DNA of 64,000 bases, from NCBI RefSeq assembly GCF_022829465.1, contig NZ_JAKSXZ010000146.1, positions 124,001 through 188,000 on the forward strand, given 5' to 3'. This stretch comes from Methylobacterium sp. J-067 (GTDB lineage Bacteria > Pseudomonadota > Alphaproteobacteria > Rhizobiales > Beijerinckiaceae). The stretch's first letter is position 1. Each line of letters begins with the position of its first letter. Below are positions 1 to 64,000 of the stretch, piece after piece. Both the position numbers and the translations under genes were made by a program. Under the pieces are notes generated by a model. That model was given only the letters and a program-made list of their open reading frames with translations, made no database searches and was not told the DNA's origin.

Positions 1-2
1 CG

Positions 3-20
3 GCCCTGATCGATTTGTAA
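3..20 (+). CDS. 3' end of an upstream gene, probably phaA (partial)
   Basis: Five codons ending in TAA (Ala-Leu-Ile-Asp-Leu-stop) sit at the left edge, directly before a strong hairpin. In Methylobacterium-like genomes phaA (acetyl-CoA acetyltransferase) precedes phaB, so this is the likely identity. Five residues cannot prove it: the identity rests on position alone. Confidence 0.35.
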   Translation, partial: ALIDL

Positions 21-24
21 CGGC

Positions 25-50
25 GCCCCCTCGACAGCGTTCGAGGGGGC
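25..50 (+). terminator. Perfect 10-bp hairpin between phaA end and phaB
   Basis: GCCCCCTCGA at 25-34 pairs perfectly with TCGAGGGGGC at 41-50 around a six-base loop. It follows a TAA stop by four bases. There is no strong T run after it, so it may be a weak terminator, an mRNA 3'-end stabiliser, or an attenuating element between phaA and phaB. Confidence 0.6.
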
Positions 51-143
51 TACAAAAGTTGTCTTGAAGATCGGTGCGAAAAAAATGACGTGCGGACGTC
101 ATCCGTACGCAGCACAGATCGTGCGGCTTTAGGAGGAAACACA

Positions 144-872
144 ATGGCTCAAGGACGCGTCGCCCTCGTCACCGGCGGCACCCGCGGCATCGGCGCGGCG
201 ATTTCGAAGCGCCTGCAAGACAAGGGCTACAAGGTCGCCGCCAATTACGGCGGCAATGACGAAGCCGCCCAGAAGTTTAAAGACGAGACCGGTATTCCGG
301 TGTTCAAGTTCGATGTTGGCGACATGGCAAGCTGCGAAGCCGGCATCAAGGCGATCGAGGCCGAGGTCGGGCCGATCGACGTGCTGGTCAACAACGCGGG
401 CATCACCCGCGATGGCGCCTTCCACAAGATGACCTTCGAGAAGTGGCAGCAGGTCATCAAGACCAACCTCGACTCGATGTTCACCTGCACCCGTCCGCTC
501 ATCGACGGCATGCGCAGCCGGGGCTTCGGGCGCATCATCATCATCTCGTCGATCAACGGCCAGAAGGGTCAGGCCGGGCAGACCAACTATTCGGCGGCCA
601 AGGCGGGCGTGGTCGGCTTCGCCAAGGCGCTGGCGCAGGAAAGCGCCTCGAAGGGCATCACGGTGAACGTCGTGGCGCCGGGCTACATCGCCACCGAGAT
701 GGTGATGGCGGTACCGGAGGACATCCGGAACAAGATCATCTCCACGATCCCGACCGGCCGCCTCGGCGAGGCCGACGAGATCGCCCACGCGGTCGAATAC
801 CTCGCCAGCGACGAGGCCGGCTTCGTCACGGGCTCGACGCTGACCATCAACGGCGGCCAGCACTTCGTTTGA
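144..872 (+). CDS. phaB: Acetoacetyl-CoA reductase PhaB
   Basis: NADPH-dependent reduction of acetoacetyl-CoA to (R)-3-hydroxybutyryl-CoA, the second step of polyhydroxybutyrate synthesis in the cytoplasm. The 242-residue protein is a classical short-chain dehydrogenase. It has the TGGTRGIG cofactor motif at residues 10-17, NNAG in the central strand, a catalytic Ser at about 135/136, Tyr149 and Lys153 (YxxxK), and a family-typical C terminus with TGSTLTINGGQ. The ATG at 144 was chosen over an upstream in-frame ATG at 90 because AGGAGG lies at 131-136, seven bases before it, and the N terminus MAQGRVALVTGG matches the family. The preceding stop codon probably belongs to phaA. A strong hairpin follows. 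Confidence 0.95.
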   Translation: MAQGRVALVTGGTRGIGAAISKRLQDKGYKVAANYGGNDEAAQKFKDETGIPVFKFDVGDMASCEAGIKAIEAEVGPIDVLVNNAGITRDGAFHKMTFEKWQQVIKTNLDSMFTCTRPLIDGMRSRGFGRIIIISSINGQKGQAGQTNYSAAKAGVVGFAKALAQESASKGITVNVVAPGYIATEMVMAVPEDIRNKIISTIPTGRLGEADEIAHAVEYLASDEAGFVTGSTLTINGGQHFV

Positions 873-882
873 GGATCCAGAG

Positions 883-905
883 GGCGGGGGCGACAGGCTC
901 CCGCC
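883..905 (+). terminator. Terminator hairpin after phaB
   Basis: A 23-base hairpin with a 9-bp stem (GGCGGGGGC against GCTCCCGCC, one G-T pair) and a five-base loop starts 11 bases after the phaB stop. It is followed by the pyrimidine-rich TTCCTTC. It lies between phaB and the convergent toxin gene, so it probably ends phaB transcription. Confidence 0.6.
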
Positions 906-913
906 TTCCTTCA

Positions 914-1207
914 TCACTGCGACAGTCGCGCCAGCCAATCCTGCCGGCCATGCAGGACGCGGATGATCAAGATGTGATCGCCCGTGGCGGTATAGACGAC
1001 GACGTGGGCACCGTAGGGATACAACCGAACGGGCGGCGTGAATTCATTGCGCAACCGGGCCATATTGGGCTGCGACGCGAGCAGCGCGAAGGTTCGAAAG
1101 AGTCCATCCTGATAACGCTCGGCCTGCGTTCCTCCAAAGAGTCGTTCCCCCTGGAGATAGATGCCGACGATATCCTCGTCGGCCTGCTCGGTCGTCCGGT
1201 AGCTCAC
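914..1207 (-). CDS. ParE/RelE-family toxin of a type II toxin-antitoxin pair
   Basis: A 97-residue basic protein of the ParE/RelE toxin superfamily, expected to poison gyrase or cleave mRNA when its antitoxin is lost. Visible family features are the N-terminal helix (ADEDIVGIYLQGERLFG), the central ALLASQPNMARLR stretch and the C-terminal strand VYTATGDHILIIRVLHGRQDW with the conserved Arg-Val-Leu-His-Gly core. It starts with GTG at 1207, sharing bases with the TGA stop of the upstream antitoxin (GTGA), which implies translational coupling. Whether the target is gyrase (ParE) or the ribosome (RelE) cannot be told from sequence. Confidence 0.87.
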   Translation of the reverse strand: MSYRTTEQADEDIVGIYLQGERLFGGTQAERYQDGLFRTFALLASQPNMARLRNEFTPPVRLYPYGAHVVVYTATGDHILIIRVLHGRQDWLARLSQ

Positions 1208-1452
1208 GAGTCGCGGACGGCCGCGCGCTCACGGGAGAGACGACGGATGTCTTCTTCCGTTCGGTGGCTGACGCCGCTCTCGAGGCCCCGGTCGATCAGG
1301 GACTGAAGCTCCGCGATTGCGCCGAGGCGTTCCTGATCCCGCCGGATCAAGTCGCGGACGTAATCACTGGTATTGCTGTATCGGCCGTTCCTGGCCTGGG
1401 CCTCGACCCAATCCTTCATCGGATCGGGAAGCGAGACGTTCATGGTCGCCAT
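1204..1452 (-). CDS. ParD-like ribbon-helix-helix antitoxin
   Basis: An 82-residue ParD-type antitoxin. The N-terminal ribbon-helix-helix (MNVSLPDPMKDWVEAQ then SNTSDYVRDLIRRD) matches the ParD signature, and the charged C-terminal part should wrap the toxin. The ATG at 1452 is preferred because AGGAGG lies eight bases upstream. The longer reading frame would start at a TTG inside a perfect palindrome (1473-1487) that is more likely the operator. It precedes the toxin with overlapping stop/start codons, the usual order for ParDE. Confidence 0.87.
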   Translation of the reverse strand: MATMNVSLPDPMKDWVEAQARNGRYSNTSDYVRDLIRRDQERLGAIAELQSLIDRGLESGVSHRTEEDIRRLSRERAAVRDS

Positions 1453-1472
1453 GCCGACATCCTCCTCCACGA

Positions 1473-1487
1473 TGGCAAACTTTGCCA
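1473..1487. promoter_or_regulatory. Palindromic operator of the parDE-like pair
   Basis: TGGCAAA-C-TTTGCCA is a perfect 15-base palindrome 20 bases upstream of the antitoxin start. ParD-type proteins bind such sites as RHH dimers to repress their own operon, so this is the likely autoregulatory operator. The role is inferred from position and symmetry. Confidence 0.6.
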
Positions 1488-1625
1488 AACTTGAGGGGAA
1501 GGCTCAAGTCTCCATCGACGGCATGTCCCGTGCTTGCATGTGGCATCCCACGGGCTCAGGCTAGCCCGGTCGGGCCAGCCGACGGGTCTCGGGCCCTCCC
1601 ACCACGCTTCGCACGAGTATCGACG

Positions 1626-3215
1626 TTGAGAGACTTCTCCCGCCCCGGCCGTTCCCCCGTCCATGCGGCCAACGCCGCCGTGGCGACGTCCCATCCGCTC
1701 TCGACGCTGGCGGCCATCGAGGTGCTCCGCGCGGGCGGCAATGCCGTCGATGCCGGCATCGCGGCGGTGGCGGTGCAATGCGTGGTCGATCCGCTGATGA
1801 CCGGCATCGGCGGCGATTGCTTCGCCCTCTACGCCCCGGCGGGCGCCTCCGTGCCGGTCTCCATCGACGGGTCGGGCCGCGCCCCAGCCGCCGCGACGCC
1901 GGACTGGTACGCCGAGCACAGGATCGGCATCGCCCCGAATTCCCCCCATGCCGTCACCATCCCCGGCGCCGTTGCGGCCTGGGACGCGATGGTGCGCGAG
2001 CACGGCACCAAGTCCCTCGGTGAGTTGCTGCAGCCGGCCATCGGCTATGCCGAGAACGGCTTCGTCGTGCAGCCGCGCGTCGGCTGGGACTGGGCGCGCT
2101 GCGTGCCGCGCGTGGCGGGCGATGCCGACGCCGCCACCGTCTACCTGCGCGAGGGGCAGGCTCCGCTGATCGGCAGCGTGATGCGCCTGCCGCGCCTCGC
2201 CGCCACGCTGCGGCGGATTGCGGAAGTCGGGCCGAAGGGCTTCTACGAGGGCCCGGTCGCGCAGGACATGGTGAGCAAGCTCACCCGCCTCGGCGGGCTG
2301 CACACGCTGGAGGATTTCGCCCGCGCCCGCGCCGACTCGGTGACGCCCGTCTCGACCCGCTATCGCGGCTACGACGTCTACGAATGCCCGCCCGCCGGCC
2401 AGGGCCTCGCCGCGCTGATGATGCTCAACGTGCTGGCGCCCTACGATGTCGGCGCGCTGTCGGAGCTCGACCGGACCCACCTCTTCGCCGAGGCGTGCAA
2501 GCAGGCCTACCACCACCGCGATGCGCTGTTCGGCGATGCCGACCTCGCCAAGGTGCCGATCTCGCACCTGCTGTCGGATGCGTGGCACGCGGCGGCGCGG
2601 GGGGACATCGACATGGCCCGCGCCCGCGAGCCGGTGCTCTACCCGGAGGCCGCCGAGACCGTCGCGCACAAGGACACGGTCTATCTCTGCGTGGTCGACC
2701 GGGACGGCAACGCGCTCTCCCTCATCAACTCGATCTTCCAAGGGTTCGGCTCTGGCATCCTGGCGCCGGAGAGCGGCGTGCTGCTGCACAATCGCGGCCT
2801 GTCGTTCCGCACCGATCCCGGCCACCCGAACAGCATCGGCCCCGGCAAGCGGCCGATGCACACGATCATTCCCGGCATGGTGATGAAGGAGGGCCGGGCC
2901 GTCGCGCCCTTCGGCGTCATGGGCGGGCATTACCAGGCGATGGGCCATGTCGAGCTGCTGAGCGGCATCCTCGACCGGGGGCTCGACGTGCAGGAAGCCC
3001 TCGACGCCCCGCGGAGCTTCGCCTATGGCGGCGGCCTCGAACTGGAGAACGCCATCCCCGATGCGGTGATGGCGGGGCTGGCCGAGCGCGGCCATCCGGT
3101 GCTGCGGGCGCCCTTGCCGCTCGGCGGCGGGCAGATCATCTGGATCGACCGGCAGGCCGGCACGCTGTCGGCCGGCTCCGATCCGCGCAAGGATGGCAGC
3201 GCGCTGGGTTACTGA
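1626..3215 (+). CDS. ggt: Gamma-glutamyltransferase-family Ntn hydrolase
   Basis: A 529-residue gamma-glutamyltranspeptidase/acylase family member. The proenzyme self-cleaves before a nucleophilic threonine, here Thr351 in KDTVYLCVVD, followed by the conserved GNALSLINSIFQGFGSGI. The small-subunit Gly-Gly and the terminal SDPRKDG motif are present. The nucleophile context is D-T-V-Y rather than the T-T-H of the E. coli enzyme, a variant seen in a broad GGT-like clade whose substrates are not settled. No signal peptide is visible, so it is probably cytoplasmic. The start is placed at TTG 1626, because the reading frame upstream runs through the antitoxin gene on the other strand. Start uncertain. 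The M32 peptidase follows 13 bases later. Confidence 0.85.
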   Translation: MRDFSRPGRSPVHAANAAVATSHPLSTLAAIEVLRAGGNAVDAGIAAVAVQCVVDPLMTGIGGDCFALYAPAGASVPVSIDGSGRAPAAATPDWYAEHRIGIAPNSPHAVTIPGAVAAWDAMVREHGTKSLGELLQPAIGYAENGFVVQPRVGWDWARCVPRVAGDADAATVYLREGQAPLIGSVMRLPRLAATLRRIAEVGPKGFYEGPVAQDMVSKLTRLGGLHTLEDFARARADSVTPVSTRYRGYDVYECPPAGQGLAALMMLNVLAPYDVGALSELDRTHLFAEACKQAYHHRDALFGDADLAKVPISHLLSDAWHAAARGDIDMARAREPVLYPEAAETVAHKDTVYLCVVDRDGNALSLINSIFQGFGSGILAPESGVLLHNRGLSFRTDPGHPNSIGPGKRPMHTIIPGMVMKEGRAVAPFGVMGGHYQAMGHVELLSGILDRGLDVQEALDAPRSFAYGGGLELENAIPDAVMAGLAERGHPVLRAPLPLGGGQIIWIDRQAGTLSAGSDPRKDGSALGY

Positions 3216-3228
3216 CACGGGATTTCGG

Positions 3229-4719
3229 ATGAACGCCTATTCCTCCCTCGAAGCGCGCTTCGCCCGTCTTTCGGCCGTCGAGGGCGCGGCCGGCATCCTC
3301 GGCTGGGACGCGCAGACCCTGATGCCGGAGGGTGCCGCCGAGACGCGCGGCGAACAGCTCGCGGCGCTGCGCGGCCTCGCCCACGAGATCCTCACGGCGC
3401 CCGAGACCGCCGACACCCTGGCGGAGGCCGAGAGCGCGGGCAGGCTCGACGGCTGGCCCGCCGCCAACCTCACCGAGATGCGCCGCGCCTACATCCACGC
3501 GGCGGCGGTGCCCCGCGACCTCGTGGAGGCGGAATCGCGGGCGCGGTCCCGCTCGGAGATGGTCTGGCGGGAGGCCCGCCGGGACGCGGATTTCGCCCGC
3601 CTCGCCCCCTACCTCGCCGAACTGCTGCGGCTGGAGCGGGAGATCGGGCAGGCCAAGGGGGCCGTGCTCGGCCTCGATCCCTACGACGCCCTGCTCGACA
3701 GCTACGATCCGGGCATGCGCCGGGCGGTGATCGACCCGCTCTTCGCGGACCTCACCGCATGGCTGCCGGGCCTGATCGCGCAGGCGCGGGCGCGGCAAGA
3801 GGCGGCGGGCGCGCCCCTGCCCCTCGACGGCCCCTTCCCCATCGAGACGCAGCGGCAGCTCGGGCTGGCGCTGATGCGGGCGCTCGGCTTCGATGAGGGG
3901 CGCGGGCGGCTCGACATCAGCCTCCACCCGTTCTGCGGCGGGGCCACGGACGACGTGCGCATCACCACCCGCTACGACGAAGGCGACTTCTCCCGCGCGC
4001 TGATGGGCGTGCTGCACGAGACCGGCCACGCCCTCTACGAGCAGGGCCGCCCGGCCGCGTGGCGGCACCAGCCGGTGGGATCGGCGCGGGGCATGAGTCT
4101 GCACGAGAGCCAATCGCTGATCGTGGAGATGCAGGCCTGCCGCAGCCGCGAGTTCATGACCTACCTCGCCCCGCTGCTGCGCGAGGCCTTCGGCCGCTCA
4201 GGCCCCGCCTGGGAGCCGGAGAACCTGTTCCGCCTCTACACCCGCATCGAGCCGGGCTTTATCCGGGTCGATGCCGACGAGGCGACCTACCCGGCCCATA
4301 TCCTGCTGCGCTACCGGCTGGAGACGGCGATGATCGCGGGCGACCTCGCGGTGGCGGACCTGCCGGGCGCCTTCAACGAGGGGATCCGCGACTTGCTGGG
4401 GCTCACCGTGCCGAACGACCGGCTCGGATGCCTTCAGGACATCCACTGGCCGAGTGGCGCCTTCGGCTACTTCCCGACCTACACCCTCGGGGCACTGGCG
4501 GCGGCGCAGCTGTTCCGCGCGGCGAAGGACGCGGAGCCGGCCCTGCCGGGCTGCCTTGCGCAGGGCGATTTCGGCCCGCTGCGGGGGTGGCTGCGGACCC
4601 ATATCCACGAGCGCGGCAGCCTTCTGCCGACCGACGCGCTCCTGAGCGACGCAACCGGCTCACCGCTCGGGACGGCGGCGTTCCGGTCGCATCTGGAGGC
4701 GCGCTACCTGGGGGCGTGA
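3229..4719 (+). CDS. M32-family metallocarboxypeptidase (Taq-type)
   Basis: A 496-residue zinc carboxypeptidase that removes C-terminal residues from peptides. It carries HPF (in SLHPFCGG), DVRITTRY, the zinc motif HETGH at residues 263-267, HES with Glu293 as third ligand, IRVDADE, and GCLQDIHW followed by GYFPTYTLG, which are the M32 signatures in order. ATG 3229 was chosen because the earlier in-frame ATG lies inside ggt, and MNAYSSLEARF is the usual M32 N terminus. It starts 13 bases after ggt and is probably cotranscribed, suggesting linked turnover of peptides and gamma-glutamyl compounds. Confidence 0.93.
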   Translation: MNAYSSLEARFARLSAVEGAAGILGWDAQTLMPEGAAETRGEQLAALRGLAHEILTAPETADTLAEAESAGRLDGWPAANLTEMRRAYIHAAAVPRDLVEAESRARSRSEMVWREARRDADFARLAPYLAELLRLEREIGQAKGAVLGLDPYDALLDSYDPGMRRAVIDPLFADLTAWLPGLIAQARARQEAAGAPLPLDGPFPIETQRQLGLALMRALGFDEGRGRLDISLHPFCGGATDDVRITTRYDEGDFSRALMGVLHETGHALYEQGRPAAWRHQPVGSARGMSLHESQSLIVEMQACRSREFMTYLAPLLREAFGRSGPAWEPENLFRLYTRIEPGFIRVDADEATYPAHILLRYRLETAMIAGDLAVADLPGAFNEGIRDLLGLTVPNDRLGCLQDIHWPSGAFGYFPTYTLGALAAAQLFRAAKDAEPALPGCLAQGDFGPLRGWLRTHIHERGSLLPTDALLSDATGSPLGTAAFRSHLEARYLGA

Positions 4720-4725
4720 GCCCCC

Positions 4726-4742
4726 ATCGCGCGCTGCGCGAT
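4726..4742. terminator. Hairpin between convergent genes
   Basis: ATCGCGC-GCT-GCGCGAT is a perfect 7-bp stem with a three-base loop lying between the stop of the carboxypeptidase (4719) and the stop of the convergent small secreted gene (4742). There is no T run, so termination is only likely by position. Confidence 0.4.
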
Positions 4743-4981
4743 CAATCGCAGCTCTCCTTATGGACGGTCTTGCGATCGCCCATGTCGTTGGTCTTCGTAA
4801 CGGTCTTCGAGGAGCAGCCGTCGCTGCTCTCGCGGGTCTCGACGGTCTTGCTCTCGGTGGACGGGCGGTCGACCACGACGGTGTCGGGGCGGTCGCGCTC
4901 GATGACGGTGGTCTGGGCGGCAGCGAAATGCGGCGTCAGGCCGGCCAATAGCAGTGCGGCGGCGGGGACGAACAGACGCAT
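4742..4981 (-). CDS. Small secreted protein, unknown function
   Basis: A 79-residue protein not recognised as a named family. A signal peptide is clear: MRLF then a hydrophobic run ending AAA-Q, with cleavage near residue 22. The mature part is hydrophilic and rich in Thr, Val, Asp and Lys, with two cysteines (one in SSDGCSS, one near the end) that could form a disulfide in the periplasm. ATG 4981 is supported by GGAG at -9. An exact EcfG-type promoter sits 32-57 bases upstream, so it is probably a general-stress envelope protein. It lies downstream of phnN on the same strand but has this promoter of its own. Confidence 0.7.
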   Translation of the reverse strand: MRLFVPAAALLLAGLTPHFAAAQTTVIERDRPDTVVVDRPSTESKTVETRESSDGCSSKTVTKTNDMGDRKTVHKESCD

Positions 4982-5012
4982 GGTGGGCTCCTTGCAATCA
5001 CAGGTGCCCAGC

Positions 5013-5038
5013 AACGGTGAACGCCCGAATACGGTTCC
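5013..5038 (-). promoter_or_regulatory. EcfG-type general-stress promoter
   Basis: On the minus strand GGAAC (5038-5034) and CGTT (5016-5013) are separated by exactly 17 bases, matching the alphaproteobacterial EcfG consensus GGAAC-N16/17-CGTT. It directs transcription into the small secreted protein at 4981-4742. The -35 box starts three bases after the phnN stop codon. Confidence 0.7.
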
Positions 5039-5040
5039 GC

Positions 5041-5577
5041 TTACTGGCCGGCCCGAAGGTCACGCAAGAAGTCGGTCAGTATTCTCGCTCCCTCCTCCGG
5101 CGCCCCGGCATTGTCGATGGTCAGATCGGGCTCGACGCTGGCTTCCCGCGCGAGGCGGGCCGAGAGGTCGCCATCCTGCGCCCGCGCCCGCGTGGCGAGG
5201 CGTTGGGCCAACACCTGCGGCGGCGCGGTGATCTTCACCACCCGCGTGCCGGGATAGCGGGACCGAGCCTCTGCCACGATCCGGCGGGAGACGTTGCACA
5301 CCACCACGCGCCCATCGCGTGCGAGCCGGCCGCAGCGCGCCGGCAGGGCATAGCCGAGGCCATGCGCCCGCCAGGACAGAGCGAAGCGCCCCTCCGCTTC
5401 CGCGCGGGCGAAGGCGTCGTCATCGATGGGCGCGTTGTCCTCGTCGGCCGAGGGTGGGCGCGTAACGAGGCGCTGCGGGAAGACGATGCCGGGCTCGCCG
5501 GCCAGCGCCACCCGCGCCATGCGGATCAGCGTGTCCTTGCCCGCTCCGCTCGGGCCGACGACGAGGACGAAGCCCAT
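5041..5577 (-). CDS. phnN: Ribose 1,5-bisphosphate phosphokinase PhnN
   Basis: ATP-dependent phosphorylation of ribose 1,5-bisphosphate to PRPP, the salvage step at the end of C-P lyase metabolism. The 178-residue protein has a guanylate-kinase-like P-loop GPSGAGKD at residues 8-15 and RLVTRPP in the substrate region. The ATG at 5577 overlaps the phnM stop (TGATG); the longer frame upstream would run into phnM. It is the last gene of the phnGHIJKLMN unit. Confidence 0.93.
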   Translation of the reverse strand: MGFVLVVGPSGAGKDTLIRMARVALAGEPGIVFPQRLVTRPPSADEDNAPIDDDAFARAEAEGRFALSWRAHGLGYALPARCGRLARDGRVVVCNVSRRIVAEARSRYPGTRVVKITAPPQVLAQRLATRARAQDGDLSARLAREASVEPDLTIDNAGAPEEGARILTDFLRDLRAGQ

Positions 5578-6713
5578 CACACCACCCGGAGGCCGGCGCG
5601 CCACACCTCGCGCATCACCGGAATGCCGGCGGCGAGGCGCACGCGGGCGAGGTCGGCGCGCAGGCCGGGCCGCAATTCGCCCCGGTCGGTCAGGCCCGTG
5701 GCGCGGGCGGGGTTGGCCGTCACCGTGGCGATGGCCTCGGGCAGGCCGATGCCCGGCACCCGCTCGGGAATCACGAACGCGGCCATGGCGAGGCTCGCGG
5801 GCACGTAATCCGAGGAGAGGATGTCGAGGAAGCCGGCCTCGGCGAGGTCCTGCGCCGCGACGTTGCCGGAATGCGAGCCCCCGCGCAGGAGGTTCGGCGC
5901 CCCCATCATCACGGTGATGCCGCGCCCGTGGGCGGCCTCGGCCGCCTCGCGGGTGGTGGGGAATTCGGCGAGCGCCACGCCCTCGCCGGAGGCGAGATCG
6001 ACATCGCCCAGCGTGGTGTCGTCATGGCTCGCCAGCGGAATGCCCTTCGCCTGGGCGAGCGCCACCAGGGCCGGGCGGTTCACCGCGTTGAGCGCCCGGC
6101 CCTTCTCGATCTTCCAGGCAGTCGCCTTGCGGATCTCGTCGAGGGAGCGGCCTCCGCGCGTGGCGTAGGTCTCGTATTTGCCGATATCCCGGAACTGCCG
6201 CTGGCCGGGTGTGTGGTCCATCAGCGAGATCAGGTCGATCGTGTAGCGGGCGGCGAAGGTTTCGACGGTGGCGATCACGTCGTCCGAGGGCAATTCGCAG
6301 CGCAGGTGCGTCCGGTGCTCGGCCCGGAGCAGGTCGCCCTGCCGCGCCGTGTCAATGGCCTGCGCGAGGACATCGAGTTCGGGGCCGAGCCCGCTGCCGT
6401 CCGGGTCGCTGCCCGCGCGCAGGGAATCGAACACGGTGGTGATGCCCGACGCCGCGATCTGCGAATCGTAGGCGAGGACGGCGCCGAGGGGATGCCAGCG
6501 CACCTTCGGCCGGGGCGCGTAATGGCTCTCCAGATGGTCGGTGTGCAACTCGATCAGGCCGGGGATCAGGTGGTCGCCGCCGAGGTCGAGGCCGCGCTCC
6601 GGCGCCCGCCCCTCGCCGATCTCTGCGATGCGCCCGTCGACCACCGCGAGCCAGCCGTGCTGCACCCGGTCGGGCAGCACGAGGGTGGCGTTCTCGATCA
6701 CGAAATCCTTCAT
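5577..6713 (-). CDS. phnM: Triphosphate diphosphohydrolase PhnM
   Basis: Removes pyrophosphate from alpha-D-ribose 1-methylphosphonate 5-triphosphate to give the 5-phosphate that PhnJ acts on. It belongs to the amidohydrolase superfamily and is 378 residues long, the same length as E. coli PhnM. The metal-binding motif ELHTDHLESH is near residue 60, with LMDHTPGQRQFRD in the middle and SHDDTT further on, all PhnM hallmarks. It begins 20 bases after phnL and overlaps phnN by the TGATG arrangement. Confidence 0.95.
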   Translation of the reverse strand: MKDFVIENATLVLPDRVQHGWLAVVDGRIAEIGEGRAPERGLDLGGDHLIPGLIELHTDHLESHYAPRPKVRWHPLGAVLAYDSQIAASGITTVFDSLRAGSDPDGSGLGPELDVLAQAIDTARQGDLLRAEHRTHLRCELPSDDVIATVETFAARYTIDLISLMDHTPGQRQFRDIGKYETYATRGGRSLDEIRKATAWKIEKGRALNAVNRPALVALAQAKGIPLASHDDTTLGDVDLASGEGVALAEFPTTREAAEAAHGRGITVMMGAPNLLRGGSHSGNVAAQDLAEAGFLDILSSDYVPASLAMAAFVIPERVPGIGLPEAIATVTANPARATGLTDRGELRPGLRADLARVRLAAGIPVMREVWRAGLRVV

Positions 6714-6733
6714 CGAAGTCCCGTCCTTGCCCA

Positions 6734-7438
6734 TCATGCCGCCCGCGCCGTGCCGAACGCCGTTACGTCGATGATCCGCCCGCCGATGGCCTCGCGCATG
6801 GCCGCGTCGTGGACGATGCCGAGGATCGCCGCGCCCGCCGCCCTTCGCTCGGCGATCAGATCCGCCACCACGGCGCGGTTCTCCGCGTCGAGGGAGGCGG
6901 TCGGCTCGTCCAGCAGCAGGATCGGCCGGGGCGCGATCAGGCCGCGGGCGATGTTCACCCGCTGCTGCTCGCCGCCGGAGAAGGTCGCGGGCGGCAGGCC
7001 CCACAGCCGCTCGGGCAGATTGAGCCGCGCCAGCAGGTCGCCCGCCCGATCGCGGGCCTCGCCCTCGGACAGCCCGCCCTCGCGGCCCGCCGCCTCGACC
7101 ACGTCGCGGGCCGACACGCGGGGGATCACCCGCAGAAATTGCGAGACGTAGGACATGGTCCGCGCCCGGAGCGCCAGCACGTCGCGGGGGGCGGCGCGGG
7201 CCACGTCCACCACGCGCTCGCCGTCGCGGACGAGGATCGCGCCGGAATCGCAGCGATAATTGCCGTAGGCCATGCGCAGCAGCGAGGACTTGCCCGCCCC
7301 GGACGGCCCCCACAGCACGGCGCATTCGCCGGGCGCGACGGAAAAGGTCGCGCCTAAGACCACCTGCAGCACGGTGCCGCCGCGCAGGTGCAGGGTGAAG
7401 CTCTTGGCGACGTCGCGGAATTCGAGGGCGGTGGTCAT
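6734..7438 (-). CDS. phnL: C-P lyase complex ATP-binding protein PhnL
   Basis: ABC-type ATPase of the C-P lyase machinery, 234 residues. It shows Walker A GPSGAGKSS at residues 44-52, the signature FSGGEQQRVNIARG and Walker B ILLLDEPTASLD. Published structural work on E. coli places PhnK and PhnL on the PhnGHIJ core rather than in a membrane transporter. The ATG at 7438 overlaps the stop of phnK by four bases (ATGA), which fixes the start. Confidence 0.94.
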   Translation of the reverse strand: MTTALEFRDVAKSFTLHLRGGTVLQVVLGATFSVAPGECAVLWGPSGAGKSSLLRMAYGNYRCDSGAILVRDGERVVDVARAAPRDVLALRARTMSYVSQFLRVIPRVSARDVVEAAGREGGLSEGEARDRAGDLLARLNLPERLWGLPPATFSGGEQQRVNIARGLIAPRPILLLDEPTASLDAENRAVVADLIAERRAAGAAILGIVHDAAMREAIGGRIIDVTAFGTARAA

Positions 7439-8205
7439 GCGGCGAGCACCGAGGAGACGAGGAGTTGAGTGTAGGCGTCGGCGGGGTCGTCCAGCACCTG
7501 ATCGGTCAGGCCGGTTTCGACCACCTTGCCCGCACGCATCACGGCGATGCGGTGGGACAGGAGCCGCGCCACGGCGAGGTCGTGGGTGACGATGACGACA
7601 GCGAGGCCGAGTTCGCCCGAGAGCCGCCGGATCAGGTCGAGGAGACGGGCCTGCACCGAGACGTCGAGGCCGGAGGTCGGCTCGTCCATCAGCACGAGGC
7701 GGGGCGCGGTGACGAGGTTGCGGGCGATCTGCAACCGCTGGCGCATGCCGCCGGAGAAGCGCGTCGGCGGATCGTCGATCCGGTCGGCGGCGATCTCCAC
7801 GCGGTCGAGCCAATCGAGCGCCTGGGCGCGGATGTTGCCATAGTGGCGCTGCCCGAGCCCCATCAGCCGCTCGCCGACATTGCCGCCGGCCGAGACCGCC
7901 ATGCGCAATCCCTGCGCCGCGTCCTGCCGGACGAAGCCCCAATCGGTGCGGGCGAGCGCCCGCAGTTCCGCCGGGCCGATCTCCCCGAGCGAGCGCACCC
8001 GGCCCTCCCGGTCGCGATAGCGGACCGCGCCGTCATCCGGGGCCAGCTCGCCCGCGAGCATCGAGAGCAGGGTCGACTTGCCCGAACCCGATTCCCCGAC
8101 GATCGCCAGTACTTCCCCCTCGGTGACGTCGATATCGACGCCATCGCAGGCCTTGCGCGGGCCGTAGCTCTTGGTGAGGCCGTGGGCCGAGAGCAGCGGG
8201 GTCAT
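7435..8205 (-). CDS. phnK: C-P lyase complex ATP-binding protein PhnK
   Basis: Second ABC-type ATPase of the complex, 256 residues, resembling oligopeptide-transporter ATPases. Walker A GESGSGKST is at residues 37-45, the signature is FSGGMRQRLQIARN, and Walker B LVLMDEPTSGLDVSVQ follows. Known to dock on the PhnJ subunit. It overlaps phnJ upstream and phnL downstream by four bases each, so it is translationally coupled on both sides. Confidence 0.95.
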   Translation of the reverse strand: MTPLLSAHGLTKSYGPRKACDGVDIDVTEGEVLAIVGESGSGKSTLLSMLAGELAPDDGAVRYRDREGRVRSLGEIGPAELRALARTDWGFVRQDAAQGLRMAVSAGGNVGERLMGLGQRHYGNIRAQALDWLDRVEIAADRIDDPPTRFSGGMRQRLQIARNLVTAPRLVLMDEPTSGLDVSVQARLLDLIRRLSGELGLAVVIVTHDLAVARLLSHRIAVMRAGKVVETGLTDQVLDDPADAYTQLLVSSVLAA

Positions 8206-9038
8206 CGCACGTCCTCCCTGCGGGTCTCGCAGGCATCGGTGTCGGAGCAGATGTACATCCGCCCGCCCGCATCGTCGGTGACGACCTCATCGAGGTAGTG
8301 CCCGCGCGCGGCACACAGGGCGCAGGGCTCGGTGAAGGTCTGCACCCGGAACGGATGGTCCTCGAAATCCAGGCTGCGCACCGTCGTGTAGGGCGGCACA
8401 GCGTAGATCCGCCGCTCGCGCCCCGCGCCGAAGAGTTGGAGCGCTGGGCAATCGTCCATCTTGGGGTTGTCGAACTTGGGCGTCGGCGACGGGTCCATCA
8501 CGTAGCGGCCGGCGACCTCCACCGGATAGGCGTAGGTCGTCGCGATATGGCCGTGGCGGCTGATGTCCTCGTAGAGCTTCACATGCATCAGGCCGTATTC
8601 GGCCAGAGCGTGCATCTGGCGCGTCTCGGTCTCGCGGGGTTCGAGGAAGCGCAGGGGCTCCGGGATCGGCACCTGATAGACCAGCGTCTGGCCCTCGTGC
8701 AGCGGCGTCTCGGGGATGCGGTGGCGTGTCTGGATGACGCTCGCCTCGGTCGTGCGGGTGGTCGTCGCGACGCCGGCCGTCTTGGCGAAGAAGCGGCGGA
8801 TCGAGACGGCGTTCGTCGTGTCGTCGGCCCCCTGGTCGATGACCTTGAGCACGTCCGACCGGCCGAGGATCGCCGCCGTCACCTGCACGCCGCCCGTGCC
8901 CCAGCCGTAGGGCATGGGCATCTCGCGGGAGGCGAAGGGCACCTGATAGCCCGGCACCGCCACCGCCTTCAGCAGCGCCCGGCGGATCATCCGCTTGGTG
9001 CCCTCGTCGAGGTACGCGAAGTTGTAGGCCTCGCTCAT
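8202..9038 (-). CDS. phnJ: Alpha-D-ribose 1-methylphosphonate 5-phosphate C-P lyase PhnJ
   Basis: Radical SAM enzyme that breaks the carbon-phosphorus bond, releasing the hydrocarbon and ribose 1,2-cyclic phosphate 5-phosphate. The 278-residue protein has the C-terminal cysteine pattern C-x2-C-x21-C-x5-C (CALC, then ICSDTDAC). It matches the spacing of the three iron-sulfur ligands and the catalytic cysteine in E. coli PhnJ. GTGGVQVTAA near residue 50 is also conserved. ATG 9038 overlaps the phnI stop by four bases. All residues needed for activity appear intact. Confidence 0.97.
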   Translation of the reverse strand: MSEAYNFAYLDEGTKRMIRRALLKAVAVPGYQVPFASREMPMPYGWGTGGVQVTAAILGRSDVLKVIDQGADDTTNAVSIRRFFAKTAGVATTTRTTEASVIQTRHRIPETPLHEGQTLVYQVPIPEPLRFLEPRETETRQMHALAEYGLMHVKLYEDISRHGHIATTYAYPVEVAGRYVMDPSPTPKFDNPKMDDCPALQLFGAGRERRIYAVPPYTTVRSLDFEDHPFRVQTFTEPCALCAARGHYLDEVVTDDAGGRMYICSDTDACETRREDVR

Positions 9039-10123
9039 TCCGCAGCCTCCCGCCCGGCTTCGAACTCGGCGCGCAGGCGGCGCACCAGTTCGAGCTCCGC
9101 CTGGAAATCGACGTAGTGGGGCAGCTTCAGATGCTCCACGAAGCCCGTCGCCTGAAGGCTGTCGCAATGGGCCAGGACGAATTCCTGGTCCTGCGCCGGG
9201 CTCGCCAGCGGCTCGCCCAACTCGCCCGCCCGCAGCGCCCGGTCCACCAGCGCCATGGCCATGGCCTTGCGCTCGCTCTGGCCGAAGACCAGCCCGTAGC
9301 CCCGCGTGAATTGCGGCGGCACCGCGCGCGAGCCCTTGAACTGGTTGACCATCTGGCACTCCGTGACCTGCACGGTGCCGAGCGGCACGGGGAAGCCCAG
9401 CTCCTCCGGCACGAACTCGACCTCGACCGTGCCGACCCGGATCTCGCCCACGAAGGGGTGGGTGCGCCCGTAGCCGCGCTGGGTCGAATAGCCGAGCGCC
9501 AGGATGAAGCCCTCGTCGCCCCGCGCCAGGGCTTGCAGCCTCGTCGCCCGGTCGCAGGGGTAATCGACCGGCTCGCGGGTGATGTCGGGCAGCGGCGTGC
9601 CGTCGTCCTGCGGCGAGGGCTCGATCAGCCCGTCCCGGCCAAGGAGGTCCGTCACGCGGGGCGTCGCGGCGGCATCCTCGCGGGGCTCGGCCTCGGCCAC
9701 CGTCTCGGGGGCGCCGTCCTCGGCGAGGGCGAAATCCACGAGGCGGTGCGTGTAATCGAAGGTCGGCCCCAGCACCTGCCCGCCGGGCAGATCCTTGAAG
9801 GTCGCGGAGACCCGCCGCCGCAGGGCCATCGCCCCCGTGTCGAGGGGCACCGAGGCGCCGAAGCGCGGCAGCGTCGTGCGGAAGGCCCGCACGAGGAACA
9901 CCGCCTCCACCACGTCGCCCCGCGCCTGCTTCAGCGCCAGCGCCGCGAGGTCGGGATCGTTGAGCGAGCCCTCGGCCATCACCCGGTCCACCAGCAGGGC
10001 CATCTGCTCGCGGATCTGCGCGACGGTCAGCTCCGGCACCGCCGGATCGCCCCGGCGCACCTCCGCGAGGAGCCGGTGGGCGTTGTCGATGGCGGCTTCA
10101 CCGCCCTTCACGGCCACATACAT
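9035..10123 (-). CDS. phnI: C-P lyase core subunit PhnI
   Basis: Nucleosidase subunit that, with PhnG, PhnH and PhnL, displaces adenine from ATP with a phosphonate to form ribose 1-phosphonate 5-triphosphate. The 362-residue protein begins MYVAVKGGEAAIDNAH, the typical PhnI start, and carries the conserved RGDEGFILALGYSTQRGYGRTHPF and TECQMVNQF segments. ATG 10123 was chosen because the upstream frame is inside phnH. It lies four bases after phnH. Confidence 0.96.
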   Translation of the reverse strand: MYVAVKGGEAAIDNAHRLLAEVRRGDPAVPELTVAQIREQMALLVDRVMAEGSLNDPDLAALALKQARGDVVEAVFLVRAFRTTLPRFGASVPLDTGAMALRRRVSATFKDLPGGQVLGPTFDYTHRLVDFALAEDGAPETVAEAEPREDAAATPRVTDLLGRDGLIEPSPQDDGTPLPDITREPVDYPCDRATRLQALARGDEGFILALGYSTQRGYGRTHPFVGEIRVGTVEVEFVPEELGFPVPLGTVQVTECQMVNQFKGSRAVPPQFTRGYGLVFGQSERKAMAMALVDRALRAGELGEPLASPAQDQEFVLAHCDSLQATGFVEHLKLPHYVDFQAELELVRRLRAEFEAGREAAE

Positions 10124-10127
10124 CGGC

Positions 10128-10712
10128 TCAGCCCTCCACGGCGGTCGAGCGCGGCAACCCGGCGACGCGGCCGGGGGCGGTGAGCAGGCCATCGACCCCG
10201 AGGGGGAAGCCGGCATGGTTCTCCCGCAGGGCGCCGGGCCAGCCCGGCGGCATCGGCGCCAGCGCCAGATCCGCCGTGCCGCGACTGCCGGGCCCGGTGA
10301 GGCGCAGGCCCGCCCCGACATCGAGGGAATCCAGCGCGAGAACCAGCGTGGTCGAGCCGTCGGGATAGGCGGGTGAGCCTTGCGCGAAGGCGGCGAGCGG
10401 CGGGCAGCGCCCGGCCTCCCGCACGAAGGCGAAGGCGGCCCGCGCCGGATCGTCGGTCAGCGGCGCCCCGGTGTGGAAGCGCAGATACGCGGCGACCTCG
10501 GGGGATGCGGTCAGCGCGGGATCGAGCCAGACCGGCGTGTCGCCGTCCGTCAGTGCGAGCGCGATGGCGGCGAGTTCGGGCGTCAGGGGCTCCGGCGGAT
10601 CGAGGTGTGTTGAAATGGCGTGGATCGTCCCCGGCCGGGCCAGGGCGTCGAGCACGGCGCGGAACACGCCCTGCGCGTCGTGGACGGGATCGCGGAAGCC
10701 AGGGCGCAGCAT
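10128..10712 (-). CDS. phnH: C-P lyase core subunit PhnH
   Basis: Structural subunit of the PhnGHIJ core, 194 residues. The N terminus MLRPGFRDPVHDAQGVFRAVLDALARPG is the usual PhnH start, and the ENHAGFPLGVD motif lies near the C terminus. ATG 10712 is preferred to an ATG five codons earlier because it follows GGGGAGGA at good spacing and starts one base after the phnG stop. Confidence 0.94.
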   Translation of the reverse strand: MLRPGFRDPVHDAQGVFRAVLDALARPGTIHAISTHLDPPEPLTPELAAIALALTDGDTPVWLDPALTASPEVAAYLRFHTGAPLTDDPARAAFAFVREAGRCPPLAAFAQGSPAYPDGSTTLVLALDSLDVGAGLRLTGPGSRGTADLALAPMPPGWPGALRENHAGFPLGVDGLLTAPGRVAGLPRSTAVEG

Positions 10713-10713
10713 C

Positions 10714-11166
10714 TCAATCCTCCCCACGGGCGAGCGTCAGGAAATCGACCCGCGTCGCGGCGATGCGCCTCGCCTCGGCGGCCTGCTCCGCTGCCTGCCG
10801 TCGCGCGACGGGGGCAAGCGCCGCCTCGACCCCTGCGCGGTCGCCCTGCCAGAGGGCGTCGAGGATCGCGGCCTGCCGCGCCCGGCAGCGGTCGCGACCG
10901 AGATGGTAGGCGAAGCCCGTCCGCCCATCGGCCAGCCGGACGGCGGCGCGGGTGACGCTGACTTCCCCGAGGTTGAAGGGCCGCCCGTCGCCGCCGATGC
11001 GGCCGGTGGCCATCACGAGCCCGATTTCCGGCGCGCGCAGATCCTCGGCCTCCGGGGCGCCGAGCCCGACGAGGGCGCGGGCGAGTTCGTCCGCCGTCGC
11101 GGCGGTGCAGAGCGCCATGACGCCCCTGCGCGCCTCCGTCCCCGCGTCCCGATCAGCCAAATTCAT
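10714..11166 (-). CDS. phnG: C-P lyase core subunit PhnG
   Basis: First gene of the catalytic operon, 150 residues. PhnG pairs with PhnI in forming the ribose-phosphonate intermediate. Conserved features include GLVMATGRIGGDGRPFNLGEVSVTRAAV, split around residues 50-75, and a C-terminal FLTLARGED. The ATG at 11166 has GGAGG at about -8. The 96 bases between it and phnF contain the palindrome thought to be the PhnF operator. Confidence 0.93.
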   Translation of the reverse strand: MNLADRDAGTEARRGVMALCTAATADELARALVGLGAPEAEDLRAPEIGLVMATGRIGGDGRPFNLGEVSVTRAAVRLADGRTGFAYHLGRDRCRARQAAILDALWQGDRAGVEAALAPVARRQAAEQAAEARRIAATRVDFLTLARGED

Positions 11167-11180
11167 GACGACCTCCGTGC

Positions 11181-11200
11181 TTGTCTATATGTGTAGACAA
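11181..11200. promoter_or_regulatory. Palindromic operator in the phnG-phnF divergent region
   Basis: TTGTCTA-N6-TAGACAA is a perfect 7+7 inverted repeat 15 bases from the phnG start. Core TCTA/TAGA dyads of this kind are typical of HutC-subfamily GntR regulators, and phnF lies next to it. It should let PhnF repress phnG and possibly itself; the binding is inferred. Confidence 0.65.
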
Positions 11201-11262
11201 CTGGCGCTGGGAGCGCAAATGAAGTTTGTATGACGCCGCTGTTCCAGGGGGGCGGGGCCTGC

Positions 11263-12000
11263 GTGAGTGAACCGGTCGAAGCGTTGAGCCGTGGGGCGGG
11301 TCTCGCCGCGTGGCGGCAGATCGCGGATGCCCTCGAAGCGGAGATCGCGGCGGGCAAGCTGGCGCAGGGGGCGCAGCTCCCCACCGAGGCGGTGCTGGCC
11401 ATGCGCTTCGGCGTGAACCGGCACACCGTCCGCCGGGCGCTGGGGACGCTCGCCGAGCGCGGGCTGATCCGCGCGAGCCAGGGGCGCGGCACCTTCGTGG
11501 AGGCGCCGCCCCTCGCCTACCCGATCGGCCGGCGCACGCGCTTCTCCGAGATCGTGACCGGGGCCGGGCGGGAGCCTTGGGGGGATCTCGTGGCCCATGC
11601 GGAGATCGAAGCCGACGCCGAGGGCGCGGCGTTGCTGGGCATCGGCGAGGGCGCCCCGCTGATCGAACTCGTCACCGTCCATCGGGCGGATGGCGTGCCG
11701 CTCTCCACCGCGCGGACATGGCTGCCCCTGCCGCGCTTCGCCGGGTTCGCGGAGGCCTATGCGGCGTCCGGCTCGATCACGCGGGCGCTCGCCGCCTGCG
11801 GCGTGCCGGACTACACCCGCCTCTCGACGCGCATCCGCGCCCGCCTCGCCGACCCGGCCGAGGCCGCCCGGCTCGACCTGACGCCGGGGCGCGTGGTCAT
11901 CGTGGTGTCGAGCGTGAACGTCGACGGCGCGGGCGTGCCGGTGCAGGCCAATCGGGCGGTCTTCGCGGCGGACCGGGTGGAAGTGGTGGTGGGCACATAG
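11263..12000 (+). CDS. phnF: GntR/HutC-family transcriptional regulator PhnF
   Basis: Phosphonate-locus repressor with an N-terminal winged helix (AAWRQIADALEAEIAAGKL, then NRHTVRRALGTLAERGLI) and a C-terminal UTRA effector domain. Length is 245 residues from the GTG at 11263, which has a G-rich Shine-Dalgarno region about nine bases upstream. An alternative ATG at 11230 gives 256 residues but has a poor binding site. It is divergent from phnG and converges on phnE with only eight bases between stops, so it sits between the catalytic and transport operons. Confidence 0.9.
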   Translation: MSEPVEALSRGAGLAAWRQIADALEAEIAAGKLAQGAQLPTEAVLAMRFGVNRHTVRRALGTLAERGLIRASQGRGTFVEAPPLAYPIGRRTRFSEIVTGAGREPWGDLVAHAEIEADAEGAALLGIGEGAPLIELVTVHRADGVPLSTARTWLPLPRFAGFAEAYAASGSITRALAACGVPDYTRLSTRIRARLADPAEAARLDLTPGRVVIVVSSVNVDGAGVPVQANRAVFAADRVEVVVGT

Positions 12001-12008
12001 GCCCCCGC

Positions 12009-12878
12009 TCACCGCGCCGCGCCACCGATGATCGCCCGGCGCAGGCGCCCGGAAACCCAATCGATCACCGCGACGGTCACAAGGATCATCAGCACCAGGA
12101 ACGCGACCTGCTGCAGTTCCAAGACGCGGATCAGTTCCGTGAGGTACTGGCCGATGCCGCCCGCCCCGACGATGCCGATGATCGTCGCGGAGCGGGTGTT
12201 CGATTCGAAGAAGTACAGCACCTGGCTCGCCAGCACCGGCAGAACGCCGGGGATGAGGCCGAAGCGGATGCGGTGGAGCGCCGACCCGCCCGAGGCGACG
12301 ACGCCCTCGGCGGGCCTGCGGTCGCAGGTCTCGATGGCTTCGGAGAACAGCTTGCCGAAGGCCCCGACATCCGAGCACGCGATGGCGAGCGCCCCGGCGA
12401 AGGGGCCGAGCCCGACGACGTTGATCCAGATGAGCGCCCAGATCAGCACATCGACGGAGCGGATCACATCGAGCCCCCGTCGCACGGCGAACCGCGCGAA
12501 GGGGTTCGGCACCACGTTCCGCGCCGCCAGGAAGGCCACGGGAAAGGCGAGGATCGCCGCCGTGAGCGTGCCGAGGAAGGCGATGCCGAGGGTTTCCGCG
12601 AGCGCGTGGAGGAATACGCCGAAACGCCCGCCCGCGCTCGGCGGCAGCATCTCCAGCGCGAAGCCGCCGAGGCGCCCAAGGCCGCCGAGGATGCGCGCCA
12701 GCGAGAATTCGAGCGCCCACATCCCGTAGGCGGCGAGCCCGAGGATGGCACCGAGCACCGCCAGAAGCCGCAGGCGGCCCGCGATATCCGTGCGGAACTG
12801 CTCTGGATGGCGGGCGCGGATCACATCCAGTTCGGCGAGCGCCGTGGCGCGCAGGGAGGACGGGGTGCGCCCGGTCAT
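12009..12878 (-). CDS. phnE2: Phosphonate ABC transporter permease PhnE (second copy)
   Basis: Inner-membrane permease of 289 residues with about six hydrophobic segments and the permease EAA-type loop (SGGSALHRIRFGLIPGVLP), followed by the conserved FFESNTRSATIIGIVGAGGIGQYL. Together with the adjacent PhnE paralogue it should form the transmembrane channel for PhnC/PhnD. Its start overlaps the stop of the upstream permease by four bases. Confidence 0.93.
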   Translation of the reverse strand: MTGRTPSSLRATALAELDVIRARHPEQFRTDIAGRLRLLAVLGAILGLAAYGMWALEFSLARILGGLGRLGGFALEMLPPSAGGRFGVFLHALAETLGIAFLGTLTAAILAFPVAFLAARNVVPNPFARFAVRRGLDVIRSVDVLIWALIWINVVGLGPFAGALAIACSDVGAFGKLFSEAIETCDRRPAEGVVASGGSALHRIRFGLIPGVLPVLASQVLYFFESNTRSATIIGIVGAGGIGQYLTELIRVLELQQVAFLVLMILVTVAVIDWVSGRLRRAIIGGAAR

Positions 12879-13756
12879 TGCGTCCCCTCCGCGCCGATGA
12901 GGTGATGGCGCAGCTTCTCGGTGCCGAGATCGATGGCGAAGACGGTGAGCACGATCAGCAGGAGGATCGCGCTGACGTCAGAGTAGTAGAAGTTGCGAAT
13001 CGCGATGAGCAATTCCTGCCCGATCCCGCCCGCGCCGACGAACCCCATCACGCCCGCGCCGCGCACGTTGATCTCGAAGCGCAGCAGCGCGTAGGAGGCG
13101 AAGTTCGACAGGACCTGCGGCAGCACGGCGAAGCGCACCGTCTCGACCCAGCTCGCCCCCGTGCCGGTGAGCCCCTCGACGGGCTTCATGTCGATGTTCT
13201 CGACCACCTCGGAGAACAGCTTGCCGAGCGCCCCCGTGGTGTGGATCGCCAGCGCCAGCACCCCGACCATCGGGCCGAGGCCGAAGGCGATGACGAAGAT
13301 CAGCGCGAAGACGATCTCCGGCACCGTGCGGCAGATTTCGAGGTAGCGCTTGGCGGCGAAGCGCAGGGCGGCGCTCCGCACGAGGTTGCCCGCCGCGACG
13401 AAGCACAGGACGAACCCGCCGACCGCCCCGAGGAGCGTGCCGAGATAGGCCATCAGCAGGGTCTCGCCGAGGAGCTTCAGCCATTTCGGCAGGCCCCAAT
13501 ACCATTCGGCGACATCCTCCCCGAGATGGGCGGGCCGCAACACCGGCACGATCTGGCCGAGATAGGCCGTGAACTTGCCGATGTTGGCGGCCAGCACGAG
13601 GGGGCGCACCTCGGCCGCGTAACCGGCGAGGACGACGAGCACCGCCATCACCGCGAGCCCGATGAGAAAGCGCCGCCGGGCGCCCGCCCGCTCGGCGGCG
13701 TAGCGTCCGACGAGGTCGGCGGCCCGCTGGGGCGGAAGGGGCGTCAGGCGGCGCAA
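12875..13756 (-). CDS. phnE1: Phosphonate ABC transporter permease PhnE (first copy)
   Basis: First of two tandem permeases, 293 residues, with an N-terminal membrane segment near residues 30-50 and further helices beyond residue 95. The EAA-type loop (TGASWVETVRFAVLPQVLS) and RFEINVRGAGVMGFVGAGGIGQEL match PhnE. The two copies are clearly divergent, so a heterodimeric channel is more likely than a recent duplication. It starts seven bases after phnD. Confidence 0.93.
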   Translation of the reverse strand: MRRLTPLPPQRAADLVGRYAAERAGARRRFLIGLAVMAVLVVLAGYAAEVRPLVLAANIGKFTAYLGQIVPVLRPAHLGEDVAEWYWGLPKWLKLLGETLLMAYLGTLLGAVGGFVLCFVAAGNLVRSAALRFAAKRYLEICRTVPEIVFALIFVIAFGLGPMVGVLALAIHTTGALGKLFSEVVENIDMKPVEGLTGTGASWVETVRFAVLPQVLSNFASYALLRFEINVRGAGVMGFVGAGGIGQELLIAIRNFYYSDVSAILLLIVLTVFAIDLGTEKLRHHLIGAEGTQ

Positions 13757-13763
13757 GGCTGTG

Positions 13764-14696
13764 TCACGACTTCCGGCGCTGCTCGTCGTTGAACTTCAGC
13801 ATCTCGATGATCGGCTGGTAATCCTTCAGCGTCACCGGGGTCAGGCCCTTGTCCTTGCCGTCGGACAGACGGTCGAAGGCGGCCTTGTCCTTGGTCGGCA
13901 GCTCCTCGAAGGCGGTGCGGAGCTTCGTCTTCAGCTCGGCCGGCAGGGAATCCAGCATCGCGAAGGGGCCTTCCGGCAGGAACTCCGACTTGAACACCAC
14001 GCGGAAATCCGACTGCTTCATCGGGGTGCCGTCGGCGTTCTTGAGCATGCCCTTGGCCACCATGCGCGTGACCATGGTGTCGTCCTCGGCATTCCAGAGG
14101 TTCGCCGCCGCGTCGGCGGTGCCCTGGGTGAGCGCGAGGACGGCGTTCTCGTGGCTGCCGGCGAAGACCGTCTTGCCGAAGAACTTGTCCACCTCGTACC
14201 CGGCCTTCTTCAGGAAGAAGCGCGGCGCCTGGTTGCCGGAGGTGGAGTTCGGATCGACCAGGGCGAGGTTCTTGCCCTTCAGATCGTCGATCGTCTTATA
14301 GGGGCTGTCGGCCTTCACGTAGATGACCGAGTAATAGCCCGAGACGCCGGTGTCGTGCTTCTGGTTGACGATGGGCTCGATCTTCACGCCGGTCATCACC
14401 GCGCGGGCGAAGGAGGCCGGGCCGTAGAAGGCGAGCTGGATGTTGCCCGCCCGCTGGCCCTCGATCACCGCCGCGTAGTCGTTGGCGACGCGCAGCTTCA
14501 CCGGCACGCCGATTTCCTTGGTCAGGTATTCGGTGAGCGGGGCGTAGCGGTCGGTCGTGCCGGAGGCGTTCTCGGCCGGGATCACGGCGAGGGTCAGCTC
14601 GGGATATTGCGCCTTCCACGCGTCCGCCGCCTGGGCCGCGCCACCGAGGAACCCGAACGCCAGGGCGGCGCCGGTGAGAAACCGTCTAGTGATCAT
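13764..14696 (-). CDS. phnD: Phosphonate-binding periplasmic protein PhnD
   Basis: Solute receptor of the importer, 310 residues. A signal peptide ends at about residue 23 (AQA-AD). The mature part has AVIPAENASGTTDRYAPL, NIQLAFYGPASF, and the conserved DPNSTSGNQAPRFFLKKAG that lines the phosphonate pocket. ATG 14696 gives a proper signal peptide, whereas a start nine codons earlier would add a charged extension. Confidence 0.94.
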   Translation of the reverse strand: MITRRFLTGAALAFGFLGGAAQAADAWKAQYPELTLAVIPAENASGTTDRYAPLTEYLTKEIGVPVKLRVANDYAAVIEGQRAGNIQLAFYGPASFARAVMTGVKIEPIVNQKHDTGVSGYYSVIYVKADSPYKTIDDLKGKNLALVDPNSTSGNQAPRFFLKKAGYEVDKFFGKTVFAGSHENAVLALTQGTADAAANLWNAEDDTMVTRMVAKGMLKNADGTPMKQSDFRVVFKSEFLPEGPFAMLDSLPAELKTKLRTAFEELPTKDKAAFDRLSDGKDKGLTPVTLKDYQPIIEMLKFNDEQRRKS

Positions 14697-14772
14697 CGTG
14701 AATCTCCGTTCGCAAGTCGGCACCCGGCCTGAAGGCCGGGCGCATCACGGGGCGTTTCCTCGTGTCCGGTTC

Positions 14773-15603
14773 TCAGGCGCCGAGCGCGGCTTCGCGGATC
14801 GGGCCCGCCGGGATCGGCATGGGCGGGAAGGGGGTGTTCTCCGCCGCGTCGTCGTCCAGCACCTCGCCGGCCTCCAGGCCGTAGAGGCGGCGCGCCACGT
14901 CCTCGGTCAGGTCGAAGCCACGCCCGTCGAACACCACCCGCCCGGCCACCAGCCCGACGAGGCGGTCGCAATAGGCGCGGGCGAGATCCAGCGAATGGAG
15001 GTTGCACACCACGGTGATGCCGTAGCGCTTGTTCACCTCCGCGAGGGCGTCCATCACGAGGCGCGTGTTGCGCGGATCGAGGGAGGCGACAGGCTCGTCC
15101 GCCAGGATGATTTCCGGCTCCTGCACCAGGGCGCGGGCGATGGCGACGCGCTGCTGCTGGCCGCCGGAGAGCTGGTCCGCCCGCACGGCGGCGAACTGGC
15201 CCATGTCGAACCCGTCCAATGCGGCCAGCGCCATGGCGCGGTCGGCCTCGGACCATAGCCGCAGGAGCGAGCGGTGGCTCGGCACATGGCTCAGGCGGCC
15301 CATCAGCACGTTGGTCATCACGTCGAGCCGGCCGACGAGGTTGAACTGCTGGAAGATCATGGCGCAGCGTGCCCGCCAGTCGCGCAGGCGGCGGCCGCTG
15401 AGGGCGGTGACGTCCGTGCTGCCGTGCAGGATGCGGCCGGAACTCGGCTCGGCGAGGCGGTTGACGAGGCGCAGCAGCGTCGACTTTCCCGCGCCCGACC
15501 GGCCGATCACCCCGACGAAGCTACCCGGCTCGATCCGCAGGGACACCCCGTCCAGGGCACGGCGATCACCGTATTGACGCGTCAGGTTATCGATGACGAG
15601 CAT
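14773..15603 (-). CDS. phnC: Phosphonate ABC transporter ATP-binding protein PhnC
   Basis: Energy-coupling ATPase of the importer, 276 residues. Walker [10 protein letters not shown] is at residues 34-42, [19 protein letters not shown] forms the Q-loop region typical of PhnC, the signature is [15 protein letters not shown], and Walker B is [15 protein letters not shown] 15603 was chosen because the [12 protein letters not shown] start is family-like. A 77-base gap separates it from the acetyltransferase upstream, so it could have its own promoter or be read through from psd. Confidence 0.94.
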
Positions 15604-15680
15604 TCGGGAACCCGGAAAAGGATGGATTCCGTAGACACAGCTTGCACGACACTTGGATGACGATTGCCGGCGAAGTATAT

Positions 15681-16298
15681 TCAGGCTTCGTGCCGCTCGA
15701 GGAAACTCTCTATGGAGAGGCTTCGGAAATCCGGCAAAGCTTGGCGAAGACGGTCGTGGTCCCAATTCCACCACGCCAGGCGTTGCAAGCGCTGGGCGAT
15801 GGCCGGGGGGAACCGCTCGCGCACCGGCCGCGCCGGATTGCCGACGACGATGGCGTAGGGGGCCACGTCGCGGGTCACGATGGCCCCCGCGCCGACCACC
15901 GCCCCGGTGCCGATGGTTCGCCCGGGCAGGATGATCGCGCCGTGGCCGATCCAGACATCGTGGCCGATGGCGACCGGGCTCGCGCGGCGACGGTCGAAGA
16001 AGCCGTCCTCGTTCGCCTCATCGGGCCAGTAGGCGCGGGCGCGGTAGGTGAAATGCGCCTGGCTCGCCCGCTCCATCGGATGGTTGCCGGGGTTGATGCG
16101 CACGCTCGCGGCAATGGAGGTGAACCGGCCGATGGTCGTGTAGATCACCTCCCCATCCTCGACGATGTACGAGTAATCGCCGAGGTCCGTCTCGGTCAGG
16201 CGGGTGCGGGCGCCGACTTCGGTGTAACGGCCGAGCCGGCACGCCGTGACTTTCGCGCTCGGATCGATTGTGGGGGTTTCGCTCAGCCGCTCAGCCAT
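15681..16298 (-). CDS. Phosphonate-locus hexapeptide-repeat acyltransferase
   Basis: A 205-residue left-handed beta-helix acyltransferase of the type regularly found in C-P lyase loci (the phn-associated xenobiotic acetyltransferase-like family). Hexapeptide turns are evident at [14 protein letters not shown] and again at [32 protein letters not shown], split here by a loop with [19 protein letters not shown]. By analogy with PhnO it may acetylate aminoalkylphosphonates, but no substrate is proven. ATG 16298 overlaps the DUF1045 gene by eight bases, implying coupling. Confidence 0.88.
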
Positions 16299-16971
16299 GT
16301 CCGTCTCCAAAAGGAATGCGCGCGAGCAGCCTGAACGGCTTTGCCTCGTCCTGGCGCAGGATGCCGAGGGAGCGGATCGTGAGCGGCCCGGCGCCGCTGT
16401 CCCGGAACGCTTCCGTCAGGCGGGCGTGCCAGGCGGCCTGCGCCTCCTCGGGAAGGGCGTCGGTGAGGGTCATGTGGAAGCGGAATTCCTCGAACACGTG
16501 CGGGTAGCCCCAGGCGTCGAGGAGCGCGCGGGCGCGGGGGCTCAGCCGCTCCGGCCGGCGCTTGGTTCGCTCGGCCTCGGTGAGGGGCGCCCGCAGCGGC
16601 TCGAACGCGGCGACGCATTCCGCCGCGAACAGGCCGATGGCGGGGGGCGGCGCCACCGGCACCAGGGCGAGGAAGCGGCCCAGCGCCGCCACCGCGAGAG
16701 GCCCCACCTCGACTGGCGGATGCGCGGCCGCGAGCCGTTCGGCAGTCGCCAGGAGTGCGGCCTCGTCCACCCCGGCCGCGAGGCGCATCGGCGCCTTGAG
16801 CGTCGCGTGGAAGCCGTAGACCCGCGCCCCCGCCGTGACCTCCGTGAGGCCGGATTCCTGCGGCACGGCCTCGCCCGACACGTTGTCGTAGCCGAGCACC
16901 GTTCGGCCGAAGGCCTCCAGCGCCGAGCCGGGCTCCGGCAGCGCGTAGATCGCGTAGCGGGGTTCGCTCAT
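16291..16971 (-). CDS. DUF1045 phosphonate-metabolism protein (2H phosphoesterase-like)
   Basis: A 226-residue member of the DUF1045 family that accompanies C-P lyase genes. It carries two HxT motifs, HATL at residues 55-58 and HMTL at 166-169, the hallmark of the 2H phosphoesterase superfamily acting on cyclic phosphodiesters. PhnP, which opens the 1,2-cyclic ribose phosphate made by PhnJ, is not encoded in the window, so this protein is a candidate replacement (inference). Its start overlaps the psd stop by four bases and its end overlaps the acyltransferase by eight. Confidence 0.88.
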
Positions 16972-17846
16972 CGGGAGGCTCCGGGGCTGAGAAGAAGCCT
17001 CTCGCCCATGCGCAGCCGCGCGCCCTCGCGCAAGCCCGGCGCGAGGCTGTAGCCCGGCGGGGCCAGCACCACGATGGTCGAGCCGTGCTCGAACCAGCCC
17101 ATCTCCGCGCCCTTCGTCAGGTGCGCGGAACAGGGAAGTGTGCGCCCGCCCGTCGCCCGCAGATCGTTCCCCTCGGCCAGGAAGCCGAGCTTCAGCCCGG
17201 CCACGAGGATCGCGGCCACCGGCACGAGGGTCATCGCCGCCCCGTCGTCCAGGCGCACGCGAATCACCGCCCGCTCGTTGCGGCAGAACAGGGCCTCGAC
17301 GCGCTTTAACGCGATGGGGTTCACGTTCCACGTGTCGCCCCAGAGGTGGCGCACCGAATCGACCCGCAGGTCGGAGGGGGCGTGGAAGCGGTGGTACATC
17401 CCCGCCGTCAGGCGAAGCGTCGCGTAGGCGCAGCCCTCGTGGGTGTGGGCCAGGGCCTCGTCCTGCAGGAGGTCGGCGAGGCGATAGGCGCTGCCCTTCA
17501 CCTGCAGCACCTGCCCGGCCCAGACGGTGCCGTTCGCCCCGAGGATCGCGTCGGACGGGCTGACCAGTACGGCGGGGTCCGGGTCCACGATCCGCGCGCC
17601 GGGCCGCAACTCGCGCACGAAGGCATCGTGCAGGCTCTTGAAGCGCGTCTCCTTCGCGTCGGAGAGATCGACGTCACAGAACAACCTCCAGAGGAACAGG
17701 GAGGCATCCCGCACCAGGGGCTGCTCGATGCGGCTGATTCGGCCCATCACTTGGGTCGCGAGGCGCCGGGGCAGGCGGTTGGTGAGAAGGAAGTTCAGGT
17801 CTTCCTGCGCGCCGATTCGGCCCAACGCGGTGCGAAGCGTCATCAT
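16968..17846 (-). CDS. psd: Phosphatidylserine decarboxylase, E. coli-type
   Basis: Pyruvoyl enzyme converting phosphatidylserine to phosphatidylethanolamine at the inner membrane. The 292-residue proenzyme has GMYHRFHAP, VNPIALKR and the self-cleavage site EHGST at residues 253-257. Ser256 should become the pyruvoyl group, leaving a 36-residue alpha chain. Length and cleavage position resemble E. coli Psd (Ser254), not the short, roughly 230-residue form that Rhizobiales usually pair with pssA, so it may be a second decarboxylase. The usual LGST is HGST here. The start is the ATG pair at 17846/17843. It overlaps the DUF1045 gene by four bases and faces the aminotransferase across 32 bases. 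Confidence 0.9.
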   Translation of the reverse strand: MMTLRTALGRIGAQEDLNFLLTNRLPRRLATQVMGRISRIEQPLVRDASLFLWRLFCDVDLSDAKETRFKSLHDAFVRELRPGARIVDPDPAVLVSPSDAILGANGTVWAGQVLQVKGSAYRLADLLQDEALAHTHEGCAYATLRLTAGMYHRFHAPSDLRVDSVRHLWGDTWNVNPIALKRVEALFCRNERAVIRVRLDDGAAMTLVPVAAILVAGLKLGFLAEGNDLRATGGRTLPCSAHLTKGAEMGWFEHGSTIVVLAPPGYSLAPGLREGARLRMGERLLLSPGASR

Positions 17847-17878
17847 CCCGTGAACCGTTCCCGTTAGCCGCGACCGTG

Positions 17879-19540
17879 ATGGACGCGCTTCTCACTTCCC
17901 TGTCGGCCGCCGCGGCGGTCGCCCTCGCCCTGCCGCCCACCGTGCGGCGCCTTCAGCTCTCGCGAGCGAAGCACCCGTCGCTGACCGGCCATGCCCGGAT
18001 GGCCCGGCGAATCGCCCGCCAGATCCCAGCCTATGCCTACGATTCACGACAGTTCTTCCGCGCCGACGATCCGGCCGAGGCGGTGGCGCTGGCCCGCGAG
18101 GCCGCCTTCGCCCGCCTGTCGGACGAGTTCCGCATGCGCTTCGCTAGGAGCCGCGCCGAGACCGAGCGCGTCCGCTCCGGCCTCTCGGACCTGCAATTCA
18201 CCGGCCTCTACCGGGTGCCGTTCCAGTTCGCGGAGCCCGTCCGCACGAATCTCGGCGCGGGCGCCTTCATGGCCGCCTCGGACGGGGTCACGATCACCGA
18301 TCTCGACGGCAACACATTCCACGACCTCGCCGGCTCCTACGGCGTGAACCTGTTCGGCGTCAATTTCTACCGGGCCTGCCTGGAGGACGGGGCCGCCCGC
18401 GTCGCGGCCCTGGGGCCGGTGCTCGGCTCGCTCCACCCGGTGGTGGCCCACAACGTCGCCCGGCTGAAGGCCCTCTCCGGCCTCGACGAGGTGTCGTTCC
18501 ACATGTCCGGCACCGAGGCGGTGATGCAGGCGGTGCGGCTCGCCCGCTATCATACCGGGAAGCGGCGGATCGTCCGGTTCTGCGGCGCCTATCACGGCTG
18601 GTGGGGCGATGTGCAGCCGGGCATCGGGAACCCCGTCGCGGCCAACGACACGCTGACGCTGGCCGAAATGTCCGAGCGGACGCTGCACGTGCTGGCCACC
18701 CGCAAGGACGTGGCGTGCGTCCTCGTGAACCCGTTGCAGGCCATGCACCCGAACGCGGGCGCCCCGTCCGATTCGGCCCTGGTCGACAGCGCCCGCAAGG
18801 CGCATTTCGACCGCGCCGCCTACACGGAGTGGCTCGCCAAACTGCGCGAGGTCTGCACCAAGCGCGGCATCGTTCTCATTCTGGATGAGGTCTTCCTGGG
18901 CTTCCGCCTCGCGAAAGGGGGCGCGCAGGAATACTTCAACGTCCGCGCCGACCTCGTGACCTACGGCAAGACCCTTGGCGGCGGGTTGCCGGTGGGCGTG
19001 CTCTGCGGCCGGGCCGACCTGATGCGCCGCTACCGCGAGGACCGGCCGATCGACATCTGCTTCGCGCGCGGCACCTTCAACGCCCACCCGCAGGTGATGG
19101 GCGCCATGGCCGCCTTCCTCGACAGGCTGGAGACGCCGGAGGTCGCGGCGCTGTACGACGGACTCGACGCCACCTGGGACGGGCGGGCCGCCGCGCTGAA
19201 CCGGCGGCTGGAGGAGGCGGGCCTGCCGGTGCGGGTCGCCAACCTCTCGACGGTCTGGACCGTGCTCTACACCCGGCCCTCCCGCTACAATTGGATGCTG
19301 CAATTCTACCTGCGGTCGGCGGGGCTGCACCTGTCCTGGGTCGGGACCGGACGCCTGATCTTCAGCCTCGCCTATGGCGACTTCGAATTCGCCACCGTGG
19401 CCGAGCGGTTCCTCGCCGCCTGCGCGGCGATGAAGGCCGACCGCTGGTGGGACGGGCCGGAGACCACCGACAAGGCGATCCGCCGTTCGGTGCTGAAGGA
19501 GGCGGCGCGGGTGCGGCTCGGGCTGGCGCCGAGGGCCTGA
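17879..19540 (+). CDS. Class III PLP-dependent aminotransferase, GSAM-like
   Basis: A 553-residue fold-type I enzyme related to glutamate-1-semialdehyde aminomutases. The PLP region shows SFHMSGTEAVMQAVRLARYHTGK, the Asp of LILDEVFLGFR and Lys364 in TYGKTLGGGLPVG, which should bind the cofactor. The first 100 or so residues are extra to the aminotransferase fold: a hydrophobic start (ALLTSLSAAAAVALALPP) that could anchor it to the membrane, then a helical basic part. Substrate unknown. A GTG directly before the ATG is an alternative start. It diverges from psd with only 32 bases between them. A role in amino-group metabolism of lipids or phosphonates is speculation. Confidence 0.82.
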   Translation: MDALLTSLSAAAAVALALPPTVRRLQLSRAKHPSLTGHARMARRIARQIPAYAYDSRQFFRADDPAEAVALAREAAFARLSDEFRMRFARSRAETERVRSGLSDLQFTGLYRVPFQFAEPVRTNLGAGAFMAASDGVTITDLDGNTFHDLAGSYGVNLFGVNFYRACLEDGAARVAALGPVLGSLHPVVAHNVARLKALSGLDEVSFHMSGTEAVMQAVRLARYHTGKRRIVRFCGAYHGWWGDVQPGIGNPVAANDTLTLAEMSERTLHVLATRKDVACVLVNPLQAMHPNAGAPSDSALVDSARKAHFDRAAYTEWLAKLREVCTKRGIVLILDEVFLGFRLAKGGAQEYFNVRADLVTYGKTLGGGLPVGVLCGRADLMRRYREDRPIDICFARGTFNAHPQVMGAMAAFLDRLETPEVAALYDGLDATWDGRAAALNRRLEEAGLPVRVANLSTVWTVLYTRPSRYNWMLQFYLRSAGLHLSWVGTGRLIFSLAYGDFEFATVAERFLAACAAMKADRWWDGPETTDKAIRRSVLKEAARVRLGLAPRA

Positions 19541-19549
19541 CACGAAAAA

Positions 19550-19577
19550 GCCCCTCCCCCCGCGAGGGGGAAGGGGC
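19550..19577 (-). terminator. Terminator for the minus-strand membrane-protein gene
   Basis: GCCCCTCCCCCC at 19550-19561 pairs with GGGGGAAGGGGC at 19566-19577 (one mismatch, four-base loop). On the minus strand it is followed by CTTTTTCG, a proper T run, so it is a good intrinsic terminator for the gene ending at 19598. It may also stop the aminotransferase from the other side. Confidence 0.7.
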
Positions 19578-19597
19578 GTGATCCCGCGAGGGATGGA

Positions 19598-20209
19598 TCA
19601 GGCGTGGTGTTCGGCCTGCTCTTCCTCGTCGATCATCTCGCCCTGGAGCAGCCGCAGCGGCGCCTTGTGGTAGAGCTTGATGTCGTGGAACGGGTCGGTG
19701 AGGATCTTGGTCGCCCAGACCACGCCGGTCTGCACGCTCTGCTGGATGCAGAGCTGGCCGACGCGGAAGAGCAGGCCGCCGAGCGCCAGCCACAGCCAGA
19801 CCCAGCCGACATTGTGCACCACGCCGGACCAATCCGCCGCCGGGGTGAGCAGGCCGAAGAAGCTCGGGCTGAAGTAGAGCGGCAGGGGCGACAGCACCCA
19901 GATCGAGAGCAGCACGATCTTGCGTTGCAGGTTGTAGCCGACCTTGATCTCTTCCTTGTGCTCGTGGGTCGCGTGGTTGACGTGGTCGTAGCCCTTCGGC
20001 TCGAAGAACAGATGCCCCGCCTGACGGCTCGTCATCGCCAGGAGCCAACCGACCAGGGCGGCCTTGGCCGGATCCTTGAACGCCAGCACGTAGGCCACCA
20101 GGAAGCAGATGGCGCTGACCACGTGCAGGCTCTGGTTGATGAGGTTGTGGTGATAGTAGCGGTGGTCATCCCATCGCTGGGTGCGCAGCGCTTCCCTGAA
20201 GCTGGCCAT
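19598..20209 (-). CDS. Polytopic membrane protein with conserved histidines (possibly DUF962/Mpo1-like)
   Basis: A 203-residue protein with about four hydrophobic segments (around residues 28-46, 49-60, 97-115 and 135-150). Histidines cluster in DDHRYYHHNLINQSLH near the start, QAGHLFFEPKGYDHVNHATHEHKEE after the second segment, and KLYHK near the end. The order H..N...H, then GH..FE resembles the DUF962/Mpo1 family of iron-dependent lipid oxygenases, but this is pattern recognition only. ATG 20209 was selected over a longer frame that enters the methyltransferase gene. It lies downstream of pmtA on the same strand, 47 bases away, so an envelope lipid role is plausible. Confidence 0.72.
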   Translation of the reverse strand: MASFREALRTQRWDDHRYYHHNLINQSLHVVSAICFLVAYVLAFKDPAKAALVGWLLAMTSRQAGHLFFEPKGYDHVNHATHEHKEEIKVGYNLQRKIVLLSIWVLSPLPLYFSPSFFGLLTPAADWSGVVHNVGWVWLWLALGGLLFRVGQLCIQQSVQTGVVWATKILTDPFHDIKLYHKAPLRLLQGEMIDEEEQAEHHA

Positions 20210-20256
20210 GCCTCGACACTCCGTTCTGTGATTTCTGTGGAGAAGGAAGCGGCCGG

Positions 20257-20943
20257 TCAGGCCGTCTTGCGCATGCGGATGAGGGAGAAGTGGCCGAGCG
20301 GCGGCAATTCCCGTCGCTCCACGATCTCGATGCCGGGCGCGGCGGCGGCCCAGGTCGTGTAGCGCGCCCACGGAAACTCCGTGCGCCAGCCCAGCCGGCT
20401 GGTGATGGGGGCCAGCGCGTGCTCGATGGCCTTGCGCAGGCCGCGCTCGGCGCCGATGCGGCTGGTGATGATGATCTCGCCGCCGGGCCGGAGCACGCGG
20501 GCGAACTCATCGAGGGCGGCTTCCGGGTTCGGCACCGCCGTCACCACGTATTGCGCCACCACCACGTCGAAGGATTCGTCGGGCAGTTCTAGGCGTTCGG
20601 CATCCATCACCGCCAGACGCTCGACGTTGCGCAGACCGAGACGCTTCACCCGCGCCTCCGCCTTCTCCAGCATGGGCGCCGAAATATCGATGCCGAAGAC
20701 GCTGCGCGACTTGGCATAGGCCGGCAGCGACAGGCCGGTGCCGACGCCCACTTCGAGCACCCGCCCGCCGACACGCTCGGCGGCCGAGGCGGCGAGGCTG
20801 CGGCCCCGGGCGAAGACGGGCCCGAAGACGAGATCGTAGACGGGAGCCCAGCGCCCGTAGGCCCGCGCAACCCCGTCACGGTTCAGGGCAGCGCCGAGCG
20901 CGCCCGGCCGGGAGGAATCCCGGCTGTCCAATCCGATGGCCAA
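20257..20943 (-). CDS. pmtA: PmtA-like phospholipid N-methyltransferase
   Basis: A 228-residue class I SAM-dependent methyltransferase with motif I VLEVGVGTGLSLPAY from about residue 62, then GIDISAPMLEKA, and the family-typical PDESFDVVVAQYVVTAVPNPE. It resembles the alphaproteobacterial PmtA group that methylates phosphatidylethanolamine to phosphatidylcholine. Nearby psd, which makes phosphatidylethanolamine, fits this. The start is uncertain: TTG 20943 has GGGAAGG at a good distance, while an earlier ATG at 21066 would add 41 unrelated residues. Other SAM lipid methyltransferases remain possible. Confidence 0.75.
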   Translation of the reverse strand: MAIGLDSRDSSRPGALGAALNRDGVARAYGRWAPVYDLVFGPVFARGRSLAASAAERVGGRVLEVGVGTGLSLPAYAKSRSVFGIDISAPMLEKAEARVKRLGLRNVERLAVMDAERLELPDESFDVVVAQYVVTAVPNPEAALDEFARVLRPGGEIIITSRIGAERGLRKAIEHALAPITSRLGWRTEFPWARYTTWAAAAPGIEIVERRELPPLGHFSLIRMRKTA

Positions 20944-21172
20944 GTGTCGAAACCTTCCCTCAGGCGGTGGCGTCAGGCAGGGAGCCCGCCCGCCTCGATG
21001 CGAAGCCGACAGCAGATGTATGGTTGATTTTTGAATGTTCTGTGACACCATGCACGATACGCGCACTATTGGATCGCGCGTTGCAAGTTTTAACTAGCCG
21101 GCTTACCGCTTGAATACGCGGACGATACGCACGTAAGTCGGCAAATAACGCACCCTGCCGTCGTGCCTTGCG
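20944..21172. other. Intergenic region upstream of pmtA
   Basis: This 229-base stretch separates the yhaN-like stop from the pmtA start on the same strand. Its middle is richer in A and T than the flanking genes (TTGATTTTTGAATG around 21025), as expected for a promoter region. I see no clear dyad, no T-tailed terminator and no convincing small gene. Confidence 0.4.
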
Positions 21173-24100
21173 CTACAGCGACAGCACGTCAACGGCGGAA
21201 CCGAGCCGCGCGGACGCGATCTCGGCGACGTGGCGGTGGTGGGTGAACAGGATCGGCTGCACCGTGCCGCCGATCTCGGCCAGGGTTTCGAGCCCGTGGC
21301 CGGTGCGCGCATCGTCGAAGGTCGAGAACAGGTCGTCGCCGACGAAGGGCGCGGGCTCGGCCCGGCCGGCGTAATCCTCCAGATGGGCGAGGCGCAGGGC
21401 GAGGTAGAGCTGGTCGCGGGTGCCCTCGCTCATGGCCTCGATGCCGACGAGTTCGCCCCCCGCCGCACGCCGCCCCACGAGGCGGGGCGTGTCGTCCTCG
21501 TCGTAGCTCTGGGCGAGGCCGTCGAAGCCGCCGCCGGTCAGTCGCCGGAACAGGATCCCGGCGCGTGTGATCATGGGATCCTGTTGTCCTGCGCGGTGCT
21601 TGGCGACGGCGGCGCCGAGCATCATCCCGGCCAGCCGCAGCACCGCCCAGGAGCGCGCCGCCTCCTGCATCTGCGCCTCGGCGCCCTTGCGCGCGGCGAG
21701 CGCCAGTTCGGCGCCCGTGCCGCCTTCGAGTTCGGCGCGGCGGGCCAGCTCGCGCTCGCGGTCGGAATAGACGACCCGGCTGCGGTCCTCGACCGCCTCG
21801 GCCTCGGCGGCCAAAGCCGCCAGACCGGCCTCGATCGCCTCGGGCGGGGTCTCGGCGAGGCCCGCGCGCAGGTCCGCCTCCGACAGCCCATCGCCGGCCG
21901 TGGTGAGGTCGCGCCCGCGCAACCGGGCGAGGTCCCCGCGCAGACGCTCGCGAGCGTCGAGCCGGGCATGAAGGGCGGCGAGGTCGTCCAGGGAGGGCGC
22001 CCCGTGGTCCGGCAGCCGCTCGGAGGCGAGGACGACGAGCCGGCCCCGCGCCACCTCGCCCTCGCTCGCGGCCTCGGCGGCGGCGCGTCCGGCGGCGTCC
22101 TGCAACCGCGTCAGCTCCGTCCGGCGGACGGCCTCGGCCTGGGCCGCTTCGAGGCGGGTGTGCAGGGTGCGGATGCCGGCGCCCGGCGACATGTCGGCGA
22201 GGTCCGGCGCGAGGTCGCCCACCAGGGACGCGGCGGCGGATTGGAACAGGTCCCGGTCGCGGACGAGACCCCTCACCCGGCGGGCGAGGTCCGAATGCTG
22301 CGCCAGGGCCTGGGGCACGTCGCGCCACGCGGCCAAGGCTCCCTCGGCCTCCTCCAGGCCGGCGCTCGCGGGCAGCGCCAGGGCCGTGACCGCGCCGGCC
22401 CAGGCGTCGCGCCAGAGGGCGCGGCGGGCGGCCGTCTCGGCCAGGATCGCCTCCTGCCGTTCGGCTGCCTGTCGGGCGGCACCGAGCCGGCCGGTCGCCT
22501 CCCGCCCGGCCTCCCACTTCGTGGCGAGGGCGCGCAGATGCCCCTCCAGCCCGTCCAGCAGGGCGGTGAGGTCGAGCCCCGGCAGCACCTCCATCCCGGC
22601 GCGGGTGCAGAGGGCCGCCAGGGGCTCCCGAGCCGCCGCGATCTCGGCGGCGTAGCGGTCGCGGCTGATGCGCTCGTCGGCGAGGTCCTGCTCGGCCCCG
22701 ATCACCGCCTGCGCCTCGGCGAGCCAGCGGGCCATCTCGACGGGCGGACCGGGGCGGATGCCGGCCTCCCGCCAGGCCTCCTGCCACGCGGCCTCGCCCT
22801 CGGCGACGTCGGCCTCGCAGGCTGTGAGCGTGCCTTCCTCCTCGGCCACCTCGGCGAGGCAGGCCGCGAGGCGGTGCTGGTCGGCGGCGTGGGCCGCGAC
22901 CCGCGCCGCATCCTCCGCGCGGGCGTCGGCGAGACGGTCGGCGGCCTCCACCGCCCGCTCGAAGGCAGCGACGGCCTCGGGGGCGGCGCCGGTTCCGGCG
23001 ATGAGGGCATCGCGCAGGGGGGCGAAGGCGCCGGACCGGGCTTCGCGCAGGGCGGCGAGGCGCTCCTGCGTCGCCACGGGCCCGGCGGCCTCGCGCTCGT
23101 CGAGGCGGACGCGGATCTCCGCGACCCGGCGGCGGGCGGCGGCGAGGCGGTCGGCGACCCGCCCGCGCTCCCGCGCCGCCTCGTCCAGAAGGGTCTGGAA
23201 CCGCCCGATGGCCTCCGCCGAGGGGAGCGGGGTCCGCGCCAGGGCGGCGGGGTCGGCGATGGACGGGGAGAGGCGCCCCGCCCGGTCGCGCAGGAAGTCG
23301 GCCGCCCGGCGGATGCCGTCCTCGAATTCCCGGTGCCGGGCGATGGTCTCGCGCAGGCGCACGAAGGGGCGCAGCATCTCGCGCAAGGGCGCGGGATCGA
23401 GGACGGAACCGGCCGCCTCGCCCTCGCGGATCAGGCGGTCGCGCTCGGCGCGGGCGGTCTCGGCCTCCCGCACCGCCTGGGCCTCGGCGGCATCGAGCGC
23501 CCGGCCCTCGCGCAAATGGCGCTCGATCCCGGCGCGGGCGGCGTCGGTGGGGAGGGCGTCGGCCAGGGCCTCGCGGCTGCGCAAGCCGAGCCGGGCGCAG
23601 AGCCGGTCGAGGGCCTGTTCGGCCCGCTCGGCCTCGCCGCGCAGGCGGGTGAGGTCGGTCCCGTCCTTCTCGAAGCGGTCGATCCCCCGGAACGCCTCCA
23701 GGATCTCCTCCGCACGCATCGCGAGGGGCGCCGCCGGGGGCAGCGCCTCGACCTCGGCCCGCGCCCTGGCGAGGGCGGCGGCGGCGCGGGCGGCCTCGAC
23801 CTCGGCGGCGCGGCATTCGGCCAGCGCCTGCCCGAGCCGCGCGATCCAGGCGCCGTCCGCCTCGACGGCGAGAGGATCCTCCGCGAGGCGGGCTTCCAGG
23901 GCGTCGATCTCGGCCAGAACCGGCCCCGCCCGCTTCAGGCGTTCGAGCCGCGCCCGCGCGGCGGCGAGGCGTCCGCGCTCGGTGCGGAGCGCGTCGAGGT
24001 CCGCGCCCGCCGCGTCGATGGTTTCGTTGAGCTGGCGCCACTCGGCGGGGGAGAGGCCGGTCTCGCGCTCGGCCTTGCGTGAATCCTGCCACCGGTCGAG

Positions 24101-24655
24101 GGCTTGGTAGAAGGTGCGGTGCCCCGCCTTGCGCGGGGTGAAGATCGCCTCGGCCTCGCCGTCGAGCCGGGCCTGCAACTCGGTGAGGCCGCGCAGGCCG
24201 GAGCCCGCCGCGAACAGGCTCGCGCCGACCTCGCCCTCCACGGCGACCATCTCCTTGCCGCCCTTGCGCAGGGCCTCGGCATCAAGGCCGAAGGCGCGGC
24301 AGAAGACCGGGCGCGACAGCCCGCCGAGGAACGGCGCCAGGGCATCGTCGGGCAGGGCCGCATCCGCCCCGTCGACGAGGGTGCGGGCATTGCCCTTGCG
24401 GCGGCGGAAGGCGAGGCGCCGCCCGTCGGCCGCCGCGATCTCGGCGCCGATGCGCAGCGACGGCATGTCGTGCAGGAAGGCGTAATCGGTGCTCTTGCCG
24501 AACCCGAACAGCAGCTCCGTGACGGCGGCGAGCGCGGTGCTCTTGCCGGCCTCGTTGGCGCCGAGCACCACGTGCAGCCGGGCATCCGGCCGGAAGGTCA
24601 GGGTGCGGTCGGTGAAGGCGCCGAAGCGCTCCAGGGTGAGGTTGAGGAGGCGCAT
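21173..24655 (-). CDS. YhaN-like SMC/Rad50-type ATPase
   Basis: A 1160-residue AAA ATPase resembling Bacillus YhaN and distantly Rad50/SbcC. The N-terminal part has Walker A GANEAGKS at residues 32-39 after a MRLLNLTLERFGAF start. The long centre (roughly 180-950) is Ala/Arg/Glu-rich with heptad character, suggesting coiled coils. The C-terminal part carries EGTRDQLYLALRLA as an ABC-like signature and FVGDDLFSTFDDARTGH as Walker B/D-loop. With the YhaO-like nuclease it should form a Mre11-Rad50-like complex for DNA end processing. Its ATG overlaps the YhaO stop (TGATG), so they are translationally coupled. Very long antisense reading frames here are GC artefacts. Confidence 0.88.
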   Translation of the reverse strand: MRLLNLTLERFGAFTDRTLTFRPDARLHVVLGANEAGKSTALAAVTELLFGFGKSTDYAFLHDMPSLRIGAEIAAADGRRLAFRRRKGNARTLVDGADAALPDDALAPFLGGLSRPVFCRAFGLDAEALRKGGKEMVAVEGEVGASLFAAGSGLRGLTELQARLDGEAEAIFTPRKAGHRTFYQALDRWQDSRKAERETGLSPAEWRQLNETIDAAGADLDALRTERGRLAAARARLERLKRAGPVLAEIDALEARLAEDPLAVEADGAWIARLGQALAECRAAEVEAARAAAALARARAEVEALPPAAPLAMRAEEILEAFRGIDRFEKDGTDLTRLRGEAERAEQALDRLCARLGLRSREALADALPTDAARAGIERHLREGRALDAAEAQAVREAETARAERDRLIREGEAAGSVLDPAPLREMLRPFVRLRETIARHREFEDGIRRAADFLRDRAGRLSPSIADPAALARTPLPSAEAIGRFQTLLDEAARERGRVADRLAAARRRVAEIRVRLDEREAAGPVATQERLAALREARSGAFAPLRDALIAGTGAAPEAVAAFERAVEAADRLADARAEDAARVAAHAADQHRLAACLAEVAEEEGTLTACEADVAEGEAAWQEAWREAGIRPGPPVEMARWLAEAQAVIGAEQDLADERISRDRYAAEIAAAREPLAALCTRAGMEVLPGLDLTALLDGLEGHLRALATKWEAGREATGRLGAARQAAERQEAILAETAARRALWRDAWAGAVTALALPASAGLEEAEGALAAWRDVPQALAQHSDLARRVRGLVRDRDLFQSAAASLVGDLAPDLADMSPGAGIRTLHTRLEAAQAEAVRRTELTRLQDAAGRAAAEAASEGEVARGRLVVLASERLPDHGAPSLDDLAALHARLDARERLRGDLARLRGRDLTTAGDGLSEADLRAGLAETPPEAIEAGLAALAAEAEAVEDRSRVVYSDRERELARRAELEGGTGAELALAARKGAEAQMQEAARSWAVLRLAGMMLGAAVAKHRAGQQDPMITRAGILFRRLTGGGFDGLAQSYDEDDTPRLVGRRAAGGELVGIEAMSEGTRDQLYLALRLAHLEDYAGRAEPAPFVGDDLFSTFDDARTGHGLETLAEIGGTVQPILFTHHRHVAEIASARLGSAVDVLSL

Positions 24656-25893
24656 CAGCAGCTCCGCCCGGAGAGGCGGCCCAGGACGAGGGCCTGCGCC
24701 TCGGCGCAGAGGGCGTCGAACTCGGCCTCGATGGCGGCCTCGTCCGCGACGCCGGCGGGCATCTTGCGGACGATTTCGGCCAGCGCCGCCTGGGCGCGCT
24801 CGCGGAAGTCCGGATCGCGGTCGATGTCGGCCATCAGGGCGCTGGGGTCGATGCCCGCCGCGAAGGCGGGGATTTCGGCTTGGGGCCGGCGCGTCTCGAC
24901 CTTCAGCCGTTCCAGCCAGATCTCCTCGTGCACCCGGTGCGCGGCGGCCTGCACCTCGGCGGCGAGGTCGTCTCGGTCGGCGCAGAGCCGGTCATGGGCG
25001 GCGCTCTCGCCGGTCAGGTGGACGCGCACGAGGATCAGGCGCGAGGCGGCGACCGGGGCGAGCGGGCGCAGGGCCGCCTCCACCCGCTCATGGGCCGCCG
25101 AGGGCTCGGACACGCCGGAGAGATCGACGGCGAGGCGTTCGAACCGCGCCCGGTCGAAGACCAGCCGCTCGACGTCCCGCACCCGCCCGTCCTCTACCGT
25201 CACGAGCACGGCGCCGCGCGGGCCGCATTCGCGCACGCTCCGGCCCTGGAGATTGCCGGGGAAGACGATCCACGGGTCTTGGGAGAGTTCCTGATACTCG
25301 TGGATATGGCCGAGCGCCCAGTATTCGTAGCCGCGCAGCGCCAGATCCTGCACCGAGCAGGGGGCGTAGGTGGCGTGCTCGGCATAGCCCGCGCAGGAGG
25401 TGTGCAGCACGCCGAGGTTGAACCAGCCCGGCACGGCGGCCGGATAGCCGAGCGCGATGTTCTCCTCCACCGCCCGGTTCGGGAAGCTGCGCCCGTGGAG
25501 GGCGACCTTCCAGGCGTCGAGCCGGTGCGTCGTCGCCCGGTTGGAGGGGAAGACGTGGACGGATTGCGGCAGGGTGATCGAGCGGGTGATGACGCTCTCG
25601 GCGTCATGGTTGCCGCGCACCATCACGACGGGGATGCCGGCGCGGTCCAGCCGCCCGACCTGCCGGGCGAAGAACAGGCCGATGGAGGCATCCGCCCAAT
25701 CGCCGTCGTAGATGTCCCCCGCCACCACGACGAAGGCCACCTTCCGCTCGATGGCGGCAGTCACGAGATCCTCGAACGCCCCCCGCCCCGCCGCCGCGAG
25801 GCGCCGGGCGAGGTCGGCATCGCGCCCGGCGAGCCCGGTGAGCGGGCTGCCGAGGTGAAGGTCGGCGGCGTGGACGAACTGGAAACGCGACAT
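24655..25893 (-). CDS. YhaO-like metallophosphoesterase (Mre11/SbcD-type nuclease)
   Basis: A 412-residue calcineurin-like phosphoesterase. Metal-binding motifs run in order: DLHLGSPL at about 11-18, GDIYDGDW near 60, GNHDAES near 95, and GHIHEY near 215. The C-terminal 150 residues are the capping region of Mre11-like proteins. It is predicted to be a two-metal nuclease partner of the downstream YhaN-like ATPase, with which it overlaps by one base. E. coli-type sbcCD is a separate family, so this is probably an additional end-processing pair. Specific DNA substrates are unknown. Confidence 0.88.
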   Translation of the reverse strand: MSRFQFVHAADLHLGSPLTGLAGRDADLARRLAAAGRGAFEDLVTAAIERKVAFVVVAGDIYDGDWADASIGLFFARQVGRLDRAGIPVVMVRGNHDAESVITRSITLPQSVHVFPSNRATTHRLDAWKVALHGRSFPNRAVEENIALGYPAAVPGWFNLGVLHTSCAGYAEHATYAPCSVQDLALRGYEYWALGHIHEYQELSQDPWIVFPGNLQGRSVRECGPRGAVLVTVEDGRVRDVERLVFDRARFERLAVDLSGVSEPSAAHERVEAALRPLAPVAASRLILVRVHLTGESAAHDRLCADRDDLAAEVQAAAHRVHEEIWLERLKVETRRPQAEIPAFAAGIDPSALMADIDRDPDFRERAQAALAEIVRKMPAGVADEAAIEAEFDALCAEAQALVLGRLSGRSC

Positions 25894-26077
25894 CCGGGTC
25901 CTGGGCGACGGCCGGTGTTCTTAGGACGTTCCGGTGTGGCGGCTCAAGGGAGCGGGTGGGGGCGTCCACCGCCGCGTTAATTTTTTCGCACCCGGATTCC
26001 TGGCGCTGAAACTTTCCGCCCCCCGGCCTCCGTAGAGGCCAGCGACGCCCCGATGGGCGCTGATCAAGGGAGCCACC

Positions 26078-26629
26078 ATGTCCAAGTCGATCCGTCGCCT
26101 CGCCCTCGCGCTGGGCCTCGCCGCCGCCGCCGCGAGCCCGGCCCTCGCCAAGAACCCGATGGTCGGCGGCGCGCCGATGTACGCCAACAAAACCATCGTC
26201 GAGAACGCGGTGAACTCGAAGGACCACACCACCCTGGTCGCGGCCGTGAAGGCGGCTGGCCTCGTGGATACCCTGTCCGGCCCCGGCCCGTTCACCGTCT
26301 TCGCGCCGACCAACGCCGCCTTCGCCAAGCTGCCGCCGGGCACCGTCGAGACCCTGGTCCAGCCGCAGAACAAGGCGCAGCTGACCAGCATCCTGACCTA
26401 CCACGTCGTTCCGGGCGTCTACACCGCCAAGGAGCTGATGGCGGCGGTGCGCCAGGGCGGCGGCCAGGCCGAGCTGAAGACCGTGCAGGGCGAGCCCCTG
26501 ACCGTGACGACCAAGGGCAAGGCCGTGATGCTCACCGACACCAAGGGCAACATGGCCAAGGTCACGATCCCGAACGTCATGCAGTCGAACGGCGTGATCC
26601 ACGTCATCAACGGCGTGATGATGCCCTGA
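26078..26629 (+). CDS. Secreted fasciclin (FAS1) domain protein
   Basis: A 183-residue exported protein with a signal peptide ending at residue 24 (PALA-KN) and one FAS1 domain. The H1 motif is present (GPFTVFAPTNAAFAKLP), as is the YH motif (ILTYHVVPG) and the C-terminal H2-like NGVIHVINGVMMP. Such proteins sit in the periplasm or on the cell surface and are thought to mediate adhesion or envelope functions. It converges on an anti-sigma/ECF pair, an arrangement often seen in alphaproteobacteria, so it may belong to that regulon. TGAAAC at 26007 and CGTA at 26031 upstream could be a weak ECF promoter. Confidence 0.93.
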   Translation: MSKSIRRLALALGLAAAAASPALAKNPMVGGAPMYANKTIVENAVNSKDHTTLVAAVKAAGLVDTLSGPGPFTVFAPTNAAFAKLPPGTVETLVQPQNKAQLTSILTYHVVPGVYTAKELMAAVRQGGGQAELKTVQGEPLTVTTKGKAVMLTDTKGNMAKVTIPNVMQSNGVIHVINGVMMP

Positions 26630-26640
26630 TCGGGCCTGCG

Positions 26641-26661
26641 GGCCCCGGCCTCGCCGGGGTC
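26641..26661. terminator. Hairpin between fasciclin gene and anti-sigma gene
   Basis: GGCCCCGGC-CTC-GCCGGGGTC forms a 9-bp stem (one G-T pair) with a three-base loop, 12 bases after the fasciclin stop and 10 bases before the convergent anti-sigma stop. It probably terminates from either side; a T run is absent. Confidence 0.5.
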
Positions 26662-26670
26662 CGCCCCTCG

Positions 26671-27381
26671 TCAATCGCGCACGAGCTTGCCCGAGTAGAT
26701 CACCGGCCCGGTCGGCGAACCGGTGGGCGAGCCGCCCTTCGGCTCCACCGACACCGCGAGACTTGCCCCCTCGGCGCCCTGGCGCAGGGCCGCCGGCACG
26801 GGCAGACGGGCCGAGGCGTCGGTCACGAGGCCGAGCGAACGCGGCGCGGCCCCCGCTCCCACGTACCAAAGTTCCAGGCTGCGATCCGGCGGCGTTTCCG
26901 CCGCGAGGCTACGGACCTGCACGAGGCCGCTGCCGAGATCGACGCGCACGATCAGCGCCGGAAGGGCACCGCCTCGATCCACCACCGCGAGATACTGCGC
27001 GCCCTCGCCGGCCGGACGCGGCCCGGCGGCGATCCACAGGGCGAGGCCCGCCGCGAGCGCCCCCGCCCCCATCGCCGCCACGCGCCAGCGCCGCGCCGCC
27101 CGCTCCAACCGAATGATCTGCGCCCCGCCCGCGACCGCGCCGGGCGTCCCGCCGGTGCGCGCCGCGATGCCCGCCCAGGTAGCGGGGCTCGGCGCCACCG
27201 AAGGCGTTGCCACGGCGAGCGGCGCGAGCCGCGCCTCCCAGTTGGCCACCAGGGCGCGCAGGCCCGCATCTCCGTCGAGGGCACGGGCGAAGGCGGCGCG
27301 TTCCTCCGGCGGCAGGGTGCCGAGCACGTATTCGCCGGCCGTGCCGTCCGGATCGTCGGGCCAGGAATGCGGGGTGCTCAT
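26671..27381 (-). CDS. RskA-type anti-sigma factor
   Basis: A 236-residue single-pass membrane protein. The cytoplasmic N-terminal part has a zinc-less anti-sigma motif (AGEYVLGTLPPEERAAFARAL) typical of RskA-like proteins. A transmembrane segment lies at about 101-119. The periplasmic part is the RskA C-terminal domain with RSLELWYVG and SLAVSVEPKGGSPTG. It should hold the ECF factor at the membrane until an envelope signal releases it. Its ATG overlaps the sigma-factor stop by four bases. Confidence 0.9.
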   Translation of the reverse strand: MSTPHSWPDDPDGTAGEYVLGTLPPEERAAFARALDGDAGLRALVANWEARLAPLAVATPSVAPSPATWAGIAARTGGTPGAVAGGAQIIRLERAARRWRVAAMGAGALAAGLALWIAAGPRPAGEGAQYLAVVDRGGALPALIVRVDLGSGLVQVRSLAAETPPDRSLELWYVGAGAAPRSLGLVTDASARLPVPAALRQGAEGASLAVSVEPKGGSPTGSPTGPVIYSGKLVRD

Positions 27382-27929
27382 GCCGCCTCCAGGCAGCCGC
27401 GCAGGCTGATGAGGCCCCGGCGCAGCCAGGTCTTCACCGTGTTGGCAGGGCAGCCGAACCGCGCGGCCAGTTCCTCCCGCGACCAGCCCTCGCAATAGGC
27501 GAGGACGAGGCATTCGCGCTGGGGCACCTCCACCGTGCCGAGGCAATGGGCCAAGGCATCCCGCCGGGCGAGGTCGCCCTCGCCGTCGCCGAGATCGGGC
27601 AGGCGTTCCAGCCAGCCCTCCTCCACCTGCGTCAGGCGGGCGGCCTTCTCCTGCCGCAGGCGGTCGATGGCGCCGTTCCGGGCGATGGCGACCAGCCAGA
27701 CGAGCGGGGCGCCGGCCCGTGAATCATAGCTGCCAGCCCGCTGCCAGATGCGCACGAACACCTCCTGCAGCGTGTCTTCCGCCGCGCCCCGATCCCGAAG
27801 GATACGGAGGACGATCCCCAGAAGTTTCGGGGCGGCCTGATCATAAAGGGCGCGCAGGGCCGCCTGATCGCCCCCGGCGACAGCCTCGATCAGCCGCGCC
27901 AAATCGCCGTTGCGCTGGGCGCTCCCCAA
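27378..27929 (-). CDS. ECF-family RNA polymerase sigma factor
   Basis: A 183-residue group 4 sigma factor. Region 2 is visible as ALYDQAAPKLLGIVLRIL, EDTLQEVFVRIW and PLVWLVAIARNGAIDRLR; region 4 as LAYCEGWSREELAARFGCPANTVKTWLRRG. It starts with TTG at 27929, which follows GGGGGAG at a suitable spacing; no ATG in the frame is compatible. The downstream anti-sigma gene overlaps by four bases. The pairing with an RskA-like anti-sigma places it in the ECF19/SigK-like area, but the exact group is inferred. Confidence 0.9.
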   Translation of the reverse strand: MGSAQRNGDLARLIEAVAGGDQAALRALYDQAAPKLLGIVLRILRDRGAAEDTLQEVFVRIWQRAGSYDSRAGAPLVWLVAIARNGAIDRLRQEKAARLTQVEEGWLERLPDLGDGEGDLARRDALAHCLGTVEVPQRECLVLAYCEGWSREELAARFGCPANTVKTWLRRGLISLRGCLEAA

Positions 27930-27994
27930 GGCACTCCCCCCTGCTGCGGCCAAGCCGCTCGGGGCGGCACCATAACCGCGCCCCGGTGAGGGCG

Positions 27995-29593
27995 CTACGG
28001 CACCACCGGCCGGGGGATGATCTCGGCCACAGGCACCTGCGCCCCCTCCGGCGGGCCGGGGGGCGCGGGCTGGGGCGGGAAGGCGCCCTCCCAACCGCCG
28101 CCCAGCGCCTTCGAGAGCGCGACGAAGTCCGTCGAGACGGCGGCGTTGGCCTGGGACAGGTTGGTCTCGGCCTGCAGCACCACCTGGGCGTTCTGCAGCA
28201 CGGTGGTGAAGATCTCGACGCCCTGCGTGTAGCGCGCCCGCGCGAGGTCGAGGCCCCGCCGCGCGTCGACCACCTGCCGGGCGAGCCGCGCCCGGCGTCC
28301 GGCATCGCCCTGGAGGGACGCGAGCGCGTTGACGACCTCGTGCCAGCCCTGGAGCACCGCCTTCTGGTAGGCGATGGCCGCCTCCTGCTGCTGCGCCTGC
28401 CGCAGGACGAGGTTTGAGCGCAGCCGCCCGCCCTCGAACAGGGGGATCGAGAGGGAGGGGCCGACGTTCATGTATTGCAGCGACGAGCCGCGGAAGATCT
28501 TGGCCGGGTCGATGGCGTTGACCGTCGGGCTCGCGGTGAGCGTCACGCGTGGGAAGAACTCGGCCTCGGCCTCGCCGATCTCGGCGATGGAGGAATGGAG
28601 CGTCGCCTCGGCCTGACGGATGTCGGGCCGGCGGCGGATCAGCTCGGAGGGAATGCCCACTGGCACCTTCGGCGGCACGGGCGGGACGCCGCGTCCGCCG
28701 GTCAGGTCCTGCGCGAGGGCCAGCGGCGGCTCGCCCAGCAGCAGCGAGATCGCGTTGATCTGCTGGATCTCCTGCTGCTGCAATTGCGGGATCTGCGCCT
28801 GGATCGCCTCCACCTGCGAGGCGGCGCTCGCCACATCGAGCCCGGTGACGAGGCCCTTCTGTTGGCGGATGCGCACGACGTCGAGGATCTGCTGGTTCAC
28901 CCGCACGTAGGATTGGTAGATCCGCACGAGGTCCTGCGTGCCGCGCAGCTGGATGTAGTCGCGGGCGAGTTCGCCCTGCGCCGAGACCAGGGTACCCCGG
29001 CGCCCTTCCGCCGAGGCCTCGGCCTGGGCCTGGGCGGATTCCACCGAGCGGCGGACCCGGCCCCACAGGTCGAGTTCCCAGGAGGCGTCGAAACCGAGGG
29101 TGTAGCTCTCGAAGCCGTTGGTGAGGGGCGCGGTCGGATCGGTGCCGCCGGTCAGGCCGCCGAGGGAGTTCGACAGCAGGCCGATCGTGCCGTTCTTGCT
29201 GAATTGCTGACGGTAGGCCGAGCCGGTGCCGGAGAGCGTCGGCAGGGCCGCCGCCGCGCTAGTGCCGAGCTGCGCCCGGCTCTGGAGCAGGCGGGCGGTC
29301 GCCGTCTGCACGTCGAGGTTCTGGGCGGCGATGCGCGCTTCGAGCCCGTCGAGGACGGGATCGCGGAAGGCGCGCCACCACTCCACGTCGGGCGGGGCGT
29401 CGGTCGTGCCGCGCAGGAGCGGCAGCGAGGTGTGGACCGGGCGCCCCGGCGCGGGCTCCACATAGGTCGCCGCGGCCGCGACCGTGGGCACGGGGCGCAC
29501 GAAGTCCGGCCCCACGACGCAGCCGCCGAGGAGGTCCGAGAGGCCGAGCGCCGCCGTGCCGGCGAGGAACAGGTCGAGGAGGCGGATCGCCAT
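27995..29593 (-). CDS. NodT-family outer-membrane efflux lipoprotein (TolC-like)
   Basis: Outer-membrane channel of a tripartite pump, 532 residues. The N terminus ends in the lipobox LGGC with Cys25 as the lipidated residue. Two OEP repeats follow, with typical DVEWWRAFRDPVLDGL, WELDLWGRVRRSVESA, RRRPDIRQAEATL and IPLFEGGRLRSNL. A proline-rich tail follows the second repeat. It is the last gene of an operon with HlyD-type and DHA2-type partners and begins one base after the MFS stop. Confidence 0.92.
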   Translation of the reverse strand: MAIRLLDLFLAGTAALGLSDLLGGCVVGPDFVRPVPTVAAAATYVEPAPGRPVHTSLPLLRGTTDAPPDVEWWRAFRDPVLDGLEARIAAQNLDVQTATARLLQSRAQLGTSAAAALPTLSGTGSAYRQQFSKNGTIGLLSNSLGGLTGGTDPTAPLTNGFESYTLGFDASWELDLWGRVRRSVESAQAQAEASAEGRRGTLVSAQGELARDYIQLRGTQDLVRIYQSYVRVNQQILDVVRIRQQKGLVTGLDVASAASQVEAIQAQIPQLQQQEIQQINAISLLLGEPPLALAQDLTGGRGVPPVPPKVPVGIPSELIRRRPDIRQAEATLHSSIAEIGEAEAEFFPRVTLTASPTVNAIDPAKIFRGSSLQYMNVGPSLSIPLFEGGRLRSNLVLRQAQQQEAAIAYQKAVLQGWHEVVNALASLQGDAGRRARLARQVVDARRGLDLARARYTQGVEIFTTVLQNAQVVLQAETNLSQANAAVSTDFVALSKALGGGWEGAFPPQPAPPGPPEGAQVPVAEIIPRPVVP

Positions 29594-29594
29594 G

Positions 29595-31172
29595 TCAGTG
29601 CCCTCCGCCGCCGCCGCCCGAGGCGGTCTTGGCCGAGATGAGGAAACAGAACGGCACCACAAGGAAGGCGATGATGGCCGTGTATTGGAAGACGTTGCCG
29701 TAGGCGAGGATCGAGGCCTGCTTCATGTACATCTGGTACGTGTGGGCCACCGCCTCCTGATGCACCGCATCCGCCGCGCGCCCGAGAGAGCGGAGCGTGT
29801 GCTCGCTCTCCTGGATCAGCGTGTTGTAGCCCTGGCGGAGCGGCGTCATGAACGACGACAGGTGCGCCTGATCCGCCTGCCGCCGCTCGGTGACGGCGGC
29901 GGTCGAGAGCGAGATCCCCAGCGATCCGAACACGTTGCGGAACATCGAGAAGAGCGCGGCCCCGTCGCTGCGGTACTTCTGCGGCAGCGTCAGGTAGGCG
30001 ATGGTCGAGATCGGCACGAACAGGAACCCGAGCGCGGCGGTCTGCATGGACCGCATGATCACCAGGGTCTTGAAGTCGATGTCGGGGGCGAGCTTGCTCG
30101 AATACATGAGCGCCACGCCCATCAGCGAGAAGCCGAACATCACGATGTAGCGGGTCTGCACCACCTTCATCAGCTGCCCGACGATGGGGATCAGGACGAT
30201 CACCACCATGCCGCCGGGCGAGAGGATCAGGCCCGATTGCAGGGCCGGGTAACCGAGCACGTTCTGAGCGAATTGCGGGATGATGACGGCGCTGGCGTAG
30301 AGGGCGAAGCCCATCGCGCCGATCAGGATGCAGCCGATGGCGAAGTTCTTGTCGCGGAACACGTCGAGGTCGATGATCGGCTTCTTCGCCGTCAACAGCC
30401 AGCAGATCGCGAAGAACACCCCCAGCCCGCCGATGATCGACATGGTGACGATGAAGGGCGAGCCGAGCCAGCCGTCGTCCTCGCCCCGGTCGAACACGAT
30501 CTGCAGGCAGCCGATGCCGATGACGATCAGCGACAGACCGATATAGTCGATCCCGCGCTTGCGGTTCTTCTTGGCCTGCTCGTGGGGCGGATCCTCCACG
30601 AGGATGCCGTTGAGGATCACCGCGAGGATGCCCACCGGCACGTTCACGAAGAAGATCCAGCGCCAGTCGAGGTGCTCGACGAGGTAGCCGCCCAGCGTCG
30701 GCCCGAGGACCGGCGCGACGATGGTCGCCACCGCCGTGACGCCGAAGGCCGCCCCGCGCTTGGCCGGCGGGAACGTGTCGAGGATGATCGCCTGCTGGCT
30801 CGGCTGGAGGCCGCCGCCGAAGAAGCCCTGCATCAGCCGGAACAGGATGATCTGCCCGAGGCTCTGGGCAAGGCCGCAGAGCAGGGACGACACCGTGAAC
30901 ATGCCGATGCAGATCAGGAAGTAGCGCTTGCGCCCGATCGTGTCGGAGAGCCACCCGGCGATGGTGAGCACGATGCCGTTGGCGACGAGGTAGGCGGTGA
31001 GCGTGTAGGTCGCCTCGTCGTTCGAGGCGGCCAGCGACCCGGCGATGTAGGGCAGCGCCACGTTGACGATGGTGGTGTCGAGGATCTCCATGAACGCCGC
31101 CATGGTGACGACGACGGCGATCAGCCACGGGTTGTGGCGGGGCCTCCAGGCCTGGTCCGAGGCGCCGCTCAC
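29595..31172 (-). CDS. DHA2-family MFS drug efflux transporter (EmrB-like)
   Basis: A 525-residue inner-membrane proton antiporter with about 14 helices. Diagnostic sites are DTTIVNVALPYIAG in helix 1, GWLSDTIGRKRYF (motif A), LGPTLGGYL (motif C), and FRNVFGSLGISL. With the HlyD-like adaptor and NodT channel it forms an EmrAB-TolC-type complex for hydrophobic toxicants. It overlaps the adaptor gene by four bases. Confidence 0.93.
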   Translation of the reverse strand: MSGASDQAWRPRHNPWLIAVVVTMAAFMEILDTTIVNVALPYIAGSLAASNDEATYTLTAYLVANGIVLTIAGWLSDTIGRKRYFLICIGMFTVSSLLCGLAQSLGQIILFRLMQGFFGGGLQPSQQAIILDTFPPAKRGAAFGVTAVATIVAPVLGPTLGGYLVEHLDWRWIFFVNVPVGILAVILNGILVEDPPHEQAKKNRKRGIDYIGLSLIVIGIGCLQIVFDRGEDDGWLGSPFIVTMSIIGGLGVFFAICWLLTAKKPIIDLDVFRDKNFAIGCILIGAMGFALYASAVIIPQFAQNVLGYPALQSGLILSPGGMVVIVLIPIVGQLMKVVQTRYIVMFGFSLMGVALMYSSKLAPDIDFKTLVIMRSMQTAALGFLFVPISTIAYLTLPQKYRSDGAALFSMFRNVFGSLGISLSTAAVTERRQADQAHLSSFMTPLRQGYNTLIQESEHTLRSLGRAADAVHQEAVAHTYQMYMKQASILAYGNVFQYTAIIAFLVVPFCFLISAKTASGGGGGGH

Positions 31173-32491
31173 TTGAGCATCACCGTCGGCTCGACGCTGA
31201 TGCCGAGCGGCAGCGGCTCATCGGGCTTGAGCCCGGAATCGATCAGGATCTTCACGGGCACCCGCTGGACGATCTTGATGAAGTTGCCCGTGGCGTTCTC
31301 GGCTGGGAATGCGGAGAATTTCGAGCCGGACCCGCGCTGGATCGAGTCGACGTGGCCTTGGAGGTTCAGGTCGGGATAGGCATCGACGGTGATCGTCACC
31401 TTCTGGCCGGGGTGCATCCCGTCGAGTTCGGTCTCCTTGTAGTTCGCCGTCACCCAGACGTCGGTCGTCACCAGCGACATGACCTGCTGGCCGGAGGAGA
31501 CGTAATTGCCCGCGTTGACGTTGCGGCGCGTCACCCAGCCGTCCTGCGGCGCGCGCACCACCGTCCACTCGACGTTGAGCTTGGCCTGATCGAGGCGCCC
31601 CTGGGCCTGCTCAATCTGGCCCTCGATCTGCGTGACCTGCTCCTCGGACTGGCCGATGTTCTGCTTCACCGGCTCGGCCTGGATGAGGCGGGCCTGGGCC
31701 TGCTCCACCTGTGCCTTGGCCTGGGCGAGGTTCGCCGCCGTGGTGTCGACCTCCTGCTGGGTCGTGGCGAGCTTGGGCAGGCTTTTCTGCCGGTCGTAAT
31801 TGGATTGCTGCAGCTGCAGGTTCGCCTTGGCCGCGTCGAGGTTGGCCTTCGCCAGTTCGAGCGCCGCCGGGAAGTTCTTCTTGGCGATTTCGACGCCGAG
31901 CTTCTGGCTGGCCGCCTGAGCCTTGGTCGTATCGAGCTGGCCCTGCGCCTGCTCTTGGCTGAACACGAATTGTCGCGGATCGATACGGAACAACGGATCG
32001 CCCTTGTGCACGAATTGGTTATCCGTGACGTCGAGACTTACGACCTGCCCCGAAACCTGGGGCGCGATGGTGACGATGTTGCCGTCCGTATAGGCGTCGT
32101 CGGTGGAAGCCTTGCCACGGGTGGAGAGCCAGTAATAAACGCCGCCGCCGATCAGGAGCAGCACCACCACCGCCGCGATGCCGATGACCAGCGGTCGCCG
32201 GCTCTTGCGGCGCTGCTCGCCTTCCTCTTGGTCCTTCTTGTGGTCGGACTCATCGTCCTTCTTGTCCTTGGACGCCTGCTGGCCGTCCTTCGACTGGCCG
32301 TCCTTAGACTCGCCATCCTTGGACGTCTCGCCGCCGGAGCGGCGCCCGTTCGAGGATTGCTGCTCCTCGCCATTCTCGTCCGCGTCGTCGTCATCCCGGC
32401 GGCCGCCCACGTCGAGATAATCCCGACGCCGGGAGCCCGACCGGCCACGCCCCTGGCGCGGCCCGAACGCCTCGTCGTCGCTGTCACGCAT
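31169..32491 (-). CDS. HlyD/EmrA-family membrane-fusion adaptor with long charged N-terminus
   Basis: A 440-residue adaptor. One membrane segment is near residues 100-120 (PLVIGIAAVVVLLLIGGGVYYW), followed by the biotinyl-lipoyl-like part (TDDAYTDGNIVTIAPQVSGQV), coiled coil and the EmrA-typical TWVRAPQDGWVTRRNVNAGNYV-like segment. Unusually, about 95 cytoplasmic residues precede the membrane anchor. They are almost wholly charged or polar, with the repeat SKDGESKDGQSKDGQ and acidic runs. ATG 32491 has only a weak binding site, and a slightly longer frame exists. It is divergent from the TetR gene. Confidence 0.9.
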   Translation of the reverse strand: MRDSDDEAFGPRQGRGRSGSRRRDYLDVGGRRDDDDADENGEEQQSSNGRRSGGETSKDGESKDGQSKDGQQASKDKKDDESDHKKDQEEGEQRRKSRRPLVIGIAAVVVLLLIGGGVYYWLSTRGKASTDDAYTDGNIVTIAPQVSGQVVSLDVTDNQFVHKGDPLFRIDPRQFVFSQEQAQGQLDTTKAQAASQKLGVEIAKKNFPAALELAKANLDAAKANLQLQQSNYDRQKSLPKLATTQQEVDTTAANLAQAKAQVEQAQARLIQAEPVKQNIGQSEEQVTQIEGQIEQAQGRLDQAKLNVEWTVVRAPQDGWVTRRNVNAGNYVSSGQQVMSLVTTDVWVTANYKETELDGMHPGQKVTITVDAYPDLNLQGHVDSIQRGSGSKFSAFPAENATGNFIKIVQRVPVKILIDSGLKPDEPLPLGISVEPTVMLK

Positions 32492-32554
32492 TCTGGGCTG
32501 CTCGATCCTGGCGCTGGCCGGCAGGCGACAATTGCCGCGGCACAAGCGAACCGT

Positions 32555-32570
32555 TAAGTACGCTTACTAA
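32555..32570. promoter_or_regulatory. Candidate TetR operator between efflux operon and regulator
   Basis: TAAGTA-N4-TACTAA is an imperfect inverted repeat (five of six positions match) in an AT-rich patch of the 96-base divergent region. Its place, 18 bases before the TetR start, suits a repressor site controlling both directions. Binding is inferred. Confidence 0.45.
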
Positions 32571-32587
32571 GGGGAGTCGCGCAGAAG

Positions 32588-33259
32588 ATGTCAATTGGAG
32601 GCGATACCCCACCAAGACGCCGCGACGGGCCGGTGCCCCGGGGTCAGCGGCGCCGGAGCGAGATCCTCGCCGTGGCCGAGCGGACCCTGCTGCGCCACGG
32701 TTTCACCGAGACGACGATGCAGCGCGTCGCGGAGGAGGCGGGAGCCTCGAAGGAGACCCTGTACCGCCATTTCAACAGCAAGGACGACCTGCTGATCGAA
32801 GTTGTCCTCGCCCGCACGCAGGCGCTGCGGCAGGCGCTGGACGCGAATTTCGAGAGCGGCGCGCCCCTCGCGACGGTGCTGCGCGAGATCGGCCGCAACC
32901 TCCTCGAAGCGATGGGAAACGATGAGGTGATCCCGCTCCTGCGCATCGTCGTGACGGAGACGGTGCGCAATCCGGCGCTGGGGCTGGCGCTGTTCACGGC
33001 GGGGCCGGAACGGACGACCCGGCGGCTCGCGGCCTATCTCGAGGCGGCGAAAGGCCGCGGGGATTTCCACGGATTAGATGCCGAGCTGGCGGCCTCGCTC
33101 TACATCGGCGCCGTGCTGGGCAACGCCTCGCTCATCAACCTGCTGCGCCCGCCCGAGCGCCCGATGGTGGCCGCCGAGATCGACAGGCGGGTCGACGAGG
33201 CGGTCGCGCTGTTCCTGGGCCGCTACGGTCATCCCGCCGAGGGCGGGGCCGGAAGGTAG
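32588..33259 (+). CDS. TetR/AcrR-family transcriptional regulator
   Basis: A 223-residue repressor with an N-terminal TetR helix-turn-helix (residues about 22-70: RRSEILAVAERTLLRHGFTETTMQRVA and KETLYRHFNSKDDLL) and a C-terminal AefR-like ligand domain. It is divergent from the EmrAB-type efflux operon, so it most likely represses that operon until a substrate binds. Its 3' end overlaps the small minus-strand gene by 31 bases. Confidence 0.92.
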   Translation: MSIGGDTPPRRRDGPVPRGQRRRSEILAVAERTLLRHGFTETTMQRVAEEAGASKETLYRHFNSKDDLLIEVVLARTQALRQALDANFESGAPLATVLREIGRNLLEAMGNDEVIPLLRIVVTETVRNPALGLALFTAGPERTTRRLAAYLEAAKGRGDFHGLDAELAASLYIGAVLGNASLINLLRPPERPMVAAEIDRRVDEAVALFLGRYGHPAEGGAGR

Positions 33260-33483
33260 CCCTTCCCCGTGAGCCATTCCGACAGGCCGCGCTCCACCGC
33301 CTCGGTCCATGACGGGCGGGGCTCCGGCTGGTCGGCGATCCACGCCTTCAGCGCCGCCGCCACCGGCTCGGGAAGGTCTGCGCCGAGCTCGCGCGCATTC
33401 CCACCCGCCTTGAGCAGGGCTTCGGCTGCAATTTGCGCGATACTTGCTGCGATCCTCTCCATCGGGGCGAACCGTAACAACAA
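33229..33483 (-). CDS. Small conserved-looking protein, function unknown
   Basis: An 84-residue frame not assigned to a family with certainty. The C-terminal half (AALKAWIADQPEPRPSWTEAVERGLSEWL) resembles short Rhizobiales proteins of ribbon-helix-helix-like type that end in a similar WIADQPEPRPS motif, which is why I call it real. The start is uncertain: TTG 33483 has GAGGA four bases upstream, and ATG 33462 would give 77 residues with no clear binding site. It overlaps the TetR 3' end in antisense by 31 bases. Confidence 0.55.
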   Translation of the reverse strand: MLLRFAPMERIAASIAQIAAEALLKAGGNARELGADLPEPVAAALKAWIADQPEPRPSWTEAVERGLSEWLTGKGYLPAPPSAG

Positions 33484-33642
33484 TTCCTCAGCATTTCATC
33501 ACCGCTGATCCTCCAAAATCGAGGTGAACCGGCTGAATCGCCGGTGACGCGACAGAATGCCTCCGCCGATGGGAGAAAATGCGCCGGCTGACAGGCGCGG
33601 CCCGTTGCCCGGCTTGAAACCTCCCTCCGTTCCGGCGACACC

Positions 33643-33656
33643 CGTGTCTGGACACG
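33643..33656. promoter_or_regulatory. Palindrome upstream of glcE, candidate regulator site
   Basis: CGTGTC-TG-GACACG is a perfect 14-base palindrome whose right edge lies 28 bases before the glcE start. Short GT-N-AC dyads are typical of FadR/GlcC-type GntR regulators that control glycolate or lactate oxidation. No such regulator is in the window; the role is inferred from position. Confidence 0.45.
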
Positions 33657-33684
33657 ATCCAAACAAGAGACGGGGCGGGAGACG

Positions 33685-34872
33685 ATGGGCGGCACTGAGC
33701 CCGGCACCGAGGCGGAAGCCTGCGAGCGCGTGCGCGCGGCATCGGCCCGGTCGGAGCGCCTGCGGATCGTCGGCGGCGGCACCAAGACGGGGCTCGGCCG
33801 CCCGCCGCAGGACGAGGCCAGCCTCTCGGCGCGGGGGCTGACCGGCATCACCCTCTACGAGCCGGCCGAGATGGTGATCGGCGCCCGCGCGGGTACGCCG
33901 CTCGCGGAGGTCGAGGCGCTGCTCGCCACGAAGGGGCAGATGCTGCCCTTCGAGCCGGTGGATTACCGGGGCGTGTTCGGCACGGACGGCGAGCCGACCA
34001 TCGGCGCCGTGGCGGCCATCAACAATTCCGGCCCCCGGCGCATCAATGCCGGCGCCGCCCGCGACAGCCTGATCGGCGTGCGCTTCGTCAACGGACGGGG
34101 CGAGGCGATCAAGTCGGGCGGGCGGGTGATGAAGAACGTCACCGGCCTCGACCTCGTGAAGCTGATGGCCGGCGCCCACGGGACGCTCGGCTTCCTCACC
34201 GAGGTGACGTTCAAGGTGCTGCCCGTAAACGAGCGGGTCTCGACGCTGGTCTTTTCCGGCCTCGACGACGCCAGGGCCATCGCATTGCTGGCGGCGGCGC
34301 TGGGCTCGCCCTTCGAGCCGACCGGCGCGGCCCATCTCCCCGCCGGGCGCGGCGCGGGGGATGCACGCACCCTCATCCGCATCGAGGGCTTCTCGGATTC
34401 CATCACCTACCGGCTCGGGGAGTTGCGCCGCCTGCTGAAGCGGTTCGGCGCCCCCGAGACCCTGGACGGCGAGGCCAGCGCCGCCCTCTGGCGGGGCGTG
34501 CGCGACGCCGCCCCCCTGGTGGAGCCGCGCGGGGACGCCCTGTGGCGGATCTCGACGGCGCCGTCGAAGGGTCCGGCGCTCACGGCCGCCATCGCGGCCC
34601 GGCGCGAGGCGCGCTGGTTCTACGATTGGGGCGGCGGCCTCGTCTGGCTCACCACCCCGGCGGAGGACGATGCCGGCGCGGAGGCGATCCGCGCCGCCGT
34701 GCGGGCGCAGGGGGGCCACGCGACCCTGGTCCGCGCGCCCGACGCGGTGCGCGCCGCCGTGCCGGTGTTCGAGCCGCTGCCGGAGCCGCTGATGCGCGTC
34801 ACCGCCGGCATCAAGGCCGCCCACGACGCGGCGGGAATCTTCAACCCCGGCCGGATGTACGCGGGCGTCTGA
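33685..34872 (+). CDS. glcE: Glycolate oxidase FAD-binding subunit GlcE
   Basis: A 395-residue subunit of the membrane-associated glycolate oxidase that makes glyoxylate, used for phosphoglycolate salvage and C2 growth. The FAD-binding (FAD_binding_4) region has RIVGGGTKTGLG, LYEPAEMVIGARAGTPL, GTDGEPTIGAVAAINNSGPRR and SGGRVMKNVTGLDLVKLMAGAHGTLGFLTEVTFKV. The C terminus ends HDAAGIFNPGRMY as in GlcE. GGGAGACG precedes the ATG. glcF follows after 40 bases, but the catalytic glcD gene is not upstream as it is in E. coli. Confidence 0.94.
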   Translation: MGGTEPGTEAEACERVRAASARSERLRIVGGGTKTGLGRPPQDEASLSARGLTGITLYEPAEMVIGARAGTPLAEVEALLATKGQMLPFEPVDYRGVFGTDGEPTIGAVAAINNSGPRRINAGAARDSLIGVRFVNGRGEAIKSGGRVMKNVTGLDLVKLMAGAHGTLGFLTEVTFKVLPVNERVSTLVFSGLDDARAIALLAAALGSPFEPTGAAHLPAGRGAGDARTLIRIEGFSDSITYRLGELRRLLKRFGAPETLDGEASAALWRGVRDAAPLVEPRGDALWRISTAPSKGPALTAAIAARREARWFYDWGGGLVWLTTPAEDDAGAEAIRAAVRAQGGHATLVRAPDAVRAAVPVFEPLPEPLMRVTAGIKAAHDAAGIFNPGRMYAGV

Positions 34873-34912
34873 CGCCGTCCACTCCGGGGATCAGAACGCT
34901 CAGGATCCGACA

Positions 34913-36241
34913 GTGCAGACCAACTTCTCCCTCGCCCAGCTCGCCGATCCCGCCATGGCGGCGTCCGAGAAGATCCTGCGGACCTGCGTACATTGCGGCT
35001 TCTGCACCGCGACCTGCCCGACCTACCTGCTGCTCGGGGACGAGCTCGATTCCCCGCGCGGGCGCATCTACCTGATCAAGGACATGCTGGAGGGCGGCAA
35101 GCCGGCGAGCGCCGAGGTGGTCCGACACGTCGACCGCTGCCTCTCCTGCCTGTCCTGCATGACGACCTGCCCCTCGGGCGTGCATTACATGCACCTCGTC
35201 GACCATGCCCGCGCGCATATCGAGACGACCTATCCCCGCCCGGCGGGCGACCGGTTCCTGCGGGCGCTGCTCGCGCAGGTCCTGCCCTATCCCGGCCGGT
35301 TCCGCCTCGCGCTGCGCGCGGCGAAGCTCGGCCAGCCGTTCAAGGGGCTCGTTGCCCGCGTGCCGCAGGTCGGCCGCCGGCTCGCGGCGATGCTCGACCT
35401 CGCCCCGGCCTCGATGCCCGGCCGCAATCCCACGAACCGGGCCGGCACCTTCCCGCCGAAGGGCGCCGCGACCAAGCGCGTCGCGCTGCTGCGGGGCTGC
35501 GCCCAGAGCGTCCTGCGGCCCGATTTCAACGAGGCCGCGATCCGCCTGCTCAACCGCCACGGGGTCGAGGTGGTCCACGCGCAGGAGGGCTGCTGCGGGG
35601 CGCTGACCCACCACATGGGCAAGGAGCACTCGTCCCACGCCCTGGCCAAGCAGGCGATCGACGCCTGGGACGCTGAGATCGCCAAGGGGCTCGATGCGAT
35701 CCTCGTCACCGCCTCCGGCTGCGGCACGACGATCAAGGATTACGGCTTCATGTTCCGCGAGGACCCGGCCTATGCCGAGAAGGCGGCGCGGGTGTCGGCG
35801 CTGGCCAAGGACGTGACCGAGTTCATGGCCACCCTGCCGCTGGCGGAGCCGGTGGTGGAGAGCGACCTCGTCGTCGCCTACCACTCGGCCTGCTCGATGC
35901 AGCACGGCCAGGGCATCCGCACCGAGCCGAAGGCACTCCTCACCCGGGCCGGATTCACGGTGAAGGAGGTGCCCGAGGGCCATATCTGCTGCGGCTCGGC
36001 CGGCACCTACAACATCCTTCAGCCGGAGATCGCGGAGAAGCTGCGGGAGCGCAAGGTCGCCAACATCGAGCGGATCCGCCCCGATGTGATCGCCACCGGC
36101 AATATCGGATGCGCCACGCAGATCGGGAAGGGAACGGCCATCCCGATCGTTCACACCGTGGAACTGCTCGATTGGGCGACCGGCGGTCCGAAGCCCGCCG
36201 CGCTCCAGGCCATTCGCCCGCATCTCGCGGCAGCGGAATGA
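34913..36241 (+). CDS. glcF: Glycolate oxidase iron-sulfur subunit GlcF
   Basis: A 442-residue electron-transfer subunit. Two ferredoxin-like 4Fe-4S sites are visible, CVHCGFCTATCP at about 24-35 and CLSCLSCMTTCP near 79. Two CCG-type cysteine-rich domains follow (GCCGALTHHMGK and ICCGSAGTYN). It passes electrons from the flavin subunits to quinone. The start is GTG at 34913. It ends at the beginning of a 550-base stretch that leads to rne. Confidence 0.95.
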   Translation: MQTNFSLAQLADPAMAASEKILRTCVHCGFCTATCPTYLLLGDELDSPRGRIYLIKDMLEGGKPASAEVVRHVDRCLSCLSCMTTCPSGVHYMHLVDHARAHIETTYPRPAGDRFLRALLAQVLPYPGRFRLALRAAKLGQPFKGLVARVPQVGRRLAAMLDLAPASMPGRNPTNRAGTFPPKGAATKRVALLRGCAQSVLRPDFNEAAIRLLNRHGVEVVHAQEGCCGALTHHMGKEHSSHALAKQAIDAWDAEIAKGLDAILVTASGCGTTIKDYGFMFREDPAYAEKAARVSALAKDVTEFMATLPLAEPVVESDLVVAYHSACSMQHGQGIRTEPKALLTRAGFTVKEVPEGHICCGSAGTYNILQPEIAEKLRERKVANIERIRPDVIATGNIGCATQIGKGTAIPIVHTVELLDWATGGPKPAALQAIRPHLAAAE

Positions 36242-36791
36242 CATTTGCGTGACGAGTTCGCGCGGCTGGCCCTTGCCAAACCGCTGCCACGGTTTGTAAT
36301 GGTAAGGACCCCTTTCCGGTCCCGCCGGTCGCATGTGCAACCTGCGGACGTGTCCACTCTTTCGATGGAAAGACGGACGCGACGTCGCAGCGGGTGTGTT
36401 GCCCGCTCTCGCGATGGCGGACCACTTAACAGCCGGTCGGGTGTCACACAGCGCGGCGATGTTCGCCGCACAGGAATTCACGGCCGGACCAGACCGGTCG
36501 AGATGCTTTCGTGAGGTCGGGAGAGGATGGAGGGACGCACAGCACCGCTTGCCGCTGCTCGTGCCCCGCGCGCACGCATGTCGCCACGCGCCGTCCCCAC
36601 CATCCGCCCGGCCAGTTTCAACCCCAGGCGCCAAGGGCGCCCTAAGGCGGTTGACGGCACAATCCCATCCCTCCTCCCCGCGGCCTCGGTGACGAGGCCG
36701 GCCCCTGGCTCGACGCGTACACGGTCGGGCGAGGCGCCGCCGGGGCTCCGGGCACGGAACGCGACGTCGGCCGCCATGCCGAGAGTTCGTC
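36242..36791 (+). other. Long leader region of rne (no gene seen)
   Basis: The 550 bases between glcF and rne contain short reading frames but none with a good start, family-like sequence or codon pattern. TTGCCA at 36273 and TAATGG at 36297 (18-base spacing) form a sigma-70-like promoter that would give an rne leader of nearly 480 bases. E. coli rne has a long 5' leader through which RNase E autoregulates, so a similar control is possible. An inverted repeat lies inside the promoter spacer. Confidence 0.45.
36277..36296. repeat. Inverted repeat downstream of glcF
   Basis: CAAACCG-N6-CGGTTTG is a perfect 7+7 dyad starting 35 bases after glcF. It could be the glcF terminator (no T run), or an operator overlapping the possible rne promoter. 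Confidence 0.45.
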
Positions 36792-39713
36792 ATGGCCAAC
36801 AAGATGCTCATCGACGCGATGCACCCGGAAGAGACCCGGGTCGTCACGGTCCAAGGGTCTAAGGTCGAAGAGTTCGACTTCGAGTCCGCCAGCCGCCGCC
36901 AGCTGCGCGGCAACATCTATCTCGCCAAGGTCACGCGGGTGGAGCCGTCGCTCCAGGCCGCCTTCGTGGAGTATGGCGGCAACCGCCACGGCTTCCTGGC
37001 CTTCAACGAGATCCACCCGGACTATTACCAGATCCCCCTGGCCGACCGTCAGGCCCTCCTCGAGGAGGAGGCCCGCGAGGCCGAGGAATACCGCGAGCGC
37101 GAGGAGCGCCGCCGCCGCTCGCCCCGCCGTTCGCGTGGGCGCCGGGCCGAGGCACGCTCGCGCCGCGACGAGACGGTGAGCACCGAGGACTCGGCCGAGA
37201 CCGTTTCGATCATCGACGGTGAGGCTTTCGCCGCCGAGACCCTGCCCGACGCCCTCTCCGACAACGCCGAGGCCGTGCGCGAGGAATTCGCCACCGAGGG
37301 TCAGGCGGGCGAGTCGTCCGCCGAGTCGGCCTCCCACGACGAATCCGCGCACGACGAGCCCGCCCCCGGCGAGCCGGTGGCGGCTGCGACCGAGCTCGAC
37401 TCCGAGGTGCCCCCCGAGGCGGTGATCGCCGTCACCGAGGAGCTGACCGCCATCGAGGAGGCCCCGGCCCCGTTCGAGACCGACGAATCCGACGAGGCGG
37501 ATGCCGAGGATGAGGACGAGTCCGACGACGAGGAGGACGACGAGGACGAGTCCGACGAAGACGACGAGGATGAGGGCGACGAGGAGGACGAGGGCGAGGA
37601 GGATTCCGACGATCCGGACGCCGAGCCCAAGATCGCCCAGGTCGGCGGCAACGGCGACGCGCTCGCCGAGATCCCGGAGCGTCCCCGCGCGCCCCGCCGC
37701 CACTACAAGATCCAGGAGGTGATCAAGCGCCGCCAGATCATCCTCGTGCAGGTCGTGAAGGAAGAGCGCGGCACCAAGGGCGCGGCGCTCACCACCTACC
37801 TGTCCCTCGCCGGCCGCTACTCCGTGCTGATGCCCAATACCGGGCGCGGCGGCGGCATCTCCCGCAAGATCACCTCGGCGGCCGACCGCAAGCGGCTGAA
37901 GGAGGTCGTGGCCGACCTCGACGTGCCGGAGGGGATGGGCGTCATCCTGCGCACGGCCGGCGCCTCGCGCTCGAAGCCGGAGATCGCCCGCGACTTCGAA
38001 TACCTGATGCGCCTCTGGGAATCGGTGCGGGAGCTGACCCTCACCTCGATCGCCCCGTCGCTGGTCTACGAGGAGGGCTCGCTCATCAAGCGGGCGATCC
38101 GTGACCTCTACAACAAGGAATTGGACGAGGTGCTCGTGGCGGGCGACGACGCCTACCGCGAGGCCAAGGACTTCATGCGGATGCTGATGCCCGACCAGAC
38201 CAAGGTCGTGAAGCCGTACCGCGACACCACCCCGATCTTCGCCCGCTATGGCGTCGAGGCGCAGCTCGACGCGATGTTCTCGACCCATGTCTCCCTGAAG
38301 TCGGGCGGCTACCTCGTCATCAACCCGACCGAGGCGCTGGTCTCGATCGACGTGAACTCCGGCCGCGCCACCCGCGAGCACGACATCGAGGACACCGCCC
38401 TCAAGACGAACCTCGAAGCCGCCGAGGAAGTCGCCCGGCAATTGCGCCTGCGCGACCTCGCGGGCCTGATCGTCATCGACTTCATCGACATGGAGGAGAA
38501 GCGGAACAACCGCGCCGTCGAGAAGAAGCTCAACGACTGCCTGAAGAACGACCGCGCCCGCATCCAGGTCGGCCGGATCTCACCCTTCGGCCTCATGGAG
38601 ATGAGCCGCCAGCGCATCCGCACCGGCCTGCTCGAATCCTCCTCGATCCCCTGCCCGCATTGCGGCGGCTCGGGCTTCGTGCGCGCCACCGCCTCGGTGG
38701 CCCTGCACATCCTGCGCTCCATCGAGGAGGCGCTGCTCAAGTCCGCGAGCCACAACCTCATCCTGCGGACCCGCACGGAGGTGGCGCTCTACATCCTCAA
38801 CCAGAAGCGCGCACATCTGCACGAGATCGAGGTCCATTTCGGCGTCACCGTCACCATCGCCGCCGACGAGCGCCTGCCCGCGACCTCGGCCTTCCAGCTG
38901 GATCGCGGCGAGCCCGCCCAGCGGGCCGAGGGTCCGGTGACGGGCGTGCGCGCCACCGCCATCTCGCCCTCCATGGAGTTCGAGGACGAGGCCGAGGACG
39001 AGGTCGAGGAGACCGAAACCGCCGAGGTGACCGAAGCCGCCCCCGGCGAGGCCGGCACCGAGGAAGCCCGCGAGGATGGTGAGGGCCGCCGCCGTCGCCG
39101 CCGCCGTCGTCGTCGCGGCGGTCGCACCGAGGGTCAGGAGGGCCGCGAGGGCGGCGCCGACGAGGGTGAGGACGAGGGCGAGGACGAGCCCGCCGAGGCC
39201 AACGCCTCCGAAAGCGACGAGGAAGCGGGCGAGGCCGCGCCCGCCGCCGAGGGCGAGGATGCCGCCGCCGGCAACGGCGACAAGGGCCGCCGCCGCCGCC
39301 GTGGCCGCCGTGGCGGTCGCGGCCGGGTGGAGCGCAACGGCCAGCGGGACGACGAGGGCGAGGGTGAGGCCGAGGCCGGCGAGGCATCGGACGAGGCCAT
39401 CGCCGCCGCCGAGGAACCCGTCAGCGCCGAAACCCTCAAGGCCGTCGAAGAGCCGGCCCCCGTCCGCTTCGTCGAGCCTGCGGCGGAGCAGCCGGTGAGC
39501 GCGGAAGAGGTCGCCCAGGCGACCCACGCCGAGCCGGTTCCGGCCCCCGCCGCCGAAGCCGCCGAGGCGCCCGCGCCCGAGCCGGCTCCGGAAGCGCCGA
39601 GCGAGCCGCCGGCCGAGCCCGTCGCCGTCGTGCTGACGCCGCCCTCCGATCCGTCCCGGCCGAAGCGGGCGGGCTGGTGGTCGCGCACCAAGGCGGCCCT
39701 CACGGGCGAGTGA
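36792..39713 (+). CDS. rne: Ribonuclease E
   Basis: Endoribonuclease that starts mRNA decay and processes rRNA and tRNA, 973 residues. The S1 domain begins early (RGNIYLAKVTRVEPSLQAAFVEYG) but is split by an insertion of about 220 residues that includes a run of Asp/Glu/Ser from roughly 225 to 280, as in other alphaproteobacterial enzymes. The catalytic aspartates align as Asp520 (SIDVNSG) and Asp563 (VIDFIDM), with the same 43-residue spacing as E. coli 303/346. The zinc link is Cys621-Pro-His-Cys624. The C-terminal scaffold has two arginine-rich RNA-binding patches (near 760 and 835), acidic segments and a terminal KRAGWWSRTKAAL, a motif conserved in relatives. Confidence 0.96.
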   Translation: MANKMLIDAMHPEETRVVTVQGSKVEEFDFESASRRQLRGNIYLAKVTRVEPSLQAAFVEYGGNRHGFLAFNEIHPDYYQIPLADRQALLEEEAREAEEYREREERRRRSPRRSRGRRAEARSRRDETVSTEDSAETVSIIDGEAFAAETLPDALSDNAEAVREEFATEGQAGESSAESASHDESAHDEPAPGEPVAAATELDSEVPPEAVIAVTEELTAIEEAPAPFETDESDEADAEDEDESDDEEDDEDESDEDDEDEGDEEDEGEEDSDDPDAEPKIAQVGGNGDALAEIPERPRAPRRHYKIQEVIKRRQIILVQVVKEERGTKGAALTTYLSLAGRYSVLMPNTGRGGGISRKITSAADRKRLKEVVADLDVPEGMGVILRTAGASRSKPEIARDFEYLMRLWESVRELTLTSIAPSLVYEEGSLIKRAIRDLYNKELDEVLVAGDDAYREAKDFMRMLMPDQTKVVKPYRDTTPIFARYGVEAQLDAMFSTHVSLKSGGYLVINPTEALVSIDVNSGRATREHDIEDTALKTNLEAAEEVARQLRLRDLAGLIVIDFIDMEEKRNNRAVEKKLNDCLKNDRARIQVGRISPFGLMEMSRQRIRTGLLESSSIPCPHCGGSGFVRATASVALHILRSIEEALLKSASHNLILRTRTEVALYILNQKRAHLHEIEVHFGVTVTIAADERLPATSAFQLDRGEPAQRAEGPVTGVRATAISPSMEFEDEAEDEVEETETAEVTEAAPGEAGTEEAREDGEGRRRRRRRRRRGGRTEGQEGREGGADEGEDEGEDEPAEANASESDEEAGEAAPAAEGEDAAAGNGDKGRRRRRGRRGGRGRVERNGQRDDEGEGEAEAGEASDEAIAAAEEPVSAETLKAVEEPAPVRFVEPAAEQPVSAEEVAQATHAEPVPAPAAEAAEAPAPEPAPEAPSEPPAEPVAVVLTPPSDPSRPKRAGWWSRTKAALTGE

Positions 39714-39730
39714 TCGACTACAACGGTATT

Positions 39731-39760
39731 CGCCCCGGCAAGATTTGACTTGCCGGGGCG
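39731..39760 (+). terminator. Terminator hairpin after rne
   Basis: CGCCCCGGCAAG and CTTGCCGGGGCG form a perfect 12-bp stem around the loop ATTTGA, 17 bases after the rne stop. It is the strongest hairpin in the window. It lacks a T run but is well placed to end rne or protect its 3' end. Confidence 0.7.
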
Positions 39761-39937
39761 ACTCCACAGCATTCGGCCGCGGATTGGGCGGAACGACCTG
39801 CCCCTTCAGGCGAATGAAGCCACAGCAATCATAAGGCGAGTGTGATCACGCCTACCCTATCTTGTGCGTGAACATTTCCTTCATAGAAATCCGGCATTGT
39901 TTCGGGCGCGTTCCCGTAACTTCAGTCGAGCTGCCGG

Positions 39938-41158
39938 ATGTTCGGTCTCCAAAGAAAAATCCAGCCGGTCGACCAGACCCCCGTCGTGCGTTCCGCCCCC
40001 GTGACCGAGGCGCCCGTCGTGGCCCTCGCCGCTGCCCCCGCGCCGGTGATCGACCGTGAACTGATGGCGCTGCCCGGCCGTCTTTCGGCCGCCGCCTCCG
40101 AGGCCGGCACCTCCCTCGGCTGGATGGCCTACGATTCCACCGGCATGGCCGAGCAGGCCCGCCTGATGGCCGCCGCCACCGAGGAGTTGGCGGCGACGAC
40201 CCGCGAGATCGCGGCGCGCTCCGCCGAGGTGGCGAGCAGTTCCGAGGCGGCGAGCGGCGGCATCGCGGCCTGCGCGGGCGACATCCACCGCGCCTCCGAC
40301 GGCATGCGCCGGATCGAGGGCGGCGCCGACGAGATCGGCCGCCGCCTAGACGGGTTCTCCCAGGCCGCCGCGCGGATCGAGGAGATGGCGGGCGCCATTG
40401 CCGCGATCTCCGGCCAGACCAACCTCCTCGCCCTGAACGCCACCATCGAGGCCGCCCGCGCCGGCGCCGCCGGACGCGGCTTCGCCGTGGTCGCCGCCGA
40501 GGTGAAGGCCCTCTCCGCCCAGACCGCGCGGGCCACCGACGAGATCCACCAGCGCATCAAGAGCCTGCGGGACGAGATGTCCGCCATGCGCGAGGCCGTG
40601 AGCCAGAGCCGCGAGGCGGTGAAATCCGGCGCCCAGGCGATGTCGCAGGCCAGCGCCCGCGTCGAGACGGAGAGCGCCAAGGTCGCGAGCGTGTCGGCCG
40701 AGATGCGCATGGCCTCCAGCCTGCTCGATCAGCAGATCCAGGCCACGAGCGAAATCGCCGACAGCGTCGGCCGGGTCTCGGCGGGCGCCGACAAGGCCCG
40801 CAAGGAGATCAGCGAAGCCATCGACCGGATCGACCAGATCGAGACCCTGAGCCAGACCCTCCTCGACAAGCAGCAGGGCGACGAGACCGCTTTGCGCCGC
40901 GCCCGCCTGCCGGCGGATTGCGCCGCGTGGCGCCGCCGCCTCGCCTCGGTGCTGATCGGCATGCGCCCGGCCACCGCCGACCAGGGCGAGATCGCCCCGC
41001 ATCCGGCCTTCCACGGGCCGGTGGAGCAGGCCCTCGCCACGGCGCGCAGCGAGTGCCGCGCCATGATGGGCCATATACAGGCGTCGCGCTGGAACGAGGC
41101 CACCGCCGCCTTCCAGGCGTTCGAGGCCGCCGTCGCGTCCGCCCAGGCCGCCGCCTAG
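39938..41158 (+). CDS. Soluble methyl-accepting chemotaxis-type transducer
   Basis: A 406-residue protein with no transmembrane segment, so it is a cytoplasmic transducer. The signalling hairpin is clear at about 150-200 ([21 protein letters not shown], then [15 protein letters not shown]), surrounded by long Ala/Glu-rich coiled coil. The N-terminal 40 residues are Pro/Ala/Val-rich linker. The last 90 residues ([15 protein letters not shown] to the end) are an extra helical domain I do not recognise. It probably signals to a CheA cluster elsewhere. Its stop codon shares a CTAG with that of the convergent RND gene. Confidence 0.88.
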
Positions 41159-44100
41159 GCCGCCGTCTGAGCCACCTTGGCGCCCTCCGGCGGGAGGTAA
41201 TCCTCCACCGGCTGGGCGGGGCCGCTGCGCAGCAGCGTGTAGAGGAAGGGCACCAGCAGCAGCGTGGCCGGCGTCGCGAAGGCGATGCCGCCCATCACCG
41301 CGCGGGCGAGCGCCGCGTTCTGCTCGCCGCCCTCCCCCGTGCCCAGCGCCATCGGGATCAATCCCAGGAACATCGCCGAGGCGGTCATCAGCACCGGCCG
41401 CAGGCGCGTCTCGCCCGCCGCGATGGCGGCCTCGGCGGCGCTGCACCCGGTCGCCTCCCGGTGCTCCTTGGCGAAGGTAACGAGCAGGATCGAGTTCGCC
41501 GAGGCGATGCCCACCGACATGATCGCCCCGAAGATCGAGGGGATCGAGAAGGTCGTGCCGGTCACGAACAGGCCGGTGGTGATGCCGCAGAAGGCGATGG
41601 GCAGGGCGGCGATGACCACGAACGGGTCGCCCCAGCTCTGATAGTTCACCGCCATCAGCAGGTAGACGGCGATCAGCGCGATGCCGAGGCCGATGCCGAG
41701 GCGCAGGAAGGCCGAGCGCATGTTCTCGATCTGGCCGCGCACGGTGATCTTGTCGGGCGCGCTCAGGTTCTTCTGCTCCTCCTGCACGATCGTATCGATC
41801 TCGCGGGCGACGGAGCCGAGGTCGCGGTCCTGCACCGAGGCGAAGATGTCGAAGGTCGGCTGGATGTTGACGTGGTTGATCACCGTCTGCGTCGGCACGC
41901 GCTTCATGTCCGCGACGCTGGAAAGCAGCGTCAGCACCCCCGGCCCCGTGCCCGAGGTGGCGGCGGCGCGCACGAAGAGCGGCGTGTTGCGCAGGTCCGT
42001 GAGGGAGGCGTTGCGGTATTCCGGCGTCTGGACCCAGAGCTGATAGGGGATGCCGGTCTTGGGGTCCGGCCAGAAGTTCGGCGTGACCTGATAGCTGCCC
42101 GAGAGCGAGATGTTCATGTTCTGCGCCACGGATTGCTCGGTGAGCCCGAGTTCCGAGGCGAGCCGCCGGTCCACGTCCACGTAGAATTGCGGGACGTTGA
42201 CGATCTGCTGCAGATGCACGTCCACGAGGCCCTTCGTGTCGCGCAGACGGCGGACGATGTTCTGGGCGACCTCCAGGTCCTTCTCCTTGTTGCGGCCGGA
42301 CACCTGGATGTCGATCGGCGTGATGACGCCGAAATTCAGGATCTGGGTGATGATGTCGGCCGGCTGGAAATAGACCGTCAGGTCGGGGAAGCGCTGCATC
42401 AGCACCTCGCGCAGGCGCTTCTTGTAAGCCGCCACCGAGCCGTGCTCCTCCTTCAGGCTGATGAGCATCTGCCCGTCGTTGTAGGAGACGAACGACCCGT
42501 CCGAGAAGGCGAAGTTGTAGTTGATGGACGGCACGCCGATGTTGTCGAGGATCTGCTCCAGCTCGTGCTCGGGGATCACCTCGCGCACCACGTCCTCGAC
42601 CTGCGCGAAGACCTGCTGCGTCGTCTCGATGCGAAGCCCGGCGCGGGCGCGCAGATGCATCGTCATCTGGCGGGATTCGATCTCGGGGAAGTAATCCTGC
42701 CCCGTGAACACGAACAGCGTGCCGCCGAGCGCGAGCACGCAGACGGTGATGATCGCGGTCACGACGCGGTGGCGCAGGGCGGCATGGAGCAGCCCGACAT
42801 AGCCGCGATGGAAGCGGGTGAAGCGCGCCTCGAAGCCCCGGTGGAAGGCCCCCGCGAAGCGCATCAGCGGCGCCCCCACGGCGCCGACGACCCGGCCGAT
42901 CCGCGTCCGGCGGGGGGCTTCGCCCTTCTCGTGCCGATCCTTGGCGTGCTTGGCCGCGTATTCCGGCGCCACGATCACGTCGATCAGTAGGGGCACCAGG
43001 GTCCGCGATAGCAGGTAGGAGGTCAGCATCGCGAACACGACCGCGAGCGCCTGCGGGGTGAACAGGTATTTCGGCGTGTCGGTGAGGGCGAAGACGGCGG
43101 TGAAGGCCGCGCAGATCGACAGCGTCGAGATCAGCGCCGGCTTGGCGATGCCCGCCGCGCCGTGGACCACGCTCTCCCGGAACTCCTCGCCCTCCTCGAA
43201 CAACCGGTAGGTGTTCTCGATGGCCACCGTGGCGTCGTCCACGAGGATGCCGACCGCGAGGGCGAGGCCGCCCAGCGTCATGATGTTGATGGTCTGGCCG
43301 AGCGCCGCCAGCACGGCCAGCGAGGTCATCACGCAGAGGGGGATCGAGATCAGGACGACGAGGGTCGAGCGCCACGAGCCGAGGAACAGCAGGATCGCGA
43401 GGCCGGTGAGCGCGGCGGCGATGGCCGCCTCGTGCAGCACCCCCTCGATGGCGTTCGACACGAAGACCGACTGGTCGAACAGCAGCTTGATGCTCATGCC
43501 CTCGGGGGCGGCGGCCCGGATCGTCGGCATCGCCGCCTTGACGTTGTTCACGACGCTGAGCGTCGAGGCGTTGCCGTTCTTGATGACCTGCATCAGCACG
43601 GCTTGGCTGCCGTCGGCCCGGACCACGTTGATCTGCGGCGGCCCGCCGTCGCGGACGAAGGCCACGTCCCGCACCAGCACCGGCTGCCCGGCCACGACCT
43701 TGATCGGCGCGGTGTTCAGGGTCTCGATGGAGGGCGGCGTCGCGTTGAGCTGGATCGGGTATTGCTGCTCGCCGATCTTGGCGAGGCCGGACGGGACGGT
43801 CAGGTTCTGCGCCGTCATGGCGTTGGTGACGTCGAGCGGCGTCAGCCCGAGCGCCTGGAGGGCGTTCAGGTCGAGATCGACCATGATCTGGCGCGGCGCC
43901 CCGCCGAACGGCGCGGGCAGGGTCGAGCCCGGCACCTGCGCCAGGGTCTGGCGGATGCGGTACTGCGCGTAATCGTAGATCTCGTTGAGGCTCTGGCTGG
44001 CCGAGGACAGGGCCAGCTGGATCACCGGCACCGACGAGGCCGAGTAGCGCACGATGACCGGCGGCTGGATGCCCGGCGGCATCGCGGCGCGGATGGAGTT

Positions 44101-44439
44101 CGTGGACGACACGACCTGGGCGATGGCGAGGTCGATGCTCACGCTCGGATCGAAATAGATCCGCTGGACCGCCGTGCCCTGCAGGGTGGTCGATTCCATC
44201 CGGCGGATGTTGTTGACGTTGTTGGAGATGCCGAACTCGGCATAGGTCGTGACGCGGGTTTCCATCTCCGGCGTGGACAGGCCGGTATAGGTCCAGACCA
44301 CCACGACGACGGGGATGTCGACGACGGGCAGCACGTCCTTGGGCATGACGACGATGGCGCCGACGCCGCCGAGCATCATCAGGACCGCGAGCACGTAGGT
44401 CGTGATGCGGAACTTGAGGGCGTAGAGGACGAGGCCCAT
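41155..44439 (-). CDS. RND-family efflux permease (HAE1/AcrB-like), orphan
   Basis: A 1094-residue inner-membrane pump with the 12-helix, two-porter-domain RND plan. Helix 4 carries the proton-relay pair Asp401-Asp402 ([10 protein letters not shown]). In helix 10, the position of AcrB Lys940 is Ala981 in [15 protein letters not shown], so the relay is rearranged as in some RND subgroups. Periplasmic regions include [22 protein letters not shown], as in cluster members of MdtB/CzcA type. No HlyD adaptor or outer-membrane channel is adjacent, so it must borrow them. Substrate unknown. Confidence 0.9.
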
Positions 44440-44535
44440 GCGATCTCCCGGCCCCCCGGACGTGCGAGCACTAGGGTGAGCTAACCCGCCCGGGCCGACA
44501 AGTACTGATCCGCGATGCCGCAGGCGCCGTTAAGT

Positions 44536-44552
44536 TGTTTCCGGCGGAAACA
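44536..44552. repeat. Short perfect hairpin between RND and TerB-like genes
   Basis: TGTTTCC-GGC-GGAAACA has a 7-bp stem and three-base loop. It lies 24 bases after the TerB-like stop on the minus strand and some 97 bases upstream of the RND start. It may act as a terminator for RND-promoter antisense transcripts or as a binding site; nothing more can be said. Confidence 0.35.
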
Positions 44553-44575
44553 CTATCGTGGTCACGCTCGTGTTC

Positions 44576-45010
44576 TCAGCGCAGCAGCGCCGACTTTTCG
44601 ACTTCCAGCGAATTCGCAATCTCATCGAGCGCCGTGTGCTCGACCGCGCTGATACCGTCGAAATCGGCGACGTCGGCGGCGATCAGGAACACGTCCTGCC
44701 TCTGCTCGATGGGCCGTTCGGCGATCGCGGCGGCGGCCCGGAGGTTCTCGATCCGCCCGGCGCGGGTCTTCGCGCGGCTGATCGCCTCGTACAGTTCCTG
44801 CTCGACGCGCAGGGTGTCGTAGGACCGTTCGAGGATCGGGTTGGCGCGGATGCCGACGATGGCCGCCTCGACCTCTTCCTCCGCCACGTCGCCATCCGCG
44901 ACGATGACGTTGGCCGCCGCCGAGACGGCCGCCTGCAGGAACATCGCATCGCCGGCATAGGACATGATCGTCCGGCCGAAGCGAAGGATAGCGTCCTGGA
45001 AAATACTCAT
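44576..45010 (-). CDS. TerB-like tellurite-resistance/helical domain protein
   Basis: A 144-residue all-helical protein of the TerB/DjlA-N superfamily. The diagnostic segment AAVSAAANVIVADGDVAEEEVEAAI has the acidic metal-binding motif (ADGDVAEEE), and a second repeat contains FLIAADVADFDG. TerB domains bind divalent metals and often act in stress responses. ATG 45010 has GGGAGAGGGG just upstream; the longer frame adds only seven residues. Another TerB domain occurs in the DjlA-like protein at 50990. Confidence 0.8.
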   Translation of the reverse strand: MSIFQDAILRFGRTIMSYAGDAMFLQAAVSAAANVIVADGDVAEEEVEAAIVGIRANPILERSYDTLRVEQELYEAISRAKTRAGRIENLRAAAAIAERPIEQRQDVFLIAADVADFDGISAVEHTALDEIANSLEVEKSALLR

Positions 45011-45068
45011 GCCCCTCTCCCGTTGATCCAAGATGGCGGGAGAAGGGGCCCCTGAGTCAAGCTTGCCC

Positions 45069-45290
45069 TCAGCAACACCGGAAACCGGAGGTGTTGCCGA
45101 CGCCGAACCGCGCGTTCTCCCGGTTGCGGAAGAACTCCGTCTCGGTCATCGGCTCCCGGTCGGGATGGGTGCGGCGGATGTGCTCGGCATAGACGGCGTA
45201 GTCGCCCTGCCCCACCATCAGCCGCGCCCCGTCGCAGACGCATTTCGTCAACGTCCGCAGTTGGTTGCGAAAGCCCTGCGCCGGCATCAT
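45069..45290 (-). CDS. YbdD/YjiX-family small partner of CstA
   Basis: A 73-residue DUF466 protein with the family-typical YAEHIRRTHPDREPMTETEFFRNRENARFG and a C-terminal GFRCC. E. coli YbdD and YjiX are encoded directly after cstA and btsT and are needed for pyruvate transport in that system. Here too it lies four bases after cstA on the same strand, so it should act with the transporter. Confidence 0.93.
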   Translation of the reverse strand: MMPAQGFRNQLRTLTKCVCDGARLMVGQGDYAVYAEHIRRTHPDREPMTETEFFRNRENARFGVGNTSGFRCC

Positions 45291-45294
45291 CGCC

Positions 45295-47352
45295 TCACTC
45301 CGCCGCCACCATGCGCGGCTCGGTCTCCAGCGCGGTCCAGCGGTCGGCGCGCAGCGCCTTCATGCAGGCCATGATGCCGAAGACCGCGATCGCCACCACG
45401 AGCGCGATGAACAACGCGGCGAGCACTGCGTCGATCCGGTCGTTGAGAATGATCTGGCTCATCTGGTCGGCGCTCTTGGCCGGCGCGAGGAGCTTGCCCT
45501 CGGCGGCGGCCGTCGCGTAGCGCTCGGCATGGGCGAGGAAGCCGATCTTCGGGTCGGCCGAGAAGATCTTCTGCCAGCCGGCCGTCAGGGTACAGATGCA
45601 CAGCCACGCGGTCGGGATGATCGTCACGAAGGCGTATTTCTCGCGCTTCATCTTGAAGATCACCACGGTGCACAGCGTCAGCGCCACCGCCGCCAGCATC
45701 TGGTTGGAGATGCCGAAGAGCGGCCACAGGGTGTTGATGCCGCCCAGCGGATCCGTGACGCCCTGGTAGAGAAAGTAGCCCCAGGCGCCCACAGAGATCG
45801 CGGTGGCGACGATGCTCGGCCCCCAGGCATCCGTCTTCTTGAAGCCGGGCGCCACGAGCCCCACGAGGTCCTGCACCATGAAGCGGCAGGCCCGCGTGCC
45901 CGCATCCACCGCCGTCAGGATGAACAGCGCCTCGAACAGGATCGCGAAGTGGTACCAGAAGGCCATCATCCCCTTGCCGCCGATGGCCGAGGAGATGATG
46001 TGCGCCATGCCCACCGCCAGGGTCGGGGCGCCGCCCGCGCGGGAGATGATCGTGTGCTCGCCGACATCGGCGGCGGTCTGGGTGATGACCTCCGGCGTCG
46101 TGGCGAAGCCGAGCTTGGTCACGGCGGCGGCGGCGGTCTCCGGCGTGGTGCCTACGAGGGCCGCCGGGGAGTTCATGGTGAAGTACACGCCCGGATCGAT
46201 CACGCAGGCCGAGACCAGCGCCATGATCGCCACGAAGGATTCCATCAGCATCGCGCCGTAGCCGACGAAGCGGGCATCGACCTCGTTGGCGATGAGCTTC
46301 GGCGTGGTGCCCGACGAGATCAGCGCGTGGAAGCCCGAGACCGAACCGCAGGCGATGGTGATGAACAGGAACGGGAACAGGCTGCCCGCCCAGACAGGGC
46401 CGGTGCCGTCCACGAACTTGGTCATGGCCGGCATCTGCAGGTGCGGGGCCACGAAGGCGATGCCGAGCGCGAGGCCGACGATGGTGCCGATCTTGAGGAA
46501 GGTCGAGAGGTAGTCGCGCGGGGCGAGCAGCAGCCACACCGGCAGGACCGAGGCGACGAAGCCGTAGCCGATCAGCAACCAGCACAGCTGCGTGCCGGTG
46601 AAGGTGAAGGCCGGGCCCCAGACCGGGCTCGCCGCCACCTGCCCGCCGCCGAAGATGGCGGCCATCAGCAGGACGAAGCCGACGACGGAGACCTCGCCAA
46701 TCTTACCCGGCCGGATGTAGCGGGTGTACACGCCCATGAAGATGGCGATCGGGATCGTGGACATCACCGTGAAGGTGCCCCACGGGCTTTCGGCCAGGGC
46801 CTTCACGACGATCAGCGCCAGCACCGCCAGCAGGATGATCATGATGAGGAAGGTGCCGAAGAGGGCGATGACGCCCGGCACCGCCCCGAGCTCGGCGCGG
46901 ATCAGCTCGCCCAGCGAGCGCCCGTCCCGGCGCATGGAAACGAACAGGACCATGAAGTCCTGCACCGCGCCCGCGAGGACGACGCCCGCCAGGATCCACA
47001 GCATGCCGGGCAGGTAGCCCATCTGCGCGGCGAGCACCGGGCCGACCAGCGGGCCGGCGCCCGCGATGGCCGCGAAATGGTGGCCGAACAGCACGCTCTT
47101 GTTGGTGGGGACGTAATCGAGCCCGTCGTTGTGGCGTAGCGCCGGGGTCTCGCGCTTCGCGTCGAGGCGCATCACCTTGTCGGCGATGAACTTCGAGTAA
47201 TAGCGGTAGGCGATCAGGTAGACGCAGACCGCCGCGACCACGATCCAGAGGGCGTTCACCGCCTCGCCACGCTCGACGGCCACGATGGACAGGGCGGCGG
47301 CGCCGAGCGCCCCGACGAGGGCCCAGGGCCCATGCTTCTGAATGGCGGTCAT
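45295..47352 (-). CDS. cstA: CstA-family carbon-starvation transporter
   Basis: A 685-residue inner-membrane transporter with about 16-18 helices. The family segments are YYSKFIADKVMRLD, RHNDGLDYVPTNKSVLFGHHFAAIAGAGPLVGPVLAAQMGYLPG (given here in part), GCGSVSGFHALISSGTTPK-like ACGSVSGFHAL, and NTLWPLFGISNQMLAA. CstA/BtsT proteins take up pyruvate and some peptides. ATG 47352 is supported by GGGGAGG at about -8; a longer frame adds seven residues. The YbdD partner follows. Confidence 0.95.
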   Translation of the reverse strand: MTAIQKHGPWALVGALGAAALSIVAVERGEAVNALWIVVAAVCVYLIAYRYYSKFIADKVMRLDAKRETPALRHNDGLDYVPTNKSVLFGHHFAAIAGAGPLVGPVLAAQMGYLPGMLWILAGVVLAGAVQDFMVLFVSMRRDGRSLGELIRAELGAVPGVIALFGTFLIMIILLAVLALIVVKALAESPWGTFTVMSTIPIAIFMGVYTRYIRPGKIGEVSVVGFVLLMAAIFGGGQVAASPVWGPAFTFTGTQLCWLLIGYGFVASVLPVWLLLAPRDYLSTFLKIGTIVGLALGIAFVAPHLQMPAMTKFVDGTGPVWAGSLFPFLFITIACGSVSGFHALISSGTTPKLIANEVDARFVGYGAMLMESFVAIMALVSACVIDPGVYFTMNSPAALVGTTPETAAAAVTKLGFATTPEVITQTAADVGEHTIISRAGGAPTLAVGMAHIISSAIGGKGMMAFWYHFAILFEALFILTAVDAGTRACRFMVQDLVGLVAPGFKKTDAWGPSIVATAISVGAWGYFLYQGVTDPLGGINTLWPLFGISNQMLAAVALTLCTVVIFKMKREKYAFVTIIPTAWLCICTLTAGWQKIFSADPKIGFLAHAERYATAAAEGKLLAPAKSADQMSQIILNDRIDAVLAALFIALVVAIAVFGIMACMKALRADRWTALETEPRMVAAE

Positions 47353-47582
47353 GGCGTGGCCTCCCCGGCCCACGGCTCGAACGACCCTGACAGGGCCTGT
47401 GATCTGGCCTGCGTTCTGCCGGAAATTTTACGCCGTGCAAAGATTTTCGCGAACCGCCCGCCGGACAAACGGGGCCTCGTTGTTCGCCCGCGCCGGGCTG
47501 CTATAGGTCGGGCGCCCGCCACGGACCGGCGGGCAGGAACGCGGGCCGCTCCGCATGGCCTGCGGCGTTCGGGTGGAGACGG
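47353..47582. promoter_or_regulatory. Divergent control region of cstA and the dehydrogenase
   Basis: In this 230-base region the minus strand has TTCGCG-N17-TAAAAT around 47450-47425, a weak sigma-70-like promoter for cstA. The rest contains no clear dyad. GGAAC near 47537 is not followed by CGTT at the right distance, so no EcfG site is called. Confidence 0.35.
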
Positions 47583-48452
47583 ATGATGGCCAAGGTCGCT
47601 TTTCTGGGACTCGGCGTGATGGGCGGCCCGATGGCCGGGCATCTCGCGAAGAAAGGCCATGACGTCACGGTCTACAACCGAACGGGCGCCAAGGCGGAGG
47701 CCTGGGTGAAGGCCCATGGCGGCGCCCATGCCGCCACCCCGCGCGAGGCCGTGAAGGGCGCCGCGATCGTCTTCGCCTGCGTCGGCAACGACAACGACCT
47801 GCGCAGCGTGGTGCTGGGCGAGGATGGGGCGCTCGCCGGCATGGAGCCGGGCTCGGTCTTCGTGGACCACACCACCGCGTCGGCCGAGGTCGCCCGCGAA
47901 CTCGCCGCCGCCGCGCAGGAGAAGGGTGTCGGCTTCATCGACGCCCCCGTCTCCGGCGGACAGGCCGGCGCCGAGAACGGCGTGCTGACGGTGATGTGCG
48001 GCGGGGAGCCCGAGACCTATGCGAAGGCCGAGGAGGCCATCAAAAGCTTCGCCCGCGCCTGCCGCCTGATGGGCCCGGTCGGGTCCGGCCAGCTCACCAA
48101 GATGGTCAACCAGATCTGCATCGCCGGTCTCGTGCAGGGCCTCTCGGAGGGCGTGCACTTCGCCAAGCGCGCCGGTCTCGATGTCGAGGCCGTGCTCGAC
48201 GTCATCTCGAAGGGCGCTGCCGGCTCCTGGCAGATGGAGAACCGCGGCAAGACCATGAACGAGGGCAAGTTCGACTTCGGCTTCGCTGTCGATTGGATGC
48301 GCAAGGATCTCGGCATCCTGCTGGACGAAGCCCGCCGCAACGGTGCCAAGCTCCCGGTCTCGGCCCTGATCGATCAGTTCTACGCCGAGGTGCAGGCGAT
48401 GGGCGGCAACCGCTGGGACACGTCGAGCCTCGTCGCCCGCCTGGAACGCTGA
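47583..48452 (+). CDS. 3-hydroxyisobutyrate dehydrogenase-family reductase
   Basis: A 289-residue beta-hydroxyacid dehydrogenase. The Rossmann motif FLGLGVMGGPMAGHLAKKGHDVTVYNRT starts at residue 7, the substrate motif is DAPVSGGQAGAE, and the catalytic lysine lies in GSGQLTKMVNQ. NRT after the second strand favours NADP over NAD. Family members reduce tartronate semialdehyde, succinate semialdehyde or oxidise 3-hydroxyisobutyrate. In a methylotroph-like context tartronate semialdehyde reductase is possible, but the substrate cannot be read from sequence. Confidence 0.88.
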   Translation: MMAKVAFLGLGVMGGPMAGHLAKKGHDVTVYNRTGAKAEAWVKAHGGAHAATPREAVKGAAIVFACVGNDNDLRSVVLGEDGALAGMEPGSVFVDHTTASAEVARELAAAAQEKGVGFIDAPVSGGQAGAENGVLTVMCGGEPETYAKAEEAIKSFARACRLMGPVGSGQLTKMVNQICIAGLVQGLSEGVHFAKRAGLDVEAVLDVISKGAAGSWQMENRGKTMNEGKFDFGFAVDWMRKDLGILLDEARRNGAKLPVSALIDQFYAEVQAMGGNRWDTSSLVARLER

Positions 48453-48474
48453 CGGACGCGGGCGCGGCGGCGGC

Positions 48475-48948
48475 TCAGCTGTCGCTGCCGAGCCCGAGGC
48501 CGCGGATGATGTCGCCGATCGGGTCGATGCGGTTCGCCTCCGGCTTCTTCACGGGGGCGACGGCCGCCGGCTGGGCCGGTTGGGTCAGCACGGCCTGACG
48601 CACCGGGGCCGAACGCTGCGAGAGCTTATGCCGGTGGGCGCCGGCCTTCCGGCGATGCTCCGGCGCGGCCTCGGCGATGCGCACCGGGACCGGGGGCTCG
48701 ACCTGCACCGAGGTCCAGGCCACGGGGGCGGGCACCAGCTGCGGGGCTTCCGCCTTGAGGACGGGGGCCGCAGCGGAAACCGCAAGGGCGGCCGGCGGGT
48801 TGGCCCAGGCTTGGGGAGCCACCGTCGCGACGGGCCGCGACGGGTATGTCGTGCGCTCGAAGTTGCCCGGATGCAGGATATGCGCTGCGGCGAGGAGGCC
48901 GAAAGCTGCAATCGCTGTCGTGGCGATGGTGGACTTGAAGTGTTCCAT
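48475..48948 (-). CDS. Pro/Ala-rich envelope protein, unknown function
   Basis: A 157-residue protein with an N-terminal membrane or signal segment (TTAIAAFGLLAAAH, residues 9-22). The rest is low complexity: Ala, Pro and Val-rich, with a basic patch EHRRKAGAHRHKLSQR near 98 and a terminal DPIGDIIRGLGLG. No family recognised. An exact EcfG-type promoter ends nine bases upstream of the ATG, which would give a very short or leaderless transcript. The ATG has only a weak ribosome-binding site, consistent with that. Confidence 0.7.
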   Translation of the reverse strand: MEHFKSTIATTAIAAFGLLAAAHILHPGNFERTTYPSRPVATVAPQAWANPPAALAVSAAAPVLKAEAPQLVPAPVAWTSVQVEPPVPVRIAEAAPEHRRKAGAHRHKLSQRSAPVRQAVLTQPAQPAAVAPVKKPEANRIDPIGDIIRGLGLGSDS

Positions 48949-48956
48949 GCCGCTTC

Positions 48957-48981
48957 AACGTGAGGCCAAGCTAATGGTTCC
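48957..48981 (-). promoter_or_regulatory. EcfG-type general-stress promoter
   Basis: On the minus strand GGAAC (48981-48977) and CGTT (48960-48957) are 16 bases apart, an exact match to GGAAC-N16/17-CGTT. It points to the Pro/Ala-rich protein at 48948. The predicted transcription start would fall within a few bases of the ATG. Confidence 0.6.
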
Positions 48982-49066
48982 GCTTGGCCCATGCCTAGAC
49001 TGCGGGAGGACTGTCTTCCTTCACCCGGACGGCGACGACTATCCGGCGGGACGGGCGCGGCGCTGA
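48974..49066 (+). CDS. Possible 30-residue CxxC microprotein
   Basis: An ATG preceded by GAGG opens a 30-codon frame: MVPLGPCLDCGRTVFLHPDG followed by ten residues rich in Asp and Arg. The CLDCG element resembles half of a zinc ribbon. It overlaps the EcfG-type promoter on the other strand and, at its end, 28 bases of cdh in antisense. It could equally be chance; no homologue is known to me. Confidence 0.25.
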   Translation: MVPLGPCLDCGRTVFLHPDGDDYPAGRARR

Positions 49067-49818
49067 TCCGCGATAGCACAGCCATGGTCCATGATGTCCT
49101 CCGCGCTGGCCTGGCGGCCCCGGAAGGCGAGGAGGATGAGGCCCGGCTCTGGATCGCCGGGCCGTGTCGAGACCGCCGCGAAGGTGGTCCGCGTCAGGTC
49201 GCGGCGGCCCGGCAGGGTCGTGATGGCCGCGAAGGGGTTGAACGTCTCGACGTCGGCGGCGCGCACCCGCATCGCGTGGAACCGGTCATAGGCCAGCGGC
49301 ACCGGGAACGGCGCCCACGCCTTGCCGACGGCGCGGCCATGGGCGTCGAGGGCATCGAGCACCTTGGGCCGCAGGCAATCGAGGTGGATGTGCAGTTGAT
49401 CCTGGCTGCGCCCGCGCGCCGAATTCACGGCGAGACCGAGATCGGCCTCCGGCACGCGGTTCTTCAGGGAATCCACCACGAAGTGCCGGGCCGAGAGCGC
49501 CGCCTTCCAGTACGCCACGCCGCGCGGGCCGCGTAGGGGCGCCGCTTCGAGCCCCGAGACCGTGTCGGTGGGCATGACCACGATATGCGTCGGCTCGCCC
49601 GGCGCCCGCAGCACGGCCGTGCCGGGGCGCTCCTTGTCGCCGAGATCGACGGCCAGACAGGGGAAGGTCCTGTTGGCGAGCGTCTTGGCGAGGACGCAGG
49701 TCTTCAGGGCCATCCAGAGGACGTCGCGGGTCGGGTCCGACCCAGCCGAGGCGGGGACGGCGAGCACCAGCCCGATCAACCCCGCCGACAGCGCGATCCG
49801 CCGCCGGTCAGTGGTCAT
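49039..49818 (-). CDS. cdh: CDP-diacylglycerol pyrophosphatase
   Basis: A 259-residue protein hydrolysing CDP-diacylglycerol to CMP and phosphatidate. An N-terminal signal anchor spans about residues 7-24. The HIT-related catalytic motif is [11 protein letters not shown] near 140, with [27 protein letters not shown] before it and [19 protein letters not shown] after it, all diagnostic for Cdh. ATG 49818 overlaps the end of ureE by 11 bases, so translation may be coupled to it. The frame upstream of this ATG reads through the His-rich repeat and is not real. Confidence 0.9.
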
Positions 49819-50422
49819 GCTTGTGGCTGTGATCGTGCCCATGATGCGCATGATCATGGTTGTGGCCATGGGAATGGCCGTGATCGTGCGCATGGTCGTG
49901 AGCATGGTGGTCGTGATCGTGCCCGTGATCATGGTCGTGGGCGTGATCGTGCCCGTGGTGGTCGTGGCCGTGATCGTGGCCGCACGTGCTGTGATCGTGG
50001 GCGGCCTTCTCCGGGCTGAAGGCGCGGGTCACCGGGGTGGCGACGCAGCCCTGGCCGCGCACCAGTTCGGCATTGGCCGGCGAGGCGGGGATATGGAGCG
50101 TGTCGGCGCCGACCTCGGCCTCGACATGGTTGCCGCCGAGCTGCCACGCGAGGCGCATCAGCCGGGCCGGGTTCTCCGCCCGGACTTCGAGAAGCGATTC
50201 GGCCGCCGCCTTCACGACGACGAGCCGGCCGTCGTCGAGGCGCAGGGCGTCGCCGTCCTCCAGCGAGCCGGCCTTCGGGAGGGCCACCTCGAAGGCGAGG
50301 CCACCCGCCGCCGTCAGGCTGGACGGGAGGGCGGACCGGCCGGCATGGTCGAGTTCGACGGTGTCCGCGACGCGGTCGGCGCGCACGGCCGGACGGCGGA
50401 CGATCGTGGTGGCTTTCTGCAT
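49808..50422 (-). CDS. ureE: Urease accessory nickel-binding protein UreE with His-rich tail
   Basis: Metallochaperone that delivers nickel to urease, 204 residues. The N-terminal peptide-binding part ([17 protein letters not shown]) and the C-terminal [18 protein letters not shown], with its conserved His, followed by [22 protein letters not shown], fit UreE. The last 63 residues contain 32 histidines alternating with Asp/Gly/Ala, an exceptionally long metal-binding tail. No other urease gene is in the window. ATG 50422 is preferred over a longer upstream frame without UreE similarity. Confidence 0.9.
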
Positions 50423-50517
50423 GGCGGCCTCGAAATCCGGCGGCGGCCCAGGCGGCCCGCCTTCCGCGTGGCATAGGGCGGGAGGATGACGGGACGCAAC
50501 TGCCCCGTTCATGGATC

Positions 50518-50543
50518 GGAACCTTGGCCGTAGGGACGGCGTT
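50518..50543 (+). promoter_or_regulatory. EcfG-type general-stress promoter
   Basis: GGAAC (50518-50522) and CGTT (50540-50543) with 17 bases between match the EcfG consensus exactly. Transcription would start near 50550 and give a leader of about 65 bases to the glycine-zipper lipoprotein gene. Confidence 0.75.
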
Positions 50544-50616
50544 GCGTTCCTGCTAAGCTCGATTCGCAGCCATAACGGCAAAAGCCAAAACGGATGCACA
50601 GGGGAGTTGTAGAGAT

Positions 50617-50886
50617 ATGAAGAAGACCATCGCGGCCGCCCTCGCCGGACTCGCAGCGCTGTCGCTCGGCGCCTGCAACACGCCCGAGGACCGGGCTCTC
50701 GGCGGCGCCGGCCTCGGCGCGCTGGCCGGTGCGGCCATCGGCGGCGCGGCGACCGGCCGGGCCGGCGGCGCCCTCGCGGGTGCGGCCATCGGCGGCGCCG
50801 GCGGTGCCATCGTCGGCGCCTCGACCGCTCCGCGCTGCCCCTACGGCACCTACCGCGACGCCTACGGCAACGTCTACTGCCGCTAA
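50617..50886 (+). CDS. Glycine-zipper lipoprotein
   Basis: An 89-residue outer-membrane-type lipoprotein. The signal peptide ends in LSLGAC with Cys20 as the lipidated residue. The core is a glycine zipper ([19 protein letters not shown], repeated once as [17 protein letters not shown]), which forms tightly packed membrane helices. The end [11 protein letters not shown] is a small aromatic motif found in related lipoproteins. GGGAG precedes the ATG. An exact EcfG promoter lies upstream, so it is probably stress-induced. It may be cotranscribed with the DjlA-like gene after it. Confidence 0.88.
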
Positions 50887-50989
50887 GGCACGATCGGCCG
50901 GGAGACATCTCGGCCCTTCCACCCCGGGCGCCGCCGGTCTATCGGGTGGCGGCCGGGGCCATCCCGGCGGATGATCTCGAAGCCGCCCG

Positions 50990-51745
50990 ATGATCCACGA
51001 CAGCCGGACGCCGACGCCTCGCGCCTCGGGGATCTGGGGCAAGCTCGGCGGCGCCGGCATCGGGCTGGCGGTCGGAGGCCCCCTCGGCGGGCTGATCGGC
51101 GGTGTCGCCGGCCATTTCCTCGTCGACCGGGTCGGCGCGCCCTTCGGCCCGACCCCACGCGACGTGATCTTCACCACCGGGCTCGTGGCGCTGGCGGCCA
51201 AGATGGCCAAGTCGGACGGCGTCGTCGCGCCCTCGGAGGTCGAGGCCTTCGCCCGCGTGGTGCATGTCGAGCCCTCGGCCCAGGCCGGGGTGACGCGCCT
51301 GTTCGACCTCGCCAAGCGCACCACCGACGGCTACGAGGCCTACGCTTACCAGCTCGCGGCGACCTTCGGAGACGAGCCGGCCCTGCTGGAGGACGTGCTC
51401 GACGGCCTGTTCCAGATCGCGGGCGCGGACGGGGCGATCCACGCGGCCGAGGAGCAGTACCTGCGCGCCGTCTCCGCGATCTTCGGCTTCGAGGAGGCCG
51501 CGTTCCAGCGCATCGCCGCGCGGCATGTCCGCCTGGAGGACGACCCCTACGAGGTGCTGGGCCTCGACCGGGCCACCGACGACGCGACGGTGAAGGCCCG
51601 CCACCGGAGCTTGGTGTCCGAGCACCACCCCGACCGCGCGCTGGCGCGGGGCCTCCCCCCGGAGGCAGTGGCCATCGCCAGCAAGCGCCTCGCGGCGATC
51701 AACGCCGCCTACGATCTGGTCGCGGCCGAGCGGGGGTTACGGTAG
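50990..51745 (+). CDS. DjlA-like protein: glycine zipper, TerB and J domains
   Basis: A 251-residue membrane-associated co-chaperone. The N-terminal GGAGIGLAVGGPLGGLIGGVAG (18-40, given in part) is a glycine-rich membrane segment. A TerB domain follows (KMAKSDGVVAPSEVEAF and IAGADGAIHAAEEQYL), then a C-terminal J domain with the His213-Pro-Asp215 triplet. The order is that of DjlA, which recruits DnaK at the inner membrane. It starts 103 bases after the glycine-zipper lipoprotein, and a hairpin at 50952-50968 lies between them. Confidence 0.88.
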   Translation: MIHDSRTPTPRASGIWGKLGGAGIGLAVGGPLGGLIGGVAGHFLVDRVGAPFGPTPRDVIFTTGLVALAAKMAKSDGVVAPSEVEAFARVVHVEPSAQAGVTRLFDLAKRTTDGYEAYAYQLAATFGDEPALLEDVLDGLFQIAGADGAIHAAEEQYLRAVSAIFGFEEAAFQRIAARHVRLEDDPYEVLGLDRATDDATVKARHRSLVSEHHPDRALARGLPPEAVAIASKRLAAINAAYDLVAAERGLR

Positions 51746-51773
51746 GGGGCGGTTCGGCTTCGGCTGGGCCATC

Positions 51774-52139
51774 CTACAGCGTGTAGGGCTCCCGAATCCC
51801 CGCGTCGCCCGGCGGAAAATCCTTGGTGTTGCGGGTCACGAGCAGGCGCCCGGTGATCTGAGCCGTCGCCCAGATCACCGCATCGGGGAGCTTGATGCGG
51901 TGGCTGCGCCGCAAGTCCACGGCACGAGTGGCGATCTCGTCGTCCAATGGGATGATCCTGAAGCCTTCCAGAAAATGCCGCGTCGGCTCGATCAGGTCGG
52001 CCTTCGCGCCGACCATCACTTCCATCCACGTGATGATGCTGATCGCGCGGTTCTCGAAGCGCCCGATCTCCTCGCGGGCCTGCCGAACCGCGTTCAGATT
52101 GTCGATGAGGATGTTGGTGTCGAACAGGGCGCCTACCAT
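51774..52139 (-). CDS. vapC: VapC-type PIN-domain toxin
   Basis: A 121-residue PIN ribonuclease. The acidic residues of the active site are seen as DTNILID (Asp8), WMEVMVGAK (Glu40), DAVIWATAQ and TRNTKDF. VapC toxins cleave tRNA or rRNA. ATG 52139 overlaps the end of the antitoxin gene by seven bases; the longer frame upstream lies in the antitoxin. It converges with the DjlA-like gene at a 28-base distance. Confidence 0.9.
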   Translation of the reverse strand: MVGALFDTNILIDNLNAVRQAREEIGRFENRAISIITWMEVMVGAKADLIEPTRHFLEGFRIIPLDDEIATRAVDLRRSHRIKLPDAVIWATAQITGRLLVTRNTKDFPPGDAGIREPYTL

Positions 52140-52348
52140 TCGCTCCGCGCCTTCTCCTGAAAGGCGAGGCCATCGACAGCGCCCTTGCCCCACAGGCCGA
52201 AGCCATCCTCCACCTGCTCGCGGCGATGGCGGTCGAGATAGTCGTCGATGGCGGCACGGATCAGCGCGGCGCGCGATTGGCGCTTCCGCTTGGCGAGACT
52301 ATCCAGCGCCGCCAGCTGCGTCTCATTCATATCGACGAGAGCCCGCAT
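52133..52348 (-). CDS. vapB: VapB-type ribbon-helix-helix antitoxin
   Basis: A 71-residue antitoxin. The N-terminal MRALVDMNETQLAALDSLAK and KRQSRAALIRAAIDDYLD form a CopG-like ribbon-helix-helix, and the remaining 30 residues should block the toxin. A G-rich Shine-Dalgarno (GGAGGGGGGAGG) directly precedes the ATG. A palindrome upstream is the likely autoregulatory operator. Confidence 0.9.
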   Translation of the reverse strand: MRALVDMNETQLAALDSLAKRKRQSRAALIRAAIDDYLDRHRREQVEDGFGLWGKGAVDGLAFQEKARSEW

Positions 52349-52374
52349 CCTCCCCCCTCCGCGATATCGGGTAT

Positions 52375-52389
52375 GGATATCACATATCC
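52375..52389. promoter_or_regulatory. Palindromic operator upstream of vapBC
   Basis: GGATAT-CAC-ATATCC is a perfect 15-base palindrome 26 bases upstream of the antitoxin start, in an AT-rich patch that also holds GATATC. It is probably the VapB/VapBC autoregulatory site and may overlap the operon promoter. Confidence 0.6.
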
Positions 52390-52446
52390 TCGACGGCGAT
52401 AAAGGGAACGTGGCGCGCGCTCGGCACGAAAGCGTAGAAGCGACCG

Positions 52447-53202
52447 ATGACCCTCACGCCCGACACCCCCCTCGCCCGCAAGGTGGCGCCGTCTCCGAAC
52501 CAGGGGGACCGGCGCGGCCTGCGGCCGGACATGCTGATCCTGCACTACACCGGCATGGAGAGCAGCGCGGCGGCGCTGGCGCGGCTGCGCGATCCGATGA
52601 GCGAGGTCTCGGCCCATTACGTCGTGTTCGAGGATGGCGGCACGGTGCAGCTCGTCGCCGAGGCCGCGCGGGCGTGGCACGCGGGGGCCGGGGCGTGGAA
52701 GGGCGTCACCGACATCAACTCCCGCTCCATCGGCATCGAGATCGTCCATCCCGGCCATGTCGGCGGGTTGCCGCCTTATCCGGACGCGCAGATCGCGGCG
52801 GTGATCGCACTCGGTCTCGACATCGCGGGGCGCTGGGGCATCCCGCAGGCGCGGGTGCTCGCCCATTCGGACATCGCGCCGGAGCGAAAGGAAGACCCCG
52901 GCGAGACCTTTCCGTGGCTCCGCCTCGCGGAGGCCGGGCTCGGCCATTGCGTGCCGCCCGCCCCCCTGCGGGACGGGCGCTTCTTCGCGGAGGGCGATGC
53001 CGGCCAGCCGGTTGAGGCGTTGCAGGCGATGTTCGCCCTCTACGGCTACGACCTGCCGGTGAACGGCACGTTCGACGCCCGGACGAAGGCGGTGGTCACC
53101 GCCTTCCAGCGCCATTTCCGGCAGGCGCGGGTCGATGGCGTCGCCGACAGCTCCACCATCACCACGCTCCGCGACCTGCTGGCGAGCCTGCCGGCCGCCT
53201 GA
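52447..53202 (+). CDS. N-acetylmuramoyl-L-alanine amidase, AmiD-like
   Basis: A 251-residue peptidoglycan or anhydromuropeptide amidase. The zinc-dependent Amidase_2 domain has His33 (ILHYTGM), SAHYVVFEDG, WHAGAG, NSRSIGIEI and AHSDIAPERKEDPG. A C-terminal peptidoglycan-binding domain lies at about 190-245 (VNGTFDARTKAVVTAFQRHF). There is no visible signal peptide, so it may act in the cytoplasm on recycled fragments, like AmpD. It does not overlap vapB and starts 58 bases after the operator. Confidence 0.9.
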   Translation: MTLTPDTPLARKVAPSPNQGDRRGLRPDMLILHYTGMESSAAALARLRDPMSEVSAHYVVFEDGGTVQLVAEAARAWHAGAGAWKGVTDINSRSIGIEIVHPGHVGGLPPYPDAQIAAVIALGLDIAGRWGIPQARVLAHSDIAPERKEDPGETFPWLRLAEAGLGHCVPPAPLRDGRFFAEGDAGQPVEALQAMFALYGYDLPVNGTFDARTKAVVTAFQRHFRQARVDGVADSSTITTLRDLLASLPAA

Positions 53203-53205
53203 GGC

Positions 53206-54267
53206 TCAGGCGCGGTGCGCCCGCGCCTCGCCCTCGGGCAGGGTCGCCTCGCCGCGGGTGCGCCACAGGCTGTAGGCGACGCCGCCCAGCAGGAGGACCA
53301 GGGTGACGACCAGGGACACCCAGGGCTGCACCTTCAGGAGCCCGAACGTGTCCGCCACCACGATCTTCGCGCCGATGAAGATGAGGATGAAGGCCAGCGC
53401 CGTCTTCAGGTAGGCGAAGCGGTCCACCATCGCGGCCAGCGCGAAATACAGGGCGCGCAGGCCGAGGATCGCGAAGATGTTCGAGGTGTAGACCACGAAG
53501 GTGTCGGTGGTGATCGCGAAGATCGCCGGCACGCTGTCGACGGCGAAGATGACGTCGGCGCCGTTCACCAACACCAGCGCCAGGGCGAGGGGCGTGAACC
53601 ACAGGGCCTTCCGCCCGGTCTTCGGGTCGGTCTTGCGCACGGCGAACTTCTGGCCGTGCAGTTCCGGCGTCACGCGGAAGCGGCGGCGCATCCAGCGGAC
53701 AACCTTGCTGTTCCCGAAATCGCCCTGCTCCTCATGGCCGGAGAACAGGATCTTGAGGCCGGCATAGATCAGGAAGGCCGCGAACAGCGACAGGATCCAG
53801 TGCACCTGATGCACCAGGGCTGCGCCGAGGCCGATCATCAGCCCACGCAGGAGCACCGCCGCGAGGATGCCCCAGAGCAGCACCCGGTGCTGCGCCGTGC
53901 GCGGCACGCCGAGCCCGGTGAGGATCATCGCGATGACGAAGACGTTGTCCATCGACAGCGACTTCTCGACCACGAGGCCGGTGACGTACTCTTCGGCCGG
54001 CGTCCAGCCGAGTTCCCACCAGATGAACCCGCCGAAGGCGAGGCCGAGGGTGAGGTAGAATGCGGTGAGGCCCAGGCTCTCGCGCACGCCGATCTCGTGC
54101 TCCTTGTCGCGATGCAGGAGACCGAGATCGAAGGCGAGAAGCGCCGCGATGAGGACGTGGAAGCCGAGCCACATCCACAGCGGCTTGCCGAGCCACTCGA
54201 CGTACAGAAAATCGACCATAGGCGGGACCTGATGCTCCTTCCGGGAGGAAAGCATCGACTCCGACAT
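53206..54267 (-). CDS. TerC/Alx-family membrane protein
   Basis: A 353-residue protein with about seven to nine membrane helices. TerC family marks are VVEKSLSMDNVFVIAMI with the acidic Asp, and NGADVIFAVDSVPAIFAIT. E. coli Alx and MntP-like relatives export manganese and are induced by alkali. Start is uncertain: ATG 54267 follows GAGG at good distance, ATG 54219 (337 residues) looks more like relatives at the N terminus but lacks a binding site. I see no convincing yybP-ykoY manganese riboswitch in the leader. It ends three bases after the amidase stop, convergently. Confidence 0.88.
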   Translation of the reverse strand: MSESMLSSRKEHQVPPMVDFLYVEWLGKPLWMWLGFHVLIAALLAFDLGLLHRDKEHEIGVRESLGLTAFYLTLGLAFGGFIWWELGWTPAEEYVTGLVVEKSLSMDNVFVIAMILTGLGVPRTAQHRVLLWGILAAVLLRGLMIGLGAALVHQVHWILSLFAAFLIYAGLKILFSGHEEQGDFGNSKVVRWMRRRFRVTPELHGQKFAVRKTDPKTGRKALWFTPLALALVLVNGADVIFAVDSVPAIFAITTDTFVVYTSNIFAILGLRALYFALAAMVDRFAYLKTALAFILIFIGAKIVVADTFGLLKVQPWVSLVVTLVLLLGGVAYSLWRTRGEATLPEGEARAHRA

Positions 54268-54408
54268 CACGGACGCCTCAAGGAGCGTCCGCCAGAGGGG
54301 CCCGCAGTCGATGGCCGCGACGTAAGAGGGGGAACGAGGCGAATCAAGGGCGGCACGGGCCGATCCCCAGCGCTTGACACGCAACCCTGCGGCGCGCCTC
54401 TCGGCGCC

Positions 54409-55683
54409 ATGGTGCAAGGATGCGACATCGCGGTGATCGGCGGCGGCCCGGCCGGGCTGGCGGCGGCGGAGATCCTCGCGGCTTCGGGCCGCACGGTCAC
54501 GCTCTACGACCGGATGCCCTCCCTCGGGCGCAAGCTCCTCATGGCCGGGCGCGGCGGGCTCAACCTCACCCACAGCGAGCCCCTGCCGGCCTTCCTCAGC
54601 CGCTACCATCCGGCGCAGAGCCTGACCGAGGCAATCCGGGCCTTCCCGCCCGCGTCCCTGCGTCAGTGGTGCGCCGAACTCGGGCAGCCGACCTTCGTCG
54701 GGTCGAGCGGTCGGGTCTTCCCCGAGAGCTTCAAGGCCTCGCCCCTGCTGCGGGCGTGGCTCGCCCGCTTGGCGGAACACGGCGTCGCGATCCGCCCCCG
54801 CCACCGCCTCACCGGGATCTCGGAAGGCGCCCTGACCTTCGAGACGCCGGAGGGCGATCTCACGGTACGCCCCACCGCGACGCTGCTCGCCCTCGGCGGG
54901 GCAAGCTGGCCTCGCCTCGGTTCGGACGGCGCCTGGGTGCCGCTCCTCGAAGGGCTCGGCGCGGCGGTCGCGCCCCTGCGCCCGGCCAATGCGGGTTTTG
55001 CCTGCGCGTGGTCCGACACGTTCCGCGAGCGCCACGCTGGCACGCCGTTGAAGCGCATCGCCCTGACCGTCGCCGGAGAGACAGTCCCTGGTGAGGCCAT
55101 CGTCACGCGGACGGGGCTCGAAGGCGGAGCGGTCTACGCCCTGTCACGCCCCTTGCGCGAGGCGATCCTCGCGGAAGGTTCGGCGCGGCTCGTGGTGGAT
55201 CTCCGGCCGGACCTCGGCGTCGAGGTGCTGGCGGCGCGGCTCTCGACCGGGCGGAAGGGCGATTCCCTCTCGGCCCGGCTGCGCAAGGCCGCCGGCCTGT
55301 CCCCCGTCGCCATCGGTCTCTTGCGGGAGGCGGCGGGCGCCGCCCCGCCGGCCGATCCCGGCGCCCTCGCGCGGCTCATCAAGGCGGCGCCGCTCACCCT
55401 TACCGGCATGATGGGCCTCGACCGGGCGATCTCGACGGCCGGAGGCGTGGATCTCGGCGCCCTCGACGGCAACGCCATGCTCCGGGTGCGGCCCGGCCTG
55501 TTCCTGGCGGGCGAGATGCTCGACTGGGAGGCGCCGACGGGCGGCTACCTCCTCCAGGGATCGATTGCCGGCGGCCGGGCGGCCGCCGGGGGGATGCTGC
55601 GCTGGCTCGCGGATCAGGGCTTGGCGCAGAAGCCGACGAGGCCGGTAGCTTCAGCCGGGCAGGACGCCCCCTCGCCCTCATAG
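54409..55683 (+). CDS. HI0933/YhiN-family FAD-dependent oxidoreductase
   Basis: A 424-residue flavoprotein of the HI0933-like group. The dinucleotide motif GGGPAG is at residues 11-16. The family element [18 protein letters not shown] follows, then [12 protein letters not shown] and the C-terminal [26 protein letters not shown]. Its biochemical role is unknown, although related enzymes reduce bile acids or are linked to RNA modification. ATG 54409 has no strong binding site but is the first in-frame start that gives the FAD motif. The last 70 bases overlap the collagen-like gene in antisense. Confidence 0.9.
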
Positions 55684-56453
55684 GTCACGCTGCCGCCGCC
55701 GAGGCAGCGGGCTGCGACCAGCACCTCGCCCTCGTCGCAGGTGGCGGAACAGGCGCCGCCGCATTCGGTCTTGCGCAGCACCCGGAAGGCAGACGTCGCC
55801 GCCGCGCCGGGCTTGCCGGGCTCGCCGCGTCCGCCGATCGGGCCGCGGGGGCCGGCGGGACCCGCCTCGCCCTTCGGGCCGGGCAGGCCGGGGGTGCCGG
55901 CTTCGCCCTGCGGCCCGGCCGGTCCCTGCTCGCCCTTCGGACCCACCTCGCCTTTTGGCCCCGCCTCGCCGGTCGGACCGGCATCACCCTTCGGACCGGC
56001 GTCACCCTTGGGGCCGGTCTCGCCCTTCTCTCCGGCGGGTCCGGGCACACCCTGCGGCCCGGCCGGGCCGGGGGGCCCCTCCGGCGCGCAATTGGCCACG
56101 ACCGCCTCGCGCTCGTCCTCGCCGCTCTTGAGCGTGACGACACAGGTCGCGGGCTTGTAGGGCAGCTTGAACACGAACCGGCCGCGCTTGTCGGCCTGGA
56201 TCGAGGTCTCTCCGTCCATCTCGACGATGGCGCCGGGCTTGCGCACCGAGCCCGAAAGGCGAAGGTCGCCCGCCTCGATCCGCGCATCATAGACGGCGAT
56301 GGGCTGGCTCGGCGCCTGCGGACGGTGCGGGGGCGCGGCCCGGCGTGCGGGGGCCGGCGCCCCCTGGCTCATGCCCGGATCCGTCGGCGCCGGCTGGGCG
56401 ACGACGGGGGCGGTGAGGCCCACCAGCAAAGGCAGAACGAGGGCTGCGCGCAT
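55614..56453 (-). CDS. Secreted collagen-like protein
   Basis: A 279-residue exported protein. A signal peptide ends near residue 20. A Pro-rich linker is followed by a beta-rich domain (about 51-121) with a cysteine pair (Cys104, Cys122). From Gly126 to 218 there are 31 uninterrupted Gly-X-Y triplets, many GPK, GEA and GPA, which should form a collagen triple helix. The C-terminal domain has six cysteines ([18 protein letters not shown]) and may trimerise it. Collagen-like proteins are surface or extracellular in bacteria. It overlaps the flavoprotein gene by 70 bases. Confidence 0.9.
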
Positions 56454-56578
56454 GCTCGACCCGGATCTCGACCGCCCCGGTCGGGCGGCGGCGGACCTTG
56501 GCTTTGCAGCCAGGTATCGTCAATTGAAAACTCGGTAGTTTCACACCCCTCGGATGTGCCCTCCGCGGGGACCGTCCG

Positions 56579-58405
56579 TCACTCCACGGTGACGGATTTC
56601 GCGAGGTTGCGGGGCTGATCGACGTCTTTCCCCATCACGACGGCGACGTGATAGGCGAGGAGTTGCACCGGCACCGCGTAGACGATGGGTGCCACGATGG
56701 GATCGAGCGCCGGCATGGTGAAGGTCGCCATCGTGTCGAGCCCGTGCTCCGCCGCACCTTGCGCGTCGCCGATGAGCACGATCCGCCCGCCCCGCGCCGC
56801 GACCTCCTGCATGTTCGAGACGGTCTTCTCGAACACCGCGTCGTGCGGCGCGATGACGATGACCGGCACGCTCTCGTCGATGAGGGCGATCGGCCCATGC
56901 TTCAGCTCGCCGGCGGCGTAGCCCTCGGCGTGGATATAGCTAATTTCCTTGAGCTTCAGGGCGCCTTCCAGCGCCATCGGGTAGCTCGTGCCGCGCCCGA
57001 GATAGAGCACGTCCCGCGCCTTCGCGACCTCGCGGGCCAGCCCCTCGATGTCCGGCTCCTGCGCCAGCGCCTCGGCCATGAGGCCCGGCGCCTTGATGAG
57101 CCCGTCGATCAGGCGCCGCTCACCGGCCGCGTCGAGGGTGCCCCGCGCCCGGCCCGCCGCGATGGCGAGGCAGAGGAGCACGGTGAGTTGGCAGGAGAAC
57201 GCCTTGGTCGAGGCCACGCCGATCTCCGGCCCGGCGAGCGTCGGCATCACCACGGAGGATTCCCGCGCGATGGTCGAGGTCGGCACGTTCACGACGCTGA
57301 GCGTGTGCTGCCCCTGGCTCTTCGCGTAGCGCAGGGAGGCCAGGGTGTCGGCGGTCTCGCCCGATTGCGAGATGACCAGCGTCAGGCCGTCGCGCTCAAG
57401 GGGCGCCTCGCGGTAGCGGGCTTCCGACGCCACGTCGATCTCCACCGGCAAGCGGGCGATCTGCTCGAACCAGTAGCGGGCGACGAGGCCGGCATAGAAG
57501 GCGGTGCCGCAGGCGGTGATGTAGACGCGGCTCAGCTTGGCGAAGTCGAAGGGCAGCGCCTCCGGCAGGATCACCTGACCCTCGGCCATGTCGACGTAAT
57601 GGGCCAGCGTGCGGCCCACGACCTCCGGCTGCTCGTGGATCTCCTTCGCCATGAAGTGGCGGTACTCGCCCTTGTCGACCCGGAACGCCTGGGTGGCGAT
57701 GGTCTGACGGGGGCGCTCCACCACGGCGCCGGAGGCGTCGCGGAACTCGGCGCCCTCGCGGGTGAGGATCGCCCAATCGCCCTCGTCGAGATAGGCGATG
57801 GCGTCGGTGAAGGGGGCGAGCGCCAGGGCGTCGGAGCCGAGATAGGTGGCGCCATGGCCGTAGCCGACGGCGAGCGGGGCGCCGTGCCGGGCGCCGATCA
57901 GCAGATTTTCCTGCCCCGCGAAGATGAAGCCGAGGGCGAAGGCCCCGCGCAGGCGCGGCAGGGCGGCGGCCACGGCCTCGACCGGGCCGGCGCCCCTGTC
58001 CATCAGGCGGCTCACGAGCTGGACGACGACCTCGGTGTCGGTGTCGCTCTCGAAGCGGATCCCTTCCCCTTCGAGCTCCTGCTTCAGCTCGCGGAAATTC
58101 TCGATGATGCCGTTATGCACGACGGCGACGCGCGCCGTGGCATGGGGGTGGGCGTTCACCTCGGTGGGTCGGCCATGGGTCGCCCAGCGGGTGTGGCCGA
58201 TGCCGATCGTGCCGGTCAGCGGCTGCTCGGCGAGCCGCGCTTCGAGGTTGACGAGCTTGCCCGAGGCGCGGCGGCGCTGAAGGCTGCCGTGCTCCAGGGT
58301 GGCGATGCCGGCGGAATCGTAGCCCCGGTATTCGAGGCGGCGCAGCGCCTCGATCACCTGTCCCGCTACTGCGTCGCGCCCGACGATGCCGACGATGCCG
58401 CACAT
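56579..58405 (-). CDS. glmS: Glutamine-fructose-6-phosphate aminotransferase
   Basis: Makes glucosamine 6-phosphate from fructose 6-phosphate and glutamine, the first step to UDP-GlcNAc. The 608-residue protein has the N-terminal nucleophile Cys2 (MCGIVGIVG), the glutaminase loop GIGHTRWATHG, two SIS domains (SQSGETADTLASL, STKAFSCQL) and the C-terminal LAKSVTVE. Length equals that of E. coli GlmS. No glmS ribozyme is expected in this group. It is the last of a leftward run with glmU and an aldolase. Confidence 0.97.
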   Translation of the reverse strand: MCGIVGIVGRDAVAGQVIEALRRLEYRGYDSAGIATLEHGSLQRRRASGKLVNLEARLAEQPLTGTIGIGHTRWATHGRPTEVNAHPHATARVAVVHNGIIENFRELKQELEGEGIRFESDTDTEVVVQLVSRLMDRGAGPVEAVAAALPRLRGAFALGFIFAGQENLLIGARHGAPLAVGYGHGATYLGSDALALAPFTDAIAYLDEGDWAILTREGAEFRDASGAVVERPRQTIATQAFRVDKGEYRHFMAKEIHEQPEVVGRTLAHYVDMAEGQVILPEALPFDFAKLSRVYITACGTAFYAGLVARYWFEQIARLPVEIDVASEARYREAPLERDGLTLVISQSGETADTLASLRYAKSQGQHTLSVVNVPTSTIARESSVVMPTLAGPEIGVASTKAFSCQLTVLLCLAIAAGRARGTLDAAGERRLIDGLIKAPGLMAEALAQEPDIEGLAREVAKARDVLYLGRGTSYPMALEGALKLKEISYIHAEGYAAGELKHGPIALIDESVPVIVIAPHDAVFEKTVSNMQEVAARGGRIVLIGDAQGAAEHGLDTMATFTMPALDPIVAPIVYAVPVQLLAYHVAVVMGKDVDQPRNLAKSVTVE

Positions 58406-58454
58406 GTTCCGTCTTCCATTCGCAGGGCCACCCGGCCGGGGGCCAGGCCCATAT

Positions 58455-58475
58455 ATGCGGTCGAGGTTACCGCAT
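58455..58475. repeat. Inverted repeat between aldolase and glmS
   Basis: ATGCGGT-N7-ACCGCAT is a perfect 7+7 dyad in the 104-base gap upstream of glmS. It could be an operator for glmS or an end signal for the aldolase gene; there is no T run. Confidence 0.45.
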
Positions 58476-58509
58476 CGCAGCGGCGAGACCCAGCGGCCGG
58501 CGCGCGGGG

Positions 58510-59295
58510 CTATTCCGCGTAAGTGTCGCCGTCCCGCGTGAGCACCCGCTTGATGCTCGCGAGGTGCAGCCGGGCGCTCTCGGGGTCGCCTTCGCGCATC
58601 TGCGCGGCGGCGGCCCTGGCGATGGCCGGATCGACCGGCAGGAGCCTCCGGCCCGTGGAGAGGGCCTTCACCTGCACCTCGGCGGCGCGCTCCAGGTAAT
58701 AGAGGTCGTCCCAGGCCTCCGCGATCGTCGGGCCGGTGACCATCACCCCGTGGTTGCGCAGGAACACGAGGTCGGCGTCGCCCAGCGTCGCGGCGATGCG
58801 ATCGCCCTCGGCCTCGTCCAGGGCGAGGCCGTTATAGGCATCGTCCACCGCCGTGCGGCCGTAGAACTTGAGGGCCGTCTGGCCGGCATAGGCCAGGGGC
58901 TCACCCTCGGTCATGCTCAGCGCCGTGGCGTAGGGCATGTGGGTGTGGAACGCCGCCCGGGCTCGCGGCACGTTCCGGTGCACGCGGGCATGGATGAAGA
59001 AGGCCGTCGCCTCCGGCTGGCCCTCGCCCTCCACCACCCGCCCGTGAAAATCGCAGACGAGGAGGCTGGAGGCCGTCACCTCGCAGAAGGCCAGCCCGTA
59101 GGGATTCACGAGGAACAGGTCGTCCCGCCCCGGCACCATGGCCGAGAAGTGGTTGCAGATGCCCTCTTCCAGACCGTAGCGCGCGGCCATGCGGAAGCAG
59201 GCGGCGAGGTCGATCCGCGCCTGACGCAGCGCTTCGCGGTCGATGGCGCCGAGGTCGGCCTTGCCGCCCTCCACCACGCGGAATTCATGAGCCAT
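58510..59295 (-). CDS. Class II aldolase/adducin-family protein
   Basis: A 261-residue member of the class II aldolase/adducin family. Zinc ligands can be assigned to HTHMPYATAL (His118, His120) and FLRNHGVMVTG. The early RMAARYGLEEGICNHFSAMVPG is the family's substrate loop. Family enzymes act on fuculose or ribulose phosphates or decarboxylate small acids; substrate unknown. It lies between glmU and glmS on the same strand, an unusual place for it. Confidence 0.88.
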   Translation of the reverse strand: MAHEFRVVEGGKADLGAIDREALRQARIDLAACFRMAARYGLEEGICNHFSAMVPGRDDLFLVNPYGLAFCEVTASSLLVCDFHGRVVEGEGQPEATAFFIHARVHRNVPRARAAFHTHMPYATALSMTEGEPLAYAGQTALKFYGRTAVDDAYNGLALDEAEGDRIAATLGDADLVFLRNHGVMVTGPTIAEAWDDLYYLERAAEVQVKALSTGRRLLPVDPAIARAAAAQMREGDPESARLHLASIKRVLTRDGDTYAE

Positions 59296-59322
59296 GTCGC
59301 CTCTCCCCCTGGTCTTCCGGGC

Positions 59323-60699
59323 TCACCGGCCTGACCGCCGTTCCTTCAGGGCGAGCAATCGCTCGCGCATCCGCACCGCCCAGCCGGGCCGCACCTCCTG
59401 CCGGCCGCGCGCCACCGCCAGGGCGCCCTCCGGCACGTCCTGCGTGATGACTGAGCCGGCCGCGACCATGGCCCCGGCCCCGATGGTGACGGGGGCGACG
59501 AGGGCCGAGTTCGAGCCGATGAAGGCACCCGCGCCGATGCTGGTGCGGTGCTTGAACACGCCGTCGTAATTGCAGGTGATGGTGCCCGCGCCGACATTGG
59601 CCTTCGCCCCCACCTCGGCATCGCCGAGATAGGTGAGGTGCGCCGCCTTGGCGCCCGGCCCCATGCGGGTGTTCTTGAGTTCCACGAAGTTGCCGATCTC
59701 GGCGCCCTGTTCCAGCACCGCGCCGCCGCGCATGCGCACGAACGGCCCGACCTTCGCCCCGGCCTCCAGGCGGACATCCGCCAGATGCGCGAAGGCCCGC
59801 ACCGTGCAGCCATCGGCCACCGTCACGCCGGGGCCGAACACCACGTTCGGCTCCACGGTCACGTCGCGGCCGAGCACCGTGTCGTGGCTGAAGAACACCG
59901 TCTCCGGTGCCGCCAGGGTCGCGCCGCCCAGGAGCGCCGCCCGGCGCAGGCGGGCCTGCACCACCGCCTCGGCGGCGGCGAGCTGCACCCGGTCGTTGAC
60001 GCCCTGCGCCTCCGGCTCGTCCACCGGCACGACCGCGACGGTCAGCCCCTCGGCCACCGCCAGGGCCACCGCGTCGGGCAGGTAATATTCGCCGGCCGCG
60101 TTGTCGTTGCCGATCCGCTCCAGCAGCCTCAGGGCGTGCGCGCCGCCGAGCGCCATGAGGCCGGCATTGCACAGGCGCACCTGCCGCTCGGCGGGGCTCG
60201 CATCCTTCTCCTCGCGGATCGCGACCACGCGCGCGCCCTCGGTGAGCACCCGCCCGTAGCCGGTGGGGTTCTCCGTCTCGAAGGCGAGCACGGCGACCGC
60301 CGCCCCGGCGGAGAGCGGCGCGCGCAGGCGGGTGAAGGTCTCTGCGGTGACGAGGGGCGTGTCCCCGAAGGCGACGATCACGTCGTCGGCGGCTTCGGCG
60401 AGCAGCGCGCGGGCGGCCAGCACCGCGTGGGCGGTGCCCAGCCGCTCGGCCTGGGCGAAGACGCCCGCGCCGGGCGCCTGCCGCTCGATCTCGGCGGCGA
60501 CGTCGGCCCGGCCGGGCTCGGCCACAACGCCGACCCGCGTCGCGCCGGCCTCACGCACGGCGGCGAGCACATGGCCGAGCATGGTCCGCCCGGCAACCTT
60601 GTGGAGCACCTTCGGCAGATCGGAGCGCATCCGCGTCCCCTTGCCGGCGGCGAGGACGATGGCAGTCAGGCTGCGCGGCGAGGAAGAGGTCGTCATCAC
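59323..60699 (-). CDS. glmU: Bifunctional GlcN-1-P acetyltransferase / GlcNAc-1-P uridylyltransferase
   Basis: Makes UDP-GlcNAc, the precursor of peptidoglycan and lipid A. The 458-residue protein starts with the nucleotidyltransferase motif LAAGKGTRMRSDLPKVLHKVAG and has GTAHAVLAA and FGDTPLV. Hexapeptide repeats occupy the C-terminal half (about 250-440), with NFVELKNTRMGPGAKAAHLTYLGD and the acetyl-CoA site TITCNYDG. It is followed by the aldolase and glmS in the same direction, so UDP-GlcNAc synthesis genes are loosely clustered. Confidence 0.97.
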   Translation of the reverse strand: MMTTSSSPRSLTAIVLAAGKGTRMRSDLPKVLHKVAGRTMLGHVLAAVREAGATRVGVVAEPGRADVAAEIERQAPGAGVFAQAERLGTAHAVLAARALLAEAADDVIVAFGDTPLVTAETFTRLRAPLSAGAAVAVLAFETENPTGYGRVLTEGARVVAIREEKDASPAERQVRLCNAGLMALGGAHALRLLERIGNDNAAGEYYLPDAVALAVAEGLTVAVVPVDEPEAQGVNDRVQLAAAEAVVQARLRRAALLGGATLAAPETVFFSHDTVLGRDVTVEPNVVFGPGVTVADGCTVRAFAHLADVRLEAGAKVGPFVRMRGGAVLEQGAEIGNFVELKNTRMGPGAKAAHLTYLGDAEVGAKANVGAGTITCNYDGVFKHRTSIGAGAFIGSNSALVAPVTIGAGAMVAAGSVITQDVPEGALAVARGRQEVRPGWAVRMRERLLALKERRSGR

Positions 60700-60744
60700 G
60701 GAGTCCGATCGGGGTCGGCGGGCTGAATGGGCCGAACCGGCCGT

Positions 60745-62307
60745 TCAGGCAAGCACCCGGACGGCCTGCGCGGAGTGTTCCCGCCGCCGCTCGATGGAGC
60801 TGGGGATGCGCAGGGATTCCCGGTACTTGGCGACGGTGCGGCGGGCGATGTCCACGCCCTCGTCCCGCAGCTTCTGCACCAGCGCGTCGTCCGAGAGGAC
60901 GTTGTCGGCGGTCTCGCCGTCCACGAGCTGCTTGATGCGGTGGCGCACCGCCTCCGAGGAATGGGCCGCCGCGCCCGCCGCGCCGGGGATGGCGGCGGTG
61001 AAGAAGTACTTCATCTCCAGCGTGCCCCGGCTGGTGCCGATGGCCTTGTTCGAGGTGACGCGCGAGACGGTCGATTCGTGCATGCCGATGGCCTCGGCCA
61101 CCGTCTTCAGGTTGAGCGGCCGGAGATGGGCGACGCCGTGGGCGAAGAACCCGTCCTGCTGGCGGACGATCTCGGTGGCGACCTTCAGGATGGTGCGCGC
61201 CCGCTGCTCCAGGCTACGGGTGAGCCAGTTGGCGTTCTGCAACGCCTCGGAGAGGAAGGCCTTGTCGCCCTCGGCGCGGGCCGTGCGCGAGACGCGGGCG
61301 TAGTAGCTCTGGTTCACGAGGACGCGGGGCAGCGCCTCGCTGTTGAGCTCCACGAGCCAGGAGCCGTCCGGCGCGGCCCGGACGAACACGTCCGGCACCA
61401 GCACCTCGACGGCGCTCGACCCGAAGGCGCGGCCGGGCTTGGGATCGAGGCGGCGGATCTCCGCGAGCATGTCCACGAGGTCTTCGTCGTTCACGCCGCA
61501 GAGGCGCCGCAGCCCCGCGAAGTCGCGCTTGGCCACGAGGTCGAGGCGCGAGACCAGGGCCTCCATCGCCGGATCGAAGCGGTTGTTCTCGCGCAACTGG
61601 ATGGCGAGGCATTCCGCGAGGTCGCGGGCGCCGACACCGGCCGGGTCGAAGCTCTGCACGAGGGTGAGCACTTTCGTGACCAGGGCGGGCGACGCCGCCA
61701 GCCGCTCGGCCACGGCCTCCACCGTCTCGCGGAGGTAGCCGGCCTCGTCCACGGCATCAATCAGGAAGCCGCCGATCAGGCGCTCGATGGGATCGCGGGT
61801 GGCGAGATCCAGCTGCGCGGCCAAGTGCTCGCGCAGGCTCACCTCCGAGGTCAGGGTCGCCTCAAAGTCGGGCGCCTCGGCATCGAAGCTGCCGCCGGTG
61901 CTGCCGTAGGGCGCGGGCGTCAGGCTCAGCATGTCGCCCGCGTCCGATTCGCGGACCCTCGTCGGCGTCTCGTCCTGGAAGACGTTGTCGAGGCGGGTGT
62001 CGATATCGCCGTCGATCTCGCCCCGGATCGGGTTCATCTCCGGCGCGAGCCACGAATCGGCCTCGCCACCCTCGAACCCGTCGTCGCCCGCACCCTCGTC
62101 CGAGGGGGCCGGCGCCTCCGGCGCGTCCTGGCCGCCCGGATTCTCGGCCTCGGCGCGCTCCAGGAGCGGGTTGCGCTCCAGTTCCGCATCCACGTAGGCG
62201 GCAAGGTCCAGATGCGAGAGCTGCAGGAGCTTGATCGCCTGCAGGAGCTGAGGCGTCATGACCAGGGCTTGGCCCTGTCGCACCTCCAGCCTTTGCAGCA
62301 GACTCAT
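60745..62307 (-). CDS. rpoN: RNA polymerase sigma-54 factor RpoN
   Basis: Alternative sigma factor for nitrogen and other regulons, 520 residues. Region I is the Gln-rich activator-binding part (RQGQALVMTPQLLQAIKLLQ), an acidic linker follows (about 55-125), then the core-binding and DNA-binding parts with HESTVSRVTSNK as helix-turn-helix. The RpoN box ARRTVAKYRE lies near the end. ATG 62307 was preferred because MSLLQRLEVRQGQ is the usual start. The 306 bases upstream are divergent with rpoZ and hold a sigma-54-type site. Confidence 0.96.
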   Translation of the reverse strand: MSLLQRLEVRQGQALVMTPQLLQAIKLLQLSHLDLAAYVDAELERNPLLERAEAENPGGQDAPEAPAPSDEGAGDDGFEGGEADSWLAPEMNPIRGEIDGDIDTRLDNVFQDETPTRVRESDAGDMLSLTPAPYGSTGGSFDAEAPDFEATLTSEVSLREHLAAQLDLATRDPIERLIGGFLIDAVDEAGYLRETVEAVAERLAASPALVTKVLTLVQSFDPAGVGARDLAECLAIQLRENNRFDPAMEALVSRLDLVAKRDFAGLRRLCGVNDEDLVDMLAEIRRLDPKPGRAFGSSAVEVLVPDVFVRAAPDGSWLVELNSEALPRVLVNQSYYARVSRTARAEGDKAFLSEALQNANWLTRSLEQRARTILKVATEIVRQQDGFFAHGVAHLRPLNLKTVAEAIGMHESTVSRVTSNKAIGTSRGTLEMKYFFTAAIPGAAGAAAHSSEAVRHRIKQLVDGETADNVLSDDALVQKLRDEGVDIARRTVAKYRESLRIPSSIERRREHSAQAVRVLA

Positions 62308-62613
62308 ACCCAGCCCCGATTGCGCATTGTTCAGATTGTCCGAGCATGGCAGCCCGGCACGGTTCTTGCTTCTTCGTTCTGCCCAATCTTTAGACCGAAT
62401 GCCGCGGCGCGTCAAAGCCGGGCGTTCGCTCGTCCCATGCGAAGATTGCGGCGAGGGCGTTCACTCTCGCGGCACGCGATTAAGGAAGCTTTGAGCGGCA
62501 TGAGGCCGGGACGGTAGGCCTGCCGTCAAGTCTCTCAGCTTGTTGCCAAACCGCATCCGGTGTAAGACGCCGCCCATCCCGAGAGAATTCGTTCCGCGAA
62601 GGAGCCGTCAGGC
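62308..62613. promoter_or_regulatory. Divergent control region of rpoN and rpoZ
   Basis: This 306-base gene-free region holds a sigma-54-type site at 62356-62369 and a sigma-70-like TTGTTG-N17-TAAGAC upstream of rpoZ near 62550-62578. A 31-codon frame at 62399-62494 contains CEDCG but has no ribosome-binding site. No terminators are seen. Confidence 0.45.
62356..62369 (+). promoter_or_regulatory. Sigma-54 (-24/-12) promoter-like site
   Basis: CGGCACGGTTCTTGCT (62355-62370) matches the consensus TGGCACG-N4-TTGC(A/T) with one change (T to C at the first base). The required GG-N10-GC spacing is exact (GG 62356-62357, GC 62368-62369). It points rightwards, away from rpoN and towards rpoZ-relA/spoT. 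Confidence 0.5.
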
Positions 62614-63024
62614 ATGGCGCGCGTCACCGTCGAAGATTGCATCGAAAAGGTCGAGAACCGCTTCGAGCTGGTCCTCCTGGCGAGCCACCGCGCCCGCCTC
62701 CTGGCGGCCGGCGCGCCGCTGACTGTGGACCGCGACCGCGACAAGAACCCGGTCGTCGCCCTGCGCGAGATCGGGGACGGCACCATCACCTCCGAGGATC
62801 TGAAGGAGCAGCTGATCCACTCGCTCCAGAAGTACGTCGAGGTGGACGAGCCGGAGGCCGAGGCCGTGCCGCTGCTGTCGAGCTCGCCGGCCGCCGCCGC
62901 CCACGCGCCGCAATCGTCCAGCGACGATGCCGGCGTGCAGTTCGACCGCATGAGCGAGGAAGATCTCCTCCGCGGCCTCGAGAACCTCGCCCCGCCGGTC
63001 GAGACCGACGAAGAGGCCGAGTGA
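62614..63024 (+). CDS. rpoZ: DNA-directed RNA polymerase omega subunit
   Basis: Omega chaperones the beta' subunit and forms part of a ppGpp site on RNA polymerase. The 136-residue protein has the family start [30 protein letters not shown] (in part) and the [14 protein letters not shown] core. The last 60 residues are an acidic, Ser/Ala-rich tail common in alphaproteobacteria. AAGGAG lies upstream of the ATG. The relA/spoT gene follows 163 bases later in the usual order. Confidence 0.95.
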
Positions 63025-63034
63025 GGCCGGCCGT

Positions 63035-63055
63035 CGGGGGTCGATTCGGCCCCCG
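63035..63055 (+). terminator. Possible hairpin after rpoZ
   Basis: CGGGGG and CCCCCG pair around a nine-base loop 10 bases after the rpoZ stop. The following sequence is A-rich rather than T-rich, so it is a poor intrinsic terminator for this strand. Readthrough into relA/spoT is likely. Confidence 0.3.
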
Positions 63056-63187
63056 GCGCGAAGAAAAAAGCGCCCGATGCGCCGATTGCGGCGCCTTGCC
63101 TCTGGTGTCGGCCGCCGCATTGCGGGAGACTTTCCCTGAAGCGGCGGCGCGTACAGCGTTCAGGAGGCACCGATTTCCCGGCGGATC

Positions 63188-64000
63188 ATGCGCCAGTACG
63201 AACTCGTCGAGCGGGTCAAGCGCTACAATCCCGCCGCCGACGAGGATCTGCTCAACCGCGCCTACGTCTATGCGATGCAGGCCCACGGCACCCAGAAGCG
63301 GGCCTCGGGCGATCCGTTCTTCGCCCATCCCCTCGAAGTCGCCGCGATCCTTACGGATCTGCATCTCGACGATGCGACGATCATCGCCGCCGTCCTGCAC
63401 GACACCGTCGAGGACACCGAGGCGACCCTCGATGAGATCCGGCGCCTGTTCGGCGACGAGATCGGCGCCCTCGTCGATGGGCTGACCAAGCTCAAGCGGC
63501 TCGATCTCGTCTCGAAGCAGGCCGCCCAGGGCGAGAACTTCCGTAAGCTGCTGCTCGCCGTCGCGGCGGATGTGCGCGTGCTCCTCGTGAAGCTCGCCGA
63601 CCGCCTGCACAACATGCGCACCCTGGAGCACATGCGCGACGACAAGCGTCGCCGCATCGCCCAGGAAACCCTCGACATCTACGCGCCGCTGGCCGCCCGC
63701 ATGGGCATGCAGGAGTTGCGCGAAGAACTGGAAGACCTCGGCTTCCGCTTCCTCGAACCCGAGATCTACGCCACCATCACCGAGCGCCTGCTGCGGCTGA
63801 CGGCCAAGTCCGGCCGGATGGTCGAGGACATCGAGAAGGTGCTCTCCGACAAGCTCTCGGCGCGGGGCATCGAGGCCGAGGTCACGGGCCGGCAGAAGCG
63901 GCCCTATTCGATCTGGGCGAAGATGGAGCGCAAGTCGCTCGCCTTCGAGCAACTGTCGGACATCTTCGGCTTCCGGGTGATCGTGAACGCCCTGGACGAT
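63188..64000 (+). CDS. rsh: RelA/SpoT-family (p)ppGpp synthetase/hydrolase (5' part)
   Basis: The first 271 codons of a long RSH enzyme; the gene runs off the window. The hydrolase HD domain is intact (FFAHPLEVAAIL, HDTVEDTEAT, LVKLADRLHNMRTL), followed by the start of the synthetase domain (RPYSIWAKMERKSLAFEQLSDIFGFRVIV). Alphaproteobacteria generally have one such bifunctional enzyme, often called Rsh or SpoT. ATG 63188 was chosen for the MRQYELVERVKRYNP start and GGAGG at about -13. It lies downstream of rpoZ, and omega binds its product. Confidence 0.95.
   Translation, partial: MRQYELVERVKRYNPAADEDLLNRAYVYAMQAHGTQKRASGDPFFAHPLEVAAILTDLHLDDATIIAAVLHDTVEDTEATLDEIRRLFGDEIGALVDGLTKLKRLDLVSKQAAQGENFRKLLLAVAADVRVLLVKLADRLHNMRTLEHMRDDKRRRIAQETLDIYAPLAARMGMQELREELEDLGFRFLEPEIYATITERLLRLTAKSGRMVEDIEKVLSDKLSARGIEAEVTGRQKRPYSIWAKMERKSLAFEQLSDIFGFRVIVNALDD

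Follow-up and report, generated by a model that had tools for sequence, protein, structure and literature searches.

The stretch of DNA analysed here, referred to as the window, comprises 64,000 nucleotides of Methylobacterium sp. J-067 and ends in a region where the genes for sigma-54 (rpoN) and for the omega subunit of RNA polymerase (rpoZ) point away from each other, the latter being followed by a RelA/SpoT homologue (rsh). The genome (5.36 Mb in 146 contigs) encodes one rpoN copy, as deduced from a single Sigma54_DBD match. In the intergenic region between rpoN on the minus strand and rpoZ on the plus strand lies a sequence resembling a sigma-54 (-24/-12) element. It is part of the rpoN leader and faces rpoZ and rsh, as the initial annotation of this DNA had described, and the Pfam domains agree with this gene layout. 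The features of the region are collected in Table 1. In the clade of the window (59323-62416), rpoN is found upstream of a gene that we take to be glmU, out of the setting of its relatives, where it stands between an lptB-like and an hpf-like gene; at this new place both the sigma-54 element and the rpoN promoter have been retained.

Table 1. Features of the rpoN-rpoZ region, in positions of the window.
Feature	Position	Strand	Basis
rpoN (sigma-54), ATG at 62307	60745..62307	-	Pfam Sigma54_AID/CBD/DBD
sigma-54 (-24/-12) element, antisense to rpoN	62355..62370	+	sequence; kept in 109/110 genus rpoN leaders
projected start, were the element fired as a promoter	62381..62381	+	spacing arithmetic, inferred
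-10 CTAAAG of the rpoN promoter, 17-bp spacer	62388..62393	-	TA, 17 bp from TTGACG, in 108/109 genus loci
-35 TTTGAC of the housekeeping rpoN promoter (alternative register TTGACG, 62415-62410)	62411..62416	-	TTGAC in 109/109 genus loci
rpoZ own leader, promoter-like TTGTTG-N17-TAAGAC	62540..62568	+	conserved; promoter naming by eye
rpoZ (omega subunit)	62614..63024	+	Pfam RNA_pol_Rpb6
rsh (RelA/SpoT homologue), runs off the window	63188..64000	+	Pfam HD_4 and RelA_SpoT

The sigma-54 consensus used in this study is TGGCACG-N4-TTGCW. On the plus strand, the element reads CGGCACGGTTCTTGCT, i.e., CGGCACG-GTTC-TTGCT, and fits this consensus in 11 of 12 scored positions. GG occupies positions 62356-57 and GC positions 62368-69, which yields the exact GG-N10-GC spacing, and the sole mismatch is a C for T in the first position (-26). 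Our reading of the sequence thereby bears out the annotated motif with its single mismatch and its projected start. Taken by itself, the match is not significant: within the window, this site alone matches with at most one mismatch, and 33 of 100 shuffled windows hold at least one equally good match, while the whole genome has 23 such matches compared to 53 for a reversed control pattern. Another form of the pattern gave 7 matches versus 4, and no genome-wide enrichment of the sigma-54 motif was found. As a yardstick, the leaders of two P-II genes were inspected by eye; TGGCACAGTCCTTGAA precedes one of them, and no clear sigma-54 match was visible in the second. The significance of the site comes from its position and from its conservation in relatives.

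Among 111 genomes of the genus Methylobacterium, rpoZ was matched in all and rpoN in 110. One genome (G029) has two nearly full-length rpoN genes and another (G049, 93% complete) gave no rpoN match. The sample studied here consists of 110 rpoN leaders, two of which are from G029. Each match was scored over 12 fixed positions, and a strict rule demanded GG, TTGC and at least nine of the 12. Antisense matches scoring 10 or 11 were identified in 100 of the 110 leaders, and matches scoring 9 at the same place in nine more, with the element situated 38-84 bp before the rpoN ATG. Under the strict rule, an antisense element is present in 109 of 110 leaders, compared to 1 of 110 in a control stretch from -600 to -380. 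These 109 loci give 104 distinct rows, in which GGCA and TTGC never vary; a C at -26 is found in 97% and a T after TTGCT in 96% of the rows, and most flanking columns stay below 0.6 bit. As the fixed C stands against the scoring consensus and the T lies outside of it, this conservation is not an artefact of choosing best matches. Many loci of other families have a T at -26, where the window has C. A chance match without function, for which the shuffled windows speak, is refuted by the conservation in 109 of 110 leaders and by an invariant core amid variable flanks, and its probability is next to nil.

The sole genus leader lacking the antisense element belongs to the second rpoN of G029 (L140); it was left out of the genus profiles and is counted in the 109 of 110. 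In this genome of 8.8 Mb, the second gene has a -24/-12 match in sense orientation (TGGCACA-TCGG-TTGCG) that lies 102 bp upstream of its ATG, and a TGT-N10-ACA word is located another 110 bp or so away in the upstream direction. Symbiotic rhizobia are known to possess rpoN2 genes driven by NifA (PMC3538637).

The gene located in the 1.2-1.5 kb upstream of rpoN differs within the genus. It is an lptB-like ABC gene, which we presume to be lptB, in 72 of 110 loci, a Crp-like gene in 17, where it is co-directional with rpoN in 6 and divergent in 11, and rpoZ in only three (G000, G084, and G077), while none of these was found in 18 loci, including the one without the site; the two gene types were named after the Pfam ABC_tran and Crp-type domains of one member each. 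Thus, the element stays with rpoN irrespective of the upstream gene, and the rpoN-rpoZ neighbourhood is young. On the other side of rpoN, one locus (L061) shows S30AE (hpf/raiA-type) and PTS_EIIA_2 (ptsN-type) domains in the genes that follow, and an S30AE-like start after rpoN was recognized by eye in L146, L239, and L244 among 13 loci.

These observations bear on the function first assigned to the site, that of a sigma-54 promoter transcribing rpoZ and rsh under nitrogen limitation and thus coupling the nitrogen state to (p)ppGpp. The element does point in the right direction with exact spacing, 243 bp before rpoZ, and a simple scan found no plus-strand terminator between 62381 and rpoZ, such that read-through into rpoZ may occur in this strain. 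A precedent is given by relA of E. coli (PMC4066584). However, rpoZ is a neighbour of rpoN in 3 of 110 loci only, and the rpoZ leaders themselves speak against such a role. From the 111 rpoZ genes, we took the 30 leaders best matching the window DNA. Three of them contain the element with at least 10 of 12 positions, all with rpoN adjacent, and none of the other 27 does. Six of these 27 score 9 at best, with matches scattered over the leader, and the strict rule holds in one, which is near the shuffle rate of approximately 2%. In contrast, TTGTTGC and GGTGTA occur within the 120 bp preceding rpoZ in all 30 leaders, including the 27 without rpoN alongside, and by eye this conserved leader resembles a housekeeping promoter. 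Hence, conservation in relatives, proposed initially as a check of the site, was found before rpoN and not before the 27 rpoZ genes standing apart from it.

An alignment of the three junction genomes points in the same direction. The element together with the rpoN promoter is conserved, as is the rpoZ leader, and the stretch between them is less so, as judged by eye. The element retains the CGG form of its relatives, and this unchanged form does not indicate that it has been selected for another function at the rpoZ junction. No NtrC-like site with up to three mismatches was found in 61417-62637. Weak NtrC-like matches number 52 in the window, with 38.4 expected, and the ones nearest to the site are at 61400-61416 and 62638-62654. 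Activators of sigma-54 promoters are expected to bind some 80-150 bp upstream, and the start of rpoN, where such an enhancer would fall, was considered as well. A first look at the 30 nearest rpoN genes revealed low third-position entropy in codons 1-25. In a comparison of 44 genes corrected for amino acids, codons 1-30 are not unusual as a block, and an enhancer in this place was discarded; single codons 12, 14, 15, and 18 are unusually conserved after the same correction. On the basis of synteny and the rpoZ leader control, we reject transcription of rpoZ and rsh as the main role of the element and regard it as very improbable altogether. For the window, this removes a false lead, since nitrogen control of rpoZ-rsh via this site finds no comparative support.

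The position of the element relative to the housekeeping promoter of rpoN is constant. A TTGAC on the minus strand was found before rpoN in all 109 genus loci, and the sigma-54 element starts at a distance of 52-58 bp from it; one locus has a -35 word at 36 bp plus another one within this range. The distance from the element to the -35 has a standard deviation of 1.7 bp, compared to 9.3 bp for the distance to the ATG. With the rpoN start placed 7 nt downstream of the -10, it falls together with the projected start of the sigma-54 element, the offset being -1 to +5 nt in all 109 loci. Counted along the projected rpoN transcript, the element covers approximately +11 to +26, and it is oriented head-on to the housekeeping promoter. 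A sigma-54 polymerase has a footprint from approximately -34 to about +1. With coinciding starts, a bound sigma-54 polymerase would thus cover roughly the first 30 bases of the rpoN transcript.

Based on sequence comparison, we conclude that the element is probably an autoregulatory operator of rpoN, where sigma-54 polymerase would occlude rpoN transcription. The sigma-54 holoenzyme forms a closed complex on its element and depends on an activator for opening. This property of the closed complex is also described in PMC13207237. At the rpoN leader, sigma-54 RNA polymerase would bind the element in such a closed, inactive form and block either the loading or the escape of sigma-70 polymerase at the rpoN promoter. 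The more sigma-54 holoenzyme is free, the less rpoN would be made, and transcription from the element itself would not be its main purpose. The element is conserved before rpoN and overlaps its promoter region in 109 of 110 cases, as expected for such an operator. One point against autorepression is the mismatch at -26 (CGG for TGG), which is nearly fixed in the genus and may weaken binding. Repression of its own gene by the RpoN holoenzyme had been offered initially as a second possibility, and it is this possibility that the conservation with rpoN and the head-on promoter geometry support.

We studied the distribution of the element further, moving from the genus to the order and class, using four samples of rpoN leaders. 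Under the strict rule, it is present in 23 of the 24 best-scoring rpoN matches outside the family, i.e., in the closest other-family genomes (9 antisense, 13 sense, 1 both), and in 40 of 60 leaders hand-picked for family spread among the matches listed (35 antisense, 3 sense, 2 both). A set of 65 named loci outside Methylobacterium, drawn from the best 80 of 581 and overlapping the other genome samples, contains it in 62 cases (43 antisense, 1 sense, 18 both); one locus without upstream DNA (L266) was left out of this set. The class sample consists of the 28 best-scoring of 82 matched genomes outside the family. No element obeying the strict rule was found in these 28 genomes of other orders; three have a 9-point match that fails the rule, and the assumed start codon is off in L326, L330, and L345. 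The control stretch from -600 to -380 gave 5/24, 4/60, 1/65, and 0/28 matches, respectively, and shuffles gave about 2%; the five matches in the first sample are one sequence common to family f20. As the genomes are related, these counts are not independent.

At least one member with the element was identified in 17 of 27 sampled families of the order, mostly in antisense orientation, and no strict-rule element was found in the other 10. Its absence from these 10 families and from the 28 genomes of other orders indicates that autoregulation by this element is not general. The antisense form occurs in Bosea, Chelatococcus, Microvirga, Enterovirga, Afipia, Rhodopseudomonas, and Kaistia, the double form in many Bradyrhizobium and in Tardiphaga, and the sense form in Phreatobacter (L264), with the same sequence as members of f20. 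Three families (f20, f22, and f50) have the sense orientation only, and in f36 both directions are present in three of six. In several Bradyrhizobium loci (L269, L271, L277, L281, L283, and others), two elements stand back-to-back in the last 45 bp before rpoN, the antisense one 23-25 bp before the ATG and the sense one ending 2-3 bp before it. A transcript started by this sense element would consequently begin inside rpoN.

The order-wide comparison is also informative with respect to an operator of another DNA-binding protein, whose site would resemble a -24/-12 element by chance. The near-fixed C at -26, which departs from the sigma-54 consensus, and the lacking genome-wide enrichment of the pattern would fit such a protein. 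On the other hand, the element is not palindromic, and throughout the order GG-N10-GC with TTGC persists in both orientations while other positions vary (CACG, TCCG, CCCG, GCCG), with the reservation that GG and TTGC are required by the strict rule. We therefore assign a different DNA-binding protein only a small probability.

In two families with the sense orientation (f20 and f50), the element appears to occupy a corresponding place on the rpoN promoter. By a permissive test, TATGAT follows the sense TTGC after 16 or 18 bp in 9 of 12 listed sites of the f20 type, including L264, and CAGGAT follows after 16 bp in 4 of 5 sites of f50. Overall, 13 of the 18 listed sense sites have TATGAT or CAGGAT at a -35-like spacing. 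In the f20 loci L149-L163, the TTGC of the sense element doubles as the apparent -35 of rpoN (TTGCNN-N16/18-TATGAT in most listed loci). In f20 and f50, the place on the rpoN promoter thus seems to be kept, and the direction not. Of the 108 antisense loci from outside the genus, just 27 have a -35-like word at 45-65 bp, which limits the head-on geometry, as far as demonstrated, to Methylobacterium.

A place that is kept while the direction is free fits occupancy better than firing. This touches upon a further explanation, according to which the element is a working antisense sigma-54 promoter, whose activator-fired transcription interferes with the rpoN leader or the upstream gene or yields a short RNA against them. 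The -24/-12 anatomy is complete, an activator could fire the bound holoenzyme, and the coincidence of the projected starts is compatible with this idea as well. Yet no conserved downstream product was seen and the upstream genes differ; in an ungapped profile, the columns up to 63 bp past the start are variable, with the exception of the rpoN promoter. Neither the NtrC-like scan nor the rpoN codon conservation revealed an activator site, and the three families with sense orientation do not fit an antisense transcript. Altogether, we consider a working antisense promoter unlikely.

Returning to autorepression, the findings in the order permit a more general formulation: through much of the order, the sigma-54 site of rpoN would be fixed in its place on the core promoter and free in its direction, and sigma-54 polymerase would act there as a dedicated non-firing repressor, its closed complex serving as a homeostatic sensor of unused sigma-54 holoenzyme. 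We put this forward tentatively, at slightly less than even chances. Methylobacterium would then be the case in which two opposing polymerases start at almost the same base. If autorepression holds true, the feedback reported in rhizobia would have a simple cis element, and sigma-54 holoenzyme would have acted as the repressor of a fixed target over a long evolutionary time. It would also bear on the question of why many bound sigma-54 sites look silent.

Negative autoregulation of rpoN is known for rpoN1 of R. etli, rpoN2 of B. japonicum, and rpoN of P. putida. It is also reported for rpoN of R. leguminosarum (PMC3538637), and in Bradyrhizobium DOA9, fragments of the rpoN promoter are shifted in EMSA by either of the two RpoN proteins (PMC13207237). 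Our prediction is in good agreement with these rhizobial cases insofar as rpoN would limit its own expression in members of the same order. The difference lies in the anatomy, since here an antisense element is positioned head-on to the sigma-70 promoter throughout a genus, and is present in part of the order. PMC12316311 deduced rpoN autoregulation from predicted sigma-54 promoters in several classes. Both studies assign sigma-54 sites to rpoN, in that case in alpha-, beta-, and gamma-Proteobacteria among others; there, however, rpoN is transcribed via sigma-54 promoters, whereas the elements described here mostly point away from rpoN.

The relA gene of E. coli, to which the initial annotation had referred, is a genuine precedent in that its promoter P4 depends on NtrC and sigma-54, so that a (p)ppGpp gene has a sigma-54 element in its vicinity; moreover, sigma-54 binding is thought to antagonise the neighbouring sigma-70 promoter P2, much as we propose for rpoN (PMC4066584). 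The parallel ends with the site itself, which in E. coli, a different lineage, lies inside rlmD (PMC4591121), while the element reported here accompanies rpoN rather than rsh. The same study states that sigma-54 is able to repress where its site overlaps another promoter. It also describes sigma-54 bound inside E. coli genes without a roadblock effect, which counts against occlusion. As in the repression over another promoter (PMC4591121), occupancy and not firing would do the work at the rpoN leader, with the distinction that sigma-54 would act on the gene encoding it.

In the literature searched, which does not cover the older rhizobial rpoN studies, we did not encounter an rpoN leader described as having an antisense element head-on to its promoter; given this coverage, we do not claim that the element is unpublished. 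What this study adds to the known autorepression of rpoN is a mapped and well conserved candidate operator, with the head-on anatomy as a putative variant of the rhizobial theme.
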